Origin: a virus | Reading direction: 5' to 3' (one strand) | IMG/VR virus record: IMGVR_UViG_3300036799_000081 | Span: 1-46,313 of that record | Length of the DNA: 46,313 nucleotides | Part shown: in pieces, positions 1 to 46,313 of the stretch | Layout of the letters: each line of letters begins with the position of its first letter | Position numbering within the stretch: position 1 is the first letter of the stretch | Translations under genes and position numbers: made by a program | Notes under the pieces: generated by a model | What the model saw: the letters and a program-made list of their open reading frames with translations, nothing else | Told to the model about the DNA's origin: nothing | Databases searched by the model: none

Positions 1-108
1 CGTCGAGCCGTCGAGCCGTCGAGCCGTCGAGCCGTCGAGCCGTCGAGCCGTCGAGCCGTCGAGCCGTCGAGCCGTCGAGCCGTCGAGCCGTCGAGCCGTC
101 GAGCCGTC
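1..108. repeat. 8-bp tandem repeat, about 13.5 copies, cut by window edge
   Basis: The octamer CGTCGAGC is repeated head to tail without a visible mismatch from base 1 to base 108, and the array runs off the left edge, so its full length is unknown. A unit of 8 is not a multiple of 3, which argues against a simple coding repeat. It lies directly upstream of the promoter of the CobS-like gene. It may be a regulatory or replication-linked array, or a point where an assembly stopped; the sequence alone does not decide. Confidence 0.9.
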
Positions 109-119
109 CAAAAAGAAGC

Positions 120-148
120 TTGACGCGTGAATTGGTCTAGTCCATATA
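120..148 (+). promoter_or_regulatory. sigma70-like promoter of the CobS/CobT-like operon
   Basis: TTGACG (120-125) and CATATA (143-148) are separated by exactly 17 bp. The spacer carries GGTCTAG (134-140), and GTCTA/TAGAC form an inverted repeat across the -10 box. The same half-palindrome recurs at other candidate promoters in the window, so it may be an operator. The predicted leader is about 60 nt and ends in a good ribosome binding site (AAAGGAAC) before the ATG at 214. Confidence 0.65.
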
Positions 149-213
149 GACGGCTCCGAAAGGGCGCGTCCAAGCGCGTCTTTTGATCGGTTAAAACGAA
201 AGGAACCTTTGAT

Positions 214-1770
214 ATGACTAGCTTTTCTCCAGTTCGTCCGTTTGTCGGCACACAGCGTAACGAGCTTCGCAAACTGGCGCGCAACCATCCTGATTTCGAC
301 CGCTGGCGCGCTTTGAACGACCCCAAAAATGAAATGAAAAAAGCTGAAATCATTCGCGCCGTCAATGATTTAGGCCTAGTCGCGCAAGCGGAGGCGATCT
401 TAGGCGCGCCGCAAGCGTCGACGCTGGACAGTGAAGCGTTCGATGATCATTCCGATACGGCGCTCGATACGGCGCTGGACGAGGCGAGCATGGCGAAATC
501 GGACGAGGGCGATACGAACGAGCCGTCGCCAATCGATGTGGATATCGAAAGCGTTCTGGGCCCGGTTCGCCCCTTCCTGGCTGGCGGTTTGATCGCCAAC
601 ATCGAGGCGGCGCTCCGGCCGATTGTCGTCCAAGCGCACAAACCGGCGCAAACGATCATCGTGCAGTCGAACGCGCCGCTCAAGGCGGGCGAAGCCGCTC
701 ATGCGAGGCGAATAGGCGTTTCGACCATGTCTAAAGTGTTCATGGTCGGCGGCGCTAAGGGCAAGCGTCCCGTAGCGCTCTGGGATGATCCGCTCGCGCC
801 CCGTCCCGATGCGGGCTATGTGATGGACGGCGCGAGAATGTATCTCGGCGCGAGCGCTTTCGAGGCTGGCGAAACGGTCTGGTTCGCGGGACCGGCCGGG
901 GCTGGCAAGACAACGCTGGCGAAAGAGTACGCGGCGCTCACGGGACGAGGTTTCGTCCGGATCGGTTTTAATCACTCGACCGAAATGATTGATCTGATCG
1001 GCCAACCGGAGCCGCAACCGGCGAACGAGAACGGCGGCGTCAAGATGGTTTGGCGAGACGGCGTGTTCACGCGCGCCATTCGACGGGCCGGAACGATGAT
1101 CCTGTTGGACGAGCTAACCGGAGCGCCTCCCGGCACAAGCATGGCGTTCCAGACCATCTTGGACGAGCGCCAACTCACACTCCCGACCGGCGAAGTTGTC
1201 AATTTCGCCGACGGCGTTGTCGTCGCGATCGCCGACAACACGGCTGGTTATGGCGACGAAAGCGGCGTGTACGCCGGAACGCAAGCCGCCAACGGCGCGC
1301 TCGTGGATCGGGCCGTACGGCTTGTTCCGGTCGATTACATGAGCGCCTTGCTGGAGGCGGAAGCGCTTCAACGCAGGACCGGCGCGCCGCAAGCGGCTTG
1401 CATTCGTTTGGCGGATTTCGCGGTGAAAGTGCGCACCGTTCAGGCGCAGAACAAGAGCGACAGCCGACCGTTCTCCATTCGTCGCCTGATCGCGTTCGCC
1501 AACGCCACGCATCGCGATTTGATGACGTGCGACGAAGCTTGGACGATTACCGCGTATTCGCGGCTCCCCGAGTTGGATCGCGAGGAACTACGCCAAGCCG
1601 TCAACGCGCATTTCGACGGCAAGGCTTACGTTCGCGAGCTAAAGGGCGAAGCGGCTCCGATCGATCCCGTGCAAATGGATTTTAGCATGGGCGCAGCCTT
1701 CACGGACGCGATAGCGAGCGCCAGACAGGCGCAAGCCAAGCGCGCGTTCGGGGCGGTCGATCAGGCTTGA
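214..1770 (+). CDS. CobS-like MoxR-family AAA+ ATPase
   Basis: A 518-residue protein with a hydrophilic N-terminal part (about 1-200) and a C-terminal AAA+ domain. The Walker A motif GPAGAGKTT is near residues 226-234 and Walker B MILLDEL near 295-301. A sensor-type segment, IADNTAGYGDE, is followed by YAGTQAANGALVDR, which closely matches the CobS/MoxR signature (TANT, GLGD, GTQ, DR). In the family, CobS works with the VWA protein CobT as an ATP-driven complex in cobalt chelation; MoxR/VWA pairs also act as remodelling chaperones. The VWA partner lies immediately downstream. No CobN is present here, so a phage-specific remodelling role is at least as likely as corrin metabolism. The start has AAAGGAAC 7 nt upstream. 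Confidence 0.85.
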   Translation: MTSFSPVRPFVGTQRNELRKLARNHPDFDRWRALNDPKNEMKKAEIIRAVNDLGLVAQAEAILGAPQASTLDSEAFDDHSDTALDTALDEASMAKSDEGDTNEPSPIDVDIESVLGPVRPFLAGGLIANIEAALRPIVVQAHKPAQTIIVQSNAPLKAGEAAHARRIGVSTMSKVFMVGGAKGKRPVALWDDPLAPRPDAGYVMDGARMYLGASAFEAGETVWFAGPAGAGKTTLAKEYAALTGRGFVRIGFNHSTEMIDLIGQPEPQPANENGGVKMVWRDGVFTRAIRRAGTMILLDELTGAPPGTSMAFQTILDERQLTLPTGEVVNFADGVVVAIADNTAGYGDESGVYAGTQAANGALVDRAVRLVPVDYMSALLEAEALQRRTGAPQAACIRLADFAVKVRTVQAQNKSDSRPFSIRRLIAFANATHRDLMTCDEAWTITAYSRLPELDREELRQAVNAHFDGKAYVRELKGEAAPIDPVQMDFSMGAAFTDAIASARQAQAKRAFGAVDQA

Positions 1771-1795
1771 CTTATGGTCTAGTTTAATTTAACGC
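1767..1795 (+). promoter_or_regulatory. possible weak promoter/operator between the AAA+ and VWA genes
   Basis: TTGACT (1767-1772) is followed after 17 bp by a poor -10 (TAACGC, 1790-1795). The spacer holds GGTCTAG (1776-1782) at nearly the same place as in the promoter of the upstream gene. The poor -10 box makes promoter function uncertain; an operator role is also possible. Confidence 0.3.
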
Positions 1796-1839
1796 TGAGG
1801 GCGTTAGCTCAAAGGGGCTAACGCCCTCAGTTCGTTTTT
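1795..1839 (+). terminator. intrinsic terminator or attenuator between the two genes
   Basis: A perfect 14-bp stem, CTGAGGGCGTTAGC (1795-1808) with GCTAACGCCCTCAG (1817-1830), encloses an 8-nt loop and is followed by TTCGTTTTT. It sits between the AAA+ gene and its VWA partner, so it could lower expression of the second gene relative to the first. Confidence 0.85.
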
Positions 1840-1855
1840 GGAAAGGAAAAGTCAG

Positions 1856-3775
1856 ATGTTTAAATCCAGCGTTCTCGTTCCGGACGCGCTTGTCGCGATG
1901 GAAAGCAATCTCAAGGCGATTTTGGCGATGTTCAACGTGCGCGTCAAAAGCCTTCGTTGCGTGATCGACGGCAATAGCGGGACGGCCTCAATCCGGCATT
2001 ACAAGCAAAGCGACGGACTTATCGCCATGGTGTATTTTCCGGCGCTCAAATCGACGCAACGGCTCGCCAAGCAAGAGCTAGACCGCTGGACGGGATATTT
2101 TATCCACGAAATCTGTCACGGGATTTGGACCGACGAAGCTCAATGGATGATCGCTTGCCGTGAGGGCTTGCACGCGCTTGTCAATGGGATGGAGGACGTG
2201 CGCATCGAGCGCAAGATGATCCGGTCGGCGCGGGTCGACAACGCGAAAGAGCGCTTGGTTGAGCTACTTGATTTCATCGCCAACCGCGAGCCGCCGAAAG
2301 GCGCGAAGGCGTATGATCCAAACGACGCGCAATCCCTGCCTTGGACGCTCGCCATCATCGGGCGCGTCAAGCTCAACGGTTATTCGATCCAAGCGGGCCA
2401 TGACGCCTACGCCAAGTTGAGCCGATCGATGCGGAGGCTTGTCGATGGGGCGCTCGTCAAGCTGGACAAAGCGCAGAGCACGGCGGACGTTCTGGCGATA
2501 GCGCGCGATATTCAGGCGAGCTTGGCCAAAGGCGCGCCGCAAACCCGGCAAGCGCAACCGAAAGGCGAAGGCAAGGGCGAAAGCAATTCCAAGTCGCAAA
2601 AAGGCGAGCAAGGCGAGGGCGAAGGCGAGGGCGAAGGCGAAGGAAAGGGGCAAGGCGAGCCAGAAACGGCCGCTGGACGGAAAAAGGGGTCCGGCGAAGG
2701 GAATGATGCGTCCGAGGGCGAAAAGGGCGCTGGCGAGGCTCTCAAGGGCGAAGGCGAAGGCGAAGGCGCGAGCGCCAGCGACGACGGCGCGGGAAGGAAC
2801 GACAGCGAAAGCGCGCAAGGCGAAGGGGCGGACGCGGCCGGCGCGCCTAAGCCGTTCGACGCCCGCGACATGAAAGAGGTTGACTTAAATCCAGTGTCGG
2901 AGGCGGTGGCGAAGGCGAGCAAAGCGCTTTTGAAAAGCGGCGAGGCGATGGGCGAAAGCGTGATGTCCGAGATTTTGCGGGACGCGATCAAACAAGCCGG
3001 CGAGCCGTTGCCGGACAGCGAGCAAAGTCACCACGGGCGCGGCGGTTACGCCGGACTGGCGCAGGAGGCGCAGACGGCGAGCAACCTTCGCCAGCAATGC
3101 GTTCGGGTCTTGAAGCGCTCGGACAAGGACAGCTGGCGACGGCGGTTGAGCGCCGGGCGTCTCGACCGGCGCGCCTATGGGCGCTTGGCGGTCGGGGATC
3201 ACTCCAACTCGTTCGCCAAGCATATGTTTTCGCCAGGGTGGGAAACCGAGATCACAATCATTCTGGACGGCTCCGAGAGCATGAGCAGGGGCTACAAGCT
3301 TCAACGCGCGGCAAGCTTGGCGCTGGTGGTGGCGCAAGCGGCCGAGCAAGTCGGGGTCAAGTGCGAAATCGTGCGGTTCTTCCGCGATAAGGTGGTTTCG
3401 ATCAAGGCCCCGCGCGAACGTCTCGGCTCGCCAGCCGCGCAAGCGCGTCTAGGCCATGCGGCGCAATCGACCGGGGGAAGCACGCCGTTGACGCGATCGA
3501 TCGCGTTGTGCGCCAAGCGGCTCGCCATTCGAGCGCCGACGAAACGAAAAATGATCTTTGCGGTGACGGACGGGATTTGCGACTGCGGGCGCGAGGCGGT
3601 GCGGAAAGTGACGGAGCATTGCGACGCGGCGGGGGTGGAGATTGTCGGGTTGTCGATCGACAGTCCGGTGCAAGGCGCGTTCCGGTTCGAGAGCGCGATC
3701 AAGTCCGACGAGGACGTGGCGAAGGCCGGGCTTGGCGTTTTGGTCAAGGCGCTGGAAGCGAGGGCGGGGCGGTGA
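1856..3775 (+). CDS. CobT-like VWA protein with an HExxH motif
   Basis: A 639-residue protein. The N-terminal domain carries an HExxH zinc-protease-type motif (H84, E85, H88 in YFIHEICHG), then NGMEDVRIE at 110-118, which could supply a third ligand. A long acidic, Gly/Glu/Lys-rich linker (about 225-340, e.g. GEGEGEGEGEGKGQGE) leads to a C-terminal von Willebrand A domain with a complete MIDAS: DGSES at 471-475, the Thr in STGGSTPL and the Asp of AVTDG. The layout (N-domain, acidic linker, VWA) is that of CobT, and the AAA+ partner lies upstream. I chose the ATG at 1856 because GGAAAGGA lies 7 nt before it; an in-frame TTG at 1838 has no such site. Whether the HExxH is catalytic cannot be told from sequence. 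Confidence 0.85.
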   Translation: MFKSSVLVPDALVAMESNLKAILAMFNVRVKSLRCVIDGNSGTASIRHYKQSDGLIAMVYFPALKSTQRLAKQELDRWTGYFIHEICHGIWTDEAQWMIACREGLHALVNGMEDVRIERKMIRSARVDNAKERLVELLDFIANREPPKGAKAYDPNDAQSLPWTLAIIGRVKLNGYSIQAGHDAYAKLSRSMRRLVDGALVKLDKAQSTADVLAIARDIQASLAKGAPQTRQAQPKGEGKGESNSKSQKGEQGEGEGEGEGEGKGQGEPETAAGRKKGSGEGNDASEGEKGAGEALKGEGEGEGASASDDGAGRNDSESAQGEGADAAGAPKPFDARDMKEVDLNPVSEAVAKASKALLKSGEAMGESVMSEILRDAIKQAGEPLPDSEQSHHGRGGYAGLAQEAQTASNLRQQCVRVLKRSDKDSWRRRLSAGRLDRRAYGRLAVGDHSNSFAKHMFSPGWETEITIILDGSESMSRGYKLQRAASLALVVAQAAEQVGVKCEIVRFFRDKVVSIKAPRERLGSPAAQARLGHAAQSTGGSTPLTRSIALCAKRLAIRAPTKRKMIFAVTDGICDCGREAVRKVTEHCDAAGVEIVGLSIDSPVQGAFRFESAIKSDEDVAKAGLGVLVKALEARAGR

Positions 3776-3954
3776 TTGCGGTTTTCTTGACGGCGCTAGG
3801 GGCGGCGTTTTTTGTCGCGCTCGCTCTTGCGTGTCTCGTAATTCTCGCGGGGGGCGCCTTGGCGACGTGGAGCGCCTTGACGCCCGACCCGCAATTGCTT
3901 CCGGGCGAACGGGAGGCGCGCGAGCGCCGCGACAGGCGTTCGCGCCCGTCATAA
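3772..3954 (+). CDS. small single-span membrane protein
   Basis: 60 residues from a GTG that overlaps the stop of the VWA gene (GTGA). Residues 2-32 form one hydrophobic helix rich in Ala, Val and Leu, followed by a charged, Arg-rich tail (GEREARERRDRRSRPS). The overlap suggests translational coupling to the AAA+/VWA pair, so it might link that complex to the membrane. No family is recognised. A hairpin terminator follows about 30 bp downstream, so it is probably the last gene of this operon. Confidence 0.5.
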   Translation: MIAVFLTALGAAFFVALALACLVILAGGALATWSALTPDPQLLPGEREARERRDRRSRPS

Positions 3955-3982
3955 ACTCTCCCGGACAAACCTGGACAAAGTT

Positions 3983-4018
3983 GCAAGGGCCGCTCGCGAG
4001 AGCGGCCCTTGCCGTTTC
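3983..4018 (+). terminator. hairpin terminator after the CobS/CobT-like operon
   Basis: A perfect 13-bp stem, GCAAGGGCCGCTC (3983-3995) with GAGCGGCCCTTGC (4000-4012), has a 4-nt GCGA loop and is followed by CGTTTCAT, a short weak U tract. Its position after the last gene of the operon supports a terminator. Confidence 0.65.
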
Positions 4019-4046
4019 ATGCGCCGGTCGGTTATCACTCGCCCTC

Positions 4047-4406
4047 ATGCGGTACAGGCCAGCTTGGCGAGCGAAGCGGACGCGCCACCCTAAACAACCG
4101 GGGAAGCTTGCGCCGCCGGCGATGCTGGCGCGGCGTTCGTCGTTCGGCGATTTCAGCGAAGGCACGGGCCGAAGGCAATGCGCGGCGATGTCGCGCCAAT
4201 CGGGCGAACGATGCCGCAGGGACGCGATCGGGGGCGAGGCGCGTTGCCGGACGCACGGCGGCGTATCGCCGGCCGTGCGCAACGCCAAACGGAACGCCAA
4301 ACCGGGGCAAAAAGTGCGTCGCTCGTCCGACAGATATCTTATCGCCGGAATGAAGGTTCGCGCCTTGTGCGAGCGGCATGAGCCGTTGATAACAAAAGTG
4401 TTTTAG
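4047..4406 (+). CDS. HGG zinc-knuckle protein, possible N-terminal part of terminase small subunit
   Basis: 119 residues, very basic. Residues around 54-79 read RQCAAMSRQSGERCRRD then ARCRTHGGVSP. This Cys-x9-Cys...Cys-x2-His-Gly-Gly pattern is the zinc-binding knuckle found at the N-terminus of many phage terminase small subunits and related HGG proteins. The reading frame stops at TAG (4404-4406), just before a TerS-like reading frame in the +1 phase. Either it is an independent small DNA-binding protein or the two are one gene joined by a frameshift. There is no strong ribosome binding site before the ATG at 4047, so the start is uncertain. Confidence 0.6.
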   Translation: MRYRPAWRAKRTRHPKQPGKLAPPAMLARRSSFGDFSEGTGRRQCAAMSRQSGERCRRDAIGGEARCRTHGGVSPAVRNAKRNAKPGQKVRRSSDRYLIAGMKVRALCERHEPLITKVF

Positions 4407-4408
4407 TC
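4398..4408 (+). other. candidate +1 frameshift site
   Basis: The sequence GTG TTT TAG TCA allows tRNA-Phe to slip from UUU to the overlapping UUU one base forward at a stop codon. Reading would continue as Ser-His-Gly-Leu-Leu into the TerS-like frame. This is a classical arrangement for +1 frameshifting (slippery codon plus stop), but no stimulator such as an internal Shine-Dalgarno is evident. A sequencing indel or two separate genes would look the same. Confidence 0.3.
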
Positions 4409-4449
4409 ATGGTCTGTTAGGAAAAACGAGCATCGAAAACGACCGGGAA

Positions 4450-4788
4450 TTGGCTTTAAAAACACTTCGTGAAATATGCGAAAAAAGTGATGCTCCAGCG
4501 CAAGCGAAAAGCTCTGCGGCTAGAACTATTCTTGAGATGCTAGGCGATATCGGACGCCTTCAGGAAGCTAAAAAAGACTTACAAAACAAGATGTTAAGCG
4601 AAATGAGTAAGAGCGAGTTGGATGCGGAGATCGCTAAAATCGCTCGCAAGCCTGACGTTATACCAGTTAGCGAGCGCCGTCCAAAGCCTAAAACACTCAA
4701 GGCGTCCAAGCGCAAGCGCATCAAGCGCACCAAGCCAAACAAGCGCCAACGCACTACGTCGGGCGAGCTTAAACAATACGATTTTTGA
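4450..4788 (+). CDS. terminase small subunit-like protein
   Basis: 112 residues from TTG. The segment LKTLREICEKSDAPAQAKSS with ARTILEMLGDIG resembles the helical core seen in many TerS proteins (a LR-I-DP-AP-A-R-AA--IL pattern), followed by MLSEMSKSELDAEIAKI and a very basic, Lys/Arg-rich C-terminus. The role would be to recognise phage DNA and load the large terminase. The start is unclear: an ATC at 4432 lies 9-10 nt after AGGA, and the frame is open back to 4393, allowing fusion with the upstream HGG frame. Base composition is more AT-rich than the neighbours. Confidence 0.55.
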   Translation: MALKTLREICEKSDAPAQAKSSAARTILEMLGDIGRLQEAKKDLQNKMLSEMSKSELDAEIAKIARKPDVIPVSERRPKPKTLKASKRKRIKRTKPNKRQRTTSGELKQYDF

Positions 4789-4789
4789 G

Positions 4790-5160
4790 CTTGGACGCGC
4801 GAACGGCGTTGGACGCCGTCCGTCTGGGACGGCTTTAAACAGGTCGTGGACGTACGAGATTTTCCCAGGTAGTCTGGGACCAAAAAACTGATACCCGAGA
4901 TGTAGTTGGTGTTTATGGCGGTTTTCGCGGTCCGGACCGTCCAAGTAAAGCTGTACTGTGCGCTCCCATACAAAAAGTATTCGTGTATTTGGGTTACTAA
5001 GCTTTTACTTAAGCTCTAGCCTTGGACGATGTCTAAGTGTTTGGACATGCTTACGCTATACTGGACGCTATACTTTGGACGCCGTCCAATGCTTGAAGTG
5101 TACTGTACTAAACTTAGATTGACTGGGTTGACAGCGTCAACTTGGACGGGAATTGGACGG
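4790..5160. repeat. non-coding AT-richer region with clustered TTGGACG / CGTCCAA motifs
   Basis: No convincing gene is seen between 4789 and 5378. TTGGAC or its complement occurs repeatedly (near 4792, 4808, 4938, 5022, 5040, 5075, 5083, 5140, 5153). The cluster includes a perfect inverted repeat with a one-base centre, TTGGACG-C-CGTCCAA, at about 5075-5089, and a near copy at about 4808. The spacing is irregular. The cluster may be binding sites for a replication or regulatory protein. The same short word is also common in coding parts of the window, which weakens the inference. Confidence 0.5.
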
Positions 5161-5260
5161 GGCGCTCGCTCGTCCCGGTCCCCGGCATCCGCCCCCTGGC
5201 CCCCCTCGCGGCTCGGCTGGCGAACGCGGCCACCCCGAAAGACAAAAATTCCGATTTTTT

Positions 5261-5348
5261 TAAGTTTTCCATCCTAAATTTCCAAAATTTATAAGTTTTC
5301 CACGCTAAATTTCCAAAATTTGTAAGTTTTCCACGCTAAATAAGTTTT
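5261..5348. repeat. 31-bp iteron-like direct repeats, origin candidate
   Basis: A 31-bp unit beginning TAAGTTTTCCACGCTAAAT occurs at 5261-5291 (two mismatches) and 5292-5322, then partially at 5323-5340 and 5341-5348. Each full unit contains AAATTTCCAAAATTT, an imperfect palindrome. The block is strongly AT-rich in a GC-rich genome and lies next to a run of T residues. Tandem AT-rich iterons in an intergenic region are typical of replication origins or of phage control regions. Confidence 0.75.
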
Positions 5349-5378
5349 AAGCCTGGTGACGCTGGATTTTTCAATTTT

Positions 5379-5771
5379 TTATGTTTTGGCTACCTGGGTA
5401 GCCCCCGGACCGTCCGAGGCGGCTCCTTCCCCAGGACGCGGCTGCGTGGCGAAGGGGCTAGGCATCCATTTGACCACTCGCAATCCTGTTTTGTCGTCGT
5501 CGCGGACCTGATGGTCGGCGAACCACGCCACCGAACCGCGTAAAGCGGGAGCGCCGTTGTGGACGATCCGCAAGGCGTCCTCGCGCTTGGCCTTGCCGCG
5601 ATCGACCAGCCAGCGGGCGGCGGAATGCCCCGGATCGCGCCAGATCCCGATCTCTTCGCCCTCGAACCACACCCGAAAGCGCAGCTCGGTGTTGGCGTCC
5701 TGGCTGGAAGGCGCGGGTTGTCGCGCCCCGTTGAGTTCACGCAGGCGCTCGATCACGATTTTTATGTCCAA
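5379..5771 (-). CDS. hypothetical protein
   Basis: 130 residues, no recognised family. The middle is soluble and mixed in character (FRVWFEGEEIGIWRDPGHSA, then ARWLVDRGKAKREDALRIVH), suggesting a small folded domain. The last 30 residues are Pro/Gly/Ala-rich and probably disordered. GGGAGGA precedes the ATG by about 9 nt, supporting the start. It stands alone on the minus strand between the repeat region and the tail fibre genes, and is transcribed towards the repeats. Confidence 0.7.
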   Translation of the reverse strand: MDIKIVIERLRELNGARQPAPSSQDANTELRFRVWFEGEEIGIWRDPGHSAARWLVDRGKAKREDALRIVHNGAPALRGSVAWFADHQVRDDDKTGLRVVKWMPSPFATQPRPGEGAASDGPGATQVAKT

Positions 5772-5859
5772 CGTAATCCTCCCGTTGTTTTGGACGGTCT
5801 ATCACGGCCGAAATTCTCGTGCTAGTCAGACGACGCCCCTGCGGAACACGGGCGAAGCG

Positions 5860-7206
5860 ATGTCCAGAGCCGAAAAGACGTTCAGCTTCGCTTCTTGGGC
5901 GAGCGACCACCCGAGCGACCCCGTTCCCGGCGACCGCATCGACATCCAGTTCGCCGACCACAAGCGCGCCATCGACAGCCTCGACGCCGCGATCTCCCGG
6001 CTCCTGCGCGCCGACGGCAAGCTCAACCACGATCTTCTCACCCCCGAAAGCCTGCCGCCGTCTCTCGCCTTGGGACTGGCCCGCGACACCGCCAAACGGA
6101 TCGAGGCCAGCGTCGACCCCGTCGTCGCGCAAGCCAAACAGCGGCTGTTCGAGCTGGAGGGGGCCCAGCTCGACCTGCAGGCCGCGCTCGCCGAAATCAA
6201 GGCGCGCCAGCGCGAGGCGGCCAAGCTTCTCGACGCCACCGCGTCCCTCAGCGAAGTCGTCCACGCCCACGCGCGGCAGGCGATGAGCGCCGTCACCCGC
6301 GCCGCGACGATCCAGGCCCAGGCGTTCGAGGATCAGAACTGGAGGGATCTGCAGGCGAACACCGCCGAGGATTGGGCTCTCGTGTCCACCACTTGGGCCG
6401 AGTTCATGGACGGCAATGCGACGATCCCGCCCAACATCCTCGCCTCCAACAGCATCACCGGCGACCACTGGTCGAGCCGCTGGTGGGCGCATCGGGCCGC
6501 CGGCGCGGCCGGGATGCTCGCCTGGTGGTACCAGGGCGCTTTCCCCGGCCCTCCCCCGTCGACTCCCAACACTCCGACCGGCCAGCCGATCCCGGTCGGC
6601 GGGATGTATTTCGACGTCGACGACGGCAAGATGTACGTCTGGGACGGCTCCGGCTGGGTTCCCCTGGCTCAGGGCCCCGCCGCCGCGACAACCTCGTCGT
6701 TGTATTACCTGGCCTTGGCCGGTCAGACGGTTTTCCCTCTCGGCGCCGCCGATTATTTCGGCCAGACGTTCGCCTTCAATCAGACAAGCCGGGAAGGCCT
6801 GTGGGCCAGCGTCAACGGCGTCCGCGTCATGCCCGTCGTCGACTATTCCGTCGACGCCGCCGCGAGCGTCGTCACCCTCGCGCGGCCCCTGAGCCTCAAC
6901 GCCGTCGTCACTTTCGACGTTCTCGCCCCCAAGTCCCAGCTCGCCCCCTCCGGCAGCGCCAACACGGTTCTGGTCGGCCCGATCGCCCCCGACGGCGTCA
7001 AGACCGTCTTCACCGGGCTGACCGTCGCTTCGAGCGGAAACCCCGTGAACGTCGTCAAGAACGAAGAGCTTCTCGTCTCCGTGGACGGCGTCCAGCAGTC
7101 TCCCGGCTTGAGCTACAACGCCTCGGGGGCCTCGATCACCTTCTCGCAGGCGCCCGACGCCAGCGCCCTGATCTTCATCGTCTGGTTCGGGCCGGCGAGC
7201 CCATGA
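5860..7206 (+). CDS. tail fibre / appendage structural protein
   Basis: 448 residues. Residues about 30-170 are Ala/Leu/Glu/Arg-rich and predicted helical or coiled coil (LRADGKLNHDLLTPESLPPS; AEIKARQREAAKLLDATASL). After a Pro-rich hinge (GAFPGPPPSTPNTPTGQ) comes a short beta motif, GGMYFDVDDGKMYVWDGSGW, typical of phage tail fibres. Two beta-rich repeats at the C-terminus have similar wording (SVNGVRVMPVVDYSVDAAAS and SVDGVQQSPGLSYNASGASI), which points to duplicated receptor-side domains. It overlaps the next gene by ATGA. No strong ribosome binding site precedes the chosen ATG; the conserved-looking MSRAEKTFSF start guided the choice. Confidence 0.75.
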   Translation: MSRAEKTFSFASWASDHPSDPVPGDRIDIQFADHKRAIDSLDAAISRLLRADGKLNHDLLTPESLPPSLALGLARDTAKRIEASVDPVVAQAKQRLFELEGAQLDLQAALAEIKARQREAAKLLDATASLSEVVHAHARQAMSAVTRAATIQAQAFEDQNWRDLQANTAEDWALVSTTWAEFMDGNATIPPNILASNSITGDHWSSRWWAHRAAGAAGMLAWWYQGAFPGPPPSTPNTPTGQPIPVGGMYFDVDDGKMYVWDGSGWVPLAQGPAAATTSSLYYLALAGQTVFPLGAADYFGQTFAFNQTSREGLWASVNGVRVMPVVDYSVDAAASVVTLARPLSLNAVVTFDVLAPKSQLAPSGSANTVLVGPIAPDGVKTVFTGLTVASSGNPVNVVKNEELLVSVDGVQQSPGLSYNASGASITFSQAPDASALIFIVWFGPASP

Positions 7207-7694
7207 CTTCAAGAGCGTTCGATCTCGCCTTGTTCGTCGGAACCCCCGTCAACGTCAACGACGCCAGCGTCGTCGCCGGGACCGGCCCGCCGTTCGTGAC
7301 GACGTTCAAGGCCGTCGCCCTGAGTTCGCCTCCCGGCGTCGTCGTCCACGCCAACGTCCCCGCCGCGAGCGCCCAAAACCAGATCATGATCTCCGGGCCC
7401 GGCCCGACCTACGCCTGGGCGCTCGGGACCAATCCCGCCGCCAGCGCCGCCGTCCCGCCTCCCGACGCCGTCGGGCAAGTGTTGATCGCCGACGGCGCGC
7501 CGACCTGGACGACGACGACGGCCGACGCCCTCGTCCAATACGGCGGCGCCTGCATGTTGGCGTCCGGCGGGGTTTTCAGCGTCGCCGCCAAATTGACCTT
7601 CATGACCACCGCGTCTCTCAGCGTCTGCGTCGACGGCGGCGACTCGTCGTTGTCGGCGCTCGACAATTTCGCGATCGACGCCGGAACTTTTTGA
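7203..7694 (+). CDS. tail fibre-associated structural protein
   Basis: 163 residues, starting inside the stop of the upstream fibre gene (ATGA). The composition is low-complexity beta type, rich in Ala, Val, Thr, Gly and Pro, with no charged clusters, as in tail fibre tips and decoration domains. One segment (PPPDAVGQVLIADGAPTWTT) resembles the VGQVLxADG-x-W phrases found in phage fibre proteins. It has no recognisable enzyme motif. The position between two fibre genes supports a virion-surface role. Confidence 0.65.
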   Translation: MTSRAFDLALFVGTPVNVNDASVVAGTGPPFVTTFKAVALSSPPGVVVHANVPAASAQNQIMISGPGPTYAWALGTNPAASAAVPPPDAVGQVLIADGAPTWTTTTADALVQYGGACMLASGGVFSVAAKLTFMTTASLSVCVDGGDSSLSALDNFAIDAGTF

Positions 7695-7735
7695 AGCCCG
7701 CGCCAGACGGCGCATCAAGGGAGCTTAGACAAGCA

Positions 7736-8143
7736 ATGTACACGGTCTATGAAATTGAAACGCCGGAGGGGAAATATGTCGGCGTCACCGGACGGTCCAT
7801 CAAAACCAGATTGAACGAGCTTCGTTGTCGGCGAAACTTCAACGGCGTGATTCGCGCCATTGCGAATTTTAAAGACCGAAATACTGCGCTGACGCTCGAA
7901 CTTGAGCTGCGGCCCGACTACCGCATGGGTCTTAATCGGGGCCGGGGTGGACGACATCAAAGCCTTCCGAGTTTTGGCGCGGCGAACGGCATGGCGAAAC
8001 GAGTGCGCGTCAAGGGAGTTGAATACCCCACCGTCATCGCCGCCGCACGAGCGCATGGCGTGTCCGAAACCGTAGCCAGCTATCGGCTCCGCGCTCCTGG
8101 CTTCCCGGCTTGGACCTACGCCATAGGAGGCAGCCATCACTAA
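7736..8143 (+). CDS. GIY-YIG homing endonuclease-like protein
   Basis: 135 residues. The N-terminus has the GIY-YIG pattern: TVYEI at 3-7, then KYVGVTG at 13-19, followed by basic residues (RSIKTRLNEL). The C-terminal part, VKGVEYPTVIAAARAHGVSE with TVASYRL, fits the IENR1/NUMOD DNA-binding repeat of homing endonucleases. Such free-standing nucleases cut phage lacking the gene and spread it. It interrupts the tail fibre cluster, has lower GC and different codon choice than its neighbours, and its 3' end overlaps the Shine-Dalgarno and start of the next fibre gene. GGGAG lies upstream of the ATG at 7736. Confidence 0.75.
   Translation: MYTVYEIETPEGKYVGVTGRSIKTRLNELRCRRNFNGVIRAIANFKDRNTALTLELELRPDYRMGLNRGRGGRHQSLPSFGAANGMAKRVRVKGVEYPTVIAAARAHGVSETVASYRLRAPGFPAWTYAIGGSHH
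8125..8138 (+). promoter_or_regulatory. consensus Shine-Dalgarno in front of an ATC codon
   Basis: AGGAGG (8125-8130) is followed after 5 nt by ATC (8136-8138), in frame with the tail fibre protein. The spacing is ideal for initiation, and no ATG, GTG or TTG is available at this position. It suggests AUC initiation, or an ATG changed to ATC. Confidence 0.55.
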
Positions 8144-9656
8144 CCGGCCTCAAATTTTACGCTCGTCCGTGACCGGCCAGCAGCCGTCGGCCGGGACGCG
8201 CGCTCCCGGCGAATTGTGGACGACGTTCCCCGACAAGCAATTGGGGGTCATCGACGCCTCGAAGACCGCGCAGCCCCTGATCGCCGTCAGGTTCTTCTCG
8301 ACGACGGCGATTTACGCCGCCGGCGACTACGTCGTCCAGGCCGGCCAGCTCTACCGCTCGAAGAGCGCCGTCGCCGCCGGCGCGTTCAACCCGGCGCAAT
8401 GGACCCTGACCGGCGGCTCGGTGCTGGTCAGCGCCGCCGCGCCGTCCAACCCGACGCCCGGCGACATGTGGTTCGACGCCGCCGGCGGGCAGCTTTACGT
8501 CTATTACAACGACGGCGACACCAGCCAGTGGGTGGTCGCCGTCAACCAGAACATCGCCGGCGGCGTCTATCTGCCGCTCGGCGGCGGCGCGATGTCGGGC
8601 GACATCGTCAACGGCGCCGTCCCTGACCCCACGATCGCCAAGGGCATCGCCAACAAGCGTTACGTCGACGCCGTCTACGCGGCGCTTGCGCCCGGAGCGC
8701 TGGGCGACAACCGGCTTGTCAACGGCGACATGCGGATCGACCAAAGGAACAATGGCGCGGGCGGGATAGCGGGCGGCTATACGGTTGATCGGTGGGCGAT
8801 CGGAGGAAGCCTAGCGCCGGGGCACGGGACATGGGGGCGCAATATCGGGGCGTTCTCGGGACCGGTCGGATTTCCGTATTATCTTGGGTATTCGGTGAGT
8901 TCCGCCATCACTCCCGCAGCGGCGGACGCTCTTGTTTTTCAGCAACCTATTGAAGCCGACACGGTGAGCGATTTCGCTTGGGGGAGCGCGAGCGCACAGC
9001 CGGTGACGCTGTCGTTCTGGGCTCAGTCCACTCTGACCGGAACGTTTGGCGGATCGATCCGCAATAACGCCGGAACGCGGTCTTATCCGTTTACCTTCTC
9101 GCTTCCCGCCGCAATCACATGGACCAAGATTGTCGTCGTCATTCCCGGCGACACCGCCGGAGCGTGGGTGATGAGCAGCAATGCTGCATCGTTGCTTGTG
9201 GCGTTTGATCTTGGCACAGGTTCGACCGGTCGCGGTCCTGCCGGCGCATGGGCGTCGACCCAGTATCTCGGCGCAACCGGCTCAGTCAGTCTCGTCACAA
9301 CGCTCAATGCGTATTTCTTCGTGACCGGCGTCAAGCTCGAAATAGGCTCCGTGGCGACGCCGTTCAATCGCTACTCGTTGGCTAAGAGCATGGCCGATTG
9401 CGAGCGGTATTACAGTGCTCACGGCTCGGTCACGCTGGGTGGCGCGGGGGTGAATGGCAGTCCGGCTTACTCCCCGTTAGGTTTCCCCGTCACCATGAGA
9501 GCGACCCCGACCGTCGCCTTTACTCCAGCGGGTCTTACCGGATGCACCGGAGGAACAGCAGCGGCCATTAACGCTGACGGGTTTACCAGTATCTTTAATA
9601 TGGCGGCGACAGTTTGGGCTGCGAACGCAACCTGGACGGCGAGCGCGGAGCTTTGA
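8136..9656 (+). CDS. tail fibre protein, copy A (probable ATC start)
   Basis: 506 residues if it starts at ATC 8136, reading (M)TNRPQILRSSVTGQ; a GTG at 8169 would remove 11 residues and has no ribosome binding site. The N-terminal part (AGTRAPGELWTTFPDKQLGV, then DASKTAQPLIAVRFF) is typical of phage fibre N-termini that anchor to the particle. It contains GDMWFDAAGGQLYVYYNDG and then the LVNGDMRIDQRNNG phrase that opens a beta-sandwich receptor-binding region in many phage fibres. The next gene is paralogous from the NGDMRIDQRNN motif onward (about residue 190) and both end in SAEL. The gene follows the GIY-YIG nuclease directly. Confidence 0.8.
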   Translation: MTNRPQILRSSVTGQQPSAGTRAPGELWTTFPDKQLGVIDASKTAQPLIAVRFFSTTAIYAAGDYVVQAGQLYRSKSAVAAGAFNPAQWTLTGGSVLVSAAAPSNPTPGDMWFDAAGGQLYVYYNDGDTSQWVVAVNQNIAGGVYLPLGGGAMSGDIVNGAVPDPTIAKGIANKRYVDAVYAALAPGALGDNRLVNGDMRIDQRNNGAGGIAGGYTVDRWAIGGSLAPGHGTWGRNIGAFSGPVGFPYYLGYSVSSAITPAAADALVFQQPIEADTVSDFAWGSASAQPVTLSFWAQSTLTGTFGGSIRNNAGTRSYPFTFSLPAAITWTKIVVVIPGDTAGAWVMSSNAASLLVAFDLGTGSTGRGPAGAWASTQYLGATGSVSLVTTLNAYFFVTGVKLEIGSVATPFNRYSLAKSMADCERYYSAHGSVTLGGAGVNGSPAYSPLGFPVTMRATPTVAFTPAGLTGCTGGTAAAINADGFTSIFNMAATVWAANATWTASAEL

Positions 9657-9658
9657 TC

Positions 9659-10834
9659 ATGGCGATCGATTTCCCAAGCTCCCCCGCCAACGGCCAAAGC
9701 TTCACCGCAGGCAACGTCACCTGGATCTGGGACGGCGTGAAATGGGGCGTCCCGACCACCGCCGGATCGGGCCTTTATCTGCCCCTCACCGGGGGCGTGA
9801 TGACTGGCGACATCACCCTCAAAGGCGACCCGGCCTTAGCCTTGCATCCCGCCACCAAGCGTTACGCCGACAGCATGGTGAACGACAACCGGATCATCAA
9901 CGGCGACATGCGGATCGACCAGCGTAACAACGGAGTGGGTGGGACGGCGGCGGGTTACACGGTAGATCGGTGGCAATACGCCACGACGCAAGTCGGAAAA
10001 ATAACTTGGGCGCGTGCCGCAGCTTCCGTTTCTGTCGGCTTCCCTTATTGCCTTAGTTTTGGATCTTCATCGGCTTATGCTGCGGCGGCGACGGATACGT
10101 TCGCCGTTTTTCAGCCAATAGAAGCCGATATGGCCAGCGACTTCGCGTGGGGAACTCCCAATGCGCAGTCAGTAACGCTATCATTTTTGGTACAGTCGTC
10201 GTTAACAGGCACTTTTAGCGGGGCGATACGCAACGCTCCAACCGCTAATCGCTCTTACCTGTTTACATATTCAATTCCTGCAGCAAATGTTATGAGTAAA
10301 GTTGTTGTTGTGGTCCCCGGCGACACAGGTGGGGCATGGACGCTGAGCGGGAACGGGAGTGGAGTGTCAGTACTCTTTGATCTCGGTTCAGGCTCAAATC
10401 TTCGCACTACTGCTGGAGCGTGGACGAACGGCAATTATCTTTGCGCGACCGGCGCGGTTAGCGTCGTCGCCGCCAACGGCGCGACCTTTTATCTGACCGG
10501 CGTCAAGCTGGAGGTTGGCTCCGTCGCCACGCCCTACAATCGGCAGTCGCTAGCTAAGAGCATGGCTGATTGCCAGAGGTATTACAATAGCATGGCAGGT
10601 CAACCAGCAAGCGGTTATACTGGAATTGCCGCCCAGCAAGCTTATTTTTGTATGACTATCCCGACAATGAGAGCCGCTCCAACTGTGAACTTCACGAATA
10701 TAACTTATAATTATAATTCATCCAATCTTGTTGTTAACGGCAGCGGACCAGCGGTCTTTGGATTTAATTTTGGCATGCCAGTAATTGGGTCTGGGGCCGT
10801 AACTTTTACTGCACTGTTGAGCGCGGAGCTTTGA
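9659..10834 (+). CDS. tail fibre protein, copy B
   Basis: 391 residues. A short N-terminus (MAIDFPSSPANGQSFTAGNV, then TWIWDGVKWG) is a common fibre adhesin opening. YLPLTGGVMTGDITLKGDPA and HPATKRYADS match the fibre trimerisation or shaft repeat phrases. From NGDMRIDQRNNGVGG onward it parallels the upstream fibre, including VTLSF, KLEVGSVATPYNR and SLAKSMADCQRYY, and also ends in SAEL. The distal third is clearly more AT-rich than the rest, which suggests a recently exchanged receptor-binding tip. Confidence 0.8.
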   Translation: MAIDFPSSPANGQSFTAGNVTWIWDGVKWGVPTTAGSGLYLPLTGGVMTGDITLKGDPALALHPATKRYADSMVNDNRIINGDMRIDQRNNGVGGTAAGYTVDRWQYATTQVGKITWARAAASVSVGFPYCLSFGSSSAYAAAATDTFAVFQPIEADMASDFAWGTPNAQSVTLSFLVQSSLTGTFSGAIRNAPTANRSYLFTYSIPAANVMSKVVVVVPGDTGGAWTLSGNGSGVSVLFDLGSGSNLRTTAGAWTNGNYLCATGAVSVVAANGATFYLTGVKLEVGSVATPYNRQSLAKSMADCQRYYNSMAGQPASGYTGIAAQQAYFCMTIPTMRAAPTVNFTNITYNYNSSNLVVNGSGPAVFGFNFGMPVIGSGAVTFTALLSAEL

Positions 10835-10836
10835 CC

Positions 10837-11070
10837 ATGACCTACACCGAAGTTTGGGACGTAATGCAGGGCCGAGTCAGCGACAGCATGATTCAGCGCG
10901 ACGTGGATCAAGCTTTCATCCCGTTCGATGAAGCCAACACCGATTACGTCGAATATCTAGCGTGGCTCGACGAGGGCAACGAGCCGACGCCCTACGCGCC
11001 GCCCGCGCAAGCAAAGACCGATCCGTCGCTGACCACGACGCGCACGGTGACGCGCACGACGCAACGATGA
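10837..11070 (+). CDS. small fibre-linked protein, XkdW-like
   Basis: 77 residues. The core FIPFDEANTDYVEYLAWLDE followed by GN matches the IPxDxxNxDYxxYLxWxxxGN pattern of XkdW-like and fibre-assembly-associated small phage proteins, usually encoded directly after fibre genes, as here. The tail is Thr/Pro-rich. ATG at 10837 lies 2 nt after the previous stop, and the stop overlaps the endolysin start (ATGA). Its molecular role is not established. Confidence 0.7.
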   Translation: MTYTEVWDVMQGRVSDSMIQRDVDQAFIPFDEANTDYVEYLAWLDEGNEPTPYAPPAQAKTDPSLTTTRTVTRTTQR

Positions 11071-11591
11071 CCGATTGGCGCAGCGTCATCTCGATCATGG
11101 AGCCGACCGCGAAGCCGTGGATCGTGGACGGCCTGGTCGACGCCATGCCGGTTCTGATCGAACGCTACAAGATCGACACGGCGCTACGCCAACAGCATTT
11201 CCTGGCGACCTGCGCGCACGAGAGCGACCACTTCCACACCACCGTCGAATACGCGTCAGGCGCGGCCTACGAGGGCCGCAAGGATCTCGGCAATACATAC
11301 AAGGGCGACGGCAAGCGCTTCAGGGGCCGGGGCCTGATCCAGCTCACCGGGCGCGCCAATTACCGAGCCGCCGGCGACGAGTTCAAAACCGACTTCGTCG
11401 CCGACCCGGATAAGGTCGCGCGTTTTCCCTGGGCGGCGCTTGTGTCCGGTTGGTTCTGGCATAAGAACGAAATCAACAGGCACGCCGACAACGACGACCC
11501 GCGCGCCGTGTGCAAAGTGGTGAACGGCGGCCTCAACGGGCTGCAAAGCCGGATCGATCTGACCCGGATCGCGGGAAGGGCGCTCGCATGA
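11067..11591 (+). CDS. endolysin, glycoside hydrolase family 19
   Basis: 174 residues, single domain without signal peptide. HFLATCAHESDHFHTTVEYA (44-63) carries the GH19 catalytic Glu pair (E52 as acid, E61 as base). RFRGRGLIQLTGRANYR (84-100) is the diagnostic GH19 core and VVNGGLNGLQ a conserved late segment. It would cleave the glycan strand of peptidoglycan at lysis. Because it has no export signal it needs a holin; the next gene encodes a small membrane protein and overlaps its stop by ATGA. Confidence 0.9.
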   Translation: MTDWRSVISIMEPTAKPWIVDGLVDAMPVLIERYKIDTALRQQHFLATCAHESDHFHTTVEYASGAAYEGRKDLGNTYKGDGKRFRGRGLIQLTGRANYRAAGDEFKTDFVADPDKVARFPWAALVSGWFWHKNEINRHADNDDPRAVCKVVNGGLNGLQSRIDLTRIAGRALA

Positions 11592-11770
11592 CGCTCGGCG
11601 GCGCGGCCAACGAGACGATCAAGGGCCTGTCCAGCCAGCCGATGTTGCTCTTGGTGGCCGCGCTCAACGTGATGATGATCGGCGGCTTGCTTTATGTCGC
11701 CAAAGCGCAGCAAGAAGAACGGGCGACGATGATGCGCGGTTTAATGGATAATTGCGGCAAGCATTCTTGA
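11588..11770 (+). CDS. small membrane protein, candidate holin
   Basis: 60 residues with one hydrophobic helix (about 19-40: MLLLVAALNVMMIGGLLYVA) and a charged C-terminus (KAQQEERATMMRGLMDNCGK). The N-terminus is short and polar. Overlap with the endolysin (ATGA) and size fit a single-span holin or another lysis-cassette membrane protein. There is no homology evidence beyond topology, so the lysis role is inferred from position. Confidence 0.6.
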   Translation: MTLGGAANETIKGLSSQPMLLLVAALNVMMIGGLLYVAKAQQEERATMMRGLMDNCGKHS

Positions 11771-11795
11771 GGAAACTAAAAAGGAGGCGAAACGC

Positions 11796-12221
11796 ATGAC
11801 TAAAGTTGTGATCGTGGGCGAAGTCTACACGTCGCCGAGCGAACCTCCGGGCTTGTGGCCGGGGGGAGGCGGCGGCGAGCATCCGGGCAACCGGCCTCCG
11901 GGTTCCGGCAACTACCCGACCACGGGGCCAGTCCCCCCCGGCAGGCCAACCGATCCCGGCTATGGACAGCCGGATTGGGGCGGGCGTCCCAGCAACCGGC
12001 CTCCGGGCAGCGGCCCCGGCGGGCGGATCGACAATTCTCTGCCGGAAGGCGAACCCGTCCCGCCCGACGCCATCAATCCGCCGCTCCCCGATCCGCCGGA
12101 GGAATACGCCGACAAGGTGATCGTCGCGATCAAGAAGCCTAACGAAGATTGGCGCGTCACCGCTTACGAGGCCGACGCGTTCCCCGGTCAGGGCCTGCCT
12201 CCGGCGCCCGAGCCTAAGTAA
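11796..12221 (+). CDS. Pro/Gly-rich hypothetical protein
   Basis: 141 residues. The middle (about 15-90) is Gly/Pro-rich and almost certainly disordered, with the phrase NRPPGSG occurring twice and related phrases around it. The ends (MTKVVIVGEVY and KVIVAIKKPNEDWRVTAYEA) look like beta strands. The start has the strong ribosome binding site AAAGGAGG 9 nt before ATG. It lies between the lysis genes and a DUF3309-type membrane protein. No family is recognised. Confidence 0.65.
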   Translation: MTKVVIVGEVYTSPSEPPGLWPGGGGGEHPGNRPPGSGNYPTTGPVPPGRPTDPGYGQPDWGGRPSNRPPGSGPGGRIDNSLPEGEPVPPDAINPPLPDPPEEYADKVIVAIKKPNEDWRVTAYEADAFPGQGLPPAPEPK

Positions 12222-12234
12222 AAGACAAAACGTC

Positions 12235-12414
12235 GTGAGCCCCCTCGTCCTTGTCCTTCTGGTCGTTCTCGTCATCATTCTCTTGGGCGGGCTCGGAGGG
12301 GGCTCGTACATCCATGCGTGGCCGTACGGCTACGGTTTCGGCCACGGCGGCGTCAGCGTCGTCGGCGTCTTGTTGATCGTTCTGCTCATCGCCGCTTTTA
12401 TGGGGCATCTCTGA
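12235..12414 (+). CDS. DUF3309-like small membrane protein
   Basis: 59 residues from GTG. Two very hydrophobic helices (VLVLLVVLVIILLGGLGG near 4-22 and SVVGVLLIVLLIAAF near 40-55) flank a short aromatic Gly-rich turn (HAWPYGYGFGHGG). This helix, Gly-Trp-Tyr turn, helix arrangement is that of the DUF3309 family, frequent in Rhizobiales chromosomes; its function is unknown. A holin or cell-envelope role is possible given the nearby endolysin. The stop overlaps the next ATG (TGATG). Confidence 0.65.
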   Translation: MSPLVLVLLVVLVIILLGGLGGGSYIHAWPYGYGFGHGGVSVVGVLLIVLLIAAFMGHL

Positions 12415-12830
12415 TGGATCAAGCTCAAGCCGTCCAAGACGCGGCCAAGAACGACGGTCCCTCCCAGCAGGCGCTGTCCAACGCCGACTTGGCGTTCGCG
12501 TCCAAACACCCGAGGGCCGTCGTGCGGGCGATGAAACCGCGCGTCGCGTCGCAACTCGCTCTCGCCGCGCCGGTCAACACCGTTCCGCCGGTGATCTCCG
12601 GAACCGGAGCCGTCGGCCAGACGCTGACCATCGCCAACGCCGGGACCTGGGCGGGCGGCGGCTCGCGCGCCTACAAATGGCAGCGCGACGGCGTCGACAT
12701 CGCCGGCGCGATCTCGATCGCCTACGTCCTGGTCGCCGGGGATTCGACCCATTCGGTCCGCGCCGTCGTCGTCCAAACCAACGCCAACGGGACAACGAGC
12801 GCCAACTCGAACGCCATCGCGGTAAGCTAG
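12414..12830 (+). CDS. Ig-like domain protein
   Basis: 138 residues. After a 50-residue helical, polar N-terminus comes one bacterial Ig-like domain: PPVISGTGAVGQTLTIANAG, then GTWAGG, YKWQRDGVDIAGA and a C-terminal strand ending in SANSNAIAVS. This is the G-tLt-GtW-YqW-dG-I-GA pattern of Ig-like modules common on phage particles, thought to bind surfaces weakly. It starts inside the stop of the DUF3309-like gene. It might be a head decoration or tail-surface protein. Confidence 0.7.
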   Translation: MDQAQAVQDAAKNDGPSQQALSNADLAFASKHPRAVVRAMKPRVASQLALAAPVNTVPPVISGTGAVGQTLTIANAGTWAGGGSRAYKWQRDGVDIAGAISIAYVLVAGDSTHSVRAVVVQTNANGTTSANSNAIAVS

Positions 12831-12835
12831 GTCGC

Positions 12836-14389
12836 TTGAAGCCGCTCGGCGCCCAGGAGCTTCGCTACCTCGCCGCCCTCAAGCGCCAACGGGCGATCAT
12901 CGACGCACGCGAGAAACTGATCCCGTTCGCGCGCTTTTTGCGACCCGATCCCAATCATTCCGAAGACACCGGCTTCTCGACCTACGAAGCCGTCCGCCAT
13001 CACGAAGTGATCGCCCACGCGCTCGAAGCCGTCGAGGCCGGGCTCATTCGCCGGCTCATCATCAATTGCCCTCCGCGACATGGAAAAAGCGAGCTGGCCA
13101 GCAGGCTTTTTCCGGCGTGGTACATCGGCCGCAACACCGGCGAGAGCATCATTCAGGCGAGCTACAATGAAAAGTTCTCTTGGGACTTTGGCCGCGAGGT
13201 TCGGCAGATCATCGAAGACCGCGCTTACCAGCAGATCTTTCCCAGCGTCCTCATCAACACCGCGTCCGTGGACCGGATCGAGACGATGTCAGGCTCCAAA
13301 CTTTTCTTCACTGGACGCGGCGGCTCGATCACGGGGCGAGGCTCCGTTGGACTTGTCCTGGACGACCTGTTCAAGGATCGCGTCGAAGCCGACAGCCCCA
13401 CCACCCGCGAGAAGGTTTGGAACTGGTTCAACCAGGTCGCTCGAACTCGACTTCTCACGTTCGCCGGATGGATCGTTCTCATTAACACCCGATGGCACGA
13501 AGACGATGTCGTCGGGCGACTGACCGACCCGCATAACGCCTCCTACAGCGAAGACGAGGCGCGCAAGTGGCGGATCATCGATCTCCCGGCCCTGGCCCGC
13601 GACAACGACCCTTTAGGCCGCAAGGAGGGCGAAGCGTTGTGGCCGCAGCGGTTTCCGGTCCCCTATCTCGAAGACCTGAGAACCGCCGACCCGCGCGGCT
13701 TCCAGAGCCTCTACCAGGGCTCCCCGACGCCGGACAAAGGCAACTTTTTCGACAGCGCGCACATCCAGACCTATCTTCGCGCCGACATGCCCAAGCGCGA
13801 GGACCTGCGCTTTTACGCGGCGAGCGATCACGCCGTCTCGACCGCGCAAGATCGCGACAAGACCTGTTGCGGAGTCATGGGCGTCGACAAGGACGCCAAC
13901 ATCTGGATCATGCCGGACATTGTCTGGGGCCGGTATGCGACCGACTATGTGGTCGAGCAGATGATAAGTCTCATGTTCAAGTTCAAACCCCTGTTCTGGT
14001 GGGCCGAGAAAGGCCACATCTCGAAGTCGATCGGCCCGTTCCTGCGCAAGCGGATGCTGGAGCGCTCGGTGTTCTGCCCGATCCTCGAAGTGAACCCGAC
14101 GCACGACAAGAAGACGCGAGCGCAGGCGATCAACGCCCGCATGGCGCAGCGGATGGTGTATTTTCCGAGCTTCGCGCCGTGGTGGGGCGAGGCCCGCGAC
14201 CAGCTTTTAAAATTTCCCTTTGGCAGCCACGACGATTTTGTCGATATGCTCGCCTGGCTCGGCCTGGGCTTAGGGCTCCAGCACGTTCCGATGGGTAAAA
14301 AACCCCGGGACGAGGGGCCGAAGGTCGGCACTTTGGGCTGGATCAAGGCCGAGGGCAAAAGAACCCTCACGAACAGCGCGGGATGGTGA
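12836..14389 (+). CDS. terL: terminase large subunit
   Basis: 517 residues from TTG (12836). The ATPase domain has Walker A in NCPPRHGKSELASR (78-91) and Walker B in VGLVLDDLF (171-179, D176/D177), with the coupling phrase IVLINTRWHEDD. The C-terminal nuclease has YAASDHAVS (first acidic residue) and GSHDDFVDMLAWLGLGLG (late acidic pair). It packages DNA into the head through the portal, which is the next gene. The weak AAGCTAGG site and TTG start suggest modest translation; an ATG-started version would lose the conserved N-terminus. Confidence 0.92.
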   Translation: MKPLGAQELRYLAALKRQRAIIDAREKLIPFARFLRPDPNHSEDTGFSTYEAVRHHEVIAHALEAVEAGLIRRLIINCPPRHGKSELASRLFPAWYIGRNTGESIIQASYNEKFSWDFGREVRQIIEDRAYQQIFPSVLINTASVDRIETMSGSKLFFTGRGGSITGRGSVGLVLDDLFKDRVEADSPTTREKVWNWFNQVARTRLLTFAGWIVLINTRWHEDDVVGRLTDPHNASYSEDEARKWRIIDLPALARDNDPLGRKEGEALWPQRFPVPYLEDLRTADPRGFQSLYQGSPTPDKGNFFDSAHIQTYLRADMPKREDLRFYAASDHAVSTAQDRDKTCCGVMGVDKDANIWIMPDIVWGRYATDYVVEQMISLMFKFKPLFWWAEKGHISKSIGPFLRKRMLERSVFCPILEVNPTHDKKTRAQAINARMAQRMVYFPSFAPWWGEARDQLLKFPFGSHDDFVDMLAWLGLGLGLQHVPMGKKPRDEGPKVGTLGWIKAEGKRTLTNSAGW

Positions 14390-14392
14390 GCG

Positions 14393-16960
14393 ATGGCCGG
14401 CGTTCCTCCGATTTTCCCTCCCGACTCCCCCGGTCCGCCGCATCCGGTCCACCAGCCGCAGCCTCCGGGCGTCCATGACGCGTCGGCGGCCCCTTTGGAC
14501 GGCCAAAACGCCGCCCGGAGCCCGGACCAGTCGTCCCAAGACCCCAACGGCTCGGATATCCCGCGCGATAAGCCCGAACCCGACGAAAAGCGCCGCAAAC
14601 TGGTCGCCGATTGGGGCTCGAAGGTCAAAAAAGCCAAAACCAAGTGGGAAAAAGTCTTCAAGAAGATGATCCGCGACCAAAAGTTCTGCGCGGGCGCGCA
14701 ATGGCCGGAAGAAACCAAAATCGCGGCTTTTAACGACGACTTCAACGACCTTTACGTCGCCAACATCACCCTGCGCCACGTCAAGCAGCGGGTTGCGGCC
14801 GTCTACGCCAAAAATCCGAAGGTGATCGCCAAGATCCGGCCCCGCATCCTCTCGACCGTGTGGGACGGCACGATCCAAGGCCTCAACGACGCGCAAAAGA
14901 CCCTCCAGATGCAGCAAGCGGCGATGGAGGCCCGCCAGAAGCTCGGGATGGGCTTGGGGCTCGGCGTGGCGATGGCTCAGAACCCCGGCCTCGCTGGCGG
15001 GCCTCCCGGCGCTGGCGGTTCAAATCCCGCCGCTGGCGAGCCCCCGGGTCCGCCGCCCGGAGCTGGCGGCGGCGGGCCGCTGGCGACGCTTTCCGGCAAG
15101 CCTGAGTTCAACTGGCAAGCGCCTACGGCCGGAACGCCTCCCGGAGCGCCGGGAGCGCCCAACCCGGCCGCCAGCCTGATGTCGATGCTTAGTCCGCAGC
15201 CGGGGCAACAGCCCCTGTTCCCGTTGCCTCCCGAAGTCCCCCCGGACGAGCTGAGTCAGGCGCAGGCGGTCATCCAGGACGCCAAGAACGTCAAGACGCA
15301 GTTCGACATGCTCAAGCGCATCGGACGAACCCTGGAGATCCTGTTCACCTACGAGATCTCGCAGCAGCAGACGAGCTTCAAGTCCAGGATGAAAATGACC
15401 TGTCGCCGCGCCGCGACTTCGGGCGTCGGCTGGGTGAAAGTCAGCTTCCAGCGGATCATGGCCCCGCAGCCGGACGCGGACAGCGTTCTGGGCGACTCCC
15501 AGACCCAGCTCCAGTTCGTGCAGCGCGTGACCGCCGATCTCGCGGACGGCGTCCTGACTTTGGACGACCCGCAAGTCGAGCAGATGCGCCTGGTGATCCA
15601 GAACCTGGGCCAGGCGCAAGAAATCGTCATGCGCGAAGGGCTCACTTTTTCCTGGCCCAAGTCCACCGCGCTGATCCCGGACGAGGACTGCGTCACGCTG
15701 CGCGACTTCCTCGGCTGCAATTGGGTCGCCGAGGAATATTGCCTGACGCCGGACGAGATCCAGAGCACCTACAAAGTCGATGTCGGCAAGAACTACACCA
15801 GCTACGACAGGAACGACGCCGGCAAGGACTACCAGACGCCCGCCTTCCGCAACCAGGATATGCCGGGGTCCGGCCAGGCCCAGCAAGGGTGCGCCTTGGT
15901 GTGGGAGATCTTCAACAAGGACGACGGGCTCGTCTACGTCGTGTGCGACGGCTATCCCGATTTCCTGCGCGAGCCGTCCGAGCCCGAGTTCTACACCGAT
16001 CGCTTTTGGCCGTGGTTCTTGATCGCCTTCAACGAAACCGACGGCGATGTCTGGCCGCAGAGCGATGTCAATCTCGTGCGGCCGATGCAGCTCGAAATCA
16101 ACCGCTCGCGCCAGGGCCTGCGCGAGCATCGCTTCGCCAACCGCCCGAAGACCGCCTACGCCGAGGGCACCCTCAACAACGACGATTTGGACAGCCTCAG
16201 AAATCCTCCGGCGAACGCGTTGATCGCCATTCAGGCTCTGCAGCCGGGCCAGAACATCGATCAGGTCCTGCAAGCGATAAAAGGGGTTCCGATTGACCCA
16301 AACCTTTATCAGACAAACGAAACCTTCCAGGACATGCTCCGCGTGGCGGGCGATCAGCAAGCTGATCTCGGCCCTACGTCGGGCGCTACGGCGACCGAGT
16401 CCAACATCGCGGCTCAGGCTCGGGCCACCAGCACGGGCTCCGAAGTGGACGATATCGACGACACCCTCTCGTCCATGGCCCAGAGCGCAGGGCAAATTCT
16501 GCTCCTGAACATGAGCCAGGACCAGGTCAAGAAGATCGTCGGCCCCGGCGCGATCTGGCCCCAGCTCACCAAGGGCGATGTCGCGCAACAGATGTTCTTG
16601 GACATCGAGGCTGGCTCGTCCGGAAGCCCGGATCAGGCGCGCGAACTCCAGAATTTCGAGCGTTTGGCCCCCATTCTCATGCAGATCCCCGGGATCGCGC
16701 CAAATTTTCTGGCGAAAGAAGCGATCTCGCGGATGGACGACAGCATCGATCTCGAAGACGCCATCGCCGACGGCCAACCCTCCGTCATGGCTCAGAACGC
16801 CGTCCAGCCGGGAGCGAGCGCCGGCCCGCCCGGCTCCCAGCCGCCAGGCGCGCAAGGCCCGCAGGGGGGCGCGAACGCGCCCAAGCCGCCCGCGCCGCAG
16901 TCTTCAGCGCCGACCCCAAACGGCGCGTCCGCCGGCGCGGCGCCGCCGATGACGCATTGA
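14393..16960 (+). CDS. portal protein
   Basis: 855 residues, long even for a podoviral portal. The first 70 residues are Pro-rich; then KWEKVFKKMIRDQKFCAGAQ begins the portal fold. A Gly/Pro/Ala-rich insertion (about 200-260) interrupts the N-terminal wing. The core features FWPWFLIAFNETDGDVWPQS and VRPMQLEINRSRQGLREHR, then ATATESNIAAQARATSTGSE, a typical portal stem region. A Pro/Ala/Gln-rich tail follows. The dodecameric ring at the packaging vertex would bind the terminase, encoded directly upstream, and the tail accessory proteins encoded downstream. Confidence 0.85.
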   Translation: MAGVPPIFPPDSPGPPHPVHQPQPPGVHDASAAPLDGQNAARSPDQSSQDPNGSDIPRDKPEPDEKRRKLVADWGSKVKKAKTKWEKVFKKMIRDQKFCAGAQWPEETKIAAFNDDFNDLYVANITLRHVKQRVAAVYAKNPKVIAKIRPRILSTVWDGTIQGLNDAQKTLQMQQAAMEARQKLGMGLGLGVAMAQNPGLAGGPPGAGGSNPAAGEPPGPPPGAGGGGPLATLSGKPEFNWQAPTAGTPPGAPGAPNPAASLMSMLSPQPGQQPLFPLPPEVPPDELSQAQAVIQDAKNVKTQFDMLKRIGRTLEILFTYEISQQQTSFKSRMKMTCRRAATSGVGWVKVSFQRIMAPQPDADSVLGDSQTQLQFVQRVTADLADGVLTLDDPQVEQMRLVIQNLGQAQEIVMREGLTFSWPKSTALIPDEDCVTLRDFLGCNWVAEEYCLTPDEIQSTYKVDVGKNYTSYDRNDAGKDYQTPAFRNQDMPGSGQAQQGCALVWEIFNKDDGLVYVVCDGYPDFLREPSEPEFYTDRFWPWFLIAFNETDGDVWPQSDVNLVRPMQLEINRSRQGLREHRFANRPKTAYAEGTLNNDDLDSLRNPPANALIAIQALQPGQNIDQVLQAIKGVPIDPNLYQTNETFQDMLRVAGDQQADLGPTSGATATESNIAAQARATSTGSEVDDIDDTLSSMAQSAGQILLLNMSQDQVKKIVGPGAIWPQLTKGDVAQQMFLDIEAGSSGSPDQARELQNFERLAPILMQIPGIAPNFLAKEAISRMDDSIDLEDAIADGQPSVMAQNAVQPGASAGPPGSQPPGAQGPQGGANAPKPPAPQSSAPTPNGASAGAAPPMTH

Positions 16961-16986
16961 TCCCGCCCAAACTTTAGACGTATAGG
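16957..16986 (+). promoter_or_regulatory. candidate promoter before the scaffold and coat genes
   Basis: TTGATC (16957-16962) and TATAGG (16981-16986) are separated by 18 bp, overlapping the end of the portal gene. It would give extra transcription of the scaffold and coat genes, which are needed in high amounts. It lacks the GGTCTAG motif of the other promoters. Confidence 0.4.
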
Positions 16987-16991
16987 TGAAC

Positions 16992-17010
16992 CGCCCGTCC
17001 AAGACGGGCG
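16992..17010 (+). promoter_or_regulatory. stable hairpin in the scaffold leader
   Basis: CGCCCGTC (16992-16999) pairs perfectly with GACGGGCG (17003-17010) around a CAA loop, just after the candidate promoter. It would sit close to the 5' end of the transcript and could stabilise it; no U tract follows, so a terminator is unlikely. Confidence 0.5.
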
Positions 17011-17032
17011 AAAGCGGGACCTTCGGGACGAC

Positions 17033-18124
17033 ATGGCTGACGGCGACGCACTCGGCGTAGGACAAGCGACAGGCGAAGGCCCGTCCAGCGTCCCGCCGAG
17101 CGCGCCAGCCCCCTCGCCGTCGACGCCCTCGTCCACGCCCGACGGATCTCAGTCGCCGTCTACGGCCCCATCGACTGAAGGGAAGTCCAAGCCGTCCTTG
17201 ATGGACGCCGTGCTTCAGGTGGTGAAAACCACGCCCGAGCCCGACGTTCTCGGACGCAAGGACCCAAAAGACGGCACTCCCGATCCGTCAGCGCCAAAGA
17301 TCGAAGATCCGGCCGACAAGCCCACAGAGGAAGAAAAAGACGGCGAAGTTGACGATGAGACGCCGCAGGACGCAAGTTTTCAGGCGACTAAGAACAAAGT
17401 CAACAAACTGCTGAAGCAGAGGCGCGAGCTTCGACGCGAAGTCGATCAACTCAAGCCCGACGCCAATGTTGGAAATCGAGTTTCATCCTTCGCGCGTGAG
17501 AACGATCTGGCCCCGGACGACATCGTCTTCGGCCTGAACGCCATGGCGGCCGTGAGACGGGGCGACTACGCCACGTTTTACAAAGCCCTCGCTCCCTACG
17601 TGCGGAAAGCTCAAGAGGTTCTCGGTCTGGTTTTGCCCGAGGATCTGGGGGGCCGCGTCCAGGCTGGGCACATGAGCGAACAAACAGCGAGAGAACTCGC
17701 CGTGACGCGCTTCAACCAGCAGCGCGCCGAGGTTGAAGCCCGAGAGAACGCCGAGCGGTCATCCGCGCAGGCCATCCAATACGTCGCCAACGACGTGCAG
17801 CGCGCAGTCACATCTTTTGAAGAGCGGTTAGCGGCGAACGATCCCGATTATACGGCCAAGGCCGACGCCATTAAGCGGACTGCTCAAGCGTTGTTGCACG
17901 AACGCGGCGGAAAGATCGGGACTGTCCAGGATGCGCTTGAAATCGTTCAAGCGGCGCATCGCGAAGTCTCCAATCAGTACCGCCGTTTTACTCCTGCGCC
18001 GCGTGCGACCAATCCGTCGCCTAATGGCTTTTCTCAACAGCCAAACGCTCGCGCCGCCCCGAAAAACATGATGGAGGCTGCGCTCGCCGGACTCGAAAAC
18101 GCACGGCGTCAAGCGGGAGGCTAA
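17033..18124 (+). CDS. scaffolding protein (putative)
   Basis: 363 residues between portal and coat genes. The N-terminal 100 residues are Ser/Pro/Thr- then Glu/Asp/Lys-rich and disordered. Residues 115-140 are highly charged and helical (ATKNKVNKLLKQRRELRREV), followed by a helical middle (ERSSAQAIQYVANDVQRAVT). The C-terminus is basic (KNMMEAALAGLENARRQAGG), as expected for a coat-binding helix. The acidic, helical composition and the position fit a scaffold that guides procapsid assembly. The ribosome binding site is weak (GGGA). Confidence 0.8.
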   Translation: MADGDALGVGQATGEGPSSVPPSAPAPSPSTPSSTPDGSQSPSTAPSTEGKSKPSLMDAVLQVVKTTPEPDVLGRKDPKDGTPDPSAPKIEDPADKPTEEEKDGEVDDETPQDASFQATKNKVNKLLKQRRELRREVDQLKPDANVGNRVSSFARENDLAPDDIVFGLNAMAAVRRGDYATFYKALAPYVRKAQEVLGLVLPEDLGGRVQAGHMSEQTARELAVTRFNQQRAEVEARENAERSSAQAIQYVANDVQRAVTSFEERLAANDPDYTAKADAIKRTAQALLHERGGKIGTVQDALEIVQAAHREVSNQYRRFTPAPRATNPSPNGFSQQPNARAAPKNMMEAALAGLENARRQAGG

Positions 18125-18139
18125 ACCCCTAGAAGGGGT
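18125..18139 (+). promoter_or_regulatory. hairpin containing the coat gene Shine-Dalgarno
   Basis: ACCCCT (18125-18130) pairs with AGGGGT (18134-18139) around AGA. The right arm includes AAGGGG, the only plausible ribosome binding site for the coat ATG at 18148, 9 nt away. The structure could moderate coat translation or couple it to ribosomes leaving the scaffold gene, whose stop codon lies immediately upstream (18122-18124). Confidence 0.5.
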
Positions 18140-18147
18140 CCGCCAAA

Positions 18148-19263
18148 ATGGCTTTTTCAGCCGGAGAAATCCAGAACATCGCCAACGCGGCGATGGACTT
18201 CTACCTGTTCAAAGGCGAGCAGTTCCACCAGACCATCCAGAACCGCCCATTTTGGGCCAAGCTGTCGGGGAAGAAGAAAACCTTCCCCGGCGGCAAGGGG
18301 AATATCTCGCTCGCCGTCTCGGGCGCGTTCGGCGACGGCTCGGGCAACGACGTGGTCAAGGGCTACACCCACAACGACGTTGTGAGCTTCTACACCCCGG
18401 CGAACATCAAGCGCGCCGCCTATCCGTGGAAAGAGCATCATATCGGCATCACGCTCACCCACACCGAGCTGAAGATCGACGGCATCTCCGTCACCGATCC
18501 GATGGGCAACGGCTCGTCCACGTCCAACCACTCCGGCCGCGACATGACGGTTCTGGTCGGTCTGCTCGAAGACAAGTTGTTCGACATGGGCGAGCAGTAC
18601 GCGCGCGGCATGAACACCCTGGCGTTCGGCGACGGCGTCGCCGACCCGAAGGCGATGACCGGCATCGGGCTCTTGATCGCGGCCGATCCGAGCGTGGGCG
18701 TGGTCGGCGGGCTGGATCGCTCCAACCCCGTCTATTCGTGGTGGCGCAATCGCGCCCACACCGCCGCGTTCGGGGCGAAGGTGACGGGAACGCCCGCGCT
18801 CGGGGCGTGGGGCGGCGGGGCGATCACCTCCGACCCGGCGAACGGCGGCGCGCTTCTGCAAACGCTCCAGTACGAGCGTCGGCAGCTCATCCGCTACGGC
18901 GGCAAACCGGATCTGTTCATCGCCGGGAGCGCGTTCATCGACGCGATGGAGAAGGAGATGCGCGCCAACGGCCTCTACACCATGAACGGGTTCAAGGGGA
19001 CGCAGGACGGCGCGATGGGCGACATGCAGTTCGGCGGTCAGGACGTGAGCTACGACCCGACGCTCGACGACATGGGGCTCTCCAAGCGCGGCTACTGGAT
19101 CGACTCGTCCAACGTCTTTCTCGAAGCGATGGAGGACGAATGGATGCACCAGCACACGCCGGCGCGTCCAGCCAACCAGTTCATCATGAACAGGTCGATC
19201 ACCACGACCTGCCAGCTTGTCGGGCGGCAGTTCAATTCGAGCCTTGTCATCGACATCGCTTGA
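18148..19263 (+). CDS. major capsid protein
   Basis: 371 residues, following the scaffold gene. The protein is mixed alpha/beta without signal or membrane segments. FWAKLSGKKKTFPGGKGNIS near the N-terminus, a long Gly-rich middle and MNRSITTTCQLVGRQFNSSL at the C-terminus fit the HK97-fold coat proteins of podoviruses. GLYTMNGFKGTQDGAMGDMQ is a further well-ordered segment. It forms the icosahedral shell. A 112-bp leader follows it without a gene and may hold processing or termination signals, though no clear terminator is seen there. Confidence 0.85.
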   Translation: MAFSAGEIQNIANAAMDFYLFKGEQFHQTIQNRPFWAKLSGKKKTFPGGKGNISLAVSGAFGDGSGNDVVKGYTHNDVVSFYTPANIKRAAYPWKEHHIGITLTHTELKIDGISVTDPMGNGSSTSNHSGRDMTVLVGLLEDKLFDMGEQYARGMNTLAFGDGVADPKAMTGIGLLIAADPSVGVVGGLDRSNPVYSWWRNRAHTAAFGAKVTGTPALGAWGGGAITSDPANGGALLQTLQYERRQLIRYGGKPDLFIAGSAFIDAMEKEMRANGLYTMNGFKGTQDGAMGDMQFGGQDVSYDPTLDDMGLSKRGYWIDSSNVFLEAMEDEWMHQHTPARPANQFIMNRSITTTCQLVGRQFNSSLVIDIA

Positions 19264-19375
19264 ACCAGAGATCGTCCAACGAGCGGCCTCCGACCGTCTT
19301 GGGCGTTGGGAGGGGAAGGGCTTCCTCCGCAGGGGTTCTTTCCCTCTTCCCGATCGGAGCCGGAGAGGAAACGAG

Positions 19376-19798
19376 ATGCATTTCTGCGCAGCGATGGTGA
19401 GGGTCGCCGGAGACAAGGACCAGGTCGTCTTTCGCGACGAATTCAACCCGATCTCCTGGCCCGAAGTCGAGCTTCTGCGCTCGATCCACGGCGATGACGC
19501 GGTGTACGAAGTGAAGCCGTTCGCGCGCGTCGACCAAAGCTCGCGCGACGAGCGCAGCCGACTCGTGCTCCGATACGGGCGCGAGTACGTGGACTTGGCG
19601 TTTGGACAGGGGCGCGGGGCCGCCATCGAGATGGAGGCGGCCGAGGCCGACATCGAGCCCGGTAAAACCTGGAAGAACCCGCTGACCCAGCTTGAAGAGA
19701 CAATTGACGGCGGCGACGGCCCGGCGACAGCCCCCGAACCCGTCAAGTCCCGAAACTCGAAAGGCGTATTCGTCAAGCAGCCCGAGGCCGGTCTTTGA
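19376..19798 (+). CDS. small structural-region protein, unknown
   Basis: 140 residues. The N-terminal half (CAAMVRVAGDKDQVVFRDEF; ISWPEVELLRSIHGDDAVYE) is beta-like and may form a small fold; the C-terminal half is acidic, Pro-rich and disordered. GGAGAGGAAACGAG precedes the ATG, a good ribosome binding site. It lies between coat and head-completion genes, where podoviruses often encode decoration or head-tail joining proteins. The stop overlaps the next ATG (TGATG). No family is recognised. Confidence 0.7.
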   Translation: MHFCAAMVRVAGDKDQVVFRDEFNPISWPEVELLRSIHGDDAVYEVKPFARVDQSSRDERSRLVLRYGREYVDLAFGQGRGAAIEMEAAEADIEPGKTWKNPLTQLEETIDGGDGPATAPEPVKSRNSKGVFVKQPEAGL

Positions 19799-20499
19799 TG
19801 CGGAACACGGCCACGCTGGCGCAGCTCGTGATCATGGTCCGCGCGGAGGCGGGCCACTCCCTGTCGGCCGCCCAAGGGCAAAACACCATCGACGCGATCA
19901 AGGCTCTGATCGCGAGAACCCAAATCGAATTGTGGACGGCCTACCAGTGGCCGACGCTCAAGATCCGCGCCGACACCCCCACGCAAATGGGGAGCTGTCT
20001 TTATAATTTTCCCGCCGGGTTCAGCTTCGAGCAGGTCCGCGAAGTCTGGACGGCGCAAAGCTCGTCGTACAATTGGACGCCGGTTTCCTACGGCATTCCC
20101 GAGAATTGTATTTCGCCTGGCGGGAGTTCGTCCCAGTCGGGCGACCCGATCGAGCTTTGGGACGTGAACGGCGACCAGTTCCGGATCTGGCCGACGCCGT
20201 CCACGTCCAATTATTTCGTGCGGATGATCGGCATGAAAGAATACGCCCCGCTTCTTTCGGACAACGATGTCTCATCCATCGACGCGACCAGCATTTCGTT
20301 GTTCGTCGCGGCCGAACTGCTGGCCAGGGCCAAGGCCGAAGACGCTCCGATGAAGCTCCAGAAAGCGCAGAAATACACCCTCGCCTTGATGGGCGCTTCT
20401 GTGAGCGCCAAGCGAAGAGTCTCGACGATGGGCTCCGGCTCGCCGACCAGGCCCCGCGCGCAGGCGACGCCTTATCTCGATTACACGCCGACCAACTGA
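19798..20499 (+). CDS. head-completion / tail accessory adaptor, P22 gp4 or T7 gp11-like
   Basis: 233 residues. The helical N-terminus (LAQLVIMVRAEAGHSLSAAQ) and the RTQIELWTAYQWPTLKIRAD segment are characteristic of podoviral adaptor proteins that bind under the portal ring. A beta-rich middle follows (LYNFPAGFSFEQVREVWTAQ), then a helical SIDATSISLFVAAELLARAK segment and a basic tail. The order portal, scaffold, coat, this gene, nozzle-like gene agrees with the assignment. The exact family (gp4 versus tubular A) is not certain. Confidence 0.7.
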   Translation: MRNTATLAQLVIMVRAEAGHSLSAAQGQNTIDAIKALIARTQIELWTAYQWPTLKIRADTPTQMGSCLYNFPAGFSFEQVREVWTAQSSSYNWTPVSYGIPENCISPGGSSSQSGDPIELWDVNGDQFRIWPTPSTSNYFVRMIGMKEYAPLLSDNDVSSIDATSISLFVAAELLARAKAEDAPMKLQKAQKYTLALMGASVSAKRRVSTMGSGSPTRPRAQATPYLDYTPTN

Positions 20500-20508
20500 G
20501 GATCGCTC

Positions 20509-20655
20509 ATGCCGTCGTCCAAAGTCATACCGAAATTCAAAGCCGGCAAGCTTCACTCGGGCTCGAAGAAAGGCCCCGTCGTTCAAACCAAGAAACAGGC
20601 GCTGGCGATCATGCTGTCCGAGCAGCGCAAGGAGAAGGCCGGGAAAAAACCCTGA
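20509..20655 (+). CDS. DUF6496-like small basic protein
   Basis: 48 residues: a Lys-rich N-terminus with KFKAGKLHSGSKKGP, then VVQTKKQALAIMLSEQRK. The pattern G-K-LHSGSK-GP-V--KQA-AI-LSE-RK is that of the DUF6496 family of short basic phage and bacterial proteins. The role is unknown; its charge suggests DNA or RNA contact, possibly inside the head. It is followed at once by the GTG start of the nozzle-like gene. Confidence 0.75.
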   Translation: MPSSKVIPKFKAGKLHSGSKKGPVVQTKKQALAIMLSEQRKEKAGKKP

Positions 20656-22044
20656 GTGCCCTACCTTCTTATCAATGATTTCGCCGGAGGCCTGGACACG
20701 CGCAAGAGCGCGCTGACCAGCCCCGCCGGCACGCTGCAAAGATTGAACGACTGCACCATCACGCCCGGAGGCGAGATCGCCAAGCGCAAGGCTTTCGTCC
20801 AGGTCGCCGATCTGACCGGGACGTTCGGGCTCGCGGCGACCGAGAGCACGCTTTACGCTTTCACCCGCAACACCGATGTCGCGGCCCCCGGCTCCGGCGT
20901 GCCGGGAGTGGGGTTGATCTACCAGAAATTGCCGAACGGCAACGCGCTTCGACAAAGCGACTACGAGACTTTCGACGGCGATGTCTATGTCGTCTGCGAA
21001 GACCCCGGCGTCGCTTGGCGTCACTATTATCGCGCCGCCGAAACGGAAGGCACGCGGCAGGGGGCCGCCCACGTCCGCACCTACGGCACCAAAATGTACG
21101 CCGTCTCGGGCAAGAACCTGTCTTTCAGCGCCGTCGGCGATGTCGCCAACTGGACGACGGGAACCGGCGCGGGCTTCGTCAACCTGTCGATGCAGGACTC
21201 GGACGGCGAAGCCCTGGTCAGCCTCGAAATCTATTACGACAAGCTTTCGATCTTCTCGTCCGAGGCGACCCAGATCTGGAGCGTCGACCCGGACCCGTTG
21301 CAGAACACGCTCGATCAGGTTCTCAGGGGCGCCGGCACGATCTCGCCTCTCGGCTCGCTGCAATACGGCTCGGGCGACGTGCTCTATCTCAGCCAGACCG
21401 GGATCCGCTCGATCAAGGCGCGCGACGCCTCCAACTCCGGCGCGGTGAGCGATGTCGGTTCGCCCATCGATTTCGAGATCCAAAAACTTTACACGACCTA
21501 CGGCGCGAGTTTTTTCGCCGGCGCAATAGCGCTCCTGGAGCCGATCGTCGGAAGATTTTGGATGATTTTCTCCAATCAGATTTTTGTGCTGTCGTACTTC
21601 CCCGGTCCAAAGATCACGGCGTGGTCGCGCTATACGGTCCCGTTCAGCATCAATTACGCAGTGACCTGCGGGGGTCATGTTTTCCTGCGCTCGGGCAACG
21701 CGCTTTACGCCTACGGCGGCGCGAACGGGGACGCTTACGACGGGGTGGTCGGCGAAGTCAGACTCCCCTACCACGACATGTCGAAGCCGGGGCACAACAA
21801 GATTTTCGAGGCGCTGGACATGACCATCGAAGGCGGCTGGCGGGTCGCCAACTCGTTCGATTTCAACAATCCCGACATCGAAGAAACAATCGGGACTTTC
21901 ACCGGCCCGACGTGGCGCGCCGGGCGGTCCGGCTTCACCGGCGACAGCTCGCATTTTTCGTTGAGGTTCTATACGACAGGCTCCAGTCCGGCGACGCTGT
22001 CCAACGCCGCCGTGCATTACAGGATGGCGGACGATGAAGCCTGA
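20656..22044 (+). CDS. tail nozzle / DNA stabilisation protein, P22 gp10-like
   Basis: 462 residues from a GTG directly behind the previous stop. Beta-rich throughout, with repeats of about 40-60 residues (GTKMYAVSGKNLSFSAVGDV; SGDVLYLSQTGIRSIKARDA; GGHVFLRSGNALYAYGGANG) that look like propeller blades, as in the P22 gp10 nozzle. The length is close to that of gp10. The first residues (MPYLLINDFAGGLDTRKSAL) are a typical opening of this phage family. It would close the portal channel after packaging. Its 3' end overlaps the next gene by 11 bp. Confidence 0.7.
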   Translation: MPYLLINDFAGGLDTRKSALTSPAGTLQRLNDCTITPGGEIAKRKAFVQVADLTGTFGLAATESTLYAFTRNTDVAAPGSGVPGVGLIYQKLPNGNALRQSDYETFDGDVYVVCEDPGVAWRHYYRAAETEGTRQGAAHVRTYGTKMYAVSGKNLSFSAVGDVANWTTGTGAGFVNLSMQDSDGEALVSLEIYYDKLSIFSSEATQIWSVDPDPLQNTLDQVLRGAGTISPLGSLQYGSGDVLYLSQTGIRSIKARDASNSGAVSDVGSPIDFEIQKLYTTYGASFFAGAIALLEPIVGRFWMIFSNQIFVLSYFPGPKITAWSRYTVPFSINYAVTCGGHVFLRSGNALYAYGGANGDAYDGVVGEVRLPYHDMSKPGHNKIFEALDMTIEGGWRVANSFDFNNPDIEETIGTFTGPTWRAGRSGFTGDSSHFSLRFYTTGSSPATLSNAAVHYRMADDEA

Positions 22045-22570
22045 TATCGTCCAGCTCGAACTGGATCTTGCGCCGGTGATCGACAACGCGAACTACAACG
22101 ACCTGCTCTTTCTGGCGATGAACCTTCGCCCCGAGGACACGCTCGAACTCAGCGTCACCCGCGACATCGACGACGCCGGCGATCTGGCCTGGGCCGGGGC
22201 CTACTCGCGCTGGCGCAAAGTCGCGATCTGGGACCAGCGCCCCGCGTTCGCGTTTGGGGCCGCGCAGGTCAAAGGCGAGCCCCGCGTCCAGGTCTGGGGC
22301 TTCGGCTGCGCCCACGCCGCCCACGTCCTCAAGCCGGTGACGCGGTACATAAAAAAGATTATGATCCCGGAAATCCTCCGCAGCGGGACAGTCGAAGCAC
22401 AAGCTGTCTCGCATCCGGCCAACGTCATGTCGCACCGTTGGCTGCAATTCTTGGGCTTCAGGCCCAAGGCCACGATTACGGGAGTTGGCCCCCGGAAACA
22501 GGACATGCTCCTGTTCACCGTGAGCGCCGATGACATCGCCGGAAGATCACCCGTCCAAATCGCCGCGTGA
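22034..22570 (+). CDS. T7 gp13-like internal virion protein (GNAT-fold relative, DUF2833-type)
   Basis: 178 residues. LAMNLRPEDTLEL, then a tryptophan-rich stretch (AWAGAYSRWRKVAIWDQRPA), VQVWGFG and a C-terminal HPANVMSHRWLQFLGFRPKA match the layout of the DUF2833/T7 gp13 family (MRPED, GxPxxMWG, WLxxLGF). These proteins have an acetyltransferase-like fold and are needed for particle assembly. A true GNAT acetyltransferase gene follows, overlapping by 41 bp. The usual family partners (internal core proteins) are encoded downstream. Confidence 0.7.
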   Translation: MKPDIVQLELDLAPVIDNANYNDLLFLAMNLRPEDTLELSVTRDIDDAGDLAWAGAYSRWRKVAIWDQRPAFAFGAAQVKGEPRVQVWGFGCAHAAHVLKPVTRYIKKIMIPEILRSGTVEAQAVSHPANVMSHRWLQFLGFRPKATITGVGPRKQDMLLFTVSADDIAGRSPVQIAA

Positions 22571-23051
22571 ACGCCTCGCCCTCGACGCGATAGACAACTA
22601 CGTCTACCGCTTCGCCAGCCGCGACGAAGCGAACGAGCTTGCGCTTCTGTTCGAGAAAGCCTTCATCGACTCGGGCTTCGGCTCGCGCGGGATCCGATAC
22701 TCGGCGGCGAAAGCCGAGGCGTGGCTGCGCGACGCCATCATGCGCGGCTCCTGCCCTCACTTGGTTGCGCTCAAGGACGACGCCATCGTCGGCGCGATCT
22801 CCTACGCTTTGGACGAGACGTTCTGCGAAAAGCCGGTCGCCGTCATGCACATGCTTTACGTCGAGCCGGCGCATCGCCGCACCGCCGTCGGCAAAGTCCT
22901 GGTCGCCCTGTGCGCGGATGCGGCGCGCAACGACGGCGCGGTGGCTTTTCACGCCCCCATCGCGGCGCAAGTGCGCGAGCAATCGCTCGTCAATCTTTTC
23001 GGTCACGCGGGCTTCGAGCCTATCGGAACAATTGTGGGAAGGAGTCTCTGA
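22530..23051 (+). CDS. GNAT-family acetyltransferase
   Basis: 173 residues. The GNAT core is clear: LVALKDDAIVGAISYALDET, then the acetyl-CoA site MHMLYVEPAHRRTAVGKVLV (RRxxVGKxL, near residues 107-126) and a C-terminal NLFGHAGFEPIGT motif. It is a stand-alone enzyme of the type often carried between structural genes of podoviruses; the substrate is unknown. Its last 49 bp are overlapped antisense by the HNH endonuclease gene, which appears to have been inserted just behind it. Confidence 0.85.
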   Translation: MTSPEDHPSKSPRERLALDAIDNYVYRFASRDEANELALLFEKAFIDSGFGSRGIRYSAAKAEAWLRDAIMRGSCPHLVALKDDAIVGAISYALDETFCEKPVAVMHMLYVEPAHRRTAVGKVLVALCADAARNDGAVAFHAPIAAQVREQSLVNLFGHAGFEPIGTIVGRSL

Positions 23052-23563
23052 GGGTGAACGCCGTCCAACCTGTAATGCACGCCCTGCCGCAGATGGTGGA
23101 CGGTCGAGACACTGACACTGTATTCGGCGGCTATGACTTGGGCTGTTCGTTTGTCGGCGCGAATCGCATCGGCTTGTTCTCTGGTGAATTTCGCATAGCT
23201 GGCAGCGCTGCCGTAACGGACGGTTTTCATCGTCTTCCCGCAAGCCATCCCAGCTTTAGCCCCCTTCAGAGCTTTCCGCAGCGCCCACATGCGCCGCATA
23301 TTCTCGCCGTGCGTCACCGGCTCCAAATGCTTTGGATTGCAGCAAAGCTGATTGTGACAAAGGTGATCCACGTCATAGCCGTCCGCGACTGGCCCGTTCG
23401 TAAGCCGCCACGCGACGCGCTGCGCTTGCGCCTTCCAACCTTTCCGTGCGCCCTCTTCTCGGAAAGTCCCGTAGCCTTTGTGCGTTCCAGCGAGCCACGG
23501 CCAGCATTCGTCCGGCCCACAAATATCGACCTTCATCCAGAAGCGTTTGAACTCGTTCAACAT
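23003..23563 (-). CDS. HNH homing endonuclease
   Basis: 186 residues from ATG 23563 (a further in-frame ATG at 23587 is possible). CGPDECWPWLAGTHKGYG (15-32) and DVDHLCHNQLCCNPKHLEPV (64-83; D66, H67, N76, H79) form an HNH_3-type catalytic site. KFTREQADAIRADKRTAQVI followed by SVSVSTVHHL is a helix-turn-helix tail. It is antisense to the structural operon, fills the space between the GNAT gene and an internal virion gene, and its last residues read through the end of the GNAT gene. This placement is typical of an invading homing element. Confidence 0.85.
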   Translation of the reverse strand: MLNEFKRFWMKVDICGPDECWPWLAGTHKGYGTFREEGARKGWKAQAQRVAWRLTNGPVADGYDVDHLCHNQLCCNPKHLEPVTHGENMRRMWALRKALKGAKAGMACGKTMKTVRYGSAASYAKFTREQADAIRADKRTAQVIAAEYSVSVSTVHHLRQGVHYRLDGVHPQRLLPTIVPIGSKPA

Positions 23564-23606
23564 AGTGTGTTGATAGGAGACCAACATGGTCCTGTCAACC
23601 GGATAG

Positions 23607-23621
23607 TGGGAGGCTAATATC
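23607..23621 (+). promoter_or_regulatory. Shine-Dalgarno in front of an ATC codon
   Basis: TGGGAGG (23607-23613) is followed after 5 nt by ATC (23619-23621), in frame with the internal virion protein, whose residues would be (M)GGKNTPDNS. The frame is closed by TAG at 23604, and the next ATG is 50 codons downstream. It repeats the arrangement found before the tail fibre gene at 8136. Confidence 0.55.
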
Positions 23622-24611
23622 GGCGGAAAGAACACCCCAGACAACAGCGCCGTCGTCAACGAACAGGCGGCGCAAGCCGCCCAAGCAGCGCAAAAAGAAG
23701 CCGATCGCCAGGCCAGAATCAAGACGGGGCTGGCCAGCATCAAGGCGGCGTTTCACGGCGCGCCGACGATGACCACAAGCTCGACCCCTTTCGATTGGTC
23801 GAGCTTCGACGGCGCCAACGCGCCGGCGGGCTACACCGCGACCTACACTCCCGGAGCGACGACGACGAGGGGCGGAAACGCAATGCCCTCCGGCGGCCCC
23901 GGGCCGTCGGACGCCGCACCCGGCGGGGGCGGCGGCTCGTCGCAATACGCATCGCACGGGCTGACCGGGAACACCCCGACTTACGGGACGGCGGCCAGCG
24001 GCGGCGACGGCGGCTCGACCAGCGCCGGGGCGTGGGGGCTCCGGGACGCCAGCGGCAAGGTCTACGGCCCGGGCGACGCGCTCAACCTCGCCGCGTCCAC
24101 GCCGACCGGCGAGACGACCGGCGGCTTCGACGACGCTTTCTACAACAAGTATAAGCAGAACGTCCTCGACTACTACATGCCGCAGGTCGATAAACAGTAC
24201 AAGGACGCGAAAAACCAAGCGACCTACGGCCTGGCCCGCAGCGGCAACATCCGGTCGAGCGCCGCCAACACTCTGACCGCCGATCTCGCCAACCAGAACG
24301 ACATCAACACCGCCGGCGTCCGCAACCAGGCCGACACGGCGGCGGGGGATCTGCGCTCTCAGGTCGCCAACGAAGAGCAGAAAGCGACTTCCCAGCTTTA
24401 TGCGACGGAAGACCCGGAAGTCGCCGCCCAGCAGGCGCTCTCCGCCGTCCAGAACATCAGCTTGTCGCAACCGAACATGAGCCCGTTGAGCGCGCTGTTC
24501 AACGTCGCCTCGATCGGCGGCGCGAACGTCCTCAAAGGCTACAAGGGCCAGCAAAACCTGAACACGTTCAACAACGCGCTGCCGAAAGCCCGCTCGACCA
24601 ACGTCGTCTGA
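23619..24611 (+). CDS. internal virion / ejection protein (probable ATC start)
   Basis: 330 residues if started at ATC 23619; starting at ATG 23769 would give 280. The 5' extension GGKNTPDNSAVVNEQAAQAA with QKEADRQARIKTGL is helical, and I recall related podoviral virion proteins beginning MGGG-K, so I favour the upstream start. A Gly/Thr/Pro-rich linker is followed by AFYNKYKQNVLDYYMPQVDK with QYKDAKNQATYGLARSGN, a helical core segment characteristic of this protein group. It lies with the other internal protein genes, after the HNH insertion. Confidence 0.7.
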   Translation: MGGKNTPDNSAVVNEQAAQAAQAAQKEADRQARIKTGLASIKAAFHGAPTMTTSSTPFDWSSFDGANAPAGYTATYTPGATTTRGGNAMPSGGPGPSDAAPGGGGGSSQYASHGLTGNTPTYGTAASGGDGGSTSAGAWGLRDASGKVYGPGDALNLAASTPTGETTGGFDDAFYNKYKQNVLDYYMPQVDKQYKDAKNQATYGLARSGNIRSSAANTLTADLANQNDINTAGVRNQADTAAGDLRSQVANEEQKATSQLYATEDPEVAAQQALSAVQNISLSQPNMSPLSALFNVASIGGANVLKGYKGQQNLNTFNNALPKARSTNVV

Positions 24612-24651
24612 TAATTTTTTTTCTATCCCCGAACTTAATCACAGGTGTAAC

Positions 24652-25362
24652 TTGTGTGATCCAACCGTCTTAGCGATAGGCTCGACCGTCGCGGGTCTGG
24701 CTGGCAGCGCCGTGAGCGCCATCGGACAGTCCAACGCCGCCGACCAGCAGAAGAAAGCCTACGACGACTGGGCCGCGCAGCAGCACGCCAACCGCGTCGC
24801 CGCCGCCGCGAAAGACGAACAGGATCGCCAGCAGGCGAGCGCCGCCCAGCAGCAAGGGCTTCAGGATGTCGGCGCCGACAGCCAGAAGACCGCCCAGCAG
24901 CAGGAGCAGGACCGCCTGGGATCCTATCTGCAAGGCCAGAGTCCATCGTCCACGGAGAGCAACCCGAGCCCCGCGACGGCGGTGAGCGACGCGCGGCTAT
25001 CCGGCCAGCAGGGCGGCGACGCAACCTTCCAGAGCGATCTCTCGTCCAAGCTCGACCAGGCGAAAGCCGACTCGAAAAAGCGCATCGCGGCCTTGGCCGC
25101 CGTCGGCTCTTACGGCGGGAGCTTCGGCGGGCTCGACAACACCGTCAGCCAAGCGTTTCAGAAATCGGGCGGCGGCATCGACATGGCCAACGATTTCCGC
25201 AAGGGCGACCTGGCCGTCTACAACACCCAGCAAGCCGTCAGCCCGCTTCAGTACACCTACAGCCCGGGGCCGTTGCCCGCGCTGTCCGGCGCCGCGCTCC
25301 AGTCCGGCGCGCAGGGGCTCGGCCAGGGACTCGGCAAGATGCTCGCGGGCGGGGTGAAATAA
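24652..25362 (+). CDS. T7 gp14-like internal virion protein
   Basis: 236 residues from TTG, reading MCDPTVLAIGSTVAGLAGSA; the MC start followed by a small-residue hydrophobic helix resembles T7 gp14, which forms an outer-membrane pore during DNA ejection. The rest is Gln/Ala/Asp-rich and helical (SNAADQQKKAYDDWAAQQHA), then SYGGSFGGLDN and a Gly/Leu C-terminus. The ribosome binding site is weak (CAGGTG). A T8 run at 24614-24621 upstream has no stem and is probably not a terminator. The stop overlaps the next ATG by one base. Confidence 0.65.
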   Translation: MCDPTVLAIGSTVAGLAGSAVSAIGQSNAADQQKKAYDDWAAQQHANRVAAAAKDEQDRQQASAAQQQGLQDVGADSQKTAQQQEQDRLGSYLQGQSPSSTESNPSPATAVSDARLSGQQGGDATFQSDLSSKLDQAKADSKKRIAALAAVGSYGGSFGGLDNTVSQAFQKSGGGIDMANDFRKGDLAVYNTQQAVSPLQYTYSPGPLPALSGAALQSGAQGLGQGLGKMLAGGVK

Positions 25363-27374
25363 TGGCGACCATCGGCCTCAAGATCGCGCAGGACCCGAAC
25401 ACGTCGGACTCGCTTTCGCTCGCCGACACGCTGGCCAAGGGGATCTTCGGCGATCCCGAGGCGCAGATGAGGGCGAAGGCTCTCGCGTCTGAAGTCGGCG
25501 TCCGCATGGCGTCGCGCGACAAACTCATCGCCGACACCGGCTTCGTCAGCGCCAAGACCAAGACCGAGCAAGACGCCGAGGCTGCGAGACTGCGCGCCGG
25601 CCCGCTGGTCGGCGAGGCGGGAGCCGCCGCCGTCCCGGCGATCGTCGATGCTAACGACGCCCACGCGGTGGCGGTCCATAACGCCTTGGTGGAGCGAGAA
25701 CGGGCGTTGGGCCCGGTCCTCGTCCTTGGCGACAACCCAAACGCGGTCGCCGAGGGCGTCAACAAGAATTATGGCGGCGCGATCCTGAGCGCGGCGACGA
25801 GCAATCCCGCCATCGTCTCCGGCGACGCGCTGCGCATCGCCGGCGGGCTGGCCACCGGCTCCGCGCCGACCACGTCCACCGTCTGGAGCGCGGGCGACAC
25901 GTCCGGCGTCGACGCGGCGGCGCGGCAGAAAATCATCGAGGAAAGCGCGCCCAAGCCGTTCCAGCCCAAGGATGTCACCTATCGTGGCCAGCCGGGGATC
26001 GTGCGCTTGGACGCCGCCGGCAACCCGGTTTACACCGGCGCGGCGGGCACTCAGACAACGCCCGAGAAACCCAATCTTGTGGACCTGCCGGGAGGCGGCA
26101 AGGGGACGTTGATCTTCGACGCGCAGGGCAACCCCGCCGGCGTCCAAACGCTCCCCGGCGCGGAGAGCCGTCCGGAGAAGCAAGAGATCGTGGACCTGCC
26201 GAACGGCGGCAAGGGCGCGGTGATCCGCGACGCTCAGGGCAACATTCTGGGAACGATCCCCATCCCCGGCGCTGGCGCGGTCACGAAACTCGTCACCGTC
26301 GGCAAGGACACGGCGCAGCAGAACCCCGACGGCTCGCTCACGACCCCCACGGTGCAAGGCCGTCCGGCCGAGCCGCCGCCGTCGGTCTTCGGCGGGAACT
26401 CGACTACGGACGAGGCGCTGAACTTCACCACCGGGCTCGGCGTCAAGATGCAGGACACGACCTACAAGCCGACTTATCAGGAGGCCGCGACTTACGCGTC
26501 CGCCTACAACCACCTGTACGAGCAACCGAAGCCGCAGGAGTTCAAGCGAGCGGACGGCTCGACGGGCATCAATTGGGTTAATTCGCCGCCCCCCGCCGGC
26601 TCGCTCACTCCCGCTCAAGTTTTTGCGCGTCTCACCGGGCAGCCGACGCCTGTCCAGACGCCTCCGGTCCAGACGCCTCCGGTCCAGACGCCTCCGGTCC
26701 AGACGCCTCCGGTCCAGACGCCTCCGGTCCAGACGCCTCCGGTCGTCGAGGGACCGAGAGGGACTGTCGTCACTCAAGACTTGACCGGTCCAACGCCGAG
26801 AACGTCGCTCACCGCCGAGCAGGAGAAGGCGCAAGGCTATTTGACGATGGGCCACGAGGCGAACGCCATCCTGTCGAAACTGACCCCGAAGACCGTGCCG
26901 TCCGGCTGGGACATCGGCAAAGCGCAGTACGCCAGCTCGCCGGGGCTGACCAATTCGCTGGTCGGCTGGGCCACCAGCGACGCCGCCAAGAAATACAACG
27001 GCGCGGCGAAAGCCTTCGTCGAAGCCTACGCCCGTCCAGCGACCGGCGCGACGATCTCGCCCGCCGACTACCAGAACTTCTACGGCGCGATGATCCCGTT
27101 GCCGACCGACCCGCAGAGCGAATTCGACCGTAAGGCGAGATTGCGCGCCGATCTTGAACAGGTGTGGGCGAACGGCAGCGGCTTCCCCGACGAAGCCTCG
27201 CGCGACGCCTGGTTCGCCAAGCACGGGGTGGCGCGAACCAAGACCGACGCCGCGCCGCCCCGAACCGACGGCGGCGACGCCGCGCCGCCCAAAGCGCCGC
27301 AGACGATGAAAGACGCCTGGTCGCACATGTCCAAAGACGCCAAAGCCAGGGCGGTCCAGAGGTACGGCCAATGA
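25362..27374 (+). CDS. large internal virion / ejection protein (putative)
   Basis: 670 residues. The N-terminus (PNTSDSLSLADTLAKGIFGD) is helical; residues 200-310 carry two copies of a beta repeat (NLVDLPGGGKGTLIFDAQGN and EIVDLPNGGKGAVIRDAQGN). A Pro-rich spacer with six PVQTP units (about 430-461) separates this from a helical C-terminal half. No enzymatic motif is seen. Position among gp14-like and lysin genes and the elongated, repetitive make-up fit a protein packed in the head and injected with DNA. It overlaps the next gene by ATGA. Confidence 0.55.
   Translation: MATIGLKIAQDPNTSDSLSLADTLAKGIFGDPEAQMRAKALASEVGVRMASRDKLIADTGFVSAKTKTEQDAEAARLRAGPLVGEAGAAAVPAIVDANDAHAVAVHNALVERERALGPVLVLGDNPNAVAEGVNKNYGGAILSAATSNPAIVSGDALRIAGGLATGSAPTTSTVWSAGDTSGVDAAARQKIIEESAPKPFQPKDVTYRGQPGIVRLDAAGNPVYTGAAGTQTTPEKPNLVDLPGGGKGTLIFDAQGNPAGVQTLPGAESRPEKQEIVDLPNGGKGAVIRDAQGNILGTIPIPGAGAVTKLVTVGKDTAQQNPDGSLTTPTVQGRPAEPPPSVFGGNSTTDEALNFTTGLGVKMQDTTYKPTYQEAATYASAYNHLYEQPKPQEFKRADGSTGINWVNSPPPAGSLTPAQVFARLTGQPTPVQTPPVQTPPVQTPPVQTPPVQTPPVQTPPVVEGPRGTVVTQDLTGPTPRTSLTAEQEKAQGYLTMGHEANAILSKLTPKTVPSGWDIGKAQYASSPGLTNSLVGWATSDAAKKYNGAAKAFVEAYARPATGATISPADYQNFYGAMIPLPTDPQSEFDRKARLRADLEQVWANGSGFPDEASRDAWFAKHGVARTKTDAAPPRTDGGDAAPPKAPQTMKDAWSHMSKDAKARAVQRYGQ
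26652..26741 (+). repeat. 15-bp in-frame tandem repeat, six copies (PVQTP)
   Basis: GTCCAGACGCCTCCG is repeated six times without change, coding for a Val-Gln-Thr-Pro-Pro linker. Perfect conservation including third codon positions suggests recent slippage expansion, so the copy number may differ between close relatives. Confidence 0.9.
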
Positions 27375-29560
27375 CCGCCGACGAACAGGAAGCCCAAGAC
27401 ATCCTGGACGCGCAGGAGGCGAAGGACATCGCTGACGCGCAGGCGGCGAAAGCCGCCGGCAAGGCCCCCGTTGCGTTCAGCCCGGACGAGATCGCGAACG
27501 ACACCAGCGGGGCCGACACGTCGGACCCTTACGGCGTCGGCGCGCTGAAGAGCTTCGCCAAGGGCGCTGGACGGGGACTGGCCAGCCTTCCGGAGCCGAG
27601 CGATGTCGTCACCGCGATCTCGAACATCCCCAAGCGTTTGAAGAACGACTACCAAGCCAAGATCAATCCTGCTGTCGCCGGACCCGAAGGTTGGAGCAGC
27701 CCGCCGCCGTTGCCGGTCGAGCTGAACACGAACCCCTACTCGCTGCACATCGCCGACAACTACAATCGAGACGTTCCCGCCGACCCCAATCACCCGTGGG
27801 CGGAAGCGATAGGCCAGACGGCTGGCCCTATCGCGGTCGAAGCAGCGCTGACGGGCGGGGCTTCGCTCGCCGCCGCGCCCGAACAGATCACGGCGTCGAC
27901 GCTGGCCAGAACCGCGCTCAAAAGCGCGGGCGGCGCGGCTGTCACCACCGGGGGGACAATGGCGGGCGGCAAGACCGGAGAGCTTGCCGATCAAGCTCTG
28001 GGCGGCGGCGGAGAGGTTGGAAATCTCGTCGGCTCGGTGGTCGGGGGAGGACTTCCGGGCGTCGTGACGCAAGCGGGCTGGAAGGGCTTCAGCAAGGCTC
28101 TCACCGAAGAAGACAGCCTAGCCCGTTACAACGAAGCCGTCCGCGCCGGGGTCGATCCTTCGTTGCCGCTGGTCGGCAGCAAGCGCGCCGGCCAGTGGGA
28201 GGACGCGACTTTGAACTGGCCGCTGGGCGGCGGTCCAGCCTTGCGGTCCCGGCTCAACCAGCACGGACAAATCGACACGGCGGCGCGGGAAGTCGCCGCC
28301 GACCTGCGCGGCGAACCCAACGCCGGCAACATCAACGACGCTTCAATGGGGGACAAGCTTCGCGCCGCCGCCGAAACGGCCGATCGGAACGCGAAGGCTG
28401 CGCAGGACGCCAGGCTCAACCCCCTCGCCGAGCAGACTGGACGGGACCTGCCTATCGACCAGACGACGCAACTCGAACAGATGGACCTGATCCGGCGCGG
28501 CTCGCAGCCGCGTAACCGGGGGGCCGTCCAAAACGCCATCGACAACACCAACAGTTCGCGCTTCGACCCCGAGAACCCGCCCAAGATCGTGGACCCGGCG
28601 CTCGAAGCGCAACTCCAGATGAAGGTCAACCAAGCCAAGCGCAGGCTTCAGGGCGCAAACAGCGCCGAGAACGCCAAAGCCGCGCAGGACGAGCTTGACT
28701 CGCTTCAGACGCAACAAGCCGCGAACCGGGGTCAGACTTATCAGGAAGTGTCGGACGACCGCTCCGACATCGGCAGGCGCATCGAGGGACAAGTCCCGTT
28801 GACCGCGCGCCAGACCATCTCGACCAAAAAGACGTTGACCGACAGCATGAAAAACGCGGCGGCGTTGGCGGGCGTAAGCCCCGAAGAGTTCGACGCCGCC
28901 TACCGCGATTACGGTTTTATCGCCGGCCAGCGGCGCAAGGGAATTCAACCCCTGCTTGAGAAAAACACCCCCGGGCAGGGCGAAGCCTACACCAAGATGT
29001 TCGGCGGGACATCCCGCTCCAACATAGACCGCATCAAGGCTTTCGACACTTTCGCGCCAGACGAAACCCGCAACGTCATGGCCGACGAACTGGAGAGGCG
29101 CTTGCGCGGGGTCAACGCGGGCGGGCCGCCGAACCCCGAAGGCGTCGGCCCGACCATTAAGAGCGCGCCGGACTGGTGGCAAAAGGCCCCCGACGCGACG
29201 AAAGAGATCATGGGCGGTCCAGCCGGCGAGTTCGACCAGAGTCGGCTCGCCGCGCTCCTGAAGACGATGGAGGCTGACGCGCGCCGGACCAACCGCAGCG
29301 CCCCCGGCAAGAGCGGCAACACGTCGGCCAGCGGAAGTCGAGCGTTTTTCTCGTCTGCGCTTTTGGGGACCCCCAACTTCGCCGCCAACCTCACCGGACG
29401 GGCGCTCACCAACCCGAATTTCACCCGGCGCGTCATCGCCGCGCGAAACCAGTCTTACCTGCGCAACCTGAGCTTGGCGCGCATCCTCGCCAGCGCCGCC
29501 GGACGGCCTTCCGTCTCCTATCCCAACTCCTACCCCGACGACGAGGAAGGCGCGCGCTAA
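27371..29560 (+). CDS. large internal virion / ejection protein (putative)
   Basis: 729 residues. The N-terminus is Ala/Asp/Glu-rich and coiled (EAQDILDAQEAKDIADAQAA). A Gly/Ala-rich hydrophobic stretch (about 150-240: TAGPIAVEAALTGGASLAAA; GGEVGNLVGSVVGGGLPGVV) could insert in a membrane, as seen in podoviral ejection proteins such as P22 gp16. A long charged helical half follows (NQAKRRLQGANSAENAKAAQ), then a basic C-terminus (FTRRVIAARNQSYLRNLSLA). The family is not firmly identified; the assignment rests on composition and neighbours. Confidence 0.55.
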   Translation: MTADEQEAQDILDAQEAKDIADAQAAKAAGKAPVAFSPDEIANDTSGADTSDPYGVGALKSFAKGAGRGLASLPEPSDVVTAISNIPKRLKNDYQAKINPAVAGPEGWSSPPPLPVELNTNPYSLHIADNYNRDVPADPNHPWAEAIGQTAGPIAVEAALTGGASLAAAPEQITASTLARTALKSAGGAAVTTGGTMAGGKTGELADQALGGGGEVGNLVGSVVGGGLPGVVTQAGWKGFSKALTEEDSLARYNEAVRAGVDPSLPLVGSKRAGQWEDATLNWPLGGGPALRSRLNQHGQIDTAAREVAADLRGEPNAGNINDASMGDKLRAAAETADRNAKAAQDARLNPLAEQTGRDLPIDQTTQLEQMDLIRRGSQPRNRGAVQNAIDNTNSSRFDPENPPKIVDPALEAQLQMKVNQAKRRLQGANSAENAKAAQDELDSLQTQQAANRGQTYQEVSDDRSDIGRRIEGQVPLTARQTISTKKTLTDSMKNAAALAGVSPEEFDAAYRDYGFIAGQRRKGIQPLLEKNTPGQGEAYTKMFGGTSRSNIDRIKAFDTFAPDETRNVMADELERRLRGVNAGGPPNPEGVGPTIKSAPDWWQKAPDATKEIMGGPAGEFDQSRLAALLKTMEADARRTNRSAPGKSGNTSASGSRAFFSSALLGTPNFAANLTGRALTNPNFTRRVIAARNQSYLRNLSLARILASAAGRPSVSYPNSYPDDEEGAR

Positions 29561-29561
29561 A

Positions 29562-30647
29562 ATGCCCGTCAACCTCAACGGCATGGACCCGAGAGTTCTC
29601 GCCGCCCTGAAAAGAATTCAGGACGAGGCCCGCGCGCGAGGCATCGAGACGGACGTGATCTCGGGCGCGCGCTCGCTCGAAGACCAGAAACAGCTCTACG
29701 CCAACTGGCTGGCGGGCCGGAACCACCAGCCTCTCCCGTTCCCCGAGCGCGGCGCGGTGCCGCTCGCCGCCGTCCCCGGAACCTCCGAGCACGAGAAAGG
29801 CTTCGCCTTCGATCTGCAAGCCTCCGACCCGTCGAGGCAGAATGAGCTTCGGGGCCTCGCGCCCAGCGTCGGGTTGAAGACGATCGGGTCGAGCGATCCG
29901 AACCATTTCGAGCTTGCCGGCGGCGGCCGGCCGTCCCGTCCAGCCACCGGCATGGCGACCCCGAAGTCGGACTTTCTCGCCGCGCTCCAGCACTTCGAGA
30001 GCGGCGGCAAGAACGTCCCCAACACCCACCAGGGCACGTCCAGCGGGCAGGCGCAGGGCTTCAACCAGATCACCACGGGAACATGGAGCGAGTTCGGCGG
30101 GACGAAATTCGCGCCCGACGCGCTGCACGCCACCAAAGAACAGCAAGACGCGATCGCGTCGAGCATTCCGCTCAAGCGATGGGCCCCTGAGACGCTGAAC
30201 TATCTCCGGGGCCAGGGCTTCAAGCTCGATCCGGGCAAGACGCTGGGCGAGAACATCGCGATGAACGGCGGCGCCGTCCCGTCCGGCGGGCCAGCCGTGG
30301 CGAGCGCGGCCGGTGCAGGCGACGAAGACTGGCAGAGCCTGTTGGGCGTGCCGGAAGACCCCGGCGACATCAATCTGGGCTCGATGTTGAGCGACGCCGT
30401 CGCGCCCGCGTCCGCGCCCAGAGCGCCGTCCAGCGCTCTGTCGCCGATCGAGCCTGAACCGCAGATCGATCAATCCTACGCGCTCGCCGCGCCCCCCGTG
30501 CAGGAACTCGGGCAACGCTACGAGCAAGGCAAGGCGACGCGCAAGCTGTCGCCCTTGGGTCGATTGTTTTCCCTGCCGACAATCGGGCCGCAGCAGGTTA
30601 AACCGACGGCTGGCCCGCCGCCGTACACGGATTTGGGAGTTGGATGA
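29562..30647 (+). CDS. virion-associated lysin: M15 peptidase plus lytic transglycosylase
   Basis: 361 residues with two wall-degrading domains. Residues 1-120 form an M15/VanY-type peptidase: ISGARSLEDQKQLYANW, the zinc ligands in SEHEKGFAFD (H77, D84) and DPNHFEL (H115). Residues 135-225 resemble an SLT transglycosylase: HFESGG (E146) and GQAQGFNQITTGTW. The C-terminus is Pro/Ala-rich with a basic tail. It sits among ejection proteins, not in the lysis cassette, so it probably opens peptidoglycan locally during DNA entry. The combination of both activities in one chain is inferred from motifs only. Confidence 0.75.
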   Translation: MPVNLNGMDPRVLAALKRIQDEARARGIETDVISGARSLEDQKQLYANWLAGRNHQPLPFPERGAVPLAAVPGTSEHEKGFAFDLQASDPSRQNELRGLAPSVGLKTIGSSDPNHFELAGGGRPSRPATGMATPKSDFLAALQHFESGGKNVPNTHQGTSSGQAQGFNQITTGTWSEFGGTKFAPDALHATKEQQDAIASSIPLKRWAPETLNYLRGQGFKLDPGKTLGENIAMNGGAVPSGGPAVASAAGAGDEDWQSLLGVPEDPGDINLGSMLSDAVAPASAPRAPSSALSPIEPEPQIDQSYALAAPPVQELGQRYEQGKATRKLSPLGRLFSLPTIGPQQVKPTAGPPPYTDLGVG

Positions 30648-31444
30648 TGGCTATGACTCGCGCCTCGCGCAACATCGGGCTCCGCACGTTCTACGACCCG
30701 TTGAACCCGCCAGACCCAAGAGCGAACCCCTCTACGAACCGTCCGGAAATCCCCGGTTCCTCCACAAACTTCGTTCGTCCGGAAGTCCCACTTCCGGTTT
30801 ACGAGCCGGGTGGCGGCGAAGTCGCGCTTTCCGGCCAGCGGGGAGGGGCTGAAATCACGACGCCTTTGGCCCCGTGGGATAACGCCATGCCAGGCCCGAA
30901 CAGCGGTCCGGGCGGAATCGGCGGCGATTTCCGCTACCCCACGCAGCAGGTGGACGAGAGGTTGCTTCCAGCGCCTGCCGCTGCGCCAGCGGGGCGTCCA
31001 GGCGGGCTCGGGACCGTCCTGTCCAGAGCCGTCGTCCCGGCGGCGTCGCGCGCAGCTCCGGCCGCAACCGCCGCAGCTCCGGCGGCCGCGCCCCAATCGA
31101 GCCTGTTCACCGGGATCGACCGTCAGAACTCCGGCCCCAACGACAGGTTCAGGGGCGGCGGCACGGCGCTCGATCTCTCGGGCCTCCTGGGCGGGCTGTT
31201 CGGCGGAAGGGGCGCGGCTCCTTCGCCTGCGCCTCCACCCCCGCCGGCGCGCGGGGCCGCCGCTCCCGCCGCTGGACCGGGCGGCGGCGTGGACATGACC
31301 GGGATCGCCTTCGACCAGAACGGCAATCCGACATGGAACGGGATTGACGCCGGCGTCCTGACCGTCCCCGGCCGACAGCAACAGGATCCGACGCAACTGG
31401 CTGGCGCGGTCGGCAAACCGGGATGGTGGAAAGCTTTGAGGTAG
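30644..31444 (+). CDS. Pro/Ala-rich hypothetical virion protein
   Basis: 266 residues beginning inside the stop of the lysin gene (ATGA). The composition is Pro, Ala, Gly and Arg-rich and mostly disordered; LDLSGLLGGLFGGRG is a short hydrophobic patch and VDMTGIAFDQNGNPTWNGID a possible beta hairpin near the end. No family is recognised. It is the first of three small genes that close the structural operon. Confidence 0.6.
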   Translation: MMAMTRASRNIGLRTFYDPLNPPDPRANPSTNRPEIPGSSTNFVRPEVPLPVYEPGGGEVALSGQRGGAEITTPLAPWDNAMPGPNSGPGGIGGDFRYPTQQVDERLLPAPAAAPAGRPGGLGTVLSRAVVPAASRAAPAATAAAPAAAPQSSLFTGIDRQNSGPNDRFRGGGTALDLSGLLGGLFGGRGAAPSPAPPPPPARGAAAPAAGPGGGVDMTGIAFDQNGNPTWNGIDAGVLTVPGRQQQDPTQLAGAVGKPGWWKALR

Positions 31445-31445
31445 T

Positions 31446-31568
31446 TTGGACGACGAGCTTGAGCCCTATCGTCCGCTTCATCCTTTCCGCGAAGGGTTCA
31501 CGATGGGCGTGTGCCTCACGTTAGGCGTCGAGCTGGCGGTCTGGTTGTTGATGAGGACGTTCGGATGA
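31446..31568 (+). CDS. tiny membrane protein
   Basis: 40 residues from TTG, directly after the previous stop: a polar N-terminus (MDDELEPYRPLHPFREGFT) and one hydrophobic helix (GVCLTLGVELAVWLLMRTF). It has a clean stop and fits the gap between two genes, but there is no strong ribosome binding site, so it is uncertain. Confidence 0.45.
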   Translation: MDDELEPYRPLHPFREGFTMGVCLTLGVELAVWLLMRTFG

Positions 31569-31583
31569 TTGGGAGTCTGACAG

Positions 31584-31817
31584 ATGGCTAAAAACCCCGT
31601 CGCATCCATGCTGGCGCAAGCCGTGGCCCCGGGAGTGGTGCAAGCCCCTCCGGGCAAGATCGGAGCCAAGCCCAAAGCCGTAGCGCCGCCCAAGGGCGTG
31701 CAGAAGACCGCCCCTGGCGGGCCGCTGCCCGGAAAGGCCCCGCCCCCGCCCCTGAAGCCCGGAAAGGGATTTGGCGGTCGTCCGGCCCCGAAGAGTTTCG
31801 GCAAGGGCGCGACTTAG
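31584..31817 (+). CDS. small basic Pro/Lys-rich protein
   Basis: 77 residues. After a short helical start (MAKNPVASMLAQAVAPGVVQ) the chain is Pro/Gly/Lys-rich (PPGKIGAKPKAVAPPKG; KPGKGFGGRPAPKSFGKG) and basic, probably disordered and nucleic-acid-binding. It is the last plus-strand gene of the virion operon and its end overlaps by 4 bp the end of the convergent HTH gene. No family is recognised. Confidence 0.6.
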   Translation: MAKNPVASMLAQAVAPGVVQAPPGKIGAKPKAVAPPKGVQKTAPGGPLPGKAPPPPLKPGKGFGGRPAPKSFGKGAT

Positions 31818-31996
31818 ATATCGTTGATCGTCAGTTCGCGTTCGCGCGGCGCAGCCCGTCGCCGTTTCGCTTTCGGCAGGTCGCCGTAACGCTTGCGCCA
31901 GTAGAAGCTGGCGCGGCTCATTTCAAGTTTGAGCCAAGGCTTGAGCGAGCGTTCGCTCTTCGGGTCCACCGGACGGCCCATGGATTTTTGAGACAT
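31814..31996 (-). CDS. small HTH-like DNA-binding protein
   Basis: 60 residues, strongly basic. KPWLKLEMSRASFYWRKRYG (about 19-38) resembles the recognition part of a small helix-turn-helix of the type GMSRATFYRRRRAG. It has its own promoter (32023-32051) and GAAAGGGGA as ribosome binding site. Its promoter overlaps the CTAGACC motif, so it may be autoregulated and is a candidate for the protein that reads this motif; that link is inference. It faces the end of the virion operon. Confidence 0.65.
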   Translation of the reverse strand: MSQKSMGRPVDPKSERSLKPWLKLEMSRASFYWRKRYGDLPKAKRRRAAPRERELTINDI

Positions 31997-32022
31997 CGTT
32001 CGTCCCCTTTCTGGTCTAGCAC

Positions 32023-32051
32023 CATATAGGGGAGGCGTCGCTATAACGCAA
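32023..32051 (-). promoter_or_regulatory. sigma70-like promoter of the small HTH gene
   Basis: On the minus strand TTGCGT (32051-32046) and TATATG (32028-32023) are 17 bp apart. GCTAGACC lies just downstream of the -10 box (32020-32013). The leader from promoter to ATG (31996) is about 20 nt and includes the ribosome binding site. Confidence 0.65.
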
Positions 32052-32056
32052 CGGGC

Positions 32057-32135
32057 GGGACGGGCTGTCTCGGACTGTTGCGGCAGCTCGCAGCCCGTCC
32101 CTGTCCGTCGCCTTCAGGGGGTCCCAAGGCGACGG
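32057..32135. terminator. two strong hairpins between the disordered-protein gene and the HTH promoter
   Basis: CCGTCGCCTT (32105-32114) pairs perfectly with AAGGCGACGG (32126-32135), 8 nt after the stop of the minus-strand gene. GGGACGGGCTG (32057-32067) pairs perfectly with CAGCCCGTCCC (32091-32101) around a 23-nt loop. Neither has a U tract. They may end minus-strand transcription and also read-through from the virion operon, or belong to a small structured RNA. Confidence 0.5.
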
Positions 32136-32143
32136 AGTTCAGA

Positions 32144-32944
32144 TCACAAATCGTCGGAACGCGACTCGGCGCGCTCGCCCCGGTCGTTGGGGCCTTCTCC
32201 CGGCATGTCGGGAGAGCGCGCCCGTCCGTCGGCGCGGGTGCCTTGCCCGCCGGCGCCGCCCGGAGCCTTGTTCACGTCGTCGTCCTTGGACTCGGGGCCG
32301 CGAAGCTTGCGGGCGTCCGGACGCGTGCCTTCCTTGTCGCGGTCCCAACCGACGTTCTCGTCGTCCTTGTTGTCGCGCCCCTGTTTGGTCTTGGCTTCGG
32401 ACTCGCGAGCTTTCTTCGCGGCTTCCTCGTCCCAACCCGTGCTGGCGTCCTTCATGCCCTCTTCGAGCTTGCCGCCGGCGCCTTCGACGCGGCTCCACGC
32501 CTCCGGACGCACGCGCTCGGCCGCCTCCCTCTCGGTGAGTTCGTATTCTTCCTGGGTGACGGGCTGGCCAGCGACATAGTCTTTGCCCTTGGGCAGCGGC
32601 GGACGGGGATTGTCGGCCGTCCATTGCGACGGCTCCGGGGGCATGTTGGTGGGGTCGGTCGCGGGCGAAGGATGAGCGCTCCGATCGCCGCCATGCTCGT
32701 CGTCGCGAGGCTTGGTGTCGTAGTCGGAGGCAACGCCGGACGGGCTGTTCGGGTCTTTGCCCGTGGACGGGTCAACCGCCTTTTGACGACTCTGGTCCTC
32801 GTGCTGGCGCTGCACGGGCTGCGACTGCTGGGGAGGACGTTGCTGCCCCGTGCCTTGCGGCTGGTTTGGACGCGCTTGCGGCGGGCTGGCGGGGTGTCTC
32901 TGGTCGGCGGGTTTCGACGGCGGTTGCTGCGGAGTCGTGGCCAT
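32144..32944 (-). CDS. disordered hydrophilic protein
   Basis: 266 residues. The first 90 are Gln/Pro-rich (MATTPQQPPSKPADQRHPAS; QGTGQQRPPQQSQPVQRQHE); the rest is Asp/Glu/Lys/Arg-rich and helical in places (DEEAAKKARESEAKTKQGRD), with many Gly-Pro turns. No hydrophobic core is visible, so it is probably disordered. It starts at ATG 32944 behind AAGAGGAAGC. It follows a strong terminator, so it needs its own promoter, which I could not identify. No family is recognised. Confidence 0.65.
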   Translation of the reverse strand: MATTPQQPPSKPADQRHPASPPQARPNQPQGTGQQRPPQQSQPVQRQHEDQSRQKAVDPSTGKDPNSPSGVASDYDTKPRDDEHGGDRSAHPSPATDPTNMPPEPSQWTADNPRPPLPKGKDYVAGQPVTQEEYELTEREAAERVRPEAWSRVEGAGGKLEEGMKDASTGWDEEAAKKARESEAKTKQGRDNKDDENVGWDRDKEGTRPDARKLRGPESKDDDVNKAPGGAGGQGTRADGRARSPDMPGEGPNDRGERAESRSDDL

Positions 32945-32969
32945 TGGCTTGCTTCCTCTTAGAGAATGC

Positions 32970-33003
32970 AAAAAACGGCCCACCCCGTTTCCGGGATGGA
33001 CCG
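32970..33003 (-). terminator. intrinsic terminator after the PEP-CTERM gene
   Basis: On the minus strand a 12-bp stem (33003-32992 with 32987-32976, two G-U pairs) with a GAAA loop is followed by TTTTTT. It lies 12 bp past the stop of the PEP-CTERM gene and is the best-formed terminator on the minus strand. Confidence 0.88.
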
Positions 33004-33015
33004 CCTCCGATAGCA

Positions 33016-33750
33016 TTAAACAGCGAAACGCGCCGTTTTGTTGCGCTTCCACCCGGCGAGCGCAAGCCCGATAAAGCCGAAACCAAGCATCGCCCAGGTG
33101 GACGGCTCCGGAACCGCCGTCGTCGCCGCCATCGACTCGTTGAAGCCGGTGATCGACGCCCCTCCGGCGAGGGCCAAATTCGCCGTCTGCGTCATCGAGA
33201 ATAACCCGCCGGCGAAAAACGGCGAATTGTTGGTGCCGGCGAAGCTGTCCGGATTTGTGGTCGGCGCGCCCGACGTGGTGAACAAGAGCGAGCCAGGGAT
33301 GTTGAGCCCGATGCCCGCGGGCTGACCGTTGGCCGGATCGGCGAAGAACCGCAGCGTCGAGACTCCCGAACCCGCCGCTTCGTTGAAGGTCAGGCTCGCG
33401 GACTCACGAATATCGTTGACCGGACCGACGAAGTTGGTGTCGCCGACGATCGCCGTCAAATGCCCCAACGCCGAGCCGGTGTTCTGGATCAGCGAAGTCG
33501 AGAATTGCAGGTTGTCGTCGTTAAGGGCGCTGTTGCTCGCCGCCACGGTGCCGATGATGTGGAACGCGCCAACCGTCGTGTTGAGGATGATGATGTTGTT
33601 GGCCGGTCCGGCGAGATCGCACGCCTGCCCGTCGGCGCAGGTGACGACGTTGACGCCGTCGGTGAAGGCGATCTGCAGCGTGGCGCTGGCGGGCGCCGCG
33701 AACGCGACGAACGCCGTCGCGCCAAGAAGCAGTGAAACGAATTTCTTCAT
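33016..33750 (-). CDS. secreted PEP-CTERM sorting-domain protein
   Basis: 244 residues. The N-terminus is a signal peptide (MKKFVSLLLGATAFVAFAAP, cleavage probably after ASA near 23). The middle is beta-rich and Asn/Thr/Gly/Ala-rich, lacking catalytic motifs. The C-terminus is a textbook PEP-CTERM signal: AVPEPSTWAML, a hydrophobic helix (GFGFIGLALAG) and a basic end (WKRNKTARFAV). In bacteria this signal is handled by exosortase, so the product should be displayed or released by the infected host. AAAGGGGA precedes the ATG. A terminator follows. Such a protein in a phage is unusual and looks like an acquired accessory gene. Confidence 0.88.
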   Translation of the reverse strand: MKKFVSLLLGATAFVAFAAPASATLQIAFTDGVNVVTCADGQACDLAGPANNIIILNTTVGAFHIIGTVAASNSALNDDNLQFSTSLIQNTGSALGHLTAIVGDTNFVGPVNDIRESASLTFNEAAGSGVSTLRFFADPANGQPAGIGLNIPGSLLFTTSGAPTTNPDSFAGTNNSPFFAGGLFSMTQTANLALAGGASITGFNESMAATTAVPEPSTWAMLGFGFIGLALAGWKRNKTARFAV

Positions 33751-33788
33751 GAGATTTCCCCTTTCGTATTGAGTTTCCAGATTTAGCT

Positions 33789-34256
33789 TTAGCAGGGCCG
33801 GAACGCGATTTCTAATGACACTCGTTCGTACTTTCTGACGTAAACGCCTGCAACGCAAAGCTTGTGATGGACTTCGCAATAAGCCTCGGACTTCGGGTCC
33901 ATGGGCGCGCCGCAGAAAAGATATTCGCCGCGATGCTCCAAGGTTTCAGTCGGGTAGCGGCAATCGTTCGGGCGCAGGCCCATGAGCGGGACTTCGCCGA
34001 ACTTCGAGCGCGGAGGAACCTTCGCCAGACGCGACAGGTCGGAGATAAATCTTCTCACGGGCGTTTTCTTTCGTAAACGCGAAGCAAACGGTTGCGGCCG
34101 CAAAGGAAAACGAAGATCGCCGTCTCGACGAGCGCGATGGATCAGCCCGCAGACGGTCCCTTTGGTCATCCCCAACCGGCTGGCGATCTTGGACGCGGGC
34201 AGGTCGGCTTCCCAGAGCGCCGCAATCTCGTTCAGCTTGTGAGTGAAGTTTATCAC
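33789..34256 (-). CDS. GcrA-like transcription regulator
   Basis: 155 residues from GTG, whose start overlaps the stop of the tiny membrane gene (GTGA). Residues 7-44 form the GcrA-type helix-turn-helix (KLNEIAALWEADLPASKIAS, then TKGTVCGLIHRA). A basic linker leads to the C-terminal GcrA signature: LRPNDCRYP (C99), EYLFCGAPM (C115) and EAYCEVHHKLC (C127, H130/H131), probably a zinc site. Cellular GcrA acts with sigma70 at promoters carrying methylated GANTC in Alphaproteobacteria. A phage copy could redirect host RNA polymerase or sense CcrM methylation. Its host-like nature supports an alphaproteobacterial host. Confidence 0.82.
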   Translation of the reverse strand: MINFTHKLNEIAALWEADLPASKIASRLGMTKGTVCGLIHRARRDGDLRFPLRPQPFASRLRKKTPVRRFISDLSRLAKVPPRSKFGEVPLMGLRPNDCRYPTETLEHRGEYLFCGAPMDPKSEAYCEVHHKLCVAGVYVRKYERVSLEIAFRPC

Positions 34257-34345
34257 AGGAGCCCCAAGGCGCGAGCGTCCAAGAACGCCAGCGCGCCGAC
34301 GAATGCGACGGCGACGGCGAACAGGATCGCGTAATCGCGTTTCAT
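34253..34345 (-). CDS. tiny membrane peptide
   Basis: 30 residues: MKRDYAILFAVAVAFVGALA and then FLDARALGLL, one hydrophobic helix with a charged N-terminus. AAGGGGAGC lies upstream of its ATG. It starts inside the stop of the secreted-protein gene (ATGA) and stops inside the GTG of the GcrA-like gene (GTGA), so all three are translationally coupled. Function unknown. Confidence 0.6.
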   Translation of the reverse strand: MKRDYAILFAVAVAFVGALAFLDARALGLL

Positions 34346-34626
34346 TTAAGCTCCCCTTTGATCTTTTCGAGCGCGTCCTGACGAGCCCATGTCTCAAGAA
34401 GTTCGGATGTCACAGTGATCTCGATCGTGACTCGCTCTGTGACATCGCCGCCCAAAGTTTGGACGGCTGGACGGGGAGCCTGCGCGACGAAGCGGGTATT
34501 TAGTCGCGCGCTTAAATACCCGCACCTTTGCGGGGCGGGGTATTTCCATACCCTAAACTTATGACAGGAAGCCTGCGCCGGCTGGCTGGCCAGAAGCCCG
34601 AGAACGAGCGCCAGCGCCAATCTCAC
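34342..34626 (-). CDS. small secreted protein
   Basis: 94 residues with a clear signal peptide (MRLALALVLGLLASQPAQAS, cut near residue 19). The mature part begins CHKFRVWKYPAPQRCGYL, with two cysteines that could form a disulphide, and ends in a charged helix (TWARQDALEKIKGELK). It overlaps the genes on both sides by ATGA. It may act in the periplasm; no known family is recognised with certainty. Confidence 0.7.
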   Translation of the reverse strand: MRLALALVLGLLASQPAQASCHKFRVWKYPAPQRCGYLSARLNTRFVAQAPRPAVQTLGGDVTERVTIEITVTSELLETWARQDALEKIKGELK

Positions 34627-35057
34627 GGAAGCTGCTCGGACGCCAGACGCGCTTGCCCCTCGATGTCAGCCCAATGATCGTGGTGGTTGGGGTCGCCGGA
34701 CAAGATGCGCGCGATCTTGGTGAAGATCGCCTCGAGGCTTTCGCGCTGCACGTCGGTCAAGGCGCCGCTCCAGTTGGGCGTATTCTTGGACACGTCCTTG
34801 AGGCGTTGGGCGATCAGCGCCGTCGCGGCGAAGTCGCCATGCGTATGCTCGCGCCTGGCGAGGACCGGAAGCCGCCCGGCGGCGATCGCCTCCATTTCGA
34901 GTCGCGAGACTTGAACCGCTTCGCCGGGACCGGCTTGCCGCAAACGCTCCTCCAGCCGTTCAAGATCGAGGCTCTGCTCCGCTTGGACGGCGGCGGCGGC
35001 GCGCGCGTTGCGGCGCTCCAGCGCCTCTTGATCGGCGGGACCATATTCAAAGTTCAT
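34623..35057 (-). CDS. DUF6378-like phage protein
   Basis: 144 residues. The N-terminal half is coiled (ERRNARAAAAVQAEQSLDLE; RLEERLRQAG). The C-terminal segment ALTDVQRESLEAIFTKIARI followed by LSGDPNHHDHWADIEGQARL is typical of DUF6378 (K-aRil-GdpnH-DhW-DI-GYA), a family of unknown function common in phages. GGAG lies upstream of the ATG. The leader carries a CTAGTCCATAAACTGCG element similar to that near 36957. The stop overlaps the next gene (ATGA). Confidence 0.65.
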   Translation of the reverse strand: MNFEYGPADQEALERRNARAAAAVQAEQSLDLERLEERLRQAGPGEAVQVSRLEMEAIAAGRLPVLARREHTHGDFAATALIAQRLKDVSKNTPNWSGALTDVQRESLEAIFTKIARILSGDPNHHDHWADIEGQARLASEQLP

Positions 35058-35074
35058 AAAAATTTTTCTCCGAG

Positions 35075-35091
35075 CGCAGTTTATGGACTAG
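35075..35091 (-). promoter_or_regulatory. CTAG-type control element in a leader
   Basis: The minus strand reads CTAGTCCATAAACTGCG followed by a GGAG ribosome binding site and an A/T run before ATG. The upstream part of the DUF2800 gene reads CTAGACCAGAAACTGCG followed by GGAG and a similar A/T run. CTAGTCCATA also matches the promoter at 143. No matching -35 box is seen 17 bp upstream. Confidence 0.4.
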
Positions 35092-35095
35092 GACG

Positions 35096-35142
35096 TAAAA
35101 CAGGGAGGCGGCGCGCTCCCCCTTCCGCTCACGCGCCGCTCC
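35096..35142 (-). terminator. hairpin terminator after the SSB gene
   Basis: The minus strand reads GGAGCGGCGCG, a 15-nt loop, then CGCGCCGCCTCC (one bulged C) and CTGTTTTAC. It lies directly behind the DUF2815 gene and ahead of the CTAG element and the DUF6378-like gene, so it probably separates two transcription units. Confidence 0.6.
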
Positions 35143-35153
35143 TTCCTTTCAGG

Positions 35154-35693
35154 TCAAAACGGACTGTCGGTGTTGTCTTCGGCGGCGATGGCCCCAAACG
35201 CCTTGGACGCGGAGATGCGCCCGTCGATGCGCGTTCCCTCTTTAATGAGCTGAAGATGATTGAGCCCGAAGCTCACCCCCTTCTTGCCCGAGTTCGACCA
35301 CGCGAACGGGGCGACGCTGGCCCGCACTTTCATGCCGGCGTAGACGAGGCTCGGGTCGATCACGTCCTGGACTTGCGCGTCCACGACGCCGGGACGCTGT
35401 TCGCTCCATGGATTGATGAAGGTCATCCCGTCGTCGTAGCCCGCATAATCTTTCTCGCCCGCGTCCTTAAACGGAAAAGCGAGGCTCTTGAGGTTAACGT
35501 CCGCGCCGAATTTGTCTTTCGCCGCCTTGAGGCAAGCGCTTTGCATCGCCTTGTATTCGGGGCTGGCCTGCGCTTTCTTGTCGAACAGCAAAGCGCAAGA
35601 GAAAACCGGCTTGGACCCCTCGGAGCGGGGACGCGGCGCGAACAGCACCGGGAACGAGAGCGTCGCTTCGGGGGTGATAAGATTGTTCGCCAT
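35154..35693 (-). CDS. single-stranded DNA-binding protein, DUF2815 (T7 gp2.5-like)
   Basis: 179 residues. It opens with LITPEATLSFPVLFAPRPRS and GSKPVFSCALLFDK, followed by helical SPEYKAMQSACLKAAKDKFG and KVRASVAPFAWSNSGKKGVS, the layout of DUF2815. The C-terminus is acidic with a final Phe (AAEDNTDSPF), as in gp2.5-type SSBs where this tail contacts replication partners. It would coat single-stranded DNA for replication and recombination, in line with the neighbouring DUF2800 nuclease and SNF2 helicase genes. AAAGGAAC precedes the ATG. Confidence 0.85.
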   Translation of the reverse strand: MANNLITPEATLSFPVLFAPRPRSEGSKPVFSCALLFDKKAQASPEYKAMQSACLKAAKDKFGADVNLKSLAFPFKDAGEKDYAGYDDGMTFINPWSEQRPGVVDAQVQDVIDPSLVYAGMKVRASVAPFAWSNSGKKGVSFGLNHLQLIKEGTRIDGRISASKAFGAIAAEDNTDSPF

Positions 35694-35783
35694 GATTTAT
35701 GAGTTCCTTTGAGTTCCGACTTCGTCGCCTTCCCCTCTCGTTTTTCAGGCGTTGCGGGGGAGGTAGGCTTGATGGTATTCGGG

Positions 35784-36929
35784 CTAGACTACATTGTCAA
35801 TGGGCGAAAACGCCTTTTTCGCGCTCATGTCGACGCCGTCCCGGGCGTCGTCGTCGCGGACCAGCGTCGTCCCGGAACTCTCTTTTGTAATCAACGGCAG
35901 CAGGGGTTTCATGTCCTTGAAATAAGCCTTCATCGCCCGCTCGGCTGCGGCGACCGACACCACTTTCACGACTGCGTGGAGCGGGACGCCGGCCACGTTC
36001 AAAGCGGCGAGGGCGTCGTTGTCGTCGGTCCATTTTCGCATTGCGCGCTTGGGGACGAGCTTCCAGTTCGGGATCGTTTGACCGTGATCGGCTCGCTGGC
36101 TGGCCTCCGCACGAACAAGATTGATCCATGCGCTGATAAGCTCTGCCTTGTCCAAAGCGTGAGACAGATCGTCGTTGGAGAGCCCGGAGACGATTGTCTG
36201 CGGATCAGGCGCGAACGCCGCGCGCGCCTCCATCTGCGCCATAGCCGCCAAAGTCCTGCACTCCCCGGCCCGAACGCACCACCGGCAATGTGAACCGGGG
36301 GTTTCAGTTTGGTCTTCATCGGCGATCCTCTGGAGGGCGGGCTCGAGAATTTCGGCTTCCCAGATTTTAAGCTCGCCCACGCCGAGCGTCACGCTTTGGA
36401 CGGGCGGTCCAGCCGTCCGAGGCTGGATGATGGTGAGCTTGACTTGAAGCGCGTCCGGCGTTTGCGCCAACCCGCCGAGCCCGTAGATCTTGAGCTGCGG
36501 ATTGTTCTCGACGCCGACGGCGACGCCCCGGCCGTACTTCAGATCGACGACTTCAAGCGTCTTGTTCGGGACGAGAGTGTAGGCGAGCGCGTCCGCCGTC
36601 CCGTAAAGCGGCTCCGGCAGATAGGTCAGCTTGACCCGCGTCTCGAAGGCGCACCAGGTCGCGCCCTTCCGCAGCGCCTCCACATATTTGACGTAATGCT
36701 CGACGTGATCGAGCATGTCGTCCGAGATCACGATGTCCTCGCCGTCCACGGAGACGACGGCCGGAGCCGGGAGCCCGTGGGCCAGATGCTCGGCGGCTTC
36801 GTGCGCCGCCGCGCCTTCGCGGGTGTACGGAGACGGCAGGCGTTTCTTGCCTCTGGCCAGGGTCACGCTCGCAGGGCATTTCAACCAGATCGACGCCGAC
36901 GAAGGCGAAGCGTCAGCGTGGGCGCTCAT
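35784..36929 (-). CDS. DUF2800 PD-(D/E)XK nuclease with Fe-S cysteines
   Basis: 381 residues. IWLKCPASVTLARG places a cysteine (C19) near the N-terminus, with GAAAHEAAEHL (H43/E44) after it. The nuclease core has GTADALAY (D113) and LEVVDLKYG (D129, K131). SHCRWCVRAGEC gives C215, C218 and C224, which with C19 fit the Cas4/AddB-type 4Fe-4S arrangement. DUF2800 proteins are Cas4-like exonucleases often paired with DUF2815 in phage replication blocks, as here. The ATG overlaps the stop of the preceding gene (TAATG). Confidence 0.87.
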   Translation of the reverse strand: MSAHADASPSSASIWLKCPASVTLARGKKRLPSPYTREGAAAHEAAEHLAHGLPAPAVVSVDGEDIVISDDMLDHVEHYVKYVEALRKGATWCAFETRVKLTYLPEPLYGTADALAYTLVPNKTLEVVDLKYGRGVAVGVENNPQLKIYGLGGLAQTPDALQVKLTIIQPRTAGPPVQSVTLGVGELKIWEAEILEPALQRIADEDQTETPGSHCRWCVRAGECRTLAAMAQMEARAAFAPDPQTIVSGLSNDDLSHALDKAELISAWINLVRAEASQRADHGQTIPNWKLVPKRAMRKWTDDNDALAALNVAGVPLHAVVKVVSVAAAERAMKAYFKDMKPLLPLITKESSGTTLVRDDDARDGVDMSAKKAFSPIDNVV

Positions 36930-37144
36930 TATAATTTTTTTCGCTCCGCAGTTTCTGGTCTAGTCTCTTTATCAACATCCGCAATCGGCGTCGAGCCCGG
37001 AGCGAAAATATTCTGCTCCGGGGCGCTGCTGTTCTCGTCCTGCCAGGCGCGGGCCTGGTTGGCGGCTTCCGCGAGCTTGCGCGATTTTGCGTAAGCGGTT
37101 CCGGCCAGGCCGTACTCGGGCGGCAGCGGCGGGTCGTCAGGCAT
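36929..37144 (-). CDS. small hypothetical protein
   Basis: 71 residues starting MPDDPPLPPEYGLAGTAYAK, then helical SRKLAEAANQARAWQDENSS and a polar tail. It begins inside the previous gene (8-bp overlap, ATGCCTGA) and its stop shares one base with the ATG of the DUF2800 gene (TAATG), so it lies within a coupled chain. A GGTCTAG copy (36957-36963) falls inside its coding part. No family is recognised. Confidence 0.6.
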   Translation of the reverse strand: MPDDPPLPPEYGLAGTAYAKSRKLAEAANQARAWQDENSSAPEQNIFAPGSTPIADVDKETRPETAERKKL

Positions 37145-37766
37145 TGGCGAATTCCTTCTCCATCGCCCGACGGATTTCCGGGAACGGCCCGACGGGCAGT
37201 TCCGAGATCTTATCCTTGCCGTGCCTCTGCGCCATGCTCGAAGCGAAGGCGAGGACGCTCTCTTTGCGCTTGGGGTCCTTGAGGATGCCCGCCAGCGTGT
37301 CCAGAACGTGCTGGCGGTCGCCCGCCGGGTCCGGCTCGTCCAACGGCGCGACGGCCGCCGGCGGGGCCTTTGCGGCCTTCTTTTTCGGACTTGTGACATC
37401 CTCGTCCAGCGCCGCGTCCGGCTCGGCGGCGACGGCTTCAGACGCCGCGCCGTTGGCTTTCGCGCGCTTTTTCTTGGGCTCGGGAAGCGGCGGCGGCTCG
37501 TCGATCTGCGGGCCAGCCTCGGGCGCAGTCTCGGGGGGACTGATCGGCGGGTTCTGGTCGCGCTGGTCGATGATCTCCAGCTTGAAGCCGTCGTCGCGCA
37601 ACCGCTCGCGCACCGCGTCGATAAGCGCGTCCATCGGAATTTCATGCAACGCCGTCAGTCTACTACTAGAACCGGGCTCGGGCGTCGTGGTCAGAGTGTT
37701 GAGCTTGCGGAACTCATTCACCAGTTGGTCGGCGTCGTCGGCGATGATGGTCAGGGTGAAAGGCAT
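37137..37766 (-). CDS. hypothetical replication-block protein with disordered linker
   Basis: 209 residues. The N-terminal 70 residues look like a small folded domain (MPFTLTIIADDADQLVNEFR; DALIDAVRERLRDDGFKLEI). Residues 72-145 are Pro/Glu/Lys/Ala-rich and disordered with basic clusters (EPKKKRAKANG; SPKKKAAKAPP). The C-terminal 60 residues are helical (DRQHVLDTLAGILKDPKRKE; RHGKDKISELPVGPFPEIRR). AGGAAAGC precedes the ATG. Two folded ends on a flexible tether suggest a bridging role among replication proteins. No family is recognised. Confidence 0.65.
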   Translation of the reverse strand: MPFTLTIIADDADQLVNEFRKLNTLTTTPEPGSSSRLTALHEIPMDALIDAVRERLRDDGFKLEIIDQRDQNPPISPPETAPEAGPQIDEPPPLPEPKKKRAKANGAASEAVAAEPDAALDEDVTSPKKKAAKAPPAAVAPLDEPDPAGDRQHVLDTLAGILKDPKRKESVLAFASSMAQRHGKDKISELPVGPFPEIRRAMEKEFANA

Positions 37767-37768
37767 TT

Positions 37769-37975
37769 TTAGGGGCTTTCCTTTTTCTCGTGGGCTTGTT
37801 CAAAAGCAACAACCGAACCCCGATGCGTTTTGACGCGCGGCAGAAGAGCCGTCATCATTTTATTTCCGCGCTCGGGGAAACCAAAACATTCAAAGAATTT
37901 AAGCAGGCCTCCATAATGGGAGCGCACGACGCGGTGCGCCGCCGCGCTGTCTCCCCCTTGGCGGTAATGCGGCAC
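37769..37975 (-). CDS. small hypothetical protein
   Basis: 68 residues from a GTG that shares a base with the SNF2 stop (TAGTG). It reads MPHYRQGGDSAAAHRVVRSH, then GGLLKFFECFGFPERGNKMM and a basic, polar end. It lies in the coupled minus-strand chain with only 2 bp to the next ATG. The protein is basic, and no family is recognised. Coupling and a clean frame support expression. Confidence 0.55.
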   Translation of the reverse strand: MPHYRQGGDSAAAHRVVRSHYGGLLKFFECFGFPERGNKMMTALLPRVKTHRGSVVAFEQAHEKKESP

Positions 37976-39318
37976 TAAAGTACGTCCTCTTTGTCGAACA
38001 GGTCGGCGAAATCCTGGGTCTTGCGCGCTTGGATTTCCTGCAAGCGTTCGTCATAGGTGCCTACGGCCGATAGGAAGCGGGCCAGCACCGCGTCGTGCTG
38101 GCCGATGCGGTGAATGCGGCACGCCGCTTGCCAGTTGAGCTTGGGCGAAAAGTGACTTTCCACGAACAGCGCGTCGCTGCACTGGAGCTTGCCGCCCGAC
38201 AGCGTGATCGCGGCGCCTCCGGCTTCGATCTGACCGACGAACACGCGGTTCGCGCCCGATAAGAAATCCCCGATGGCGTTGTCGCGGTCGCGCTGGCTGA
38301 CGCCGCCGTCCAGGCGCGAGACGCCGACATCGAGCAGGTTCTTGCAGAGATAATCGATAACGGGCGTGTGGATCGCCCAAACGACGATCTGCCTCACGCC
38401 GCCGTCCAGAAGATCATGGACGAGTTCAGCGGCTTGCTGCGCCTTGGCCATGCCCAATTCCGCGTAGCGCGTCGAGTTCGCCATCATCGCGGCGTGCTTA
38501 AGCACTTCGTCGTCCTTGATCCCGCTCTCGACCAGTTGCGACACGGTGGCGAAATATTCGGGATTGGCGATCTGGACCGGATGCGTCGTGAAGCGCAACG
38601 GCGGAAGATCCTTCATGACGTTGGCCTTCGTCTCGCGGAGGAAAAACCCGTCAAGGCGTCGGCGCAGCTCGGGGACGTTCTTCGAGCCGGTGATGACTTC
38701 GATCATGCGTTCGTTGACGCGCATCGTCTGTTTCTCGCAGTAGCGGTCCTCGAACGCCGTCTTGGTCATCGGCTTGCCGTTCTCCATAATCAGATCCGGG
38801 CGCAAGCTGGCGAGGATCGGCCAAAGCTCGCCCGCGTGGTTGGGGGCCGGCGTGGCGCTCATCGGGTGCGCGAGCCCGAGATTGTCGCGGAAGCCGGTCT
38901 TTCTGGACAAGACGGCCCTGGTGCGCGCGGCGCCGGAATTCTTGAGCGCGTGGCTCTCGTCCAGGATGGAGAGATCAAACGCCGGAACAGCCATCACCTG
39001 ATCGACTATCGCCATCGAGCGCGACAACAAGCCGTAGGTCACATAAAAAACGCCGTCGTTGCGAAACGCCGCCATGTCGCCCATGGTCTTGATGACTTTG
39101 AACGGCGGGTGATCGGGCCAGAACTTTTTCAGTTCGAGCCGCCACGAATAGGTCGCCGTCATCGGGCCGGTGATGAGAACCCGGCGCGCGTTGATCCTCT
39201 TCGCCACGTCGAGCGCGGTGCAGGACTTGCCCAAGCCGGGGTCGAACACGTTGTAGGTGGCGAGCTTGGACGCGGCGATCTTCGTCGCCGCCGCATTCTG
39301 GTAGGGGAAAAGTTTCAT
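37975..39318 (-). CDS. SNF2-family DEAD-like helicase
   Basis: 447 residues. LFPYQNAAATKIA (Q-type start), Walker A FDPGLGKSCTALD (25-37), the DExH box LSILDESHALKN (117-128) and SATPAPNH (motif III) form the first RecA domain. The second has VWAIHTPVIDYL, LSGANRVFVGQIEAGGAAIT and motif VI AACRIHRIGQHDAV with the Arg finger. This set is typical of compact phage SNF2 ATPases that move along DNA during replication or recombination. The start at 39318 overlaps the last mini-gene (ATGA). Confidence 0.9.
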   Translation of the reverse strand: MKLFPYQNAAATKIAASKLATYNVFDPGLGKSCTALDVAKRINARRVLITGPMTATYSWRLELKKFWPDHPPFKVIKTMGDMAAFRNDGVFYVTYGLLSRSMAIVDQVMAVPAFDLSILDESHALKNSGAARTRAVLSRKTGFRDNLGLAHPMSATPAPNHAGELWPILASLRPDLIMENGKPMTKTAFEDRYCEKQTMRVNERMIEVITGSKNVPELRRRLDGFFLRETKANVMKDLPPLRFTTHPVQIANPEYFATVSQLVESGIKDDEVLKHAAMMANSTRYAELGMAKAQQAAELVHDLLDGGVRQIVVWAIHTPVIDYLCKNLLDVGVSRLDGGVSQRDRDNAIGDFLSGANRVFVGQIEAGGAAITLSGGKLQCSDALFVESHFSPKLNWQAACRIHRIGQHDAVLARFLSAVGTYDERLQEIQARKTQDFADLFDKEDVL

Positions 39319-39488
39319 TGGGGCGCGTCCTTGAGGACGGCGCGGGCGATATGAGCTTCCCATCCATCTGGGTCGTTGTCGCGTATTTTTATCAGCGCCG
39401 CCTCCAGCCTCGCCACGCGGGCGCGCAGGGCGAAGATGGCGTCCCAAGCTGCGTTACGATCAGGCCAAGATGAAATGTTCTCGCTCAT
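39315..39488 (-). CDS. tandem mini-gene 4: coiled-coil protein
   Basis: 57 residues: MSENISSWPDRNAAWDAIFA, then the shared coil LRARVARLEAALIKIRDNDP and the shared tail ARAVLKDAPQ. It starts inside the stop of mini-gene 3 and stops inside the SNF2 start (both ATGA). The heptad pattern suggests a short coiled coil that could pair with itself or with the related proteins encoded upstream. Function unknown. Confidence 0.7.
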   Translation of the reverse strand: MSENISSWPDRNAAWDAIFALRARVARLEAALIKIRDNDPDGWEAHIARAVLKDAPQ

Positions 39489-39769
39489 TGCGGCGCGTCC
39501 TTGAGGGCGGCGCGGGCGGCGGCCATCGCATCGACATAGGTCGGACCCCGGTACGGGCCAACGTGGATCTGGTGTAGCGTCCAGACCGACTTGTAGGCAG
39601 GATCCTCATGGATCTCGTCGAGTCTGTTTACGAGGCCCGCCAGCGCCGCCTCCAGCTTCGCCGCGCGGGCGCGCAGGGCGGCTATCTCCTTGCCGTCCAC
39701 TCGCTGGATAAAATCCTCTCGCGCTTTTGCGACCCACTTTGCGTCGGCGGGTGATAATTTGTCGCTCAT
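39485..39769 (-). CDS. tandem mini-gene 3: coiled-coil protein, longest copy
   Basis: 94 residues: MSDKLSPADAKWVAKAREDF, then the shared coil EIAALRARAAKLEAALAG, an insertion not found in the other copies (EDPAYKSVWTLHQIHVGPYR), and the shared tail AAARAALKDAPQ. It is joined to both neighbours by ATGA overlaps. The insertion is rich in aromatic residues and His, so it may carry a copy-specific binding surface. Confidence 0.7.
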   Translation of the reverse strand: MSDKLSPADAKWVAKAREDFIQRVDGKEIAALRARAAKLEAALAGLVNRLDEIHEDPAYKSVWTLHQIHVGPYRGPTYVDAMAAARAALKDAPQ

Positions 39770-39945
39770 TGGGGCGTGTCCTTGAGGGCGGCGCGGGCGA
39801 GTGATGCTACCCACGCGCCTGGATCGATGTCGCGTATTTCCATCAGCGCCGCCTCCAGCTTCGCCACGCGGGCGCGAAGGGAAGCGAGCGCCCTATCGCG
39901 AACATCAATTCTTTCTTGCATCGCCGTTTCAAGCTCGTAGCTCAT
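39766..39945 (-). CDS. tandem mini-gene 2: coiled-coil protein
   Basis: 59 residues: MSYELETAMQERIDVRDRAL, the shared coil ASLRARVAKLEAALMEIRD, IDPGAWVASLARAALKD and the final TPQ. It closely resembles mini-gene 4, including the DxDPxxW-xxx-ARA stretch. ATGA overlaps lie on both sides. Function unknown. Confidence 0.7.
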   Translation of the reverse strand: MSYELETAMQERIDVRDRALASLRARVAKLEAALMEIRDIDPGAWVASLARAALKDTPQ

Positions 39946-40220
39946 TGGGGTTTGTCCTTGAGGGCGGCGCGGGCAGACCCAGCATCGTAGTGCCACCCCG
40001 CCATGCCTAGCTTTTCAGCGGCGGCTTCCAGCGCCGCCTCCAGCTTCGCCACGCGGGGGCGAAGGGCGGCAATCTCGGAACATGCCCACCGCACTTGTTG
40101 GGCGGCGGATTTTTCCCCCTGTTGGTCTAATCCGATAACCAAGCCTTCCAATTTCCATAGCTCTTGATCGCTCATCGGCTTGAAATCGAGCGGCCAAGAT
40201 GAAGTGTTCGCAGTCATCAT
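39942..40220 (-). CDS. tandem mini-gene 1: coiled-coil protein
   Basis: 92 residues: an N-terminus unlike the others in length (MMTANTSSWPLDFKPMSDQE, LWKLEGLVIGLDQQGEK), then the shared coil IAALRPRVAKLEAALEAAAE and the shared tail SARAALKDKPQ. The TSSWP phrase recurs near the start of mini-gene 4 (ISSWPD). It is the first of the array and ends with an ATGA overlap. A GGTCTAA word lies inside it at 40124-40130. Confidence 0.7.
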   Translation of the reverse strand: MMTANTSSWPLDFKPMSDQELWKLEGLVIGLDQQGEKSAAQQVRWACSEIAALRPRVAKLEAALEAAAEKLGMAGWHYDAGSARAALKDKPQ

Positions 40221-40247
40221 CGGGGCGCATCCTTGAGGGCGGCGGGC
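40221..40247 (-). repeat. degenerate fifth copy of the mini-gene tail
   Basis: The minus strand reads GCCCGCCGCCCTCAAGGATG then CGCCCCG directly before the ATG of mini-gene 1. It matches the end of each mini-gene (coding ARAALKDAPQ and the ATGA junction) except for a small deletion that breaks the frame. It indicates that a further copy was once present or that duplication breakpoints lie at the junction. Confidence 0.7.
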
Positions 40248-40248
40248 G

Positions 40249-40647
40249 TCACAACACAAGTCCTCTGGCGAGATCGCGATAGACGCTCGCCCATTCGTCG
40301 TAAGTCATGTTCTGGTAGCGAAGCTTGATCCGCCAGACGACGGTGCGCCGGTTGGACTGCGGATCGATCTTTCGCCGTCCGCTATCCTCGACCGGATGCC
40401 ACGGCGTCGCGCCAAGAACGCGCGAACGCCACAACAGGCCGATGCGGGCGCGATGCAGCGACGAGAGCTTGTCGAATACAGACATAAGCTGGACTTGATC
40501 CCACATCTCCCAATCCGCCAAGCCGAACCGGCTCTGGCGCAAAGCCTGATAGACCCAACGCTCTTGCCGCAGGACGCGCAGCTTCGACAGGGCGCGGGCG
40601 GACGCGATGCTGGTGGGGCTATGGCTCTGCGACGGGGGGTCGATCAT
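40249..40647 (-). CDS. hypothetical protein
   Basis: 132 residues, basic. It starts MIDPPSQSHSPTSIASARAL and continues with a helical region (LSKLRVLRQERWVYQALRQS; LSSLHRARIGLLWRSRVLGA), then SNRRTVVWRIKLRYQNMTYD and EWASVYRDLARGLVL. The many Arg, Trp and Tyr residues suggest nucleic-acid contact, but no family is recognised. The ATG overlaps the stop of the RuvC-like gene (ATGA), so the two are coupled and may act together. Confidence 0.65.
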   Translation of the reverse strand: MIDPPSQSHSPTSIASARALSKLRVLRQERWVYQALRQSRFGLADWEMWDQVQLMSVFDKLSSLHRARIGLLWRSRVLGATPWHPVEDSGRRKIDPQSNRRTVVWRIKLRYQNMTYDEWASVYRDLARGLVL

Positions 40648-41120
40648 CGCCCCGTCTCCCTTAGCCAAAGCGCCATCAACAAAGCCTCGCCGCGCCCGGC
40701 GTCCTTGACCAAGCGCAGATTGACGTTGGGGAACAGCTTGATCGCCAGCGCGCGGGCCTTCTCTTTGTCGCCGTCCAGCCGGAAGTGCTTCTTCCAGACG
40801 CCGGGGGCGACATCGACGATCTTGACGCCGGACGCCGACAAGACGCCCATGATGATCCCGTAGCCCATGCCGAACCGGAACGAACTGGACACGCCCTGGC
40901 CGGGAAAAGCATTGACGCGCTCGACCACCGCATGGCTCGGGTTGCGCTCGCTGACGGCGTGAGCGAAGGCTCGGCCGTCGACCATCTTGTCGGCGACAGG
41001 CATGTGAAAGGCGCTCGCCGCATCGACGCCGCCGTCCAGATCCCACGGGATCACGGCGAAAGCCGCGCTCACGCTGCCGGGGTCCACCCCCATCACCGCC
41101 ATCCGACTGAAAATCGTCAT
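40644..41120 (-). CDS. RuvC-like Holliday junction resolvase
   Basis: 158 residues with the RNase H-fold resolvase pattern: MGVDPGSVSAAFAVI (D13), SHAVVERVNAFPGQG (E67) and LVKDAGRGEALLMALW (D140, E145), the usual acidic set. It would cut branched DNA before or during packaging. It is the first gene of the minus-strand replication operon. The promoter -10 box ends 7 nt before the ATG at 41120, so the transcript seems leaderless; an internal ATG at residue 7 (MAVMGVDPG) or 10 is an alternative start. Confidence 0.85.
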   Translation of the reverse strand: MTIFSRMAVMGVDPGSVSAAFAVIPWDLDGGVDAASAFHMPVADKMVDGRAFAHAVSERNPSHAVVERVNAFPGQGVSSSFRFGMGYGIIMGVLSASGVKIVDVAPGVWKKHFRLDGDKEKARALAIKLFPNVNLRLVKDAGRGEALLMALWLRETGR

Positions 41121-41127
41121 GCCAACC

Positions 41128-41156
41128 CATATGAACTATGCTAGACCGTAATGCAA
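41128..41156 (-). promoter_or_regulatory. promoter of the minus-strand replication operon, leaderless
   Basis: On the minus strand TTGCAT (41156-41151) and CATATG (41133-41128) are 17 bp apart, with GGTCTAG in the spacer (41147-41141). Only 7 nt separate the -10 box from the ATG at 41120, so transcription would begin at or next to the start codon. Confidence 0.65.
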
Positions 41157-41165
41157 GCCGGGGGA

Positions 41166-41194
41166 TTGATTTTATTTCACGCCGAGAGTATATG
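41166..41194 (+). promoter_or_regulatory. promoter of the DNA polymerase operon
   Basis: TTGATT (41166-41171) and TATATG (41189-41194) are 17 bp apart. GGTCTAC overlaps the end of the -10 box (41194-41200). The leader is short and holds GAAAGGAGA before the ATG at 41218. It is divergent from the RuvC promoter 10 bp away, so one bound protein could control both. Confidence 0.7.
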
Positions 41195-41217
41195 GTCTAC
41201 ACCGAAAGGAGAACGCC

Positions 41218-41466
41218 ATGCCTAACCCTGTAAGCGAAAAAGACAAGCTCTTCAAAGATGTATCGGATCTCTTTCACAAAAAACCAGTCGAGGACGTAAT
41301 TCCCATTCTGATCACCGCGAGCGCGAGAGCCCTCGTCACCGATTCCGGGATCGACATGGAGAAATTGGCGCGCAACTACAACCGGTTCGTTGAGTTGCTG
41401 GCCAGCCAAGTCACCGACATGGCGAACGAGGACGCCGAGCAAGCCGAGAAGGCGACACGCCAATGA
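41218..41466 (+). CDS. small hypothetical protein
   Basis: 82 residues, acidic and mostly helical (MPNPVSEKDKLFKDVSDLFH; DMEKLARNYNRFVELLASQV). A strong ribosome binding site (AAAGGAGA) and its own promoter support expression as the first gene of the polymerase operon. The end overlaps the next start (ATGA). No family is recognised; size, charge and early position would fit a host-takeover protein, which is speculation. Confidence 0.75.
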   Translation: MPNPVSEKDKLFKDVSDLFHKKPVEDVIPILITASARALVTDSGIDMEKLARNYNRFVELLASQVTDMANEDAEQAEKATRQ

Positions 41467-42110
41467 ACAAGCGCTTCGCAACCCTTCCGGCGGTCCAGCC
41501 GGGGCTTATAGGCCCCATCCCGGACCTGCACGCCAAGCGCGTGGTCGGCGAGATGGTCGAGTTCTTGGAGGCTGTCTCGGCGACCTACAACCAGAAATTG
41601 ACCGCCGCGATGATGCGGCCGGTGGGCGGCAACCCCAAGGCGCAGCAACGCTGGGCGGATCGCGTTAATCGGGCGACAACGCCGGTTCTCGTGGACTTCG
41701 CAACGACATGGGGCAAGCGGGCCAAGTTCCAGATGATCCTGAGCATCTGGACGCCGGACCGATGGAATGGCGCGACGGTCTGGACCTTCTTCCTCTACAG
41801 CGACGGACCGGGAACCGAAAAGCGCAAAAACGGACCCCTGTGGAGGTTCTCGCAACATGCGCTGATCCGGCTCGTCCAGCGCTCGGGCGCGACCGACGCC
41901 GTGCGCCTGATGCTGGCCATGCGGGCGGTCGCGCCCGCCGTCGGCGACGGCATGGCGAACGCGCGCCTGAAGCCGGGCGACGGGCAAATCCTGCACCTGA
42001 AATTCAACGGCGGGATCGCCGTCGTGGACTGGCCGGGAGACTCGGACGTGGCCGTGGTCAAGACCGTTCTCGGTCCGGAGATGGCGCTTCCCGGCCTTGG
42101 CGGGCGCTAA
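41463..42110 (+). CDS. hypothetical protein
   Basis: 215 residues. A helical N-terminal region (HAKRVVGEMVEFLEAVSATY) and a basic middle (PKAQQRWADRVNRATTPVLV) precede WRFSQHALIRLVQRSGATDA, a phrase resembling the S-HAl-R--qR motif of some small nuclease-like or toxin-like domains; that likeness is weak. The C-terminal part is beta-like (GQILHLKFNGGIAVVDWPGD). It overlaps the upstream gene by ATGA and lies 13 bp ahead of the polymerase. Unknown function. Confidence 0.65.
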   Translation: MNKRFATLPAVQPGLIGPIPDLHAKRVVGEMVEFLEAVSATYNQKLTAAMMRPVGGNPKAQQRWADRVNRATTPVLVDFATTWGKRAKFQMILSIWTPDRWNGATVWTFFLYSDGPGTEKRKNGPLWRFSQHALIRLVQRSGATDAVRLMLAMRAVAPAVGDGMANARLKPGDGQILHLKFNGGIAVVDWPGDSDVAVVKTVLGPEMALPGLGGR

Positions 42111-42123
42111 AGGGGAAAACAAC

Positions 42124-44121
42124 ATGGCGGTTTTGCATCTAGATTTCGAGACATGCTCGCGTCTCGACTTGAAGCGCGTCGGCGCGGATGTCTATTCCCG
42201 CGACCCTTCGCTGATCGTCACCGTCATCGCCTGGGCGTTCGACAACGGTCCCATCGAGTCGGCGACGGCGGCGTGGCTAATGCCGGGAATGCTGACCAGC
42301 GACATCAAGACTCATCTGAAGTCGGGCGGGGAATTCCGGGCCTGGAACGCAAGTTTCGAGTGGGCGATCCTGACCAATTATTTCAAGCTCAAGCTCGATC
42401 CGGCGCAAGCCGTTTGCGTCCAGCAGAAAGCTTTGCACGCGGGACTGCCGGCGGCGCTGGAGGACGCGGGCCCGGCGATCGGCGCGGTCCAGCGCAAGGA
42501 CGCGACGGCGCGGCGCTTGATGCTCCAGATGTCCAAGCCGCGCAAGAACCGGGACAAGCCGGACAGCTTCTGGCACCGGGACGACCCCTTAAAGCTCGAA
42601 ACGCTCCGGGCTTATTGCCGCCAGGATGTCGAGGCCGAGCGCGCCATCGACGGCATGATCGCCGACCTGCCGCCGACCGAGCGCGCCATCGCGATCATGG
42701 ACCGACGCGCCAACAACCGGGGCGTCAAGCTCGACTTGCCGTTCGTCGGGGTCTTGAAGGCGCTCGCCCTGGGCGAGACGGCGAAGCTCAACGCCGAGTG
42801 CGAAGCGCTCACGCAGGGGGCCGTGACTTCGCCCGGAACGCAAACCGCGAAGCTTTTGGCGTGGCTGACCAGCCGCAATTTTTCAGGCCCCCAAGGCGCA
42901 TTGCTTTCGGACCTGTCCAAAGAGAGCGTCGCCGTCGCGCTGACGGCTTCGTTCGAGGACCCGTCATTGCGGCGCGTGCTGGAGATCCGACAGGAGATCG
43001 CCAAGTCGTCGCTCAAGAAACTGGACGCGATGCAGCGCTGCGCCGGGCCGGGGGACAGAGTCCGGGGCCAGCTCGCGTACTACGGCGCGTTCCGGACGGG
43101 GCGCTTTGCGGGGCGATTGATCCAGCCGCAGAATTTCCCGCGTCCTCTCATCAAGGACGTGAACTCCTTCACCCGCTACATGCTGCGCTCGATCGCCCAA
43201 GGCGGCCCGGACGCGGACTTCGTGCGCTGCGTCTGGGGCAAGCCGTTGGACGCGGTCGCGACGGCGCTCAGGGGCTGCCTGGTTCCGGCGTCGGGCAAAG
43301 CGTTCGTCGTGCGGGATTTATCTCAGATCGAGGCGCGGGTGATCGCCTGGCTGGCCGGCCAGGACGATCTCCTGCGGGTGTTCGAGGACGGGAGGGCGGA
43401 TGTCTACGTCTACATGCAGCGTAAGCTCGGGCTGCCGTCCAGACAGGCGGCGAAGGCCGCGACGCTCGGGCTTGGCTTCGGCATGGGGCCGAAACACTTC
43501 GTCGATTACGCGCTGACCTACGGCGTCGAAGTGACGGCGCGGGAGAGCGAGGACATGGTGCGCGACTGGCGCGCCGCGAACAGCGCCATCCAAAGCTTCT
43601 GGCGTCGGCTGGACGACGTGGCGAAAAGCGTGCTGCGGGACTTCAAGGGCGTCGCCTCGATCACGCGCAGCGCCAACCAATATGTGTCGTTCACGGCGTC
43701 TCGCGCCCGCAACGGGACGACGCTTCTCACCCTGCTGCTGCCGAGCGGGCGGCGCTTGTACTACCGCAACGCGCGGCTGGCCGTCGATCCCGTCGCGGGG
43801 CGCGAGAGCATCGTCTACGAGGGCGTCGACGCGTACACGAAGAAATGGACGGATGTCAGGACGTGGGGCTCGAAACTGGCCGAGAACGCGACGCAGGCGG
43901 CGGCGCGCGACGTGATCATCGAGGCCGGCTTGCGCGTCGATAATCAGAACTTCGGGAGCTTGGTTCTGTCGGTCCATGACGAACTTTTGTTTGAGGTTGA
44001 CAACGACGACGCGGCGGCGCGCGAGGGCTTCATTAAGACGGAGATCGACGCTAGGCCGAGATGGGCTCCGGACTTGCCGGTGGCGTCGGCGGGCTCGGTG
44101 GTCTGGAGGTACGGAAAATGA
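42124..44121 (+). CDS. family A DNA polymerase with 3'-5' exonuclease domain
   Basis: 665 residues. Exonuclease motif I is at the very start (LHLDFETCSR, D7/E9) and motif III is AYCRQDVEAE. The polymerase motifs are complete: A, VRDLSQIEARVIAWLAG (about 396-412); B, RQAAKAATLGLGFG (about 439-452); C, VLSVHDELLFEV with VHDE near 617-620. It would replicate the phage genome, with the adjacent primase-helicase. I chose ATG 42124 because AAAGGGGA lies ahead of it and it begins the exonuclease motif; an in-frame ATG at 42097 lies inside the preceding gene. Confidence 0.93.
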   Translation: MAVLHLDFETCSRLDLKRVGADVYSRDPSLIVTVIAWAFDNGPIESATAAWLMPGMLTSDIKTHLKSGGEFRAWNASFEWAILTNYFKLKLDPAQAVCVQQKALHAGLPAALEDAGPAIGAVQRKDATARRLMLQMSKPRKNRDKPDSFWHRDDPLKLETLRAYCRQDVEAERAIDGMIADLPPTERAIAIMDRRANNRGVKLDLPFVGVLKALALGETAKLNAECEALTQGAVTSPGTQTAKLLAWLTSRNFSGPQGALLSDLSKESVAVALTASFEDPSLRRVLEIRQEIAKSSLKKLDAMQRCAGPGDRVRGQLAYYGAFRTGRFAGRLIQPQNFPRPLIKDVNSFTRYMLRSIAQGGPDADFVRCVWGKPLDAVATALRGCLVPASGKAFVVRDLSQIEARVIAWLAGQDDLLRVFEDGRADVYVYMQRKLGLPSRQAAKAATLGLGFGMGPKHFVDYALTYGVEVTARESEDMVRDWRAANSAIQSFWRRLDDVAKSVLRDFKGVASITRSANQYVSFTASRARNGTTLLTLLLPSGRRLYYRNARLAVDPVAGRESIVYEGVDAYTKKWTDVRTWGSKLAENATQAAARDVIIEAGLRVDNQNFGSLVLSVHDELLFEVDNDDAAAREGFIKTEIDARPRWAPDLPVASAGSVVWRYGK

Positions 44122-44354
44122 ATTTCAGGCCGATGACGCAATACGCGACCCTCAACGACGAGCATGAGCTTCTGTGTCCGCGCTGCGGCTTCAATTACCT
44201 GCACCAGAGCGATAGCTCGTCTGAATACAACGAAGGAAAAAACTACGGGTTGGCGGTCCCCTACTGGTGTGAAAGCTGCGGCGAGGACAAAGCCTCCGTC
44301 TTGAAACTCAACCACTACAAGGGAAACGTGACAATCGAGTGGGAGTTCAACTAA
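44118..44354 (+). CDS. small zinc-ribbon protein
   Basis: 78 residues. Two CxxC knuckles, LLCPRCGFNYLHQ and YWCESCGEDK, spaced about 30 residues apart, form a zinc ribbon; the rest is acidic and beta-like (VLKLNHYKGNVTIEWEFN). It overlaps the polymerase stop (ATGA) and is followed directly by the primase-helicase GTG. Position suggests a replication accessory role; the ribbon could bind single-stranded DNA or a partner protein. Confidence 0.75.
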   Translation: MNFRPMTQYATLNDEHELLCPRCGFNYLHQSDSSSEYNEGKNYGLAVPYWCESCGEDKASVLKLNHYKGNVTIEWEFN

Positions 44355-46313
44355 GTGGCTGCGCCCCGCTTCGCGCCGTTCACGGAGCCGTTGTCGGTTC
44401 CGCTGGCGCTCTCGTCCAGAAGAAACTGGATCGGTTGGCGTCTCGTCCACGACCCGAACGACCCCGACAACCCCAAGAAAATGCCGGTGGTTCTGGCCCC
44501 GGGGGTTCCGATCAACGACTACCTCAAGCCGCACGCTCACGTCGCCTACGCGGAAGCTCTGGCGCAGGTCGGGCCGCTCAGACTGGCGGGCGTCGGTTTC
44601 GTCATGACGCTGAACTGCGGCATGATCGGCGTCGATCTGGACAAGTGCCGCGATCCGGCGACAGGGGTGATCAACGCCCGCGAGCGGGAAGTCATCGACC
44701 GGCGCGAGACTTACTTCGAGATTTCACCCTCTGGACGAGGCGTCCGGTTCTTTTCGCTCACCGACGTTCCGCTGCGAAAAACGGTGATCGGCGGGGGCGT
44801 CGAAATGTATTCGACAGGGCGCTACCTGACGTTCACGGGCGACAGGATCATCGGGACGCCGTTGGAGATCCACAGAGCGCCCTACGCGGTCAACACTTTG
44901 ATGCAGTGGGCTGCGGACGCCAATGCGGCGAAAGCCGCGTCCAGGGCGGCGGCGGCCGGCCAGTCCCCGGCGGCGGCTCCGGGATCGTTCGAGGACATCG
45001 CGGACCGCGCGGCCTACCGCAACTCGCCGATGGGCAGGATCAACCAGGCGGCGATGGCGGACTTCGACGCCTGGGTGCCCGAATTGCTGCCCGAGGCCGA
45101 GAAGACGGCGGCGGGGGGTTATCGGGTCAAGTCCAGGGACCTTGGGCGGCCGCTGGAGGAAGACCTGTCTCTGTCGCCCTCGGGGATTGTGGATTTCGGG
45201 GTTCACGACTTGGGCGACTCGCGCGAGGGCAAGCGATCGCCGATCGACGTGGTGGCGGAATGGTCGGACCCGCCCTTGGGCGCGGAGGAGGCGGCGGAAT
45301 GGCTCGGGGTTCGCGTGGGCGTCCCTTTCGACGCAGCAAGTACAGGGTCGTCTGGCGCATCACCCGCCGCCGGGGCTGACGCGCCTTTGGCCAAGCTCGT
45401 CCCGTGGCCGTTCGTTCAGGGCAAGATCCCGCCCAAACGCGAATGGCTGGTGCATGGCGGCTGGGCTCCGATGAAGAAAGTCACGCTTCTGCAAGGCGAC
45501 GGCGGCGACGGGAAAAGCCTGTTGATGCACCAGCTTCAGGCGTCTTGCGCCACGGGGACGCCGTGGATCGGGCTGTCGGTCGAGCCGGTGGCCTCGCTGG
45601 GCGTCTACACCGAGGATGACGGCGAGGATTTGGACGAGCGGCAAGCGGCGATTGATCTGGCGTATGGGCAAGAATGTTGTCTTTCCGGACGGCTGCACAG
45701 GTTTCCCCGCGCCGGAGAAGAGAACGAACTGGTGGTGTTCGATCGGGCGCGACGGCCGTCGTTGACGAAATTCTACTTTCAGATTTGCGAGGCGGCGCAG
45801 GATCTGGGGGCGCGGCTCCTGGTCCTGGACGTGGCGGTGGACCTGTACGGCGGCAACGAGATCGTTCGGCCGGAAGTGAGAGCCTTGTTCAGGCCCCTGA
45901 CCAAGCTGGCGCAGGCGATGAACGGCGCGGTGGCGATGTCGATGCACGTCTCGCAGTCGGCGATCAAGAACGAGGGGGGTCACTCGGGGAGCACGGACTG
46001 GTCGAACGCGGCGCGGTCCAGATTGTACCTGAACAGACCCAAGGCGGCGGACGACGGGTCGCTTCTGGACCCGGACGCGCGGGTGCTGACCAGGAAGAAA
46101 TCAAACTACGCGGCGCTGGGGGACACGGTTCAACTTCGTTGGGAGCGCGGGGTTCTGGTTCCGGACGGGCCTCCGTCGGGGGCGGCGGGCGCTTTCAGGC
46201 GAGGGGTCGAGGATGTGTTCATGGACATTCTGGCGGCGGTGACTTCAGAGGGGCAGACGGTGTCCCACAAGTCCAAATCGGGAACCTATGCGCCGCTGGT
46301 GTTCGCGCGCCGG
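44355..46313 (+). CDS. primase-helicase, prim-pol-like N-domain plus RepA-like ATPase (3' end outside window)
   Basis: 653 residues visible from GTG, open to the last base. The N-terminal 190 residues contain SRRNWIGWRL, VGFVMTLNCGMIGVDLDKCR and YFEISPSGRGVRFF, followed by VEMYSTGRYLTFTGD, the layout of phage bifunctional primase-polymerase (AEP-like) domains with the DLD metal-binding pair. After a linker, a RecA-like AAA_25/RepA ATPase has Walker A LLQGDGGDGKSLL (about 379-391) and Walker B RLLVLDVAVDL (about 487-497), then MSMHVSQSA. Such proteins prime and unwind DNA for the polymerase encoded upstream. Truncated only by the window. Confidence 0.85.
   Translation, partial: MAAPRFAPFTEPLSVPLALSSRRNWIGWRLVHDPNDPDNPKKMPVVLAPGVPINDYLKPHAHVAYAEALAQVGPLRLAGVGFVMTLNCGMIGVDLDKCRDPATGVINAREREVIDRRETYFEISPSGRGVRFFSLTDVPLRKTVIGGGVEMYSTGRYLTFTGDRIIGTPLEIHRAPYAVNTLMQWAADANAAKAASRAAAAGQSPAAAPGSFEDIADRAAYRNSPMGRINQAAMADFDAWVPELLPEAEKTAAGGYRVKSRDLGRPLEEDLSLSPSGIVDFGVHDLGDSREGKRSPIDVVAEWSDPPLGAEEAAEWLGVRVGVPFDAASTGSSGASPAAGADAPLAKLVPWPFVQGKIPPKREWLVHGGWAPMKKVTLLQGDGGDGKSLLMHQLQASCATGTPWIGLSVEPVASLGVYTEDDGEDLDERQAAIDLAYGQECCLSGRLHRFPRAGEENELVVFDRARRPSLTKFYFQICEAAQDLGARLLVLDVAVDLYGGNEIVRPEVRALFRPLTKLAQAMNGAVAMSMHVSQSAIKNEGGHSGSTDWSNAARSRLYLNRPKAADDGSLLDPDARVLTRKKSNYAALGDTVQLRWERGVLVPDGPPSGAAGAFRRGVEDVFMDILAAVTSEGQTVSHKSKSGTYAPLVFARR

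Follow-up and report, generated by a model that had tools for sequence, protein, structure and literature searches.

The question raised by this locus is how a phage comes to carry several small genes in one operon that have the same DNA word at two places and differ almost everywhere else. The window (the whole stretch of DNA analysed, 46,313 bases) is an IMG/VR virus record and is known from metagenomic sequence alone, as one contig. The phage is tailed, and its genes include terminase, portal, major head protein and an A-type DNA polymerase. Four genes, here named A to D, follow each other on the minus strand from 40220 to 39315 (92, 59, 94 and 57 aa). In the operon, the RuvC-like resolvase gene comes first, then g132, the array and the SNF2 helicase gene; the genes for exonuclease and annealing protein lie further on. 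Stop and start codons overlap as ATGA at each junction from A to D, and likewise between D and the helicase gene. The genes of this region are:

35154..35693, minus strand: Gp2.5-like ssDNA-binding and annealing protein (phrog_112)
35784..36929, minus strand: exonuclease (phrog_69)
37975..39318, minus strand: SNF2-type helicase, to which the ATGA overlap couples gene D
39315..39488, minus strand: gene D, 57 aa, an apparent mosaic with A-like start and B-like coil, linker and tail
39485..39769, minus strand: gene C, 94 aa, with the longest linker (41 aa)
39766..39945, minus strand: gene B, 59 aa
39942..40220, minus strand: gene A, 92 aa, with 18 start-proximal nt in common with D, and coil and tail in common with all
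40249..40647, minus strand: g132, a protein without assigned role
40644..41120, minus strand: RuvC-like Holliday junction resolvase

Reading frames and alignment confirm what an earlier note on this DNA had described, namely four minus-strand genes with a common coil (LRARVAKLEAAL) and a common tail (ARAALKDxPQ), both with small changes from gene to gene. The coil reads LRPRVAKLEAAL in A, LRARVAKLEAAL in B, LRARAAKLEAAL in C and LRARVARLEAAL in D, and the tail consensus is ARA[A/V]LKDxPQ. Each gene appears to be built of a variable N part, the coil word, a variable linker and the tail word, whose stop codon overlaps the next ATG, and the array is a string of overlapping genes that are probably coupled in translation. 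An AlphaFold2 model of gene B (mean pLDDT 86) predicts helix 3-40 and helix 45-55. The repeated junction word with its ATGA, also pointed out earlier, was captured by a 33-nt pattern that is present in 5 copies in the window (at most 3 mismatches), with 0 expected from shuffles. The frame-broken fifth tail that had been seen ahead of the array is the copy at 40217-40249. It overlaps the g132 stop, stands directly upstream of the gene A ATG and is untranslated as tail. The words lie at the following positions:

39315..39347, minus strand: tail/junction word, end of D and start of helicase
39392..39440, minus strand: coil word of gene D
39485..39517, minus strand: tail/junction word, end of C and start of D
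39640..39688, minus strand: coil word of gene C
39766..39798, minus strand: tail/junction word, end of B and start of C
39843..39891, minus strand: coil word of gene B
39942..39974, minus strand: tail/junction word, end of A and start of B
40028..40076, minus strand: coil word of gene A, containing CTGGAGGCGGCGCTG
40217..40249, minus strand: orphan fifth tail word, with 3 mismatches to the junction pattern and carrying AAGGA

Coil and tail were also claimed to be conserved as DNA, and the codons bear this out. Where the residues of A to D agree, codons are identical in 59/63 cases in the coil and in 49/52 in the tail, compared to 23.1 and 22.8 expected from phage codon usage. The maxima reached in 20,000 simulations were 47 and 42, respectively. 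Neither chance nor plain protein conservation explains this codon identity. Selection at the mRNA level, acting on the start of the next gene, could account for part of it. N-termini and linkers, which the note had called variable, are indeed mostly unalignable, with two exceptions. Genes A and D are identical in 17/18 nt near their starts (GAACAYTTCATCTTGGCC; 0/2000 shuffles as good), and B and D share their linker within 116 nt at 84% that span coil, linker and tail. Since gene D combines an A-like start with a B-like C-terminal half, it is, as judged from the alignments, a mosaic.

The array is an accessory insertion amid conserved replication and recombination genes, because RuvC is directly followed by the helicase gene, without an array between them, in Microcystis phage Mae-Yong1326-1, phage MW202898 and IMGVR_UViG_3300050821_002711. 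The last of these carries a 63% identical g132 homologue at another genome position, without array genes. Judged by exonuclease (44%) and annealing protein (55%), L050 is a nearer relative, and a single member of the family lies there between the helicase and exonuclease genes. A helicase search of IMG/VR and searches of the other collections brought up no close relative of the window phage. For this reason shuffling within the window array is deduced solely from the mosaic structure of gene D.

The window-type tail (KDxPQ), by which the earlier note had expected related phages to be recognised, gave no match elsewhere with DNA patterns in genomes and viral contigs, whereas other phages, with RIEALEAALREI and IARAALAPEQDK or ARAALDKDTGK tails, were retrieved when the pattern for coil and tail was relaxed. 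All of these have an AAATGA junction and several carry the genes in tandem. A profile built on the four window proteins yielded no relative that could be confirmed; the probable reason is that its first sequence diverges most. Profile and degenerate protein searches of IMG/VR yielded 111 relatives, 80 of which were retained; many of the relatives form tandem arrays. Records with this anatomy number >20 and come from separate samples. Overlaps and N/C combinations were compared in 152 coil-tail genes from 82 loci. A stop/start overlap ends 128 of the 152 genes (84%), with a length of 4 nt in 78, 8 nt in 37 and 1 nt in 13; of 255 long ORFs in these loci, 80 have the 4-nt overlap at their end. 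Counted per whole record, tail words reach up to 9 in one genome and are absent from the reversed control. The longest such array seen, in L052 (record G018, ~17.9-22.9 kb), holds nine tail words in 5 kb, and its genes include AP2-like and zinc-ribbon proteins.

Coil plus IARAAL, searched in 85,000 bacterial genomes, gave 10 matches, none of which reads as a family member. Isolated phages gave one weak match only, plasmids none, and 297 genomes from the order of a Rhizobiales MAG no family member; the query used on these genomes recovered 5/5 known viral records and therefore works on viral records. Pfam, PHROG and NCBIfam have no model describing the coiled-coil family, and a PDB sequence search gave chance-level matches only. 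The anti-defence or antirepressor role that had been mentioned as a parallel found no support here; no family model matches. Arrays in other phages have ERF and YqaJ recombination genes among their neighbours. GcrA genes lie beside some arrays, which suggests Alphaproteobacteria as hosts of these GcrA-bearing phages.

Copy number and order, which the note had proposed to compare among relatives, differ between near-identical phages at coils and at a tail junction. In four allelic pairs, mostly of metagenomic assemblies, where short repeats can yield chimeras, the two members differ by an inserted, deleted or replaced segment that reaches from one coil to the next. L131 carries N1-C1 followed by N2-C2, and L121 carries a single gene N1-C2, is 218 nt shorter and has the join inside the coil. 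On the side that leads to the first gene's coil, these two are 96.0% identical over 3465 nt; on the other side, starting at the second gene's coil, identity is 97.2% over 1517 nt. L079 and L107 are arranged likewise; their breakpoints are at the edges of the coils, and identity is 84% on one side and 91-97% on the other. Between L112 and L115 the segment from coil 1 to coil 2 is replaced within flanks that are 94-97% identical, and L110 has an additional C3-N3 segment between coils compared to L131. In all four pairs, the exchanged modules are bordered by short conserved DNA and the breakpoints lie at coil edges.

When the genes of the 82 loci are split at the coil, a shared N part (at least 80% DNA identity) is combined with unlike C parts in 8 gene pairs, and a shared C part with unlike N parts in 24; not all of these are independent events. 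One freshwater group combines C2 with N1, N2 and N3, N1 with C1 and C2, and N2 with C2 and C3. These combinations are replicated: L132 equals L131 at 99.9%, N1-C2 occurs again in L126 and N3-C2 in several samples, and C2 joined to the three different N parts is found in several samples that are independent. Of 136 copies of the coil word CTGGAGGCGGCGCTG (at most 1 mismatch), 118 lie inside coil genes, and the word is nearly fixed across contigs. By a count of match ends over all gene pairs, the coil is not sharply favoured (10.9% of ends vs. 6.6% of length); this count is too blunt to place crossovers, because the conserved coil itself extends matches. The idea that the junction acts as a recombination unit needs correction: related arrays of near-identical phages do gain, lose and shuffle coupled genes, but on these comparisons the coil is the better-supported recombination site and the tail/junction is secondary.

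At this second site, a fifth pair (L090/L078) has a ~0.9 kb difference at the tail junction. The tail word also ends coil-less genes of AP2-like, XRE-type HTH and zinc-ribbon types. In four proteins with the tail word, the family match ends short of the tail:

AP2-like protein: phrog_99 match at 6-64 of 74 aa
XRE-type HTH protein: HTH match at 19-43 of 62 aa
DnaJ-type zinc protein: family match at 8-44 of 66 aa
phrog_8770 protein: match at 1-63 of 72 aa

Tail codons are nearly fixed over 17 contigs that were retrieved without use of tail DNA (for example, GCA in 17/17 despite a usage of 0.14).

We propose, with a probability of about 0.7, that the locus holds early accessory coiled-coil genes in a translationally coupled array, in which homologous recombination, chiefly at the coil and secondarily at the tail/junction, gains, loses and hybridises genes. 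As every copy has the same coding word for its coil, a crossover between two coils, in neighbouring or incoming copies, would fuse the N part of one gene in frame with the C part of the other, and would add or remove one junction and one gene. A crossover at the tail/junction would add or remove genes there or tag unrelated genes, and the next gene would keep its ATGA start. The exchange might be carried out by the phage exonuclease, annealing protein and resolvase, all of which are encoded near the array in the window phage, and by ERF and YqaJ in other array phages. Coil-bounded indels and replacements, N/C chimeras and tails on unrelated genes are documented by sequence comparison in relatives, that is, in other phages whose words are related, not identical, to those of the window. 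The window phage itself displays the DNA words and the apparent mosaic gene D, from which we infer recombination at its coil. The proteins made may be small coiled-coil adaptors that form oligomers and contact host proteins through their variable ends, a role also proposed for lambda Ea22. This oligomeric, host-directed role is argued by analogy and is the weakest step of the model.

A different reading, less likely but to be taken seriously, is that the tail repeat acts chiefly at the RNA level, as a start element in which a portable ribosome-binding site and the overlap together couple translation of the next gene. Its repetition would then reflect selection for expression, and recombination would be incidental. 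The tail of every lineage has a Shine-Dalgarno-like purine-rich stretch shortly before the ATG (AAGGA in the window, GGAG/AGGA or GAGGGG elsewhere), the untranslated orphan tail before gene A sits where a start region is expected, and the overlap ends 84% of the genes. However, the predicted pairing is ordinary, as 25-34% of ATGA sites pair equally well in high-GC lineages, and a strong Shine-Dalgarno sequence as the sole reason for the tail is therefore not supported. A start element would also leave unexplained the DNA-conserved coil, which lies far from the starts, and the coil-bounded indels. Plain tandem duplication and divergence, with purifying selection on coil and tail and with modules left unshuffled, would agree with tandem paralogues of one family in one operon and with the likeness of B and D over coil, linker and tail. 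We disfavour it as improbable: coil and tail have identical codons while N parts and linkers cannot be aligned, A-like and B-like parts meet in gene D, and one C part is found with different N parts in different phages.

Unrelated genes have the conserved word at their 3' end, which recalls the position of an attC site, and an integron-like or other site-specific cassette system would need a dedicated recombinase acting on the tail. We consider this very improbable, since no DNA hairpin in the tail words was better than in shuffles (z +0.75 to +1.07), no integrase is present among 17 window genes scanned, and the coil serves as crossover site as well. Repeats in metagenomic contigs are prone to mis-joins and the record is one such contig, but an assembly artefact is hardly credible, because four intact, diverged reading frames form a coherent operon, and independent samples have the same anatomy.

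If recombination at coil and tail is accepted, a wider claim can be made, which we hold tentatively and would sooner doubt than affirm: that this is a widespread, enzyme-free way of protein shuffling in environmental phages, in which the coil word, conserved at the codon level between otherwise diverged phages, continually yields N/C hybrids in the coupled array and the junction word admits unrelated small genes. In this case, the phage would keep changing its set of small host-directed proteins. Phage mosaicism is usually visible long after the event, when the border sequence is gone. The arrays still contain border words, which lie within the genes; near-identical genomes reveal recent events, and the way the genes are built keeps the join in frame. 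The arrays would offer a testable model for the making and swapping of small early phage genes, and many unnamed coiled-coil phage proteins without Pfam, PHROG or NCBIfam model would be united as one family. We found no description of a coding coil word as in-frame crossover point in a tandem array in the searchable literature, and nothing on tandem coiled-coil phage arrays.

Boundary sequences, start-associated sequences (SAS) and Ea22 each match part of the features of the array. Ead/Ea22-like proteins are characterised by oligomer formation and favour lysogeny. Lambda Ea22 is the nearest architectural analogue, as the array genes, by alignment and predicted model, also have a variable N part, a central coiled coil and a variable C part. 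The excerpts of PMC10834534 and PMC7093339 describe Ea22 as an early accessory gene near recombination genes with this architecture, suggest that its C-terminal parts act on host targets, and mention no tandem array. However, Ea22 is encoded by one gene of larger size (182 aa in lambda) and its C-terminal domain is folded, while the predicted model of gene B has no such domain. Ea22 family models were absent from the Pfam matches of window genes (E <=1) and of 11 relatives (E <=0.1). For lambdoid phages, boundary sequences have been proposed, short conserved DNA at module borders where exchange would take place by homologous recombination (summarised in PMC3029335). In contrast, the border word of the array occurs in tandem within one array and also within each gene, as the coil, where it would join protein halves in frame. 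In cluster K mycobacteriophages, the SAS is a word of 13 bp that directly precedes the start codons of small non-structural genes and overlaps with their ribosome-binding site (PMC3203893). The array word stands before five starts and carries AAGGA, with pairing energy that is not unusual, but it is the coding 3' end of the preceding gene and has the stop/start overlap. With integron gene cassettes the array shares a conserved 3' word on different genes; it differs from them in the tail without hairpin, in the lack of an integrase among the 17 window genes and in crossovers that also fall in the coding coil.

Several other features of the window were observed. The contig starts (1-108) with an 8-nt unit, CGTCGAGC, in 13.5 perfect copies; this may be a terminal repeat, a coding repeat or an assembly edge effect. 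An AAA ATPase gene, with best match to phrog_249 ('porphyrin biosynthesis', CobS-like), and a large ORF after it, with phrog_1576 and peptidase-like matches, occupy 214-3775, and both have homologues in IMG/VR contig G001. Three AT-rich 31-nt direct repeats at 5245-5341, in a poorly coding stretch of an otherwise GC-rich genome, are possible regulatory or replication iterons. A neighbouring gene pair has blocks of 81-83% identity at both ends (8705-8795 / 9883-9973 and 9322-9414 / 10494-10586) and is probably a duplicated, tail-associated pair with a variable middle. Within the ORF 25362-27374, a 15-nt unit is repeated perfectly six times at 26652-26744.
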